Shown: positions 1 through 38,524 of the stretch, piece after piece
Numbering within the stretch: position 1 is the first letter of the stretch
How the letters are laid out: every line of letters starts with the position of its first letter
Source: Actinomycetes bacterium
Lineage (GTDB): Bacteria; Actinomycetota; Actinomycetes; S36-B12
NCBI GenBank assembly: GCA_024641635.1
Contig: JAHECS010000030.1
Location: 1 to 38,524 of the forward strand
Length of the DNA: 38,524 nt
Reading direction: 5' to 3'
The notes under the pieces: model-generated
Databases searched by the model: none
Told to the model about the DNA's origin: nothing
What the model saw: the letters and a program-made list of their open reading frames with translations, nothing else
Program-made: the position numbers and the translations under genes

Positions 1-64
1 CGGGAGTGCTCGCGTCCTCGGGAGTGCCGACGTCGGCTGAGTCAGCCATCGCGTCTTCGCTCAT
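1..64 (-). CDS. N-terminal fragment of a divergent gene (possibly HAD-IB family hydrolase)
   Basis: Reading the minus strand from the ATG at 64 gives an open frame to the window edge, starting MSEDAMADSADVGTPEDAST, an acidic, probably disordered N-terminus. A second in-frame ATG lies at 49. No good Shine-Dalgarno sequence precedes either. The gene diverges from the CpaE-like gene. In other actinobacteria (for example the Rv3660c/Rv3661 pair of M. tuberculosis) the gene divergent from the CpaE homologue is a HAD-IB phosphatase with a disordered N-terminus. That identity is inferred from position only; no catalytic motif lies in the visible 21 codons. Confidence 0.35.
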   Translation of the reverse strand, partial: MSEDAMADSADVGTPEDASTP

Positions 65-186
65 GGGATGACGGTACCCGCTCGTCCACAGGGCGGGCTC
101 CCCTCGTCGGTGGTCCACAGGTCCCCCGTGCGTCGACCCGCCTCTGCGTCGAGCCGGTCACGATGCCCGCGGAGAAGGGGGTTCGG

Positions 187-1248
187 ATGAGTGGGGCACG
201 ACCACTGCTGGTGAGCGGCGACGCGGACCTGATTGACGACATCCTGCGGTTGGCAGCGGCCAACGGGGTCGAGGTGCACCTCGCCACGGATGCGGAAAGC
301 GCTCGGAGCCGGTGGTCGTTGGCCCCGCTCGTCCTCGTGGGCGCGGACGCGGCCGCGAGCGTGGCGGGGACACGTCCGACGCGGCGGCGCGACGTCGTGC
401 TCGTGGGTCGTGACCCCTCTCCCGAGGACTGGCAGCGTGCCGTGGCGCTCGGGGCGGAGCACGTCGCGAGCCTGCCGGATGCCGAGCGATGGCTGATCGA
501 TCGCCTCGCGGACAGCGGCGAGGGGATGCCTCGCAACGGGGTTGTGGTGGCGGTGCTCTCGGCCGGTTCGGGAGCGGGGGCATCGACCCTGGCCGCAACG
601 CTCGGTCTCGCCGCTGCGGCGCGCTCGACGAGGGTTCTGCTCATCGACGGGGACCCGCTCGGCGGCGGCCTGGATGTGCTGCTGGGGCTCGAGGGCGAGG
701 ACGGCACGAGATGGCCGGACCTCTGCGAGACGAGGGGCCGCCTGAGCGCCGTGACCCTCGCAGAGGCGCTGCCCCGGCTGCATGGCATGTCGGTGCTGTC
801 GTGGGGGAGGGAGGGGCCCGCGTCCGCTCCGGTCGAGTCATGGTCGGCGGTCGTCGATGCGGGTGTGCGGGGCTTCGATCTGGTGGTCGTCGACCTGGCC
901 CGTCAGCTCGATCCGGTGGGCGAGCTCGTGCTCGCCCGCGCACGGGAGACCGTCGTCGTGGCCAGCAACCACGTGCGGACCGCCGTTGCGGCGTCGCGAC
1001 TGGCTGCCTCCGTCCAGTCGCTGTGCTCGTCGGTCGGCCTGGTGCTGCGGTCGGACCCCAAGGGCGTCGACGTTGAGGCGGTTCTCTCGACCCTCGCGAT
1101 ACCGGTCATCGGGCGCGTTCCCTTCGTCGGCGGCATGGTGGGCAGGTCAGATGCGGGTGAGCCGCCATCCCTCCGGGACACGTACGGCCGGGCGGTGACC
1201 CGGCTGCTGCCCCTGGTGAGTGACCTGGCCAGGGACGTCGCCTCGTGA
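187..1248 (+). CDS. CpaE/Ssd-like septum-site/pilus localisation ATPase
   Basis: 353 aa. The first ~115 residues form a receiver-like domain (VSGDADLIDDILRLA, then VVLVGRD), followed by a MinD/ParA-like ATPase domain (VVVAVLSAGSGAGASTLAAT, LLIDGDPLGGGLDVLLGLE, DLVVVDLARQ). The nucleotide loop is GSGAGAST and lacks the signature lysine of KGGxGKT, as is common in the actinobacterial CpaE/Ssd group. It is probably a peripheral membrane protein that places the Tad secretion machine at the cell surface or pole. The start at 187 is preferred over the ATG at 163 because GGAGAAGGGGG lies just before it. It is the first gene of the tad cluster, and the TadA start follows by 10 bp. The family (helicase/secretion neighbourhood CpaE-like) is well supported; the cellular role is inferred. 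Confidence 0.85.
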   Translation: MSGARPLLVSGDADLIDDILRLAAANGVEVHLATDAESARSRWSLAPLVLVGADAAASVAGTRPTRRRDVVLVGRDPSPEDWQRAVALGAEHVASLPDAERWLIDRLADSGEGMPRNGVVVAVLSAGSGAGASTLAATLGLAAAARSTRVLLIDGDPLGGGLDVLLGLEGEDGTRWPDLCETRGRLSAVTLAEALPRLHGMSVLSWGREGPASAPVESWSAVVDAGVRGFDLVVVDLARQLDPVGELVLARARETVVVASNHVRTAVAASRLAASVQSLCSSVGLVLRSDPKGVDVEAVLSTLAIPVIGRVPFVGGMVGRSDAGEPPSLRDTYGRAVTRLLPLVSDLARDVAS

Positions 1249-1258
1249 GCGGCGGGTC

Positions 1259-2404
1259 GTGAGCACGGGACTGATCGACCGGGTGCGCACCCGGCTGCTC
1301 ATCCAGCATGGGGACGCCACGCCAGCTCGCGTGGCGGCCGCGCTGCGCGCCGAGGGTCTCGTGCTGGGCGACGATGCCGTCCTCGACCTCGTGCGCAGCC
1401 TGCGGCAGGAGCTGGTCGGAGCGGGCCCGCTGGAACCCCTGCTGCTGATGGTCGGCGCCACGGACGTGATCGTCAATGGCCCTCGCTCGGTGTGGGTGGA
1501 CAGGGGCGCCGGGCTCGAGCTCACTGACGTCCACTTCGATTCGGAGTCCGACGTCCGCCGTCTGGCACAACGCATGGCGGCGAGTGCAGGACGCCGCCTC
1601 GACGAGGCAGCGGCCAGCGTCGACGCGCGGCTCCCATCGGGGGTGCGACTCCACGCCGTGATCCCCCCGGTGTCCTCGGACGGGACGTTGATCTCGTTGC
1701 GCATCCCGAGTCGCTCCGCATTCACGCTCGACGACCTCGTGGTCAGCGGCTCCCTGGACGACGCTGCTGCGGCCCTCCTGCGCGACATGGTGGGACGACG
1801 GCTCGCGCTCCTGATCAGTGGGGGCACTGGATCGGGGAAGACCACCGTGCTGTCGACGCTGCTGGGGCTTGTCGCGCCGAACGAGCGGATCGTGATCGTC
1901 GAGGACTCCACCGAGCTGGCCCCTGCGCACCGGCATGTGGTGCGCCTCCAGGCTCGGGTGGCGAACATCGAGGGGGCCGGAGTCGTGACGGTGCGGGACC
2001 TCGTGCGACAGGCCCTCCGAATGCGCCCCGACCGACTGGTCGTGGGCGAGGTGCGAGGCGCCGAGGTCGTCGACCTGCTCTCTGCCCTCAACACGGGGCA
2101 TGAGGGCGGTGCAGGAACCGTCCATGCCAACTCGGCGGGGGACGTCCCGGCGCGGCTGGAGGCGCTGGGGCTGACGGCCGGGCTCGACCGGCACGCGGTT
2201 CACGCGCTCGTCGGAGCCGGCATCGACGCGGTGGTCCACCTCGGTCGGGACCCCACCGGACGACGGGTGCTCGCCGGCGTCCACGTCCTCGAGCGCGGCC
2301 CCGACGGATTCGTGCGCACCGTGCCGGCCCTGGTCCGCACCGGGACGCTCTTCGAACCGGGGATTGGCATGTCGAGGCTGCAGGAGCGACTGGGTGGCCG
2401 CTGA
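1259..2404 (+). CDS. TadA/CpaF-type secretion ATPase
   Basis: 381 aa. Hexameric ATPase that powers assembly of Flp/Tad pili or pseudopili at the inner face of the membrane. It shows the PilT/VirB11 signatures in order: the N-terminal all-alpha region (LRQELVGAGPLEPLLLMVGA, TDVIVNGP), Walker A ISGGTGSGKTT with Lys194, the Asp box VIVEDSTEL, Walker B region MRPDRLVVGEVRGAEVVDLL, and the His box NTGHEGGAGTVHANS. Length is normal for the actinobacterial subfamily. The start is the GTG at 1259, 10 bp after the CpaE stop; an upstream in-frame GTG at 1220 would overlap that gene by 29 bases and adds no conserved sequence. It is cotranscribed with the TadB and TadC genes, whose products it should drive. 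Confidence 0.92.
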   Translation: MSTGLIDRVRTRLLIQHGDATPARVAAALRAEGLVLGDDAVLDLVRSLRQELVGAGPLEPLLLMVGATDVIVNGPRSVWVDRGAGLELTDVHFDSESDVRRLAQRMAASAGRRLDEAAASVDARLPSGVRLHAVIPPVSSDGTLISLRIPSRSAFTLDDLVVSGSLDDAAAALLRDMVGRRLALLISGGTGSGKTTVLSTLLGLVAPNERIVIVEDSTELAPAHRHVVRLQARVANIEGAGVVTVRDLVRQALRMRPDRLVVGEVRGAEVVDLLSALNTGHEGGAGTVHANSAGDVPARLEALGLTAGLDRHAVHALVGAGIDAVVHLGRDPTGRRVLAGVHVLERGPDGFVRTVPALVRTGTLFEPGIGMSRLQERLGGR

Positions 2405-2419
2405 CCGAGGCTGGCCAAC

Positions 2420-3130
2420 GTGAGAGTGCTTGCGGTCCTGCTCGCCATGTCCGCCGCCTGGCTCGTCGTGGTCCCGCCGCAGCGGGTGCGGCTCGTGGCC
2501 GTCCTGGCCGGCGGATCGGTGAGCGGGTCGCTGCGAACCCGGGTGCAGCGACTGGGCGCCAGCGCGGTGGCCAGGGTGGGGCTGGGACCGGCGTCACGAC
2601 GCCGGCGGGCGGAGGGGCGAGTGCGCGCGGTCCAGGCCCTCGGCGCGCTGGCTGCCGAGCTGGAATCTGGGCAGCCCCCGCAGGTGGCGCTCGTGCGTGC
2701 CTGCGGGCGGCCTCCGGTCTGGCCGCATGCGTTGAGCGCGGTCCGGCTGGACGGCGACGTCGCGGAGGCACTCGAACGCGACGCCCATCGACACGAGGTC
2801 CTTCGACAGGCCGCCGCCTGCTGGCGGATCGCTGATCATGGCTCGGGCCTCGCTGCCTCGATGACCCGGGTGGCGGCGTCCGCTCGAGTGGCCGAAGACG
2901 TCCGCGTCGAGATGGAGGGGCAGTTGGCCGGTCCGCGTGCGACCGCGCGGACGCTCGCGATCCTGCCGCTCGTCGGAATGGGCTTCGGGGTGATGCTCGG
3001 CTCCGACCCGATCGGCTGGCTGCTCGGCTCGACGGCGGGCCGCGCCTGCCTGGGCGTTGCGATCGGTCTGACCTTGCTGGGGACGTGGTGGACGGGTCGG
3101 ATCGCCTCCGCAGTCGAGCGGCAGCTGTGA
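2420..3130 (+). CDS. TadB-like type II secretion F-domain membrane protein
   Basis: 236 aa. Platform protein of the Tad secretion machine. It has an N-terminal hydrophobic segment (VLAVLLAMSAAWLVVVPPQ), a cytoplasmic helical T2SSF domain (LGALAAELESGQPPQVALVR, RQAAACWRIADHGSGLAASM), and two C-terminal TM segments near residues 180-225 (ILPLVGMGFGVML, ACLGVAIGLTLLGTWW). GTG start at 2420 with GAGG nine bases upstream. The stop TGA overlaps the GTG of the next gene (GTGA), so translation is probably coupled. Being short and split into TadB and TadC is usual for actinobacteria. Confidence 0.85.
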   Translation: MRVLAVLLAMSAAWLVVVPPQRVRLVAVLAGGSVSGSLRTRVQRLGASAVARVGLGPASRRRRAEGRVRAVQALGALAAELESGQPPQVALVRACGRPPVWPHALSAVRLDGDVAEALERDAHRHEVLRQAAACWRIADHGSGLAASMTRVAASARVAEDVRVEMEGQLAGPRATARTLAILPLVGMGFGVMLGSDPIGWLLGSTAGRACLGVAIGLTLLGTWWTGRIASAVERQL

Positions 3131-3855
3131 CGGCCCTGTGCATCCTGCTGGCTGCAGCAGCCGCCTGGTTCGCCGTGCCCCAGCCGAAGGAACCCCGTCT
3201 CCGACGGCTGAATCCCGATCGGCGGGATCGATCCGTACGACGCCCCGGTCGGGTGACCGCTGGCGCGGCCGCGGGTCGCGCGGCCGGGGTGATCGCGGGC
3301 GTCGGCGCCTGGGTCCTCCTCGGTGGCGTCCCGGGCCTGGCCCTGGGCCTGTTCGCCGCGGTCGGACTGCCGCGTGGCCTGTCGATGCTCGAGACGCGCG
3401 ACGATCGCGATCGTCGCGAACAGCTGGACCGGCAGGCGCCCCTGCTGGCCGACCTCCTGTCGGCGACGCTGGCCGCGGGTGCGCCGATGAGAGGCGCCCT
3501 CGAGGTGGTCGCGGCGGCCGTCGGCGAGCCCACCGCCGGATCCCTGCGGCCGGTCCTCGCCGCAATCGATCTTGGCGCCGTGCCAGCGGAGGCGTGGCAG
3601 GGCGCCGATCCACCACCCGCGCACCAGCCGATCCTCGACGCGCTGGCGCGGTCGGGGGAGTCGGGTGCTCCGCTGTCGACGCAGCTGGCGAGGGTTGCCG
3701 AAGACATGCGCCGGGAGCGCATGCGGAATGTCCAGGTGCGTGCGCGATCCGCCGGAGTGCGAGCCGTCGCCCCGCTGGCGGCGTGCTTCCTGCCCGCCTT
3801 CGTGCTGGTCGGCGTGGTGCCTGTCGTCGCATCCCTTGCTGGCGCCCTGCTGTGA
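3127..3855 (+). CDS. TadC-like type II secretion F-domain membrane protein
   Basis: 242 aa. Second platform protein, expected to pair with TadB. TM segment at the N-terminus (LCILLAAAAAWFAVP), a second near residues 50-80 (GVIAGVGAWVLLGGVPGLAL), the T2SSF domain (LLADLLSATLAAGAPMRGAL; DALARSGESGAPLSTQLARV) and a C-terminal TM pair (FLPAFVLVGVVPVVASLAGA). The GTG at 3127 overlaps the preceding stop by 4 bases (GTGA), which makes it a better start than the in-frame GTG at 3085. A 157-bp gap with small hairpins follows before the pilin gene. Confidence 0.85.
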   Translation: MTALCILLAAAAAWFAVPQPKEPRLRRLNPDRRDRSVRRPGRVTAGAAAGRAAGVIAGVGAWVLLGGVPGLALGLFAAVGLPRGLSMLETRDDRDRREQLDRQAPLLADLLSATLAAGAPMRGALEVVAAAVGEPTAGSLRPVLAAIDLGAVPAEAWQGADPPPAHQPILDALARSGESGAPLSTQLARVAEDMRRERMRNVQVRARSAGVRAVAPLAACFLPAFVLVGVVPVVASLAGALL

Positions 3856-4012
3856 CGGGTCGTCCACAGCCCGGGGGGTTCTCGGCGGACGTCCCCAGCG
3901 GTAGGGCGCGCACTCCTCAGCGGGATCGCGCCGCGCAAGCGTTGCCGCACGACGGTACGCCGTCGGTGCCGAAGGCCGGCACAGCCGCGACACGCGGCAG
4001 GAAGGGGAAGCG

Positions 4013-4195
4013 ATGCGCACGCTCATCACTCGGTTCGTGAAGGAGGACGACGGCATGTCGACGGCGGAGTACGCCGTCGGCACGGTGGCCGCCGCCGGAC
4101 TCGGAGGCGTCTTGATCAAGCTGCTGACGAGCCCGGAGGTCCGTGACCTCATCTGGGGAGTGCTCTCGAACGCGTTCAAGGCGATGCTCGGATAG
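4013..4195 (+). CDS. DUF4244 family Flp-like pilin subunit
   Basis: 60 aa. Likely major pilin of the Tad system. A short basic leader (MRTLITRFVKEDD) is followed by GMSTAEYAVGTVAAAGLGGV. The G/MSTAEYA stretch matches a type IV prepilin processing site with a glutamate at mature position 5 and then a hydrophobic helix. Strong RBS (GGAAGGGG) 5 bases upstream. Length and order (TadC, DUF4244, TadE-like) match the conserved actinobacterial arrangement. Hairpins upstream (3966-3998) and downstream (4202-4260) bracket the gene and may raise its mRNA level relative to its neighbours. No prepilin peptidase is encoded in the window, so it must be supplied from elsewhere. Confidence 0.88.
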   Translation: MRTLITRFVKEDDGMSTAEYAVGTVAAAGLGGVLIKLLTSPEVRDLIWGVLSNAFKAMLG

Positions 4196-4624
4196 ATGGA
4201 GGGGACGACGTCCCGAGGGACGACTGCGACCGTGGTGGGGCGGAACTCCGCCCCACCACGCAAGCGGGTTCTCGCCTCGGCCGATGGTGAACGCGGCAGC
4301 GTGCTCCTGGAGACGGCTATCGCCCTACCAGTGCTCCTGGGCGTGGCGCTGGCCCTCGCCTGGGCGCTGTCCCTGGGCGTGACGTCCATGACCCTGGGTG
4401 ATGCGGCGAGGCTCGCGGCACGCGACATGGCCCGTGGCGTGCCGACGTCGCAGGCCCTTGCCGCAGCAGCTGCAGCGGCGCCGGACGCAGCGCTCCGCGT
4501 CGAGGATGCCGGCGACCTGGTCACCGTGATCGCCGAGCAGGAGGTGTCCGCTCCCGGTCCCATCCTGGGAGGACTGGGCGTGACCCTGACCCAGCGCGTC
4601 TCGGTGCCGCGGGAGTGGTCGTGA
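4196..4624 (+). CDS. TadE-like pseudopilin/minor pilin
   Basis: 142 aa. A TadE-type N-terminus appears at residues ~31-60: GERGSVLLETAIALPVLLGV, a processing-site-like sequence followed by one TM helix; the rest (GDAARLAARDMARGVPTSQA) is probably extracytoplasmic. It is predicted to be a minor pseudopilin of the Tad system. The ATG at 4196 directly abuts the pilin stop (TAGATG). Its first ~30 codons are unlike the family and contain a perfect 14-bp inverted repeat, so the true start is uncertain. GTG codons at 4232 and 4235 sit inside the hairpin, and the next one, at 4301, would cut into the signal. The stop overlaps the next GTG by 4 bases. Confidence 0.75.
   Translation: MEGTTSRGTTATVVGRNSAPPRKRVLASADGERGSVLLETAIALPVLLGVALALAWALSLGVTSMTLGDAARLAARDMARGVPTSQALAAAAAAAPDAALRVEDAGDLVTVIAEQEVSAPGPILGGLGVTLTQRVSVPREWS
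4231..4260 (+). repeat. Perfect 14-bp inverted repeat inside the TadE-like gene
   Basis: 4231-4244 pairs exactly with 4247-4260 around two bases (AC). Smaller perfect hairpins lie next to it (CGTCCC/GGGACG, 4209-4222). It lies just after the pilin stop. Confidence 0.85.
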
Positions 4625-4977
4625 ACCGCCGCGATGCCGGGGCGGCTCTCGTCTGGTCCCTCGCACTGGTCAGTGTCCTCATGCTCGTCGCAACGGTGGG
4701 CCTGGTGCTGGCTTCGCTCGCGGTCACGAGGCAGCGGGCGGCGTCGGTCGCGGATGTGGCTGCCCTCACTGCTGCTCAGTCGCTGTCAGAGCAATGCGGC
4801 CACGCCGCGTCGGTCGCTGCGGGGAATGGCATGCGGCTCGAGGAGTGCAGCGTCGACGGCACGGATGTTCTCGTCAGGGTCGCGGCGCCGCCGCCGGCAG
4901 TGGTCGTGCGTGCGATGGCCCTCCTCGGTGGTATGGCCTCCGATGTCACGGCTGACGCTCGGTCGGGTCTTCCGTAG
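4621..4977 (+). CDS. TadE/TadG-like secreted protein of the helicase/secretion neighbourhood
   Basis: 118 aa. Short N-terminus then a TM helix (AALVWSLALVSVLMLVATVG) followed by a TadG-like region (ASLAVTRQRAASVADVAALT, AAQSL), then two cysteines (QCGHAAS, LEECSVDG) that could form a disulfide outside the cell. The pattern matches the 'helicase/secretion neighbourhood TadE-like' family. The GTG at 4621 overlaps the preceding stop (GTGA) and has GGGAG upstream. Its last 32 bases overlap the 3' end of the convergent helicase gene, so no independent terminator separates the two transcription units here. Confidence 0.75.
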   Translation: MNRRDAGAALVWSLALVSVLMLVATVGLVLASLAVTRQRAASVADVAALTAAQSLSEQCGHAASVAAGNGMRLEECSVDGTDVLVRVAAPPPAVVVRAMALLGGMASDVTADARSGLP

Positions 4978-7270
4978 CCGCGATCAGCGAGTCATGCAGC
5001 AACCCGAGAAGTCGCACCGCACCCTGCTTGTCCAGCGGATTGTTGCCGTTGCCGCACTTGGGGGACTGGACGCACGACGGGCAGCCGTCTGCGCACGCAC
5101 AGTCCGCGATCGCTGACCGGGTGGCGTCCAGCCAGTCGACGGCGACACGGAATCCCCGCTCGGCGAATCCTGCGCCTCCCGGGTAGCCGTCGTAGACGAA
5201 GACCGTCGGCTGACCGGTGTCCGGGTGGCAGGCAGTGGACACGCCGCCGAGGTCCCATCGGTCGCAGGTCGCATACAGGGGTAGCAGGCCGATGGCGGCA
5301 TGCTCCGCGGCATGCGCGGCCCCGGGGATGTCGGCGGCCTCGACGCCGACGGCGACCACCGCCTCCTCGGGGAGGGTCCACCACACCGCCTGGGTGCGGA
5401 GTTCCTGAACCGGCAGGTCGAGCAGCTCCTCGCCGAGGCTCTCCCCGGTCGGGCGCCGCCGCTGGAACGACACCACCTGGGAGCTCACGTCCACGAGACC
5501 GCGATGAAGCACGCCCCCGAACGCCGACTCGAGGACGTCGACGACCCGGATGTCGCTCACGGTTCGGGCGAGCGTCGAGTAGTCGACCTCCTGCTCGACG
5601 ACGGCGGCGACCCCGTCGTCCAGGTCGAGTGCCGTGACCACATGGGTGGTGCCCTGGTGCACGTACACGGCACCGCGATGCACGGTCGCCGGAGCGGAAG
5701 CGCGGTCGACCGTGCCCAGCAGCCGGCCCGTGCCGTCCTCGACCACCCGGACCGCCGGCCCGCCGCTGCCGCGCAGGTCGGTCAGGTCCGAGGCGCGCTC
5801 GCGGCGCGTCCAGAACCAGCCGCCCGGTCGTCGGCGGAGCAGCGCCTGCCGGACGAGGTCGTCGACGATGGCGCGCGCACCGGGACCGAACCACTGGGCG
5901 AGGTCGTCCGCGGTGAGCGGGATCTCGGCCGCCGCGGCGCACAGGTGCGGCCCGAGGACGTACGGGTTCGTCGGGTCGAACACGCTGGCCTCGACACTGG
6001 CGTCGATGACCGCGGCCGGGTGGTGGACGACGAACGTGTCCAGCGGATCGTCGCGAGCGATGAAGATCCCGAGGGCCTCGACGCCGGATCGCCCGGCCCG
6101 TCCGAACTGCTGCCACAGGCTCGCCCGCGTGCCGGGCCAGCCAGCCGTCAGGACGACGTCGAGGCCGCTCACGTCGATGCCCATCTCGAGGGCGCTGGTC
6201 GTCGCCAGTGCTCGCAGTCGGCCGTCGCGCAACCGGGACTCGAGGTCGCGTCGTTCCTCCGGCAGGTAGCCGCCCCGGTAGGCAGCGACGGCATCGACGA
6301 GGCCCGGGTCGACGTCGACAAGGAGGTCGCGGGTCAGCGCAGCGGTCGTCTCCGCCCCGCGCCGGCTGCGAACGAACGCGAGGGACTGGCGGCCCTCGAC
6401 GATGCAGTCGGCCAGCAGGTCCGCCGTCTCGCCGAGGGCGCTGCGTCGCCCCGGGCTCGGCCGCTCAGGGGTGGGTTCGAGCTCGGGGGGCTCCCAGAAT
6501 CCGACGGTCATCCCGGGTCGAGGGGACGCGTCCTCCGTGACGGCGGCGACGGGCGAGCCGATGAGTCGTTCCGCTGAGACCTCCGGTTCCGCCATGGTCG
6601 CCGAGGCGACGATCACCACCGGCTCGGACCCGTAGTGGGCGCACACCCGCCGCAGCCGCCGTACGACGGCCGAGACGTGAGCGCCGAGGACGCCTCGGTA
6701 GGCGTGTGCCTCGTCGATGACGACGAGGTCGAGGCGGCGGAGGAAGGACGACCACGCGGCGTGACCGGGGAGAAGGGAGTGGTGCAGCAGGTCCGGGTTG
6801 GTGAGGACGTAGTTCGCGTGCTGACGCACCCAGGAGCGCTCGTCCGATGGCGTGTCGCCGTCGTACGTCGCAGCACGAAGCCACGGCAGGCCGAGATCGT
6901 GCAGCGAGCGGAGCTGGTCGTTGGCCAGCGCCTTTGTGGGGGACAGGTAGAGGACGGTCGATCCGCGCCCGTCGGGGGCATGGGTGCCCTGGAGGATCCC
7001 GGTCAGAGCCAGCATCCCGAACGCCATGCTCTTGCCGGACGCCGTCCCCGTGGCGATGGCGACGTGACTGCCGTCGTGCGCGGCCTGGGCGGCGTCGACC
7101 TGGTGCCGCCAAGGAGACGCGATGCCGATGTCCGCGTAGCCGGCGACCACCGGAGCAGGCACCCACTCCGGCCAGGCGGCCGCGACGGGCGGCCGCGATG
7201 GGATCCGGTGGACGTGCACGAGGCGGTCCGCACGCCCGTGTGCGAGTCGTCCGAGCAGGGTGTCTGGCAT
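4946..7270 (-). CDS. DEAH-box helicase with C-terminal DUF1998-type cysteine cluster (MrfA-like)
   Basis: 774 aa. Superfamily 2 helicase of the group linked to actinobacterial tad loci. It shows motif I ATGTASGKS (Lys80), Ia LYLSPTKALANDQL, motif II VIDEAH (186-189), motif III SATMAEP, motif IV-V (SLAFVRSRRGAETT; ATTSALEMGIDVSGLD) and motif VI QQFGRAGRSG. The C-terminal Cys cluster (CACADGCPSC ... KCGNGNNPLD) is typical of MrfA/YprA-like proteins, which act in DNA-damage repair in Bacillus subtilis. The start is the ATG at 7270 (MPDTLLGRLAHG); the open frame continues further upstream but would run into the divergent STAS gene. The role here is inferred; the family is clear. Confidence 0.9.
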   Translation of the reverse strand: MPDTLLGRLAHGRADRLVHVHRIPSRPPVAAAWPEWVPAPVVAGYADIGIASPWRHQVDAAQAAHDGSHVAIATGTASGKSMAFGMLALTGILQGTHAPDGRGSTVLYLSPTKALANDQLRSLHDLGLPWLRAATYDGDTPSDERSWVRQHANYVLTNPDLLHHSLLPGHAAWSSFLRRLDLVVIDEAHAYRGVLGAHVSAVVRRLRRVCAHYGSEPVVIVASATMAEPEVSAERLIGSPVAAVTEDASPRPGMTVGFWEPPELEPTPERPSPGRRSALGETADLLADCIVEGRQSLAFVRSRRGAETTAALTRDLLVDVDPGLVDAVAAYRGGYLPEERRDLESRLRDGRLRALATTSALEMGIDVSGLDVVLTAGWPGTRASLWQQFGRAGRSGVEALGIFIARDDPLDTFVVHHPAAVIDASVEASVFDPTNPYVLGPHLCAAAAEIPLTADDLAQWFGPGARAIVDDLVRQALLRRRPGGWFWTRRERASDLTDLRGSGGPAVRVVEDGTGRLLGTVDRASAPATVHRGAVYVHQGTTHVVTALDLDDGVAAVVEQEVDYSTLARTVSDIRVVDVLESAFGGVLHRGLVDVSSQVVSFQRRRPTGESLGEELLDLPVQELRTQAVWWTLPEEAVVAVGVEAADIPGAAHAAEHAAIGLLPLYATCDRWDLGGVSTACHPDTGQPTVFVYDGYPGGAGFAERGFRVAVDWLDATRSAIADCACADGCPSCVQSPKCGNGNNPLDKQGAVRLLGLLHDSLIAATEDPTERQP

Positions 7271-7318
7271 CGCCCCATTGTGAGGCGACCCGGTGACGTC
7301 CTGTGCGACAGTAGGCGG

Positions 7319-7657
7319 GTGGACTTCATGGTGGAGGTGTCGGAGCGCGACGGTCGCAGCGTCGTGACGGCGGCCGGTGAGCTCGATGTGCACTCGGCAC
7401 CCGTCCTGCAGGCCGAGCTGGATCCGCTGGCTCAGCGGCCCGAGGGATCCGTCGTCGTCGACCTGTCCGCCGTGGCCTTCATCGACTCGACGGGTCTGGG
7501 CGTCCTCGTCACCGCACTCAAGCACGTGCGCGAGGTCGGCGGCACCCTCGACGTGGTCGTCACCGCCCCGCGCGTGCTCAAGGTCTTCGCCCTCACCGGG
7601 CTCGATGTCGTCATCCCGTTGCACGGGTCCCTCGACGAGGCCCTCGCAACCCCCTGA
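7319..7657 (+). CDS. STAS-domain anti-sigma factor antagonist
   Basis: 112 aa. A single STAS domain: SVVTAAGELDVHSAPVLQAE, then VVDLSAVAFIDSTGLGVLVT. The serine of DSTGLG is the residue phosphorylated by anti-sigma kinases in the SpoIIAA/RsbV family. It probably releases an alternative sigma factor by binding its anti-sigma partner, but no sigma or kinase gene lies next to it. The start is either the GTG at 7319 or the ATG at 7328 (MDFMVEV); AGGCGGG at 7313-7319 is better spaced for 7328, whereas homologues usually begin with MD. It diverges from the helicase with 48 bp between them. Confidence 0.85.
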   Translation: MDFMVEVSERDGRSVVTAAGELDVHSAPVLQAELDPLAQRPEGSVVVDLSAVAFIDSTGLGVLVTALKHVREVGGTLDVVVTAPRVLKVFALTGLDVVIPLHGSLDEALATP

Positions 7658-7701
7658 CGCACCGGCCCGCGGGCGCCTCGGACGAATAGTGGGGTGGCCG
7701 C

Positions 7702-9654
7702 ATGAACGAGGCCGAATCCCGGCCGCCGACGGGGGGCCTGCGCCTCTATGCCAAGGCGCTGATCCGAACGACCCAGGGGCGGGTCGCTCTCGCCACGCTG
7801 GCGGCGATGGGGGTCTGGGCCGTCATGCGCGTGGCCGGGTGGGCCGAGTGGTGGACCGATCTGCCGCTCATCGTCATGTCGGCAGTCGTGGCGGTGCCGC
7901 TGGCCGTCGATGTCGGCCGGGGGATCCGCACCCGGACCGTCGGGGCCGACGTGCTCGGGCTGCTGGCCATGGTGACGGCCGGCGTCCTGGGCGAGTGGCT
8001 GGTCGCGGCCGTGATCGCGCTGATGGTGTCGGGCGGCCGCGCCCTCGAGGATGCGGCCTCCGCGCGCGCGTCCGCGGTCCTCGACGCGCTCGCCCGTCGC
8101 AGTCCGTCCATCGCGCATCTCCGCCGGGCAGACGGGCGCCTGGACGACGTCGAGGCCGCCCGTGTTGCCATCGGCGACACCGTCGTGATCCTGCCCCATG
8201 AGCTGTGCCCGGTGGACGGCGTCGTCATCGAGGGCCGGGGCTCGATGGACGAGTCCTACCTCACCGGCGAACCGTACGTCGTTCCGAAGACCCCGGGATC
8301 GAGCGTCCTCTCGGGCGCCATCAACAGCACGCAGGCACTGGTCGTCGAGGCGCGGCACACGGCAGCCGACAGCCGGTACGCGCAGATCGTGGGCGTGCTG
8401 GCGAGAGCCGAGTCCGAGCAGCCACCGATGCGCAGGCTGGCGGACCGTCTCGGCCTGACGTACACCCTGGTCGCCCTGGGCCTGGCGGCGATCGGCTGGG
8501 CGGTCAGCGGCGATCCGGACAGGTTCCTCGCCGTCCTCGTCATCGCGACGCCCTGCCCGCTCCTCATCGGCGTACCGGTCGCCATCATCGGCGCGATCGC
8601 TCTCGCCGCACGCCACGGCATCATCGTCAAGGACCCGTCGATGCTCGAGCGCGTGAGCACCGTGCGCACGATGATCTTCGACAAGACGGGCACGCTTACG
8701 TATGGCAAGCCCACCCTGGTCACCGTCCACGTCGCCCCGTCCCAGGACCGTGAAGAGCTGCTTCGGCTGGTGTCCTCCGTCGAGCAGTACAGCCGGCACC
8801 CGCTCGCCAGCGCCATCGTGGAGGCGCTCTCGGACCAGCCGCACGTGGCCGTGGAGCGCGTGTCGGAGATTCCGGGTGCCGGACTGGACGCGACCGCCGC
8901 GGGTCGGCGCGTGCGCGTGACCGGTCGGGCCGCCGTGGCCCAATCGCGACCCGACGTCCTCGTCGAGCTGCCGGAGGAGGCAGCGGGGCTCGAGTGCGTC
9001 GTCCTCATCGACGATGCCTACGCCGGGACCCTCCAGTTCCGTGACGAGCCGAGGCGCGGTGCGAAGGAGTTCGTCCAGCACCTGGGCAGCCGCCACGGGG
9101 TCATTCGCACCCTGCTGCTGTCCGGGGATCGGCAGAGCGAGGTCGAGTACCTGGCCGGGAAGGTGGGTCTCACGGAGGCACTGGCCCAGGTCTCACCCGA
9201 GCGGAAGCTCGAGATCGTCCGGGACGAGACGGCCTTGGCGCCGACGGTCTTCCTCGGCGACGGGATCAACGACGCGCCGGCGATGACCGCTGCGACGGTG
9301 GGAGTGGCCTTCGGCAAGAACAACGACGTCACGGCCGAGGCGGCGGACGCGGTGGTGCTGGACTCGTCCTTCCAGCGGCTGGACGAGCTCATGCACATCG
9401 GCCGTCGGATGCGTCGGATCGCCTTGCAGACCGCGATCGGGGGGATCGCGCTCAGTGCCGTGGGCATGCTGCTCGCGGTCGCGGGCCTGCTGCCGCCCAT
9501 CGCCGGGGCCATCGCGCAGGAGGTCATCGACGTGCTGGCGATACTCAACGCCACCCGGGTCGCGATGACCCGCCGCTCCATGGCGGACATGAGCACGGGT
9601 CCAGGGACGGAGGGACCTGCCGTCCGGACGCCGCCGGACGTGGTCGAGGCGTGA
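7702..9654 (+). CDS. P1B-type heavy-metal-transporting ATPase with TPC metal site
   Basis: 650 aa. Pumps a metal ion across the membrane using ATP. P-type landmarks: the actuator sequence SYLTGEP, the membrane metal site ATPCPLLIGVPVA (Thr283-Pro284-Cys285), phosphorylation motif DKTGTLT (Asp327), the HP motif SRHPLASAIVEAL diagnostic of P1B pumps, and the hinge GDGINDAPAM. There is no N-terminal CxxC metal-binding domain. The TPC site differs from the CPC of Cu/Zn/Cd pumps and the SPC of cobalt pumps, so the substrate cannot be named. About six to eight TM segments are visible. No metalloregulator gene is adjacent. Confidence 0.88.
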   Translation: MNEAESRPPTGGLRLYAKALIRTTQGRVALATLAAMGVWAVMRVAGWAEWWTDLPLIVMSAVVAVPLAVDVGRGIRTRTVGADVLGLLAMVTAGVLGEWLVAAVIALMVSGGRALEDAASARASAVLDALARRSPSIAHLRRADGRLDDVEAARVAIGDTVVILPHELCPVDGVVIEGRGSMDESYLTGEPYVVPKTPGSSVLSGAINSTQALVVEARHTAADSRYAQIVGVLARAESEQPPMRRLADRLGLTYTLVALGLAAIGWAVSGDPDRFLAVLVIATPCPLLIGVPVAIIGAIALAARHGIIVKDPSMLERVSTVRTMIFDKTGTLTYGKPTLVTVHVAPSQDREELLRLVSSVEQYSRHPLASAIVEALSDQPHVAVERVSEIPGAGLDATAAGRRVRVTGRAAVAQSRPDVLVELPEEAAGLECVVLIDDAYAGTLQFRDEPRRGAKEFVQHLGSRHGVIRTLLLSGDRQSEVEYLAGKVGLTEALAQVSPERKLEIVRDETALAPTVFLGDGINDAPAMTAATVGVAFGKNNDVTAEAADAVVLDSSFQRLDELMHIGRRMRRIALQTAIGGIALSAVGMLLAVAGLLPPIAGAIAQEVIDVLAILNATRVAMTRRSMADMSTGPGTEGPAVRTPPDVVEA

Positions 9655-9818
9655 TGAAGGTCACCGCGATGTAAGGGTTTCCATCCCGGGCCTTCGTCGG
9701 GACCGAGGGACCGCCTGCGTAGACTCCCGCGAGACTGCGGCGCCGGCGTGGCTGGTGGCCGCCTTTCCAGACTGTCCGGCCGGGTCCGACCCGGGGCGGG
9801 CTTACCCGGAGGAGACCC

Positions 9819-12125
9819 ATGATCGAGTTGAGCGGGAGCAACCTGACGATCATCATCGTCGTCGCTCTCATCGCGCTCGCGGCCCTGGGCGTCGCTGCGA
9901 TCCTGGTCCGCGAGGTTCTCGCGGCCAGTGAGGGCACCGCGCGCATGAAGGAGATCGCCGAAGCGGTGCAGGAGGGCGCATCCGCCTACCTGAACCGGCA
10001 GTTCAAGACACTCGCGGTCTTCGCGACGATCGTCTTCTTCGTGCTGTTCCTGCTTCCCGCCGAGACCACCAGCGAGCGGATCGGCCGAAGCATCTTCTTC
10101 GTCGTGGGGGCGGTCTTCTCCGGCATCACCGGCTACACGGGCATGTGGCTCGCGGTGCGCGGCAACGTCCGGGTGGCGGCTGCGGCACGCGACGGCAGCG
10201 AGCAGAAGGCCATGAAGATCGCCTTTCGCACCGGCGGCGTGGCGGGCATGTTCACCGTCGGCCTCGGCCTGTTCGGCGCGGCGCTCGTGGTGCTCGTCTA
10301 CAAGGGCGATGCGCCCAAGGTCCTCGAGGGCTTCGGCTTCGGCGCCGCCCTGCTCGCGATGTTCATGCGAGTCGGTGGCGGCATCTTCACCAAGGCGGCC
10401 GACGTCGGCGCCGACCTGGTGGGCAAGGTCGAGAAGGGCATCCCCGAGGACGACCCGCGCAACGCGGCCACGATCGCCGACAACGTCGGCGACAACGTCG
10501 GCGACTGCGCCGGCATGGCCGCGGATCTCTTCGAGTCCTACGCCGTGACGCTGGTCGCCGCGCTGATCCTCGGAAAGGCGGCCTTCGGCGAGATCGGCCT
10601 GGTCTACCCCCTCGTGGTGCCCGCCATCGGCGTCGTGACCGCGGTCATCGGCATCTTCGCGGTCTCCCCGCGCTCGACGGATCGCTCGGGGATGTCCGCC
10701 ATCAACCGCGGCTTCTTCATCTCCGCGGTGATCTCGGCCGTTCTCGTTGCTGCGGCCACGTTCTGGCTGCTTCCGGCCAAGATGGTCGACTTCTCGGGTG
10801 TCGTGATCGAGAACCTCGGTCTGGGTGTGGAGATCGACACCTTCAACCCGCGCCTGTTCGCGATCGGCGCCGTGCTGATCGGCATCATCCTGGCCGCGGT
10901 CATCCAGCAGCTCACCGCCTACTTCACGGAGACGAACCGTCGCCCCGTGGACGACGTCGCGAAGAGCTCGCTCACCGGCCCGGCCACCGTGATCCTCGCG
11001 GGCATCTCCATCGGCCTCGAGTCCGCCGTCTACTCAGCGCTGCTCATCGGTGCTGCGGTGTACGGCGCCTTCCTGCTCGGTGGCGGATCGGTCATCCTGT
11101 CGCTCTTCGCGATCGCGCTGGCGGGCACCGGCCTGCTCACCACCGTGGGCGTCATCGTGTCGATGGACACCTTCGGCCCGGTCTCGGACAACGCGCAGGG
11201 CATCGCCGAGATGTCGGGCGACGTGGAGGGCGAGGGCGCCCAGGTGCTCACGCGCCTCGACGCCGTCGGCAACTCGACGAAGGCGATCACCAAGGGCATC
11301 GCTATCGCGACCGCCGTCCTGGCGGCAACCGCGCTGTTCGGGGCCTTCCGCGACACGATCATCGAGGCCACCGCCTCGGCGGGTGGTACGGACATCGTCA
11401 AGAACGTCCAGGAGTCGCTGCAGTACGTCGGCATCCTCGACGTGGCGAACCCGTCCAACCTCGTCGGCCTGATCATCGGCGCGGCCGTGGTGTTCCTGTT
11501 CTCGGGCCTGGCCATCAACGCGGTGTCGCGCGCCGCCGGCGCCGTCATCTTCGAGGTGCGTCGCCAGTTCCGCGAGCACCCCGGGATCATGGAGGGCACC
11601 GAGAAGCCGGAGTACGGCAAGGTCGTCGACATCGTGACCAAGGACTCGCTCCGCGAGCTCATCACGCCGGGCCTGCTCGCCGTGCTGACTCCCATCGCGG
11701 TCGGCTTCGGACTGGGCGTGGGCGCCCTGGGCGCCTACCTCGCCGGCACGATCGCCACGGGCGTCCTCATGGCCGTGTTCCTCTCCAACTCCGGTGGGGC
11801 CTGGGACAACGCCAAGAAGTTCGTCGAGGACGGCAACTTCGGCGGCAAGGGCTCGGAGCCGCATTCGGCGACGGTCATCGGCGACACGGTGGGCGACCCG
11901 TTCAAGGACACCGCCGGTCCTGCGATCAACCCGCTCATCAAGGTCATGAACCTCGTGGCCCTGCTGATCGCACCGGCCGTCGTGACCATGAGCATCGGCG
12001 ACAGCTCGAACACGCCGCTGCGCTGGGGCATCGCGCTCGTTGCCGTCGCGATCGTCGTCATTGCCGTGATCGTGTCGAAGCGTCGGCCGATCGCGGTCGG
12101 CGAGGAGACCCCGGCGGCCGTCTGA
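9819..12125 (+). CDS. hppA: Membrane-bound proton-translocating pyrophosphatase, K+-independent type
   Basis: 768 aa, about 16 TM helices. Hydrolyses cytoplasmic pyrophosphate and pumps H+ across the membrane. Substrate-binding motifs: DVGADLVGKVEKGIPEDDPR, NAATIADNVGDNVGDCAGMA, and the C-terminal GDTVGDPFKDTAGPAINPLI. The determinant segment reads GNSTKAITKG; Lys488 with Thr491 is the pattern of K+-independent enzymes (K+-dependent ones have Ala there). ATG start with a strong RBS (GGAGGAGA, 6 bases upstream). The 164-bp gap upstream holds a possible -10 (TAGACT, 9720-9725) with no clear -35. A strong hairpin terminator follows the stop. Confidence 0.95.
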   Translation: MIELSGSNLTIIIVVALIALAALGVAAILVREVLAASEGTARMKEIAEAVQEGASAYLNRQFKTLAVFATIVFFVLFLLPAETTSERIGRSIFFVVGAVFSGITGYTGMWLAVRGNVRVAAAARDGSEQKAMKIAFRTGGVAGMFTVGLGLFGAALVVLVYKGDAPKVLEGFGFGAALLAMFMRVGGGIFTKAADVGADLVGKVEKGIPEDDPRNAATIADNVGDNVGDCAGMAADLFESYAVTLVAALILGKAAFGEIGLVYPLVVPAIGVVTAVIGIFAVSPRSTDRSGMSAINRGFFISAVISAVLVAAATFWLLPAKMVDFSGVVIENLGLGVEIDTFNPRLFAIGAVLIGIILAAVIQQLTAYFTETNRRPVDDVAKSSLTGPATVILAGISIGLESAVYSALLIGAAVYGAFLLGGGSVILSLFAIALAGTGLLTTVGVIVSMDTFGPVSDNAQGIAEMSGDVEGEGAQVLTRLDAVGNSTKAITKGIAIATAVLAATALFGAFRDTIIEATASAGGTDIVKNVQESLQYVGILDVANPSNLVGLIIGAAVVFLFSGLAINAVSRAAGAVIFEVRRQFREHPGIMEGTEKPEYGKVVDIVTKDSLRELITPGLLAVLTPIAVGFGLGVGALGAYLAGTIATGVLMAVFLSNSGGAWDNAKKFVEDGNFGGKGSEPHSATVIGDTVGDPFKDTAGPAINPLIKVMNLVALLIAPAVVTMSIGDSSNTPLRWGIALVAVAIVVIAVIVSKRRPIAVGEETPAAV

Positions 12126-12141
12126 TCGGCTCAGCAGCAGC

Positions 12142-12184
12142 TCGAAGGCCCTGTGTTCCGTCATGCGGGACACAGGGCCTTCGA
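12142..12184 (+). terminator. Strong hairpin terminator after hppA
   Basis: Perfect 15-bp inverted repeat (12142-12156 with 12170-12184) that extends inward by four further pairs (one U-G) to a 5-base loop. No U-tract follows, which is common for actinobacterial terminators. Two smaller perfect hairpins follow at once: 12189-12207 (8-bp stem, GTA loop) and 12207-12225 (6-bp stem). Confidence 0.75.
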
Positions 12185-12243
12185 ATTCGATCCCCCGTAG
12201 GGGGATCGGCGCCACATCTGCGCCGAACCGGGGTCCGATGAAG

Positions 12244-12268
12244 TTGACAGACCCCGCTGGCATAGCGT
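12244..12268 (+). promoter_or_regulatory. Possible topA promoter
   Basis: A consensus -35 (TTGACA, 12244-12249) and an actinobacterial -10-like hexamer (TAGCGT, 12263-12268) lie just upstream of topA. Their 13-bp spacing is shorter than the usual 17, so they may not belong to one promoter. An RBS (CAGGAAGG) and the GTG at 12303 follow. Confidence 0.3.
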
Positions 12269-12302
12269 CAGACTCCGCCGGGACACGACAGGAAGGACGG
12301 GT

Positions 12303-14990
12303 GTGGCCGACAAGACTCTGGTGATCGTCGAGTCGCCTGCGAAGGCGAAGAAGATCGCCGGCTACCTCGGGCCCGACTACACGGTCATGGCCTCTGTCGG
12401 GCACGTCCGCGACCTCGCCGCCAAGGCTTCCGAGCTGCCTGAGGCCGACCGCAAGAAGCCGTGGGCGAAGCTCGCCGTCGATGTCGATGACCAGTTCCAG
12501 CCCTACTACGTCGTCCACGACTCCAAGAAGAAGACGATCGCCGACCTGAAGAAGGCGCTCAAGGAGGCCGACGAGCTGCTGCTCGCGACGGACGAGGACC
12601 GCGAGGGCGAGGCGATCTCGTGGCACCTGATGGAGGTCCTCCGCCCTAAGGTCCCCGTCCAGCGCATGGTCTTCAACGAGATCACGCCCGAGGCGATCCG
12701 CGACGCCGTTGCCCACCCGCGCGACCTCGACATGGATCTCGTCCAGGCGCAGGAGACCCGTCGGGTCGTCGACCGGCTCTACGGCTTCCCGGTGTCGCAG
12801 GTGCTCTGGATGAAGATCGGCCAGGGCGCCAAGTCGGCCGGGCGCGTCCAGTCGGTCGCCGTTCGCCTGGTCGTCGATCGCGAGCGTGAGCGGATCGCCT
12901 TCCGCTCCGCGGACTACTGGGACATCGTCGGCGTCTTCGCGCCGGGGACCTTCGACGCGAAGCTCAGCGCCGTCGACGGGGTCCGTGTCGTGACGGGCAA
13001 CGACTTCGATCAGCGTGGTGCCCTCAAGAAGGAGGCCGTCACCCTCCTCGACGAGACGCGCGCTACCGGTCTCGCGGCGGCCCTGTCCGGAGCGGCGTTC
13101 ACGGTCCGGTCCGTCGTGCAGAAGCCCGGGCAGCGGCAGCCGAAGGCCCCCTTCATCACGTCGACGATGCAGCAGGAGGCCTCCAACCGCCTCCGCTGGG
13201 GCGGCCAGCGCACGATGCGGGTCGCGCAGTCCCTGTACGAGAACGGGTACATCACCTACATGCGCACCGACTCGGTGCACCTCTCGGAGCAGGCGGTGGC
13301 GGCCGCGCGCAGCCAGGCCCGCGAGCTGTACGGACCCGAGTACGTCGGCGACGCACCCCGCCTCTACAAGAGCAAGGTGAAGAACGCCCAGGAGGCACAC
13401 GAGGCGATTCGGCCGGCGGGCGACACCTTCCGCACTCCGGGTGAGGTGTCCGGCGAGCTCAACGCCGACCAGTTCGCGCTGTACGAGCTGATCTGGAAGC
13501 GGACGGTCGCGTCGCAGATGGTCAACGCCCAGGTGGCGACGACGACGGTCAAGCTCGGGGCCACCGCCGCCGACGGCACGGATGCCGAGTTCACGGCGTC
13601 CGGCACGGTGGTCGTCTTCCCCGGCTTCTACGCCGCCCTGAAGGACGTGGTCGAGGACGCGAGCGACGCCGAGCGTGAGCGCGAGCTGCCGAACCTCGCG
13701 GAGGGGGACGCCGTCACCGCGCGGAGCCTGGATCCACAGGGCCACACCACCTCGCCTCCCGCCCGCTACACGGAGGCGAAGCTCGTCGCCAAGCTCGAGG
13801 AGCTCGGCATCGGACGCCCGTCGACGTATGCCTCGATCATGGGGACGATCGTCGATCGCGGCTACGTCTGGAAGAAGGGCTCCGCCCTCGTTCCGTCGTT
13901 CACCGCCTTCGCCGTCATCAGGCTCCTGGAGGAGCACTTCACGGCGCTCATCGACTACCAGTTCACCGCGAACATGGAGGAGGTCCTCGACCTCATCGCA
14001 ACCGGGCAGGCCAACCGTGTCGAGCAGCTCGAGGCGTTCTGGCGCGGGGGCCACAGCGTGGGCGGCGACTTCCCCGGGGTGAAGCCGCTGACCGAGGATC
14101 TCGGTGCGATCGACGCGCGGGCGATCGCCACGTTCCCGATCGAGGGCACCGATGCGTCGCTGCGCGTGGGCCGCTACGGCGCCTACGTCGAGCGTGGTGA
14201 CGAGCGGGCGAACATCCCCGTCGACCTGGCCCCGGACGAGCTGACGGCGGAGAAGGCCGAGCAGCTGCTCGCCGAGCCGTCCGGTGATCGGGAGCTCGGC
14301 GCCAACCCCGACACCGGCCTGGCGATCGTCGCCAAGTCCGGCCGGTATGGGCCGTACGTGACCGAGGTGCTCCCGGAGGGGTCGCCGAAGGCGGCCAAGC
14401 CACGCACCGCGTCGCTGTTCTCGAGCATGAGCCTGACGACCGTCACCCTGGAGGACGCGCTGCGCCTCCTCGGACTGCCGCGAGCGGTCGGCACCGACCC
14501 GGCCGATGGCGTCGAGATCCTGGCGCAGAACGGCCGCTACGGTCCGTACCTCACCAAGGACAAGGACTCCCGCTCCCTGGGGAGCGAGGAGGAGATCTTC
14601 ACGGTCACCCTCGAGCAGGCGCTGGCGCTGTTCGCGCAGCCGAAGCAGCGCCGGGGTCGCGGAGAGGCGAAGCCGCCGCTGCGCGAGCTCGGCAACGACC
14701 CGACGACCGGGCTGCCGATGGTCATCAAGGACGGCCGCTTCGGACCGTACGTCACCGACGGCACCTCGAACGCCTCCCTGCGTACCGCTGACGATCCGTC
14801 GACCATCTCCGTCGAGCGCGCCAGCGACCTCCTCTCGGAACGTCGGGCCAAGGAGGCTCTCGAAGGACTGACGCCGAAGAAGACGACGACGCGGGTCGTG
14901 AAGCGCGGCGCAGCGAAGAAGGCCGCCGCGAAGAAGGCCACCGCCAAGAAGGCCGCCGCGAAGAAGTCGGCCCCGGCCGGAACGCACTGA
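12303..14990 (+). CDS. topA: DNA topoisomerase I (type IA)
   Basis: 895 aa. Relaxes negatively supercoiled DNA. The N-terminal Toprim domain begins KTLVIVESPAKAKKIAGYLG and carries the metal-binding TDEDREGEAISWHL. The catalytic tyrosine is Tyr319 in YITYMRTDS. The C-terminal part has four repeats of the GR(Y/F)G-Y type (GRYGAYVERG, GRYGPYVTEV, GRYGPYLTKD, GRFGPYVTDG) and ends in a lysine/alanine-rich tail (KKAAAKKATAKKAAAKK). It lacks the zinc-finger cysteines of the E. coli enzyme, as usual in actinobacteria, where the basic tail promotes processivity. The start is the GTG at 12303 after GGAAGG. tmk begins 7 bp after the stop. Confidence 0.96.
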   Translation: MADKTLVIVESPAKAKKIAGYLGPDYTVMASVGHVRDLAAKASELPEADRKKPWAKLAVDVDDQFQPYYVVHDSKKKTIADLKKALKEADELLLATDEDREGEAISWHLMEVLRPKVPVQRMVFNEITPEAIRDAVAHPRDLDMDLVQAQETRRVVDRLYGFPVSQVLWMKIGQGAKSAGRVQSVAVRLVVDRERERIAFRSADYWDIVGVFAPGTFDAKLSAVDGVRVVTGNDFDQRGALKKEAVTLLDETRATGLAAALSGAAFTVRSVVQKPGQRQPKAPFITSTMQQEASNRLRWGGQRTMRVAQSLYENGYITYMRTDSVHLSEQAVAAARSQARELYGPEYVGDAPRLYKSKVKNAQEAHEAIRPAGDTFRTPGEVSGELNADQFALYELIWKRTVASQMVNAQVATTTVKLGATAADGTDAEFTASGTVVVFPGFYAALKDVVEDASDAERERELPNLAEGDAVTARSLDPQGHTTSPPARYTEAKLVAKLEELGIGRPSTYASIMGTIVDRGYVWKKGSALVPSFTAFAVIRLLEEHFTALIDYQFTANMEEVLDLIATGQANRVEQLEAFWRGGHSVGGDFPGVKPLTEDLGAIDARAIATFPIEGTDASLRVGRYGAYVERGDERANIPVDLAPDELTAEKAEQLLAEPSGDRELGANPDTGLAIVAKSGRYGPYVTEVLPEGSPKAAKPRTASLFSSMSLTTVTLEDALRLLGLPRAVGTDPADGVEILAQNGRYGPYLTKDKDSRSLGSEEEIFTVTLEQALALFAQPKQRRGRGEAKPPLRELGNDPTTGLPMVIKDGRFGPYVTDGTSNASLRTADDPSTISVERASDLLSERRAKEALEGLTPKKTTTRVVKRGAAKKAAAKKATAKKAAAKKSAPAGTH

Positions 14991-14997
14991 CCCGACC

Positions 14998-15615
14998 GTG
15001 ACCGGATACTTCATCGTCTTCGAGGGCGGCGAGGGCGCGGGCAAGTCCACTCAGGAGTCGCTGCTGGCGGCCGCTCTCACCGATCACGGCCGCTCGGTGC
15101 TGAGGACCCGTGAGCCCGGAGGCACCCCCGCAGGCGAGGCGATCCGCCACGTCCTCCTCAGTCCGGAGTTCGACGGTCTCGATGCCCGCGCCGAGGCGCT
15201 GCTCTTCGCCGCCGCGCGGGGTGAGCACGTGGCCCGCGTGATCCGTCCGGCCCTCGAGCGCGGCGAGGTCGTCGTCTGCGACCGCTACATCGACTCCTCC
15301 GTGGCCTACCAGGGGTTCGGCCGGGGGCTGGGACCGAAGCGCGTGCGCGACCTGAGCCTGTGGGCGACGAGCGACCTCGTCCCCGACCTGACGGTCGTGC
15401 TCGACGTCGATCCAGTCGTCGGTCTGGCCCGCTTCGACCAGCGCGACCGGCTCGAGGCCGAACCGGTGGAGTACCACCAGGATGTTCGCGCTGCGTTCCT
15501 GTCTCTCGCCGAGTCCGATCCCGATCGCTACCTCGTCGTGGATGCCCGCCGGGGGGCCGACGAGATCGCCGCGGACATCCTGGAGCGGGTCCTGCTGGAT
15601 CTGGACGCGTCGTGA
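14998..15615 (+). CDS. tmk: Thymidylate kinase
   Basis: 205 aa. Phosphorylates dTMP to dTDP with ATP. P-loop FEGGEGAGKST at residues ~7-17, substrate-binding TREPGGTPAGEAIR, and the DRYIDSSVAYQG motif near residue 97. The Arg-containing lid follows (RFDQRDRLEAE). The GTG start at 14998 has no clear Shine-Dalgarno sequence; it lies 7 bp after topA, which suggests cotranscription. The last codons overlap the GTG of the DNA polymerase delta-prime gene (GTGA). Confidence 0.95.
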   Translation: MTGYFIVFEGGEGAGKSTQESLLAAALTDHGRSVLRTREPGGTPAGEAIRHVLLSPEFDGLDARAEALLFAAARGEHVARVIRPALERGEVVVCDRYIDSSVAYQGFGRGLGPKRVRDLSLWATSDLVPDLTVVLDVDPVVGLARFDQRDRLEAEPVEYHQDVRAAFLSLAESDPDRYLVVDARRGADEIAADILERVLLDLDAS

Positions 15616-16811
15616 GCACGCCGATCTGGGACCGGCTGGTGGGGCAGGACCTCGTCGTGGCGGAGCTGTCGCATGCGGTCAAGGACGCGGAGCGGATCCT
15701 CCGGGGGGAGCACGGGCCGGGCATGACCCACGCGTGGCTCGTCACCGGTCCCCCCGGGTCCGGTCGCTCGACGGCGGCCACGTCCTTCGCGACAGCGCTG
15801 GTCTGCCCGGAGCACGGCTGCGGCGTCTGCGAGGTCTGCCGCACGGCTCCGCTCGGTGCCCATCCCGATGTCGACATCGTGACGACGGACACCCTCAGCT
15901 ACAAGACCGAGAATGCGCGCGACCTCGTGATCCGCGCGTCCATGACACCCATCAAGGGCCCCTGGCACGTCATCGTCATGGAGGACGCCGATCGGCTGAC
16001 CGAGCAGGCCGTCAACGTCCTGCTGAAGGCTCTCGAGGAGCCGCCGCCGCACACGGTCTGGGTGCTGTGCGCCCCGAGCGTGGAGGACGTCCTCCCGACG
16101 GTGGTCTCCCGGACGAGGCTCGTTCCTCTGCGAACACCGTCGGCGGCGGACGTGGCCGACCTTCTCGTCCGCAACTACGGCGTCGACCTGGCGATGGCCT
16201 CGTTCGCCGCTCGGGCCTCGCAGGGGCACATCGGGAGGGCTCGCGCGCTGGCCCGGGACGAGCATGCCCGGATGCGCCGCCAGGAGGTCCTCCGTCTCCC
16301 GTACCAGCTGCACGACGTCCCGTCCTGCTTCACGGCGGCGTCGAACCTGCTGGGAGCCGCGACGGAGGACGCCCACGCCATCACCGGCCCCCTCGACGAG
16401 GTCGAGAACGAGAACCTGCTCGCCGAGTACGGCGACGGAGCGTCCGGGATCACTCAGGCCAGGCTCAAGCGGATGATGGCGAGTGCGTCCAAGGAGCTCG
16501 CTGCCCGTCAGAAGACGCGGCGCACGAGGACCGTGCGCGACCAGGTCGACCGTGCCCTGCTCGACCTCATGGGCCTGTACCGCGACGTGCTCGTCGTCCA
16601 GGTCGACGGTGCGGTGTCGCTGATCAACGAGGAGATGCGTCCCCAGGTGTCGCAGCTCGCAGCGCGCAGCACGCAGAACGAGACCGGGCGACGGCTGCAG
16701 GCGATCGCCTACTGCCGCCAGCAGATCGGGGCCAACGTCGCGCCGCAGCTCGCGCTCGAGTCGTTGATGGTCGAGCTGAAGGATCCGTGGATCCGGCTCT
16801 CCGCGGGATGA
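15612..16811 (+). CDS. holB: DNA polymerase III subunit delta-prime (clamp-loader)
   Basis: 399 aa. Clamp-loader subunit. AAA+ features: VTGPPGSGRSTAATSFATAL (P-loop with Arg in place of Lys, so ATP hydrolysis is doubtful), a zinc module CPEHGCGVCEVC, Walker-B-like VIVMEDADRLTEQAVNVLLK, and sensor 1 with the conserved SRT (PTVVSRTRLVPL). Length is on the long side but usual for actinobacteria. The GTG at 15612 overlaps the tmk stop by 4 bases; the tmk-holB pairing is widespread in bacteria. The stop overlaps the next ATG (ATGA). Confidence 0.92.
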   Translation: MSTPIWDRLVGQDLVVAELSHAVKDAERILRGEHGPGMTHAWLVTGPPGSGRSTAATSFATALVCPEHGCGVCEVCRTAPLGAHPDVDIVTTDTLSYKTENARDLVIRASMTPIKGPWHVIVMEDADRLTEQAVNVLLKALEEPPPHTVWVLCAPSVEDVLPTVVSRTRLVPLRTPSAADVADLLVRNYGVDLAMASFAARASQGHIGRARALARDEHARMRRQEVLRLPYQLHDVPSCFTAASNLLGAATEDAHAITGPLDEVENENLLAEYGDGASGITQARLKRMMASASKELAARQKTRRTRTVRDQVDRALLDLMGLYRDVLVVQVDGAVSLINEEMRPQVSQLAARSTQNETGRRLQAIAYCRQQIGANVAPQLALESLMVELKDPWIRLSAG

Positions 16812-17266
16812 GCGAGCGCATCCCCGCGGGGGACTTCGACGTGTGGCTGGCCGGCATGCAGGCCGCCCTCCGCGGCCAGGCGGATTCGGACGTCCCGTGC
16901 GGTTCCTGCACCGCGTGCTGCACGTCGTCGCAGTTCGTCCACATCGAGCCAGACGAGCACGACGTGCTGGCCGTGATCCCGCCGGAGCTGCTCTTCCCGG
17001 CCCCGGGCCAGCCGAGCGGCCACGTCCTCATGGGGTACGACCAGGACGGGCACTGCCCGATGTTCGTCGACGGACGCTGCAGCATCTACGAGAAGAGGCC
17101 GCGCACCTGCCGCGTCTACGACTGCCGGCTCTTCGCCGCGGTCGGCCGCGTCAACGAGGCCACGCCCCTCGTGGCCGCCCGCATCGAGGCCTGGGAGTTC
17201 ACCTACGCGGACGACGACAGCCGTCGCCGGGCGGATGCCATCAGCGAGGCCGGCCGCCTGCCCTGA
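16808..17266 (+). CDS. YkgJ-family cysteine-cluster protein
   Basis: 152 aa. Carries the YkgJ (UPF0153) pattern of conserved cysteines, CGSCTACCTSSQF near residues 31-43 and CPMFVDGRCSIYEKRP...CRVYDCRLF near residues 82-111, proposed to bind zinc or an Fe-S cluster. Biochemical role unknown. The ATG at 16808 overlaps the preceding TGA (ATGA), making it the last gene of the topA-tmk-holB run. A hairpin that can serve both strands follows and separates it from convergent katG. Confidence 0.82.
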   Translation: MSERIPAGDFDVWLAGMQAALRGQADSDVPCGSCTACCTSSQFVHIEPDEHDVLAVIPPELLFPAPGQPSGHVLMGYDQDGHCPMFVDGRCSIYEKRPRTCRVYDCRLFAAVGRVNEATPLVAARIEAWEFTYADDDSRRRADAISEAGRLP

Positions 17267-17291
17267 TGGCGAGCCCACAAGGGGGAACACG

Positions 17292-17346
17292 CGAATGGCG
17301 GGCCGTTCAGGCGCGGTTCCCCGCACGCTGCACGACCCGCCATTCG
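17292..17346. terminator. Shared terminator hairpin between convergent genes
   Basis: Perfect 11-bp inverted repeat (17292-17302 with 17336-17346) enclosing 33 bases. An alternative pairing GGGGAAC (17282-17288) with GTTCCCC (17316-17322) overlaps it. It sits between the YkgJ-type gene (plus) and katG (minus), so it may end both transcripts. Confidence 0.55.
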
Positions 17347-17359
17347 GCGGCCAGAGGGA

Positions 17360-20030
<2,671 letters not shown>

Positions 20031-20036
20031 CCCCTC

Positions 20037-20065
20037 AACCTAGCGCAGATTCTGGACTCAGTAAA
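20037..20065 (-). promoter_or_regulatory. furA-katG promoter, predicted leaderless
   Basis: On the minus strand, -35 TTTACT (20065-20060), exactly 17 bp, -10 TAGGTT (20042-20037), then six bases to the ATG at 20030. The predicted transcription start coincides with the start codon. Confidence 0.6.
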
Positions 20066-20075
20066 GATCTGGACT
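20046..20075. promoter_or_regulatory. Candidate Fur-family operator
   Basis: Two copies of TCTGGACT (20051-20058 and 20068-20075) lie 17 bp apart, one between the -10 and -35 and one just upstream of the -35 of the furA promoter. The same segment is an imperfect palindrome with CAGAT/ATCTG ends (20046-20071). The placement suits a repressor, but the motif has not been compared with known Fur boxes. Confidence 0.4.
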
Positions 20076-20116
20076 GTTACGGGAGTTAACGGTGGGACCC
20101 CTGTTCGTACCGACCG

Positions 20117-20947
20117 TCACAGGTCCGAGGCTCTCTGCAGGCCGTGGGCGTAGGCGAGCATCGCGTCGACCGCCGGGGTGAGGATCTCCGTAGTGCTCCG
20201 CGTCATGTCGGGAGCGGCCAGCAGTCGAGCGGCGGCCGCGAGCAGTTCGTCGTAGGTCGCGCAGCCGTCCGCGAGCCGTTCGCGCACCACCTTTGCCGAG
20301 CCCTCCGCCGTGGCCGCCGCAGACGTGCCCGGCAGCTCGCGCTGCAGCTGGTCGAGGACGACGAGTCGTTCGGCGAGCGCGGTGAGCGGCCCGGCTGCCT
20401 CGTTGTCGGCGCGACGAAGCTCGTCGCCAGAGCCGGGGTAGAGCCGGTCCAGCGCAGGCGCCATGTTCAGCACCTGGACGCGGACCGAGGTGAAGCGCGA
20501 GATCTCGGTCGAGCCCACCGCCCCTCGGGGAATGGTCGGCGGAGGGCCGACGAGGGCAAGCGCGGCCGGCTCCGGGCCGATCCGGCCCAGGCGCATCCGG
20601 GCCCGTACCGATACGAGCAGTCCGATGCCTGCTGCGCCGAACCACAGCCAGAGGGAACTTGGAGGCCCGGTCAGCACGTCTATGAGTCCGATGGAGCCGC
20701 CGACCCCCGCCACCACCGCGCCGCCCGTGACCTCGGTCTTGAGGGTGCCCACGCGCGTGCGATGCTTCGCGACCTGTCGCCGGTTCTCGGCCACGGCACG
20801 ACGATGCTCGACGGCAAGCGACTTGCTCGTGGCCCGGGGCCCCTTGCCCGTGACGGCAAGGAACGAGTCGACGAGGTCGATGCCACGGGCCACGCGCTGC
20901 TCGATGAGGGCGGCGAGCTCTGCGGGGTCGCGGCGCGGCTTCGTCAC
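20117..20947 (-). CDS. Two-TM membrane protein of unknown function
   Basis: 276 aa, not recognised with confidence. The N-terminal ~70 residues are charged and helical (AELAALIEQRVARGIDLVDS; EHRRAVAENRRQVAKHRTRV), then two adjacent hydrophobic segments near residues 76-117 (GGAVVAGVGGSIGLIDVL; SSLWLWFGAAGIGLLVSV), then a helical C-terminal domain rich in Leu and Ala. The topology resembles the actinobacterial PspM envelope-stress protein, but this is only a resemblance. The GTG at 20947 is preferred: longer open sequence upstream lies inside the divergent hydrolase gene. A TACCGT -10 six bases before the GTG suggests a leaderless mRNA. Confidence 0.6.
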   Translation of the reverse strand: MTKPRRDPAELAALIEQRVARGIDLVDSFLAVTGKGPRATSKSLAVEHRRAVAENRRQVAKHRTRVGTLKTEVTGGAVVAGVGGSIGLIDVLTGPPSSLWLWFGAAGIGLLVSVRARMRLGRIGPEPAALALVGPPPTIPRGAVGSTEISRFTSVRVQVLNMAPALDRLYPGSGDELRRADNEAAGPLTALAERLVVLDQLQRELPGTSAAATAEGSAKVVRERLADGCATYDELLAAAARLLAAPDMTRSTTEILTPAVDAMLAYAHGLQRASDL

Positions 20948-20965
20948 CGTATTACGGTACGACCC
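20948..20965. promoter_or_regulatory. 18-bp divergent promoter with overlapping -10 elements
   Basis: The only space between the two divergent genes. On the plus strand TACGGT (20953-20958) ends 7 bases before the ATG at 20966. On the minus strand TACCGT (20959-20954) ends 6 bases before the GTG at 20947. The hexamers share five base pairs, so polymerase could not occupy both at once. Any -35 must lie inside the opposite coding region; CTGACG at 20983-20978 could serve the minus strand. Confidence 0.5.
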
Positions 20966-22549
20966 ATGAGGCTCCAGCGTCAGGTCGCCGTCCTCGGGGC
21001 CTCGATCCTCGTGCTGAGCGGGTGCGGATTGTTCGGGGAGCCGGAGGCCGTCCCCCCGACGCGGCCCTCGACGATCGCGTCCACGGAGGCGACTCCCTCG
21101 GAGGTGCCCAGCGTCGGCGCATCGGCGGCGGCATCGCCCACGCCGGCGGCCCCGGACCTGTCGCGGTACTACTCGCAGAAGGTGAAGTGGAGCAACTGCG
21201 GCGACGCCGACTGCGCCACGATCGTCGCTCCCCTCGACTACTCCGACCCCGACGGGCCGACGATCGACCTCGCCATCGCCCGGGTGAAGGCGACGGGCGA
21301 GAAGGTCGGGTCGCTGTTCGTGAATCCGGGTGGGCCTGGCGGCAGCGCCGTCGACTACGCCAAGGCCGCGACGTACATCGTCAGTGACGATGTGCGCCGC
21401 AACTTCGACGTCGTCGGCCTGGACCCGCGTGGTGTCGGGGCGAGTGACCCGGTCCGCTGCATGACCGATCTGCAGATGGACCAGTTCGGCGCGACCGACG
21501 GCACGCCGGACTCTGCCGCGGAGGAGCAGGAGATCCTCGACGTCTCGCGCATCCCGGGCGAGGGCTGCGCGAAGAAGTCGGATCCGCTCTACGCGCACGT
21601 CGGAACGGCCGATGCTGCTCGCGACCTGGACCTCGCGCGGGCCCTGGTCGGGGACGAGACCCTCAGCTACCTCGGCAAGTCCTACGGCACCATGCTCGGG
21701 GCGACCTATGCCGAGCTCTTCCCCGATCGGGTGGGCCGGATGGTGCTGGACGGAGTGCTGCCCGCGAGCCTTGACCTCGTCGAGGTGACCAAGGGCCAGG
21801 CCGATGCCTTCGAGGTTGCTGTGCGTGACTTCGCCCGTGACTGCCTGCAGCACTCGGACTGCCCGCTCTCAGGCAGCCCCGAGGCAGCGGTGACGCAGCT
21901 GCAGGACTGGTTCGCGCAGCTGGACCGTGACCCGCTCCCCGGACGGGGCAGCGAGACGCGGGATCTCAACGAGCCGCTCGGCGAGTACGCGGTCCTGTCG
22001 AACCTGTACTTCCCCGGCTACGACTACCCGCGGGTGCGGTCGGCCCTCAGGAAGGCCATGGGGCAGGGCGACCCCACCGAGATGTTCTCGATCCTCGACA
22101 ACAGGATCAGCAGGTCACCCGACGGCCGCTACGTCGACAACTCGACTGAGGCCTTCTACGCCGTCACATGCCTCGATCGGCCGTACACCGGGACCGTTGA
22201 CGACGTGAGGGGCCTCGCTGAGGCGTGGAAGACGAGCGCTCCGACCTTCGGGCCGGCCCTGGCCTGGGGCCTGCTCCCGTGCAAGGACTGGCCCGCGACG
22301 GGCGAGCAGGTGACGCGGACGGTGGCAGAGGGCTCGAACCCGATCCTCGTGGTGTCCACTCGCAAGGACCCGGCCACGCCCTATGAGTGGGGAGTGCAGC
22401 TCGCCGACGAGCTCGACAACGCGCGGCTGGTGTCCTACGACGGCGTGGGTCACACGGCGTACCTCGAGGGATCGAGCTGCGTCGACGGCGCCGTGGACGC
22501 CTACCTGCTGAAGGGCGAGCTCCCCAAGAAGGACCTCGACTGCTCGTGA
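20966..22549 (+). CDS. Secreted alpha/beta-hydrolase lipoprotein (tripeptidyl-aminopeptidase family)
   Basis: 527 aa. Lipoprotein signal with lipobox LSGC (VAVLGASILVLSGCGLFG), then a Pro/Ser/Thr linker and an alpha/beta-hydrolase fold of the TAP/SlpD/Hip1 type. Oxyanion region FVNPGGPGGSAV, GLDPRGVGASDPVRC, nucleophile Ser239 in GKSYGT, C-terminal Asp in STRKDPATPYEWG and His in DGVGHTAYLEG. Six or more cysteines suggest disulfides. It probably trims N-terminal peptides outside the membrane. ATG 20966 is likely leaderless (TACGGT 7 bases upstream). The stop overlaps the phosphatase GTG (GTGA), so the two are cotranscribed. Confidence 0.85.
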   Translation: MRLQRQVAVLGASILVLSGCGLFGEPEAVPPTRPSTIASTEATPSEVPSVGASAAASPTPAAPDLSRYYSQKVKWSNCGDADCATIVAPLDYSDPDGPTIDLAIARVKATGEKVGSLFVNPGGPGGSAVDYAKAATYIVSDDVRRNFDVVGLDPRGVGASDPVRCMTDLQMDQFGATDGTPDSAAEEQEILDVSRIPGEGCAKKSDPLYAHVGTADAARDLDLARALVGDETLSYLGKSYGTMLGATYAELFPDRVGRMVLDGVLPASLDLVEVTKGQADAFEVAVRDFARDCLQHSDCPLSGSPEAAVTQLQDWFAQLDRDPLPGRGSETRDLNEPLGEYAVLSNLYFPGYDYPRVRSALRKAMGQGDPTEMFSILDNRISRSPDGRYVDNSTEAFYAVTCLDRPYTGTVDDVRGLAEAWKTSAPTFGPALAWGLLPCKDWPATGEQVTRTVAEGSNPILVVSTRKDPATPYEWGVQLADELDNARLVSYDGVGHTAYLEGSSCVDGAVDAYLLKGELPKKDLDCS

Positions 22550-23385
22550 GCGGCCCTCGCGGAACGGTCGGGCTCGCATCCGTGGTCGCGGTCGCTTCGG
22601 TGGCCCTGCTCCTTGCTCCACCGGCGAGGGCGGTGCCGGATGGTCCGCCCCAGCGTTCCGTCGCGGTCGTCGGCGACTTCGGCTCGGGGACGCCCGACGA
22701 GGGTGCCGTGGCGGCCCTCGTCGCCGCGGCCCGTCCGGTCGCCCTCGTGACGACGGGGGACAACGTCTACTCGAATGCTGGCTATGCGGCCCTCGTGGGG
22801 GCCTACTACGAGCCGTCGGTCGCCCCGCGGAATGTGCTGCCGGCGGTGGGCAACCACGACCACGCCGAGGGGATCGGCGCCTTCGACGACTACTTCGCGC
22901 ATCTGGGCGGGCGGCACGTGTACGCAGCGGGCCGGGGCGGCATCCGATTCTTCTTCCTCGACAGCACGGTGGCGCTGGACTCGCCGCAGGCCCGCCAGCG
23001 GCAGGCGTCCTGGTTGAGGAGGTCGCTCACGGCGAGCACGGCCCGATGGAAGGTCGTGGTCCTGCATCACCCGCCGTACTCCTCCGGCGTCGTGCACGGC
23101 AGCACGTCCGAGGTGCAGTGGCCGTTCGGCGCGTGGGGAGCCGACCTCGTGCTCTCCGGCCATGAGCACAACTACGAGCGCGTGGTCCGTGACGCAACCA
23201 CGTTCGTCGTCGACGGGTCGGGGGGCAAGGACCTCTACAGCCTCGGGGCCCCGGTCCGCGGTTCTCGGGTCCGCATCGACTCGGGCTTCGGCGCCCTCTT
23301 CCTCACCGCGACGACGACAGCGCTGATCGGCGAGTTCTGGTCCACCGCGGGCATCCGCCTCGACCGATTCGTCCTCCGGCAGTAG
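22546..23385 (+). CDS. Secreted calcineurin-like metallophosphoesterase
   Basis: 279 aa. Sec-type signal peptide (VVAVASVALLLAPPARA, cut near residue 27) and the five metal-binding blocks of the purple-acid-phosphatase-like group: VVGDFGSGTPDEG, TTGDNVYSNAG, AVGNHDHAEG, VVLHHPPYSSG, LSGHEHNYER. It should hydrolyse phosphate esters outside the cell. The GTG at 22546 overlaps the upstream stop by 4 bases; the in-frame upstream extension lies inside the hydrolase gene and would bury the signal peptide. Substrate unknown. Confidence 0.87.
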   Translation: MSGPRGTVGLASVVAVASVALLLAPPARAVPDGPPQRSVAVVGDFGSGTPDEGAVAALVAAARPVALVTTGDNVYSNAGYAALVGAYYEPSVAPRNVLPAVGNHDHAEGIGAFDDYFAHLGGRHVYAAGRGGIRFFFLDSTVALDSPQARQRQASWLRRSLTASTARWKVVVLHHPPYSSGVVHGSTSEVQWPFGAWGADLVLSGHEHNYERVVRDATTFVVDGSGGKDLYSLGAPVRGSRVRIDSGFGALFLTATTTALIGEFWSTAGIRLDRFVLRQ

Positions 23386-23420
23386 GGATTCCGCCCTCGG
23401 CGGACGACGGCTTCCTTTAT

Positions 23421-23449
23421 TTGCACATTCAACTACTTGCCGTTAGCGT
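23421..23449 (+). promoter_or_regulatory. MFS exporter promoter, predicted leaderless
   Basis: -35 TTGCAC (23421-23426), 17 bp, -10 TAGCGT (23444-23449), then seven bases to the ATG at 23457. The promoter lies in a short AT-rich patch. TTGCACATTCAA (23421-23432) has TTG/CAA ends and could be a repressor half-site pair, but no regulator is adjacent. Confidence 0.6.
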
Positions 23450-23456
23450 CCCGCTC

Positions 23457-24935
23457 ATGGCAACACTCGAGACCCAGCCCGCACCCACCGCCGTCGTCCC
23501 CGATCCGCGGCGGTGGAAGGCCCTGCTCGTGATCGCCATCGCCCAGCTCATGGTCGTGCTCGACGCATCGATCGTGAACATCGCCCTGCCGTCCATCCAG
23601 GCGGACCTCGGGATCAGCGACGCCAACCGCCAGTGGGTCGTGACCGCCTACACCCTCGCGTTCGGTGGCCTGCTCCTGCTGGGTGGCCGCATCGCGGACT
23701 TCCAGGGTCGCAAGCGGATGTTCGTCATCGGCCTCGCCGGGTTCGCGGCCGCGTCCTTCCTCGGGGGCATCTCCCAGTCGGCCGAGATGCTCTACGGGGC
23801 CAGGGCCCTGCAGGGCATGTTCGCGGCGCTGCTCGCTCCTGCCGCCCTCGCCCTCATCACGGTGACCTTCACCGATTCCAAGGAGCGCGCCAAGGCCTTC
23901 GGCGTCTTCGGGGCGATCTCCGGCGGCGGCGCCGCGATCGGGCTGGTCATGGGTGGCGTCCTCACGGAGTTCCTGAGCTGGCACTGGACGCTGCTCGTCA
24001 ACATCCCCATCGCCGCCATCGCCATCGCACTCGCGGTCCCGTTCGTGAAGGAGTCGCGGGCCACGGGCGACACCACCTATGACATCCCGGGCGCGATCTT
24101 CGCCACGACCGGGCTCGTCTCCCTGGTCTACGGCATCACCCAGGCGAACTCCGTGGGCTGGAACGGCACGTCGACCCTCGTCTTCATGGGCCTCGGGCTT
24201 CTCCTCCTCGCCGTCTTCCTGGTGATCGAGTCGCGCTCGACGCACCCGCTGCTGCCCCTGCGGATCCTCGAGAACCGCAACCGCGGAGGCGCTTACCTCG
24301 CGGCCTTCTTCGTGGGCATCGGCCTGTTCGCCATGTTCCTGTTCCTCACGTACTTCTTCCAGGCGGTGCTCGGATACACGCCGCTCCAGTCGGGCCTGCT
24401 GTTCCTGCCCTTCTCCGCAGGCGTCATCCTCAGCGCCGGGCTGGCCAGCCAGCTGCTCCCGCGGTTCGGCCCGCGCTGGGTGACGGCGACCGGGTTCGCC
24501 ATGGCCATCACCGGAATGTTCCTGCTCACGCGTATGACGTCGACCAGCGGCTACGTCAGCGACATCCTGCCGTCGCTGATCATCATCAGCCTCGGCATGG
24601 GACTGATCTTCGTCCCGCTGTCGGCCGTCTCGCTGTTCGCCATCGGCAACCACGATGCCGGCGTCGCCTCGGCGGTGCTCAACACGAGCCAGCAGATCGG
24701 CGGCTCGATCGGCATCGCGTTCCTCAACACGATCGCCGCGTCCGCGACCACGGCCTTCGTCGTGGCCAACAACCTTCAGCAGCCGACTCCTGACGCCCTG
24801 GTGGCGGGGTTCACGCGCGGCTTCGCGTGGGGAGCCGCGATCCTGGCCGTGGCCGCGATCATCTGGGTGGCGCTGGTGACCATGAGCAAGAAGGACATGG
24901 CCGCCAACGACTCACCCACGGCGCACGTCGGCTGA
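23457..24935 (+). CDS. DHA2-family MFS drug exporter (14 TM)
   Basis: 492 aa, about 14 TM helices. Proton-driven export of drugs or other small molecules. It has the DHA2 N-terminal signature VVLDASIVNIALPSIQADLG, motif A GGRIADFQGRKRMFVIG, and RALQGMFAALLAPAALALI followed by the antiporter motif region (GVFGAISGGGAAIGLVMGGV). The ATG at 23457 is chosen over an in-frame ATG at 23421 because a well-spaced promoter ends just upstream and the extension overlaps its -35. The substrate cannot be deduced. It converges on the adenosine deaminase gene, with 18 bp between the stops. Confidence 0.88.
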   Translation: MATLETQPAPTAVVPDPRRWKALLVIAIAQLMVVLDASIVNIALPSIQADLGISDANRQWVVTAYTLAFGGLLLLGGRIADFQGRKRMFVIGLAGFAAASFLGGISQSAEMLYGARALQGMFAALLAPAALALITVTFTDSKERAKAFGVFGAISGGGAAIGLVMGGVLTEFLSWHWTLLVNIPIAAIAIALAVPFVKESRATGDTTYDIPGAIFATTGLVSLVYGITQANSVGWNGTSTLVFMGLGLLLLAVFLVIESRSTHPLLPLRILENRNRGGAYLAAFFVGIGLFAMFLFLTYFFQAVLGYTPLQSGLLFLPFSAGVILSAGLASQLLPRFGPRWVTATGFAMAITGMFLLTRMTSTSGYVSDILPSLIIISLGMGLIFVPLSAVSLFAIGNHDAGVASAVLNTSQQIGGSIGIAFLNTIAASATTAFVVANNLQQPTPDALVAGFTRGFAWGAAILAVAAIIWVALVTMSKKDMAANDSPTAHVG

Positions 24936-24941
24936 CAGCCG

Positions 24942-24961
24942 GCCCCTCGCAGGTCAGGGGC
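24942..24961. terminator. Weak shared hairpin between convergent genes
   Basis: GCCCCT (24942-24947) pairs with AGGGGC (24956-24961) around an 8-base loop. It spans the stop codon of the adenosine deaminase gene. The stem is short, so its role as a terminator is tentative. Confidence 0.3.
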
Positions 24962-25982
24962 TCGCGGGCGCGTAGGCGTCGATCTCCGCGAGCACGCGGG
25001 ACTTCACGTCGTGCCCGGCGAACGAGGCGCGTACGGATTCCCGCGCGAGCTCGGCCAGGTCCGCTTCACCGAGACCGAAGACCTCGTGAGCCACGGCGTA
25101 CTCCCGGTTGAGGTCGGTCCCGAACATGCCGGGATCGTCCGTGTTGAGCGTGACGCGGACCCCGGCATCGCGCAGGACTGCCAGCGGATGCTCGGCCATG
25201 CGAGAGACGGCGCCGGTGCGGATGTTCGAGGTCGGGCAGACCTCCAGCGGGATCCCGCGCTCGGCCAGCGCATCGAGCAACCGTGGATCCCGGACCGCCG
25301 CGATGCCGTGCCCGACCCGCTCGGCGCCCAGTGCGTCGATGCTTGCCCAGATCTGGTCCGGCCCGACCGTCTCGCCCGCGTGCGGCACGCTGTGCAGGCC
25401 GAGGTCGCGAGCGCGGCGGAACATGTCCGAGTAGTCGTCACGCCGAATGCCTGCCTCGGGCCCGCCGATCCCGAAGCCGACGCTGCCCTCGGGCAGATGG
25501 CGCTCGGCCCACGCGATGGTGCGCTCGCCCGAGGGCAGGCCGAAGCCTCCGTCGATGTCGTACACCCAGGCCAGCTCGACGCCGGAACGTGCTCGCGCAT
25601 CCCGGCGACCGCGCGTGAGCGCGTCGGCCAGCGCGTCGGGTGCAATCCCCGCGCGCAGGTGGCTGTCCGTCGTCACGGTTACCTCGGCATACCGTCCGTT
25701 CACGGCCGCGAGGTCGCGCCCGAAGTCGATGACCATGTCGTAGACATCGTCGGCCGAGCGAATCAGCGCGCTCACCGCCACGTAGGTCTCGATGAAGTTG
25801 GCGAAGTCCGTGAAGCGGTAGAACGCGAGCATCGACTCCATGTCCTGCGGGAGGCCCGCCTCGGGGTACCGCTGCGACAGGCGCAGCACGGTGTCCATCG
25901 ACGCGGCGCCCTGGAGGTGGACGTGCAGCTCAGCCTTGGGCAGCCCGGCGATGAAGCCGTCGATGCCCGTGTTCGCGCCCAC
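24954..25982 (-). CDS. Adenosine deaminase family protein
   Basis: 342 aa TIM-barrel metallohydrolase, predicted to deaminate adenosine or a related purine. Zinc-binding His20 and His22 in KAELHVHLQGA, substrate loop GFGIGGPEAG, HAGETVGPDQIW, VGHGI, CPTSNIRTG and the C-terminal zinc ligand in LNTDDPGMFGT. Gln24 sits where classical enzymes have Asp or Glu (HLDG/HLEG); all other catalytic residues are present, so it is probably active but may prefer another substrate. The GTG at 25982 lies 19 bp after the Ig-repeat gene. A TACCGT -10 (25995-25990) seven bases upstream suggests its own leaderless promoter. Confidence 0.88.
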   Translation of the reverse strand: MGANTGIDGFIAGLPKAELHVHLQGAASMDTVLRLSQRYPEAGLPQDMESMLAFYRFTDFANFIETYVAVSALIRSADDVYDMVIDFGRDLAAVNGRYAEVTVTTDSHLRAGIAPDALADALTRGRRDARARSGVELAWVYDIDGGFGLPSGERTIAWAERHLPEGSVGFGIGGPEAGIRRDDYSDMFRRARDLGLHSVPHAGETVGPDQIWASIDALGAERVGHGIAAVRDPRLLDALAERGIPLEVCPTSNIRTGAVSRMAEHPLAVLRDAGVRVTLNTDDPGMFGTDLNREYAVAHEVFGLGEADLAELARESVRASFAGHDVKSRVLAEIDAYAPASP

Positions 25983-25989
25983 CTCCGGG

Positions 25990-25995
25990 ACGGTA
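25990..25995 (-). promoter_or_regulatory. -10 element for a leaderless adenosine deaminase mRNA
   Basis: TACCGT on the minus strand ends seven bases before the GTG at 25982, the same geometry as at 20959-20954. No convincing -35 is seen. Confidence 0.35.
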
Positions 25996-26001
25996 CGCCT
26001 G

Positions 26002-27516
26002 CTACCTGATGCGGTAGGTCCGCGACACCTTGAGCGAGGTCCACTGGCCCGGGACCGGCGGCGCGTAGCCGCGCACCTTGCAGGTGCCTCGCCGCTTGAG
26101 CTTCACCTTGTACAGCCGCTTCGTCGTGTAGACCTTGCAGTACCGCTTGCTCTTCTTGGTCACGCGCCAGGAGATCTGCTGGCCGATGTTCGTCGTCGCA
26201 GAGATGCGGTTGAGGCGCAGCCGCTGGTACACGCGGTACGTGCCGGAGCCCGGGGCGCGGACGTTCGCGGTCTGCGTGCCCTGGGCGGTCAGGACGGTGT
26301 AGCTCTGGGAGACCGGAGAGTAGCCGTTTCCGCCGGTCGTGCTGGCCGTGAGGACGCACGCTCCGCCGACACCGTTGACCTGGAGGGTGCTGCCGTCGAG
26401 GCTGCACGGCCCCACGGTCCTCAGCGTCACCCGGTTGCGCGATGCCGCCGACACCGCGAGCTGGACCCGGGAGCCGTTGGTGAGAGTGACGGTCGCGCCC
26501 GGCACCCATACGCCCGCCGACCCGACCGGGTCGACGGTGATCTGATCGGGCTTGAGCAGCTGGGAGACCGTCACCTTGTTCGAGGCGGTGCCTGCACTGA
26601 CGCTGCCGTCCCCGCTGTACTTGGCGGTGAGAGTGAAGGTGCCGGTCGCAGCGGGAACCCAGATGACCGCGGCGTTTCCCTTGACCACGTTGGCGGATGC
26701 CAGGAACTTGTTGTTGACGAGGAAGTCGACCTTGCCGCCGGCCGTGTCCGGCGTGATCTTGGCAGTGACGGTCACCTTGGTGTTGACGTAGTTCGTCTGC
26801 GGCACGACCAGGGCGACGCTGGAGGTTCGTGTGGTGACCTTGATCGTGTCGTTGGCGCTGCGTGAGGCGTTGGCACTGCCGTCACCGGCGTAGGTGGCGT
26901 AGATCGTCAGCGTGCTCGGCTTCGACGGCGTCGTGTACTTGATCTTCGCCTGTCCCTTGGTGGACAGTCCCGCCGAGCCGATGACGGACCCGTCAGCGAA
27001 GAGGAAGGTGACCGTTCCCGTCGGCACGTACTGGCCCTGAGTGCTCCCGACGGTTGCGATGAGGTCGATGGCCGTCGACGTCGTCGCCGTCCCAGGCGTG
27101 GTCGTCGTGGTGGCCGTGTCGACCTTGGCGATCGCGACCGTCTTGCTGTCGCGGACCTGGACACCCTCATCGGGGGTGAACACTGCTTCGACGGCCACGT
27201 CACCCGCCGCTGCAGGGATCCAGGACACCTCAGCAGTGGCGCCCAGCGTGCCGCCGACCTTCTGCGATCCGATGCTCTTGCCTGCCGCTAGGAAGTTCAC
27301 GGTTCCGCTCGGAGCACCCACCTCCGGGGCGTTGCTCACAGTGGCCGAGACGGTCTGCGAGACCCCCACGGTGCCACTCAAGACGTCGAGCTGGACCGCG
27401 AGCTCGGCGCTCGCCGGTGAGGCGACGCCTACGAGACCGGTGAAGCCAAGGGCGGCGATGACAGCGAAGACCGTCAGTCTCATCAGGGTTCGGGGCGTGC
27501 GACGCTCGTTCAGCAC
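26002..27516 (-). CDS. Secreted Ig-like repeat protein
   Basis: 504 aa. Signal peptide (LMRLTVFAVIAALGFTGLVG ... SPASA), then three bacterial Ig-like (Big_3_5-type) beta-sandwich repeats, recognisable by GAPSGTVNFLAAG, VPTGTVTFLFADG and GGKVDFLVNNK, each followed by an AxYxGDGS- or VFTPDEG-type strand. A further beta domain with a Cys pair follows, then a very basic C-terminal domain (WRVTKKSKRYCKVYTTK, YKVKLKRRGTCKVRG). It is probably exported and attached to, or held near, the wall; no LPxTG motif is seen. The GTG at 27516 has a good RBS (GAGGAGA, ~5 bases upstream). Thr/Ser-rich sequence biases its codon use. Function unknown. Confidence 0.8.
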   Translation of the reverse strand: MLNERRTPRTLMRLTVFAVIAALGFTGLVGVASPASAELAVQLDVLSGTVGVSQTVSATVSNAPEVGAPSGTVNFLAAGKSIGSQKVGGTLGATAEVSWIPAAAGDVAVEAVFTPDEGVQVRDSKTVAIAKVDTATTTTTPGTATTSTAIDLIATVGSTQGQYVPTGTVTFLFADGSVIGSAGLSTKGQAKIKYTTPSKPSTLTIYATYAGDGSANASRSANDTIKVTTRTSSVALVVPQTNYVNTKVTVTAKITPDTAGGKVDFLVNNKFLASANVVKGNAAVIWVPAATGTFTLTAKYSGDGSVSAGTASNKVTVSQLLKPDQITVDPVGSAGVWVPGATVTLTNGSRVQLAVSAASRNRVTLRTVGPCSLDGSTLQVNGVGGACVLTASTTGGNGYSPVSQSYTVLTAQGTQTANVRAPGSGTYRVYQRLRLNRISATTNIGQQISWRVTKKSKRYCKVYTTKRLYKVKLKRRGTCKVRGYAPPVPGQWTSLKVSRTYRIR

Positions 27517-27667
27517 GGTGTTCTCCTCACATCGTGATCGGTTGCCGTCTGCCGTGCCAGTAGATCACGACTGCAGCGGCCAGAAGGGTCGTGATTCCGC
27601 GTTGCGGACACCTAGTAGCATGTGCAGGCTTCCGGCACAGGCCCTTGGGAACCAGGCCGGCAGCGAC

Positions 27668-27739
27668 GCCGCCTTAGCTCAGGGGTAGAGCAACGCACTC
27701 GTAATGCGTAGGTCCGGGGTTCAAATCCCCGAGGCGGCT
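27668..27739 (+). tRNA. tRNA-Thr (anticodon CGT)
   Basis: All arms fold. Acceptor stem 27668-27674 with 27732-27738, D stem GCTC/GAGC, anticodon stem ACGCA/TGCGT with loop CTCGTAA (anticodon CGT at 27700-27702), variable loop AGGTC, T stem CGGGG/CCCCG with loop TTCAAAT, discriminator T at 27739. CCA follows at 27740-27742. Its 3' half, from the first base of the anticodon loop, is the left copy of a 43-bp direct repeat, so it is the insertion site of the element to its right. A TAGCAT hexamer at 27616-27621 is a possible -10. Confidence 0.95.
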
Positions 27740-27740
27740 C
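27698..27740 (+). repeat. Left attachment site (43-bp direct repeat)
   Basis: Runs from the first base of the tRNA-Thr anticodon loop to just past the discriminator base. Identical to 38470-38512 over 43 bp; the flanking bases differ on both sides (A versus T before, CA versus TC after). Confidence 0.9.
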
Positions 27741-27812
27741 CAACGGAAAGTCGTTTGATAGCAACAACTGTCGCTGGTGAGCGGGCAGAGGTTTCGGGGG
27801 CCGGAATCGGCG

Positions 27813-27833
27813 TTAGCCCCAGGATTAGCCCCA
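27813..27833 (+). repeat. Candidate left arm-type integrase sites
   Basis: Two copies of TTAGCCCCA (27813-27821, 27825-27833) with a 12-bp period, starting 73 bp inside the left attachment repeat. A matching pair lies inside the right end. Confidence 0.55.
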
Positions 27834-27985
27834 CGAGGATCAATGTCGCGCGTCGGGGACGGTCGGACAATCCGGACAGGCACGCGGCCCATTGGGCTAT
27901 TCCCGCCCCACAAGCACGAAGGGTTCGCAGCAGCGCACTCGCGGACTGCCTGCTGAGCCGCCATCGGGACGATGGCCGCCGGGTG

Positions 27986-28010
27986 CAACGCACGCGTTAT
28001 GCGTAGGTCC
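27986..28010 (+). repeat. Degenerate tRNA-Thr fragment
   Basis: Matches 23 of 25 bases of the anticodon arm and variable loop of the tRNA at 27691-27715. GCCGCC (27975-27980), as in the tRNA 5' end, lies just before it, as if the D arm had been deleted. It cannot fold as a complete tRNA. Confidence 0.55.
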
Positions 28011-28223
28011 AGAGCGTAGGTCGAAGGGTGACGTCGCCCTCACGTTGCCGCGGTCGTGGTGTCCGCTCGACCACCAGCATTCGACGTGGAACTTGCAGGT
28101 CCAGGTAGAACGGACGGATCATGCCGGAGCTGAACCGACGGCGTTCCAAAGTCCGTGATCGACGTAGTCCTCCTGCCGGTCTATGACCGCCGTCCTCCCT
28201 TGCCTGAAAGCGCCAACAATCAA

Positions 28224-28277
28224 CAGGAAACCTCCAGAATTCCTAAGGGAAGTCTCCAGGTGACCGTCCTACGGTCG
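28224..28277 (+). promoter_or_regulatory. Response-regulator-type promoter of the first ABC operon
   Basis: CAGGAAACCT (28224-28233), CTCCAG (28254-28259) and CCTACGGTCG (28268-28277), the last containing a TACGGT -10 (28270-28275). No -35 is present. GGAAACCTCCA (28226-28236) and GGAAGTCTCCA (28248-28258) are 9/11 identical and exactly two 11-bp units apart, as for OmpR-family binding sites. The layout superimposes without gaps on 32395-32448. Confidence 0.6.
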
Positions 28278-28347
28278 ACTCACCGCGCATGGTTGCGGAA
28301 GGTGCGAGTCGGCGACGGGTCGAACGTGCCCGGGAGAAGGGATCAAG

Positions 28348-29286
28348 ATGCTCGAGATAGTCGAGTTGACCAAGCGGTACGGCGATGTGACGGCCGTGGA
28401 CGGTGTCACGTTTCGGGTGCGGCCGGGCGTGGTGACGGGCTTCCTGGGTCCCAATGGTGCGGGCAAGTCGACGACCATGCGGATGATCCTTGGACTGGAC
28501 AAGCCGACCTCAGGAAGCGCCCTGGTCAACGGTCGTCCGTACGTTGATTCCCGTGCCCCGATGCGCGAACTCGGGGTCCTGCTGGATGCGCGCAACGTCG
28601 ACAAGGGCCGGTCGGCGCGCAACCACCTCCGAGCGCTGGGGGCGACCGTGGGAATCGGGCGCACGCGGGTGGAGGACCTGCTGGAGCTGGTCGGGCTGTC
28701 GGACGTGGCGGACAAGTCAGCCGGCTCCTTCTCGTTAGGCATGGGTCAGCGACTCGGAATCGCGACCGCCCTACTGGGAGATCCGTCAGTGGTGATGCTG
28801 GACGAGCCAGTCAACGGCCTGGATCCGGATGGGATCCAGTGGATCCGTGGGCTGCTCAAGGACCTTGCTGCGGAGGGGCGGACGGTGTTCGTGTCGTCCC
28901 ATCTGATGAGCGAGATGGAGCTGACGGCCGAGCATCTCGTCGTCATCGGGCGCGGTCGCATCATCGCCGACATGTCGATGGACGACTTCATCGCGAGCGC
29001 TTCGCCGGACAGGGTCCGGGTGGTCAGCCCGGAGGCGGTTCGGCTGCGTGAGCCCCTTCTGGCACTGGCAAAGTCCGTCACTTCGGCGGAGGCGCAGGTG
29101 CTGGAGGTCGAAGGCGTTCCTGCTTCGATCATCGGCGATCTCGCGGCCGAACTCGGCGTTCGGCTGCACGAGTTGACTTCCATCTCTGCCTCTCTCGAAG
29201 AGGCCTTCATGGAGCTGACGCGAGAGTCGGTTCAGTACCACGGCGCGGCCTCCGGGCACGCCACGATCGATGGAGCGCGGGCATGA
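28348..29286 (+). CDS. ABC-2 exporter ATP-binding protein
   Basis: 312 aa. Energises export by the adjacent permease. Walker A FLGPNGAGKSTTMRMILGLD, signature SLGMGQRLGIATALLG, Walker B PSVVMLDEPVNGLDPDG, H-loop FVSSHLMSEM, and a C-terminal extension of ~95 residues of the BcrA/NatA type, often linked with drug or peptide-antibiotic export. ATG 28348 with RBS GGGAGAAGGG. First gene of the element's first operon, downstream of the 28224 promoter. Its stop overlaps the permease ATG (ATGA). Confidence 0.92.
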   Translation: MLEIVELTKRYGDVTAVDGVTFRVRPGVVTGFLGPNGAGKSTTMRMILGLDKPTSGSALVNGRPYVDSRAPMRELGVLLDARNVDKGRSARNHLRALGATVGIGRTRVEDLLELVGLSDVADKSAGSFSLGMGQRLGIATALLGDPSVVMLDEPVNGLDPDGIQWIRGLLKDLAAEGRTVFVSSHLMSEMELTAEHLVVIGRGRIIADMSMDDFIASASPDRVRVVSPEAVRLREPLLALAKSVTSAEAQVLEVEGVPASIIGDLAAELGVRLHELTSISASLEEAFMELTRESVQYHGAASGHATIDGARA

Positions 29287-30128
29287 GCGCAGTCACGGTT
29301 AACGAGCGCACGTCGGCCCCTGCTGAACGCGACCTGCGGTTCACTCGCGTCTTGCGGTCCGAGTGGATCAAGCAGTGGTCGCTGCGAAGCTCGGCCATCA
29401 CCCTCGGAGCGACGCTGGCGGTGATGATCCTGTTCGGCGTGGTGTCGAGCCTGTCAGCCACGGGGTCGGTGGAGACGACAGGGCCGGGAGGCGGTGGTGG
29501 AGATCCCTTCTCAGGCAGCGGGGATCCCCTGGCCACAGTGCTGGCCGGGGCGAACTTCGGCGTACTCATCGTCAGTGTCTTCGGAGTGCTTGCCGGTGCC
29601 CGGGAGTACGGGTCGGGGATGATCCGGTCGACGATGGCGGCTGTGCCCGCCCGGCTGCCGGTTCTGTGGGCGAAGGTAGCTGTGCTGGTCTCGACGCTGC
29701 TGGTCGTCGCGGTGCTGGGCGTCTTTGTGGCCTACTTCGCCGGCAACGCGATCCTGTCGTCCGCGGATGCGGCGACAGCGCAGTGGAGCGATGAAGGAGT
29801 TGTGCGGGCACTACTCGGCAATGTCGCGTACCTCGTGGGGCTGGGCGTGATCGGCCTGGCCCTGGGACTGATCCTGCGCAGCATCGGTGGGGGCCTCGGT
29901 ACCCTGATCGGAGGGATCCTGTTCCTGCCGACCCTGGCATCGGCCCTGTTGCCCGACACCTGGGACTCGGCGTTGAAGTACCTGCCGTCGAACGCGGCAC
30001 AGTCCTTCACCGCGGTGGCCGCCCCGGAGACGCTGTTGTCGGCGGGTCAGGGTGCGGTGGTCTTCGCATTGTGGCTGGTCGTCGCGGTTGCAGGGGCCGC
30101 GGTGGCCATCCGGGTCCGGGATGTTTAG
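29283..30128 (+). CDS. ABC-2 type exporter permease
   Basis: 281 aa with six hydrophobic segments: near residues 38-58 (SSAITLGATLAVMILFGVV), 90-107 (FGVLIVSVFGVLAGAREYG), 130-155, 175-200, 205-225 and 255-276. AREYGSGMIRSTMAAVPAR is the conserved cytoplasmic loop of the ABC-2 family. A Gly-rich loop (PGGGGGDP) lies outside the membrane. It works with the overlapping ATPase gene. Substrate unknown; peptide antibiotics or lipids are plausible given the partner two-component system. Confidence 0.88.
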   Translation: MSAVTVNERTSAPAERDLRFTRVLRSEWIKQWSLRSSAITLGATLAVMILFGVVSSLSATGSVETTGPGGGGGDPFSGSGDPLATVLAGANFGVLIVSVFGVLAGAREYGSGMIRSTMAAVPARLPVLWAKVAVLVSTLLVVAVLGVFVAYFAGNAILSSADAATAQWSDEGVVRALLGNVAYLVGLGVIGLALGLILRSIGGGLGTLIGGILFLPTLASALLPDTWDSALKYLPSNAAQSFTAVAAPETLLSAGQGAVVFALWLVVAVAGAAVAIRVRDV

Positions 30129-30144
30129 ACGGAAATCCCAGAGC

Positions 30145-30188
30145 CGGGCGCGGTCCGGGCGCGGTCCGGGCGCGGTCCGGGTGTGGTT
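30145..30188 (+). repeat. 11-bp tandem repeat upstream of the response regulator
   Basis: Three exact copies of CGGGCGCGGTC (30145-30155, 30156-30166, 30167-30177) and a fourth that differs only by three C-to-T changes (30178-30188). It fills the gap between the permease stop and the RBS of the regulator. The helical-turn period suggests protein binding, or slipped-strand expansion. Confidence 0.85.
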
Positions 30189-30211
30189 GGGTGAGGATCC
30201 AGGAGACGACG

Positions 30212-30949
30212 GTGAGCTCGATGGCCAAGGAAGCAGCGCCGGTTGATGCGCGCAGCAAGGTTCTGGTGGTCGATGACGAGGTCTTCATTGCGGAGGCCCT
30301 GACCAGCGGCCTGCGGCACGCCGGATTCGACGCGCAGGCGGCCTTCGACGGGCGCAGCGCCATCGACACGGTGCAGCAGTGGGCCCCCGACCTGCTGCTG
30401 CTCGACGTCATGCTTCCGGACATGTCCGGGTACGACGTCTGTCGTGAGCTGGTGATGTCCGGCCACGACGCTGGTGTCATCTTCCTGTCGGCGCGCGGGG
30501 AGGTCTCGGACAAGGTCCGAGGATTCTCCGTGGGCGCCGACGACTACGTTCCGAAGCCGTTCAGCCTGGAGGAAGTGATCGCCCGGGTACGTGCGGTGCT
30601 TGCGCGACGGTCACGGACGGCGGCGGCCGGCCAGCCCAGGACGGCGACGATGCGCTACGCCGACGTGGCGCTGGACGATGATCGGCACCTGGTTCTTCGC
30701 GGCGACCGCGCCCTAGACCTGTCGCCGACGGAATACAGCCTGCTCCGATTCTTCCTTCAGAACCCCGAGCGGGTCCTGTCCAAGGAGCAGATCCTCGATC
30801 ACGTGTGGCGGTACGACTTCAACGGCGATACCGGGGTAGTGGAGACGTTCGTAAGCCTGCTGCGCAAGAAGCTGCACGCTGCCGGGCCACCTTTGGTGCA
30901 CACCGTCCGGGGATTCGGCTACGTTCTGCGCGAAGGCGTGGGCAGGTGA
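30212..30949 (+). CDS. OmpR/PhoB-family response regulator
   Basis: 245 aa. Receiver domain (KVLVVDDEVFIAEALTSGLR) with phospho-acceptor Asp65 in LLLLDVMLPDMSGYD, FLSARGE and the Lys of YVPKPFS. A winged-helix DNA-binding domain follows (LSPTEYSLLRFFLQNPERVL, TGVVETFVSLLRKKL, HTVRGFGYVLR). The GTG at 30212 is chosen because AGGAG (30201-30205) lies 6 bases upstream; the ATG at 30221 is an alternative. The stop overlaps the kinase GTG (GTGA). Likely target sites are the paired boxes at 28224 and 32395. Confidence 0.93.
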   Translation: MSSMAKEAAPVDARSKVLVVDDEVFIAEALTSGLRHAGFDAQAAFDGRSAIDTVQQWAPDLLLLDVMLPDMSGYDVCRELVMSGHDAGVIFLSARGEVSDKVRGFSVGADDYVPKPFSLEEVIARVRAVLARRSRTAAAGQPRTATMRYADVALDDDRHLVLRGDRALDLSPTEYSLLRFFLQNPERVLSKEQILDHVWRYDFNGDTGVVETFVSLLRKKLHAAGPPLVHTVRGFGYVLREGVGR

Positions 30950-32406
30950 AGCGTTGGCGCGGCTCCCTCCGGGTCCGGCTGCTGGCCGTCGTGGTGGTTC
31001 TGCTCGCAGTGGGGCTCTTCGCGGTCAACCTGACTGTGATCGTGACTCTGCAGTCCTTCGCCTTGGACCGCATAGACAAGGAGCTGCGCGCCGTCCCGTT
31101 GCTCTCCGCTGAGCTGCGCCAGAACGCCCCGCTGGCACCGCCGGTCGGCCTGACGCAGTACCTCAACAGCACGGTGGTAACCCTGCTCGACAAGGACACC
31201 GGTGCTGTGGTGCAGCAGGTCAACGGCCCAGCGCTCAGCGGGCAGGCCCTGCCCGACCTAGGGACTGTCACTGAGGGACTGGTCGAGGGAGTACTGGCCG
31301 CAGACTCACTGGTCACCGTGCCCGATCTCGCCGGCACTCCAGATGCCTTCCGGGTCCGCATCATCATGGACACCACCACGAACTCCGACCGAGTGGTCGT
31401 GGTGGCCAGATCGTTGGTCGAGGTCAAGGACACCGTCCGAAGAGTGGCTGTGACCGATGGGCTGATCAGCCTGGTTCTCCTGGTCGCTCTGGTGGGGATC
31501 GGCTCCTGGCTCCTGCGGGTCGGCTTGCGCCCATTGACCGAGGTGGAATCGGCCGCGGCCCGCATCCGTGACGGCGACCTGAGCGTGCGTGCGCCCCACT
31601 CACAGGACGGCAACGAGGTCGATAACCTGGCGATGACGTTCAACTCGATGCTCGATCAGATCGAAACAGCCTTCGCCGACAAGCAGGCCACCGAGGCGCA
31701 ACTGCGGCGGTTCGTCGCCGACGCGAGTCACGAGCTGCGCACGCCGCTCACCTCGATCCGTGCCTACTCCGAGCTCTTCGCCAGTGGGGCCCTCCCCGCC
31801 GACTCGGAGTCGCTCACGGCGATGCGGCGCATCGAGGCGGAAGCCACGCGGATGGGCTTGCTGGTGGACGATCTGCTGCTGCTCGCCCGACTCGACCACA
31901 CGCCCGAACTGCGATTCGACCACGTCGATCTGGCGGAGCTCGCCCGAGAGGTGGTGGCCGATGCAGAAACCGCCGCACCCGAACACCGCTGGCTGCTCAC
32001 TTCGGCAGGGCGTTGTGGGCTCGTCGCCGACGAGCTGCGCCTGCGTCAGGTCGTCGCCAACCTCACGCGAAACGCCGCGGTCCACGCACCTGCCGGAACC
32101 ACGGTCCGGGTTCTCGTGACCGATGCTGGGAACGGCGTGGAGCTCTCGGTCAGCGACGACGGGCCCGGCATGGCACCAGGCGATGCGGAGCACGCGTTCG
32201 ACAGGTTCTACCGGGCCGATCAGGGGCGTGCACGGTCCAGCGCCGGCACCGGACTGGGACTGTCGATCGTTGCCGCGATCGTTGCGGCGCACGGCGGCAC
32301 CGCCTCCATCTCGTCAGAGGTGGGCGTCGGCACGACGGTCACGGTGACCCTTCCCCGCACACCGCCGCTGCCTGAAGAAGATTCCGGGAACCCACAGGAA
32401 ACCTAA
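30946..32406 (+). CDS. Membrane sensor histidine kinase
   Basis: 486 aa. TM1 near residues 9-32 (RLLAVVVVLLAVGLFAVNLT), an extracytoplasmic sensor domain of ~145 residues, TM2 near 175-195 (LISLVLLVALVGIGSWLLRV), a HAMP linker, the HisKA box VADASHELRTPLTSIRAYSE with His262, N box NLTRNAAVHAP, G1 SDDGPGMAPGD, and G2 GTGLGLSIVAAIVAAHGG. The sensor domain has no recognised ligand site. GTG 30946 overlaps the regulator stop. Its final bases reach into the conserved CAGGAAACCT box that begins at 32395, so the kinase 3' end is part of the next promoter. Confidence 0.93.
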   Translation: MKRWRGSLRVRLLAVVVVLLAVGLFAVNLTVIVTLQSFALDRIDKELRAVPLLSAELRQNAPLAPPVGLTQYLNSTVVTLLDKDTGAVVQQVNGPALSGQALPDLGTVTEGLVEGVLAADSLVTVPDLAGTPDAFRVRIIMDTTTNSDRVVVVARSLVEVKDTVRRVAVTDGLISLVLLVALVGIGSWLLRVGLRPLTEVESAAARIRDGDLSVRAPHSQDGNEVDNLAMTFNSMLDQIETAFADKQATEAQLRRFVADASHELRTPLTSIRAYSELFASGALPADSESLTAMRRIEAEATRMGLLVDDLLLLARLDHTPELRFDHVDLAELAREVVADAETAAPEHRWLLTSAGRCGLVADELRLRQVVANLTRNAAVHAPAGTTVRVLVTDAGNGVELSVSDDGPGMAPGDAEHAFDRFYRADQGRARSSAGTGLGLSIVAAIVAAHGGTASISSEVGVGTTVTVTLPRTPPLPEEDSGNPQET

Positions 32407-32448
32407 AGCGCAGCCGCAGGGCAGCTGCAGACACGATCCCTAGCGTCG
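32395..32448 (+). promoter_or_regulatory. Response-regulator-type promoter of the efflux operon
   Basis: CAGGAAACCT (32395-32404), CTGCAG (32425-32430) and CCTAGCGTCG (32439-32448) with a TAGCGT -10 (32441-32446). Two 11-bp units, GCAGCCGCAGG (32410-32420) and GCAGCTGCAGA (32421-32431), are 9/11 identical and adjacent. No -35 is present. The box starts inside the last codons of the kinase gene. Confidence 0.6.
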
Positions 32449-32488
32449 CATTCACAACGAACTGAACGACAGCGGAGGGGCAGGGACT

Positions 32489-32530
32489 GTGGACATCATC
32501 GTGCTGCGACCGGCGGGGGTGGGCCGGTGA
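32489..32530 (+). CDS. Possible 13-residue leader peptide
   Basis: A short frame, GTG at 32489, encodes MDIIVLRPAGVGR. It has a good RBS (GGAGGGG, ~10 bases upstream), lies within the predicted 5' leader of the efflux operon, and its TGA overlaps the GTG of the adaptor gene (GTGA). That is the same coupling seen between real genes in this window. It could be a coupling or attenuation peptide, or chance. Confidence 0.35.
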   Translation: MDIIVLRPAGVGR

Positions 32531-34221
32531 GGCGCCCGGGGTGGATCCTGAATGCGATCCTCGGGCTCGTGCTGCTCGCGGTCGGCGCGGGCGCCTTCGC
32601 CGTCGTCACGTCCAGCTCCTCCTCCGAGGCAAGCGCGGCCCCCGGGCAGACCTCCACCGTCATCCGCGGGGACGTGGTCGAGACCGTGTCGGCGACAGGC
32701 AACCTGACGGCGAACAGGCAGGTCGGGGTGGACTTCACCGGTACCGGGGGCACCGTCACTCGGATCTATGTCAGCGTCGGTGACAAGGTCAAGGAAGGCG
32801 AACGTCTCGCCAAGATCGACGACACGACCGCCCGTCAGCAGTTGCGTTCAGCGGAAGCGTCGCTGGACTCGGCCAACGCCCAGTACGAAACTGCCCGTGC
32901 CGGCCAGACCAACGCTGAGCAGGTCAACTCGCGGACCTACGCACAGAACGTCGCTGCCGCCAGGGTCACCCTCGCTGACGCCGAAGCCTCGTGGTCGGAG
33001 TCATGTCTCAGCCCAGATGGGGAGTGTCCCGATCAGGCGGTCTGGGCTCAGCTTCGGGCCGCCGAAGGCGAGGTCTCCTCGGCCAAGGTCGCCTACGAGC
33101 AAGCCGTTCAGTCAGGCACACGGACGCAGGAGACCAATCAGGTGAAGCTGGGGCAGGCGCAGGTGAACGTGGACGCCGCCCGTTCGACGCAGACGACCCA
33201 GTGCGACACCTATGGTTCGACCTCGTCGGCTTGCACCAGCGCCGTGTCTGCCACCAGGAGCGCCGAGCAGGCCCTCGAACTTCAACAGCAGGCGATCTCG
33301 GCTGCAGACATCACGGCTCAGCAGTCACTCGTCAATGCGGATGCGCGCATCACGGCTGCGAACGTCGCCCTGCGCAAGCTCCAAGGGAGCCTGCGCTCGT
33401 CGGCTCAAGATGCGGTTCGCTCGGCCAGGAACGCCCTCGACTCCGCCCTCTTGGCGCAGGACAAGGGCCGGGAGACGGCCAAGCAGTCCACCGGTTCGAC
33501 GCAGGGGCAGATCGACCAGGCGTCGGCGCAGGTCCGGTCGGCGCAGGTGCAGGTCGACCAGGCCCGTACCGCGCTGGACGACACCGTCCTGCGCGCTCCC
33601 GTCGCTGGAACAGTCTCCTCCGTATCGGGCACGGTGGGGGAATCCTCCGCCAGTGCGACAGGAGCCTCGGGCACCTCGACCAGTTCGAGCACGACTACCG
33701 GGTTCGTCGTCCTGTCCAGCCTTAACCGCCTGGAGGTCACGAGCCGAGTCGCGGAGGCGGATGCGTCCCGAATCTCAGTGGGGCAGCCGGCGTCGGTGTC
33801 CTTCTCCGCGGCAGGGACGACGGCCGAGGGAGTGGTCACCGACCTCGATGTTCAGGACACGGTCACGAACAACGTGGTCGAGTACGGAGTCACTGTGTCG
33901 CTGATCGATCCGCCGAAGAACCTCAAGCTCGGCCAGACCGCCGCCGTCACGATCACCACCGGGTCGGTCACTGACGTGCTTTGGGTTCCGGCCTCCGCGG
34001 TCACCTCCCTGGCGGGCAACCACACGGTCACCGTTCGGAACAGCGATGGGACCGACAGCTCGGTGCCGGTGCAGGTGGGTCTGACGGGCGGGGACCGGAC
34101 CGAGATCGTGTCCGGGCTCACCGAAGGTCAGACCGTCGTGCTCCCGACGGGCTCGGGGCTGCCGTCCGGCTTCACCTTCCCCAACGGTGGGCCGGGTGGC
34201 ATCGGCGGAGGTCTGGGCTGA
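32527..34221 (+). CDS. Periplasmic-adaptor-like membrane fusion protein (YknX/MacA-like)
   Basis: 564 aa. N-terminal TM anchor near residues 8-28 (ILGLVLLAVGAGAFAVVTSS), lipoyl half-domain (VVETVSATGNLTANRQVGVD; VTRIYVSVGDKVKEGERLAK), a long coiled-coil hairpin (~residues 100-350), the second lipoyl half (LDDTVLRAPVAGTVSSVSGT), then beta-barrel and membrane-proximal domains. A Gly-rich tail ends the protein. The hairpin carries two Cys pairs (SCLSPDGEC and QCDTYGSTSSAC), unusual for this family. Longer than typical YknX. GTG 32527 overlaps the putative leader peptide. Its stop TGA shares a base with the next ATG. Expected partner of the MacB-like ATPase and permease. Confidence 0.87.
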   Translation: MRRPGWILNAILGLVLLAVGAGAFAVVTSSSSSEASAAPGQTSTVIRGDVVETVSATGNLTANRQVGVDFTGTGGTVTRIYVSVGDKVKEGERLAKIDDTTARQQLRSAEASLDSANAQYETARAGQTNAEQVNSRTYAQNVAAARVTLADAEASWSESCLSPDGECPDQAVWAQLRAAEGEVSSAKVAYEQAVQSGTRTQETNQVKLGQAQVNVDAARSTQTTQCDTYGSTSSACTSAVSATRSAEQALELQQQAISAADITAQQSLVNADARITAANVALRKLQGSLRSSAQDAVRSARNALDSALLAQDKGRETAKQSTGSTQGQIDQASAQVRSAQVQVDQARTALDDTVLRAPVAGTVSSVSGTVGESSASATGASGTSTSSSTTTGFVVLSSLNRLEVTSRVAEADASRISVGQPASVSFSAAGTTAEGVVTDLDVQDTVTNNVVEYGVTVSLIDPPKNLKLGQTAAVTITTGSVTDVLWVPASAVTSLAGNHTVTVRNSDGTDSSVPVQVGLTGGDRTEIVSGLTEGQTVVLPTGSGLPSGFTFPNGGPGGIGGGLG

Positions 34222-34964
34222 TGACCACGGCGCAGCGACCGGTCATCGACCTGACCGACGTGACGAAGACCTACGGCGAGGGCGACACCGTCGTGCACGC
34301 CCTCGCCGGGGTCACGCGCCGTGTGGAGCGCGGGGACTACGTCGCCGTGATGGGCGCTTCGGGGTCGGGGAAGTCGACCCTGATGAACATCATCGGCTGC
34401 CTGGACTCGCCGACGGCGGGACGCTACCTGCTTGACGGCGTAGACGTCCGCCACCGTGATGACGCGCAGCTGTCCCGCATCCGCAACCGCAAGATCGGGT
34501 TCGTCTTCCAGAGCTTCAACCTCATTCCACGCACCAGCGCTCTGAGCAACGTCGAGCTCCCGCTGGCCTACGCGGGGGTCAGGGCCGCCGAACGGCGCCG
34601 GCGAGCCCTCGATGCGCTGACGCGGGTTGGGCTGCGTGATCGTGCCGGACACCTGCCCTCTCAGCTGTCCGGAGGACAGCAGCAGCGCGTGGCGGTGGCG
34701 CGGGCCATCGTCACCGAGCCGGTGCTGCTGCTGGCCGACGAGCCGACAGGCGCCCTGGACTCACATTCCACTGCCGAGGTGCTCGACCTGTTCGACGAGT
34801 TGTCGGCCGCCGGCCGGACCCTCGTCGTGATCACCCACGAGGACGAGGTGGCCGCACGCGCCAAGCGCGTACTACGGATGCGCGACGGCGTCGTCGTCGA
34901 GGACGTCCGCACTGTCGCGGTCACCGACCTGCCTCCTGACATGGGAGCGCTGGTGGAGGCATGA
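34221..34964 (+). CDS. MacB/LolD-type ABC ATPase
   Basis: 247 aa. Walker A VMGASGSGKSTLMNIIGCLD, Q-loop FVFQSFNLIPRTSALSNVEL, signature LSGGQQQRVAVARAIV, Walker B LLLADEPTGALDSHS, and H-loop VVITHEDE. This is the standard pattern of ATPases that drive mechanotransmission-type permeases (MacB, YknY). The ATG at 34221 overlaps the adaptor stop by one base. Its stop overlaps the permease ATG (ATGA). Confidence 0.93.
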   Translation: MTTAQRPVIDLTDVTKTYGEGDTVVHALAGVTRRVERGDYVAVMGASGSGKSTLMNIIGCLDSPTAGRYLLDGVDVRHRDDAQLSRIRNRKIGFVFQSFNLIPRTSALSNVELPLAYAGVRAAERRRRALDALTRVGLRDRAGHLPSQLSGGQQQRVAVARAIVTEPVLLLADEPTGALDSHSTAEVLDLFDELSAAGRTLVVITHEDEVAARAKRVLRMRDGVVVEDVRTVAVTDLPPDMGALVEA

Positions 34965-36250
34965 ACCTGTCCGAGTCCTGGCGGTTCGCTCTGCGTGGCG
35001 TGTCCGCGAACAAGACCCGATCCGCGTTGACCACCCTCGGCATCATCATCGGTGTCGCATCGGTGATCATCCTCGTGGCCGTCGGGACGGGGTCGGCCAA
35101 GGCGGTGGAGGATTCCATCAGCTCACTGGGGTCCAACACCATGACCGTGACCCCGACAGGCACGCAGGGCGGCGGGATCGCCGGTGGCGGGGGACTGGCC
35201 GGGATCGCCTCCCTGTTCGGCGGAGGCGGGGCTGCCAAGACCGACACCGGCACCAAGACCCGCAATCCGACCCTGACCATGGAGGACGCCCGCGCCCTGA
35301 CCGACACCACCGCGGCTCCCGACGTCATCGGGGTGGCTCCGGTCGTGTCCGGGCAGAACATCGTCGCGACGTACGAGGGCGCCTCCCACTCGGTGCCGAC
35401 GTTCTCTGGTTCCACCCCGGCCTACTTGGGGATCAACAACGACACGATTAGCGCCGGAACGGCGTTCACCGACGCCGACTACGAGTCACATCGACGCGTG
35501 GTCCTGCTGGGCTCGACGGTCGCTGAGCAACTGGTGGGTCAGGACACGACGGCGTTGGTCGGACAGAGCGTCTCGTTCAACGGCAAGGCCTTCACGGTCG
35601 TCGGAATCCTGGGCGAGAAGGGATCGACCGGTCCGCTCGACAACGATGACCGTGTCATCGCTCCCGCCACTGCCGTGCAGGACACGCTCACCGGATACGA
35701 GGACCTCTCCTCGATCTCCGTGAAGGCCTCGTCGTCGGACACCACCGCATCGGCACAGGACCAGGTGACGGCGATCCTCGACGGTCGGCACAACACCACC
35801 GCGGCGACGCGCGACTTCTCCGTGTTCAACTCCGCCACCATCCTGTCGGCTGCGACGTCCTCGAACGACACCTTCACCGTCCTGCTCGGTGCCGTCGCGG
35901 CGATTTCCCTGCTCGTCGGCGGGATCGGGGTCATGAACATCATGCTGGTGACCGTCACTGAGCGGACCCGTGAGATCGGGATTCGCAAAGCCATCGGTGC
36001 AGGCAAGGGCGACATCGTCACTCAGTTCCTGCTCGAGGCGGTGATCCTGTCGCTTCTCGGCGGCGTCGTCGGGGTCGTTCTGGGCCTGATCGGTTCGCAG
36101 TTCACCATCGTCGGCGTGGTCCCGATCGTGGCGCCCTACTCCGTCGTCCTGGCCTTCGCCGTGGCTCTGGCCACGGGACTGTTCTTCGGCCTCTACCCCG
36201 CCAGTCGCGCAGCGTCGCTGCGCCCCATCGATGCCCTGCGTTACGAGTGA
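34961..36250 (+). CDS. MacB/YknZ-type permease
   Basis: 429 aa. The topology is that of a MacB-family permease: TM1 near residues 20-45 (TRSALTTLGIIIGVASVIIL), a large extracytoplasmic domain of ~250 residues with a Gly-rich loop (GGGIAGGGGLAGIASLFGGG), then three TM helices at the C-terminus (LLGAVAAISLLVGGIGVMNI; LEAVILSLLGGVVGVVLGLI; YSVVLAFAVALATGLFFGLY) with the conserved RTREIGIRKAIGA and YPASRAASLRPIDALRYE motifs. It should extrude a substrate or transmit force through the adaptor. Substrate unknown. Confidence 0.92.
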   Translation: MNLSESWRFALRGVSANKTRSALTTLGIIIGVASVIILVAVGTGSAKAVEDSISSLGSNTMTVTPTGTQGGGIAGGGGLAGIASLFGGGGAAKTDTGTKTRNPTLTMEDARALTDTTAAPDVIGVAPVVSGQNIVATYEGASHSVPTFSGSTPAYLGINNDTISAGTAFTDADYESHRRVVLLGSTVAEQLVGQDTTALVGQSVSFNGKAFTVVGILGEKGSTGPLDNDDRVIAPATAVQDTLTGYEDLSSISVKASSSDTTASAQDQVTAILDGRHNTTAATRDFSVFNSATILSAATSSNDTFTVLLGAVAAISLLVGGIGVMNIMLVTVTERTREIGIRKAIGAGKGDIVTQFLLEAVILSLLGGVVGVVLGLIGSQFTIVGVVPIVAPYSVVLAFAVALATGLFFGLYPASRAASLRPIDALRYE

Positions 36251-36257
36251 GGACCCC

Positions 36258-36794
36258 ATGAGCACACCGTTGGACGACCCGCTGGCCACCTCCGTCCCGT
36301 CCGCTCCGGACACTGCATCGGAGCAGTCGGACGACTGGGACGAGGAGTTTCCGAGCGCCCGGTCCTCCCGGCGCACCAGGTCGATCCGGCTGCTGCTGAT
36401 CGGCGGCATCGTCGCCGGCGTGGCCTTCACGGCCGGAGTGACCGTGGAGAAGCGAACCGGCGACGCAAGCACCAACGCCTTCCCCCCGGGCCTGGGGGCC
36501 GGTGGAGCGTTGCCCGCCGGGCTGAGCAGCCTGCTCGGAGGCGGCGCCGGCGCGGGTGCAGCGCCGGCGAGCAGCGCCGCCGTCGTCGGCACCGTGATCG
36601 CCGTAGACGCCGACGTCATCACTGTCGAGGACCTTGGCGGCAACCGCTACCAGATCCAGACGAGCCCCACCACGACGATCACCGCCACCCGGCCCTTGAC
36701 GTCCGACGAGCTGGTACCCGGTCAGAGCGTCTCCGTGACCGGCACCAAGCACACCGACAGCACTGTCGATGCCACGGCGATCACCGCCCGCTGA
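36258..36794 (+). CDS. Single-TM protein with DUF5666-like beta domain
   Basis: 178 aa. Acidic N-terminal tail, basic stretch (RSSRRTRSIR), one TM helix near residues 41-58 (LLLIGGIVAGVAFTAGVTV), a Gly/Ala-rich linker, and a C-terminal OB-like domain (VVGTVIAVDADVITVEDLGG; QSVSVTGTKHTDSTVDATAI) resembling DUF5666. The domain should lie outside the membrane. Similar proteins occur beside MacB-type operons, but a function is not known. The ATG at 36258 lies 7 bp after the permease stop with GTGAGGA upstream. Confidence 0.65.
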   Translation: MSTPLDDPLATSVPSAPDTASEQSDDWDEEFPSARSSRRTRSIRLLLIGGIVAGVAFTAGVTVEKRTGDASTNAFPPGLGAGGALPAGLSSLLGGGAGAGAAPASSAAVVGTVIAVDADVITVEDLGGNRYQIQTSPTTTITATRPLTSDELVPGQSVSVTGTKHTDSTVDATAITAR

Positions 36795-36835
36795 CCCCAT
36801 CACCCACAGCCATCGAACAATCTGAGAGGTCTTCC

Positions 36836-37231
36836 ATGAGATTCCGCACCCCCATCGTCATCGTCAGCCTTGGGATCACCGCCCTGCTGGCGGTCGGCTG
36901 TTCCTCGTCGAGTTCGAGCGAGGACAGCGCCACACCACCAGCCAGCGCACCCGCCGTCTCCACCGAGATCCAGGGCTCGCGGCCGCCCTTCGATCCCAGC
37001 CAGTTCCAGGCCGTTCAGGCGTGCCTGTCCGCTGCGGGACTCGACGGTGACCTCCCATCCCCGCCGTCGGGTGCCACTCCCGGTGGCACCGCCTCACCGC
37101 CTGCCGGCGGCCCTGACATCGCCGGCTTCCAGAATCTGCTGCGAGACCCGTCCGTGCAGGAGGCCCTCGCGGCCTGCGGCATCACCATCCCGACCACGTT
37201 GCCCACCCTCGCACCCTCGGGCACCCCGTAG
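36836..37231 (+). CDS. Small lipoprotein with two Cys motifs
   Basis: 131 aa. Lipobox LLAVGC (cleavage before Cys22), a Ser-rich linker, then two related short motifs, FQAVQACLSAAGLDGDLPS and VQEALAACGITIPTTLPT, each with one cysteine, joined by a Pro/Gly-rich spacer. The pair could form a disulfide or bind a ligand on the outer face of the membrane. ATG 36836 with GAGAGGTCTTCC upstream. Last gene of the operon, ended by a strong hairpin. Not assigned to a named family. Confidence 0.65.
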   Translation: MRFRTPIVIVSLGITALLAVGCSSSSSSEDSATPPASAPAVSTEIQGSRPPFDPSQFQAVQACLSAAGLDGDLPSPPSGATPGGTASPPAGGPDIAGFQNLLRDPSVQEALAACGITIPTTLPTLAPSGTP

Positions 37232-37236
37232 CAGTA

Positions 37237-37280
37237 GCGGCACCGGCGCATCCCACCTCCCCCTGGGGCGCCGGTGCCGC
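37237..37280 (+). terminator. Strong hairpin terminator of the efflux operon
   Basis: Perfect 13-bp inverted repeat (37237-37249 with 37268-37280), and the loop contains a further CCCA/TGGG pairing (37252-37255 with 37264-37267). It starts six bases after the lipoprotein stop. Confidence 0.8.
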
Positions 37281-37358
37281 GTCCAACCGGCCGCGCCACC
37301 CGTGCCTGCCTGCAGCGGACGTCAGTGTCGTGGCGCCACGGCGTCCTAGCATCGCCGG

Positions 37359-38112
37359 ATGGAGTCCAGTTTCCCGGATCACTTCGGTTCTATCGCCGCG
37401 AGCTACGCGGCCACTTGGCCGGGCTACCCACCTGAGTTGCTCGACTGGGTAAACACCCTCACTCCGCACCACGACCTCGCATGGGACTGCGGGACCGGCA
37501 GCGGGCAGACAGCCCTTGCGCCGGCGGCCCACTTTGACCACGTCGTCGCGAGCGACGCGAGTCAGCGGCAGCTCGAGCACGCCGTTCCAGCGCCGAACGT
37601 CGAGTATCGGTGCTTCCCTGCAGAGTCCGCACCACTGGTGGACCTCAGCGTCGATGCGGTCACTGTGGCGCAGGCGCTGCACTGGTTCGACCTCGAACGC
37701 TTCTATGCGGAGGTGCGTCGGGCTGCGGCCGTCGGGCGTCATCGCGGTGTGGACGTACGGGCGCAACTACCTCGACGGGGTACCGGGGGCCACGGCGATC
37801 ATCGAGGACTTCCATGACCGCCTGGTGGGCCCCTTCTGGCCGTCATTCCGCGAGCACGTCGACAACGGGTACGTCGCCCTGCCGTTCCCCTTCAAAAGGA
37901 TCGACGCGCCCACCCTCGCGATGGAGACGCACTGGTCCCTGCAGCGGCTGCTCGGCTACCTCGGCACCCGGTCCGCCACGTACCGCTACGAGTCAGCAGT
38001 CGGCCATGATCCGCGCGAGCTGATTGCGGGTGAACTCGCCGCCGCCTGGGGGGATCCCACTATGGCGCGGCGCGTCGTGTGGCCCTTGACGGTGCTCGCC
38101 GGACGAGTCTGA
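37359..38112 (+). pseudogene. Class I SAM-dependent methyltransferase, frameshifted
   Basis: Two overlapping frames make up one methyltransferase. The first encodes MESSFPDHFGSIAASYAATW, the SAM-binding motif I WDCGTGSGQTALAPA, and QALHWFDLERFYAEVRR. The second continues with LRPSGVIAVWTYGRNYLDG and runs to VVWPLTVLAGRV. The shift lies at about 37718-37723 (RR then LRPSG) and equals one extra base, or two missing. Combined length (~250 aa) is normal for the family. The first frame left alone would stop at 37817 after ~30 aberrant residues. It could be a decayed gene or a sequencing error. Substrate unknown. Confidence 0.75.
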
Positions 38113-38307
38113 AGGGACAACCGACGCGCTGGTTCCCATGCGATGCGATCAGACCTCAGCGCGAGCTCGAACGGCCCGTGTTCGATCCTCAGGCGAGAGG
38201 GCCTTGTCAGCCTGCGCGCCTGCTGTCCGCCCGCACCCTCGGATGGGCACCATAGAGGCGCTGGAGCAGTTGCCCATGCCTGGACCCTGTGCACCGCACG
38301 CATCGGC

Positions 38308-38320
38308 AATGCGTATGTCC
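38308..38320 (+). repeat. Degenerate tRNA-Thr core at the right end
   Basis: AATGCGTATGTCC matches 12 of 13 bases of the tRNA anticodon 3' arm and variable loop, and CGCAC-like sequence precedes it. It mirrors the degenerate copy at the left end. Confidence 0.35.
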
Positions 38321-38352
38321 AAGAGGGAAGAACGGTTATGCGGGGCAGATTC

Positions 38353-38373
38353 CCAGCCCCATCGTTAGCCCCA
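38353..38373 (+). repeat. Candidate right arm-type integrase sites
   Basis: CCAGCCCCA (38353-38361) and TTAGCCCCA (38365-38373) with a 12-bp period, the same spacing and orientation as at 27813-27833. CGTTAGCCCCA is identical at both ends. The motif ends 97 bp before the right attachment repeat. Confidence 0.5.
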
Positions 38374-38435
38374 ACTCCAGTCGTCTGGAGTGGTCTCGAG
38401 TGGTCTGGACGGGATGAGAACCGTTGGTACCACGC

Positions 38436-38466
38436 GATTTCCCTCACGGGCGTGAGGATGGAAATC
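38436..38466. repeat. Hairpin abutting the right attachment site
   Basis: GATTTCC/GGAAATC (7 bp) plus CTCACG/CGTGAG (6 bp) around a GG loop with a 3-base bulge. It ends three bases before the 43-bp repeat. Confidence 0.6.
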
Positions 38467-38469
38467 TGT

Positions 38470-38512
38470 CTCGTAATGCGTAGGTCCGGGGTTCAAATCC
38501 CCGAGGCGGCTC
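38470..38512 (+). repeat. Right attachment site (43-bp direct repeat, tRNA-Thr 3' half)
   Basis: Exact copy of 27698-27740. It lacks the 5' half of a tRNA and cannot be functional. It is followed by TCGG rather than CA, so the displaced host copy did not encode CCA. Confidence 0.9.
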
Positions 38513-38524
38513 TCGGTCGAAATC

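Follow-up and report, generated by a model that had tools for sequence, protein, structure and literature searches.

The window, by which we mean the whole 38,524-nt stretch of DNA analysed here, contains a cassette of nine genes, all on the + strand. ABC1 (28348..29286) encodes the ATPase of an ABC-2-type exporter, with a match to Pfam ABC_tran and a TIGR03740/DrrA-like match under the cut-off. The gene for its membrane partner, PERM1 (29283..30128), is without a Pfam or NCBIfam match, and a match to it occurs in 13 of 85 family genomes, its own genome counted. The regulator RR (30212..30949), with the recognition helix VVETFVSLLRKKL, is PhoP-like, and matches to PF00072 and PF00486 above the cut-off identify it as a response regulator of the OmpR/PhoB family. 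It precedes HK (30946..32406), a sensor histidine kinase with HAMP, HisKA and HATPase_c domains. Pfam and NCBIfam matches assign the next three genes to a HlyD/MacA-type adaptor (MFP, 32527..34221), a MacB/LolD-type ATPase (ABC2, 34218..34964) and a MacB/FtsX-type permease (MACB, 34961..36250). A DUF5666-like protein (36231..36794; 23.9 bits, slightly under the Pfam cut-off of 27) and a small putative lipoprotein (36836..37231) complete the cassette; the latter, which belongs to no Pfam or NCBIfam family, was named by reading its sequence, with a lipobox-like start. Among the NCBIfam families shown, cut-offs were passed by the adaptor alone (the broad RND_mfp subfamily), and no equivalog passed.

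The flanks carry a 43-bp exact direct repeat on the + strand. Its left copy (27698..27740) is the 3' part of a tRNA-Thr gene (27668-27742), and its right copy (38470..38512) lies 12 bp from the contig end. The cassette probably sits on a tRNA-Thr island.

Architecture of the two putative promoter sites

The initial annotation had described shared blocks with identical spacing at two promoters of the cassette. Our analyses confirmed this composite pattern exactly at both positions on the + strand, 28224-28277 (P1) and 32395-32448 (P2). It occurs nowhere else in the window and in none of 100 shuffles, and the 3.06-Mb genome holds two forward matches and no reverse match, namely the 54-bp sites P1 and P2 themselves.

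Each site consists of four 7-bp half-sites (about CNNCAGG) in 11-bp steps, followed by 5 nt and a TANNNT -10 hexamer. The P1 array (28221..28264) reads CAACAGG, CTCCAGA, CTAAGGG and CTCCAGG in its four registers, and the P2 array (32392..32435) reads CCACAGG, CTAAAGC, CCGCAGG and CTGCAGA; the third half-site of P1 and the second of P2 are poor, and the first half-site of P2 overlaps the 3'-terminal part of HK together with its stop codon. The helically phased 11-bp repeats noted earlier were recovered as these registers, and among periods 8-14 only 11 raises P1 and P2 above the background sample. The -10 hexamers were also as annotated, TACGGT at 28270..28275 and TAGCGT at 32441..32446, and place the predicted transcription starts near 28282 and 32453. 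The absence of a -35 likewise held: the best TTGACA match (spacers 15-19) reaches 2/6 at P1 and 3/6 at P2, and a sigma-70-type promoter scan of 28100-32600 passed no candidate. A further set of 11-bp GC-rich repeats at 30144-30181 was rejected, as these are not half-sites and show no unusual folding (z -0.66).

Taken alone, the likeness of P1 and P2 as a pair is weak. They share 28 of 54 letters, a level reached in 194 of 1000 shuffle pairs, and 27,190 window offsets contain some 54-mer pair at least as similar; the best local match of the two upstream regions was reached or beaten in 31 of 1000 shuffle pairs. Pairwise significance, marginal in these shuffle tests, was dropped as the main argument, and since the composite pattern was moreover fitted post hoc, the argument rests on comparative evidence.

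This low pairwise significance, together with the presence of GGAAAC and GTCG in both sites, would be compatible with an ECF sigma-factor promoter or with a chance match of two upstream regions. ECF promoters carry GGAAC-like -35 and CGTC-like -10 elements 16-17 bp apart. The two blocks lie about 40 bp apart at both sites, far above that distance, and neither P1 nor P2 has the form of an ECF promoter. Besides, the phased half-sites between the blocks have counterparts in other genomes, which makes an ECF or chance origin hardly credible.

Distribution of the array and its spacing rule

The motif search near homologous cassettes proposed in the initial annotation failed for the composite itself, which even in loosened form occurs in none of the other 84 family genomes. 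A wider genome contig collection gave 17 matches scattered over many phyla. By tblastn with the nine cassette proteins, six of these 17 stretches were matched, by the ABC2 ATPase only and at 26-34% identity, and the two from the actinobacteria Rhodococcoides and Streptomyces showed no cassette genes within the 8 kb examined; the 17 look like chance, and we rejected the composite as a homology test. What is conserved, in our view, is the half-site array in its degenerate form; the composite as spelled is not.

Two loci, L106 and L107, encode regulators orthologous to RR (72% and 65%, respectively). A matrix built from the eight window half-sites only ranked the array 5' of RR first among 23,914 positions in L106, and in L107 (16,378 positions) it gave the first rank to the array 5' of RR and the second to that 5' of MFP. 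The array therefore stands before the regulator gene in both genomes and before the exporter operon in one. Since L106 holds the RR-HK pair and no further cassette gene within the 12 kb examined, the motif follows the regulator.

Conversely, when the matrix was derived from 12 L106 and L107 half-sites, P1 came first and P2 second across the window and 400 kb sampled from its own genome (438 kb, 875,242 positions; the 20 background stretches were selected from larger contigs, not randomly). The ortholog half-sites had been picked in register with the window motif already known, a circumstance from which the window-only matrix is free. The in-register score of P2 exceeds that of the best unrelated place (L184, 17042) narrowly, 16.3 versus 15.4, and its second rank is partly owed to overlapping opposite-strand and shifted readings (16.9 and 16.7).

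A gap-free alignment of five arrays from three genomes has 13 invariant columns out of 57, a number reached in none of 20,000 random picks, a control that does not match the selection of the sites. A five-sequence model, built from sites including P1 and P2, found P1 and P2 alone in their own genome at E up to 10, with 150 of 551 first-look candidates scored. A three-sequence ortholog profile (R2) gave no match in that genome at E up to 10. Seven of the other 17 genomes gave R2 matches (E 0.02 to 3.7), one of them, at G052:C24, being the linked MFP promoter of that genome, and within the window the P1 and P2 places made up four of the top five matches (E 0.03-0.9, two on the opposite strand). 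Given the missing own-genome match, R2 was rejected as too weak to serve as evidence. A third candidate site of the genome (G000:C61, L180 11144-11187, score 13.1), located where a presumably SenX3-like kinase gene begins, was also discarded, having two good half-sites only and no -10 at +5.

We then extended the comparison to the regulator class, an uneven sample of 41 regulators that were the best matches listed in prior searches (loci for 30 in one). Ten duplicate loci were dropped, with 42 rows kept, and the L103 row was removed as a contig-edge artefact. Of the non-redundant arrays, 28 with the two of the window, 24 have NANNNT exactly 5 nt 3' of the array, and no more than 3 have it at any other offset. 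An array score of at least 18 together with a -10 at +5 was found at all nine RR-linked exporter promoters (P2 of the window counted), at none of the 18 exporter promoters without a regulator seen, and in 5 of 3000 random pieces. This comparison used 27 of 32 loci, omitting L038 and L059-L062 (cut or split matches); L040, L041 and L057 are near-identical, and L036 contributes just 74 bases of upstream sequence plus start. In the separate analysis that included the TTGACA matches, the ABC1 promoter of L024 was covered by about 205 upstream bases only. "Without a regulator seen" refers to 1.5-kb flanks plus a genome search for the regulator, in which none passed E 1e-60 in 17 of the 18 unlinked genomes; G074 (L058) lies outside that search's listing, and L058 is counted as unlinked despite a regulator of 35% identity in its stretch.

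The spacing rule also bears on whether the regulator might bind both arrays as a repressor, over the -35 region, with negative autoregulation of both operons. Some OmpR-family proteins do repress, and the arrays cover the polymerase site. Against this, P1 and P2 lack a usable -35 and would be weak promoters if unaided, and the constant 5 nt to the -10 in those 24 of 28 arrays fits an activator touching sigma, while a repressor needs no such constancy. Repression is thus an unlikely reading, although less so than the other alternatives weighed here.

Recognition helix and half-site sequence

The best solved relative of RR is M. tuberculosis PhoP (E 2.7e-68). Among the contact residues Val213 and Glu215 are kept, while Asn212, Ser216, Tyr217 and Tyr220 are changed to Gly, Thr, Phe and Leu. 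According to excerpts of published structural work, Tyr217 and Tyr220, both replaced in RR, contact half-site bases 1 and 2 in M. tuberculosis PhoP (PMC4832192, PMC3413638). With the helix VVETF, 17 of 20 half-sites have C as base 1; in the other arrays T takes this place in 60 of 92. Where the RR helix departs from that of PhoP, the presumed contacted bases depart too. By this reading RR is not PhoP itself but a relative that has a specificity of its own.

The CAG core of the half-site is common to the arrays of many PhoP-like regulators, and another OmpR-family protein of the cell might accordingly bind the arrays while the linked regulator acts elsewhere. We consider this highly unlikely, given that the array follows RR orthologs even where other cassette genes are not near, that base 1 co-varies with the RR recognition helix, and that the 18 exporter promoters for which no linked regulator was seen lack the array.

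The proposed circuit and related systems

The initial annotation had tied both sites to the cassette's own OmpR-type regulator. Comparisons outside the window support this link: our computations show that the array accompanies the orthologs of RR, occurs at both operons elsewhere, keeps a fixed distance to the -10 and co-varies with the recognition helix. Taken together, these sequence comparisons make it very probable that RR, the PhoP-like product of the gene at 30212, activates both predicted operons, its own included. HK, sensing a presumed signal, would phosphorylate RR, which would then occupy the four 7-bp half-sites, with their 11-bp spacing, as a pair of tandem dimers in head-to-tail orientation. 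The last half-site lies 9 bp 5' of the TANNNT -10, where a -35 would otherwise stand, so that the regulator would recruit RNA polymerase via sigma region 4, the mechanism put forward for PhoB and for M. tuberculosis PhoP. P1 would drive the ABC exporter together with the RR and HK genes (positive autoregulation), and P2 the MacAB-like exporter operon, for putative substrates. The sites are 7-bp direct repeats with 4-bp spacers and an 11-bp period, as in PhoP-type tandem sites; the operator takes the place of the -35 at a fixed distance to the -10, as in class II promoters; and the array is found both at P1, ahead of the RR operon, and 5' of orthologous RR genes. Most likely, the control is tandem-site activation of the known PhoB/PhoP type, of which the cassette would be a fresh example.

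Actinobacterial PhoP-like regulators may share a strict grammar (four 11-bp half-sites, 5 nt, NANNNT), with bases 1-2 set by a few helix residues, and the cassette may be a mobile, self-contained unit, probably on a tRNA-Thr island, with a privately shifted code and two targets; we regard the chances of this broader proposal as even. An open-licence literature search returned nothing whose title concerns this cassette or a CNNCAGG/TCACAGG array, and publication elsewhere is possible. If the broader proposal is true, its own code and two target promoters would insulate the cassette from the host's related regulators, and the tRNA-bounded position hints at a way for such a circuit to move free of cross-talk. 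The two-promoter circuit would be readable directly from sequence, the array rule would predict binding sites and transcription starts for many PhoP-like regulators yet to be characterised, and the co-variation of the helix with base 1 makes the specificity code of the group directly testable.

Pho boxes of E. coli PhoB and Streptomyces PhoP are 11-bp head-to-tail direct repeats like the cassette arrays, but differ from them in half-site sequence (CTGTCAT or GTTCACC) and regulon. In E. coli the PhoB box takes the place of the -35, as an excerpt of one report states (PMC3413638). For M. tuberculosis PhoP, two reports describe TCACAGC-N4-TCACAGC direct repeats with head-to-tail 7-bp half-sites, 4-bp spacers and a CAG core, with repeats also at the phoP promoter; for lipF and pks2 they propose class II placement on the -35 (PMC4832192, PMC3413638). 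PhoP differs in its half-site, which starts with T where the cassette arrays have C; the cassette has four registers at both promoters, and its regulator two candidate sites in the genome, versus 87 genes proposed for PhoP in the same excerpts (PMC4832192, PMC3413638).

The GlnR and SARP activators of actinomycetes likewise use OmpR-type DNA-binding domains, on repeats spaced by 11 or 22 bp close to the -10, and a GlnR complex occupying four sites at a single promoter is described (PMC10704036, PMC10936776). The SARP 3' repeat is 8 bp from the -10 there, compared with 9 bp in the cassette (PMC10704036, PMC10936776). SARPs have a BTA domain, which RR lacks (Pfam finds Response_reg and Trans_reg_C only), and GlnR uses a GTNAC-type box. 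In gene content the cassette resembles MacAB-type and lantibiotic-protection-type ABC exporters beside two-component systems, but differs in joining two exporters and their regulator.

Paired candidate promoters in the exporter cassette

The genome is 3.06 Mb in size, and the window is one complete contig. The cassette lies on the forward strand and begins with an ATPase (ABC1, 28348-29286) and its membrane partner (PERM1, 29283-30128), followed by a PhoP-like OmpR/PhoB-family response regulator (RR, 30212-30949) and a sensor kinase (HK, 30946-32406). A HlyD/MacA-type adaptor (MFP, 32527-34221), a second ATPase (ABC2, 34218-34964), a MacB/FtsX-type permease (MACB, 34961-36250) and genes for a DUF5666-like protein and a small putative lipoprotein complete it. 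The composite pattern that the initial annotation had placed before each of two operons is present exactly as claimed, with no third copy in the window or the genome. Read in 11-bp steps, the first candidate promoter, P1 (composite at 28224-28277, + strand), consists of CAACAGGAAAC CTCCAGAATTC CTAAGGGAAGT CTCCAGGTGAC, then 5 nt and TACGGT, and the second, P2 (composite at 32395-32448, + strand), of CCACAGGAAAC CTAAAGCGCAG CCGCAGGGCAG CTGCAGACACG, then 5 nt and TAGCGT. A -35 element was looked for at both sites and found at neither. The first half-site of P2 falls in the closing codons of HK (PQET-stop).

A 13-codon leader ORF (32489-32530) has a GTG start behind a GGAGG-like site and a stop overlapping the GTG start of MFP, so that translational coupling to MFP is possible. 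Between PERM1 and RR, 30144-30181 holds 3.5 perfect 11-bp repeats of CCGGGCGCGGT; these were rejected as regulator half-sites, and their folding was nothing unusual.

By itself, the likeness of P1 and P2 is not strong. The two 54-mers have 28 letters in common, and 27,190 offsets within the window contain some 54-mer pair of equal or greater likeness. Among shuffled upstream-region pairs, 28 identities were reached in 194/1000 and the best local score in 31/1000; the composite spelling was, moreover, picked post hoc.

Arrays at orthologous regulators

Close relatives of RR are rare: E 1e-78 was passed in six of 394 class genomes, own genome counted, when the seven best candidates per genome were scored. 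Named relatives come from Nonomuraea and Nocardia and include M. tuberculosis PhoP; together with composition they point to an actinobacterium, and the class genomes are taken as actinobacterial on these grounds. Among genomes of the window's own family, the best other regulator is 54% identical. The best ortholog (L106 in G351, 72% identity) has no further cassette gene within its 12-kb stretch; the next (L107 in G145, 65%) has the order RR-HK, then MFP-ABC2-MACB. A matrix of the eight window half-sites placed the site 5' of RR at the top in L106, and the sites 5' of RR and MFP first and second in L107. Conversely, a matrix of the orthologous half-sites ranked P1 (29.7) first and P2 second when the window was scanned together with 400 kb of its own genome, although the rank of P2 is narrow: in proper register it scores 16.3, and the best unrelated place 15.4. 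In a window-only scan with 11 half-sites in the matrix, the scores across the gap were 17.3 and 9.1. Four 7-bp half-sites at 11 bp gave 19.1 and 23.7 for the two window sites against a background maximum of 14.6, while periods of 8-10 and 12-14 gave at most 8.1 for both.

The five sites align without gaps over array and -10, with 13 of 57 columns invariant; 20,000 random picks, unmatched for selection, reached at most six. A three-sequence profile was too weak genome-wide, where P1 and P2 were not recovered, and gave E 0.03 to 0.9 inside the window. With the cut-off at E 10 and 150 of 551 candidates scored, the five-sequence profile, for which both sites had helped to build the model, recovered only P1 and P2 in the whole genome, which agrees with a dedicated circuit. 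Elsewhere in the genome, two half-sites, CCACAGG/ACACAGG, lie where a SenX3-like kinase gene begins (L180, 11144-11187), with the -10 at the usual distance absent.

Array grammar and the recognition helix

Four CAG-type half-sites were sought, ignoring the -10, in 51 regions: those upstream of 41 regulators (46-72% identical), the promoters of eight linked exporters, and P1 and P2. A score of at least 18 was found at 11 bp in 37 of the 51 regions, and no other period between 8 and 14 gave it in more than four. NANNNT lies exactly 5 nt 3' of 24 of 28 non-redundant arrays (22/26 minus the window's two), and at other offsets from 0 to 14 in at most three each; this count leaves out one artefact row that an earlier version had included. 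Among 27 exporter promoters, all nine RR-linked MFP promoters, P2 counted, score at least 22 with the -10 at +5; of the 18 MFP promoters without a regulator seen, none pairs a score of 18 with that -10, and two reach 18.1 and 18.4 without it. Random 290-bp pieces of the own genome combined both in 5/3000. Where regulator and exporter diverge (five genomes), the MFP side has array and -10 in 5/5 and the RR side, at equal offset, in 4/5; the fifth, L074, has an RR-side array without a -10 at that offset. Array and -10 occur together at none of the ABC1-PERM1 promoters of 10 other family loci, L025 having an array (19.6) without the -10; in the window, this pair seems to have been brought under the promoter of the regulator.

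In L111 (G111:C71), exporter genes, a DUF5666-like gene, RR and HK are consecutive on one strand, with an array at the MFP promoter and none seen directly 5' of RR. In L039, L040, L041, L054, L055, L057 and L111, the MFP start codon lies only 6-8 nt past the -10, a distance that points to leaderless or almost leaderless transcripts, whereas the window leaders are inferred at 66-74 nt.

The closest solved structure to RR is M. tuberculosis PhoP, whose target is described as TCACAGC repeats spaced by 4 bp; bases 1 and 2 are contacted by Tyr217 and base 2 also by Tyr220, while Asn212, Ser216 and Glu215 reach the central ones (PMC4832192). The window RR and its two orthologs carry the helix VVETF(V/I)S-x-LRKKL, and most relatives the PhoP-like VVESY(V/I/M)SYLR(R/K)K, a summary label for this second group, in which VENY, VETY and similar readings occur in a few members. 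In the half-sites of the former, CAG is kept and base 1 is C in 17/20 and T in 0/20, against C in 9/92 and T in 60/92 of the other arrays' half-sites; half-sites in one array are not independent, so Fisher values for base 1 are indicative only. By analogy with PhoP, the altered bases are those that the changed helix residues would touch.

Proposed control and possible island setting

The prediction that the cassette's own regulator activates both operons in a closed circuit is supported at the sequence level by the arrays at the orthologs' RR and MFP promoters, by their presence at all RR-linked MFP promoters and by the co-variation of base 1 with the helix. Two tandem RR dimers would occupy the four half-sites, the last of which, 9 bp from the -10, would stand where a -35 would be. 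This geometry would fit a class II activator, an arrangement that has been put forward, on the model of PhoB, for PhoP at lipF and pks2 (PMC3413638). In SARPs, the 3' repeat is reported 8 bp from the -10 with steps of 11 or 22 bp, compared with 9 bp and 11-bp steps here, and a GlnR complex is described with four sites, as the window arrays have four half-sites (PMC10936776, PMC10704036). The predicted window circuit is a clear case of an already known type of control; what may be of use to a specialist is the conserved array grammar and the co-variation of base and helix.

A tRNA-Thr gene (27668-27742) lies upstream of the cassette, and its 3' part (27698-27740) has an exact 43-bp copy 10.8 kb downstream (38470-38512). 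Because the two flank the whole cassette, the segment of about 10.8 kb seems bounded like an integrated island. The right-hand repeat may instead be an assembly effect, the contig ending 12 bp past it. Beside the island-like reading of the window stands the L107 locus of G145, where tRNA-Gly and a 39-nt copy of its 3' end (6060-6098 and 8110-8148, 95% identical) enclose a phage-type integrase gene (6781-8031), and the integrase gene and second copy are directly 5' of the regulator's promoter.
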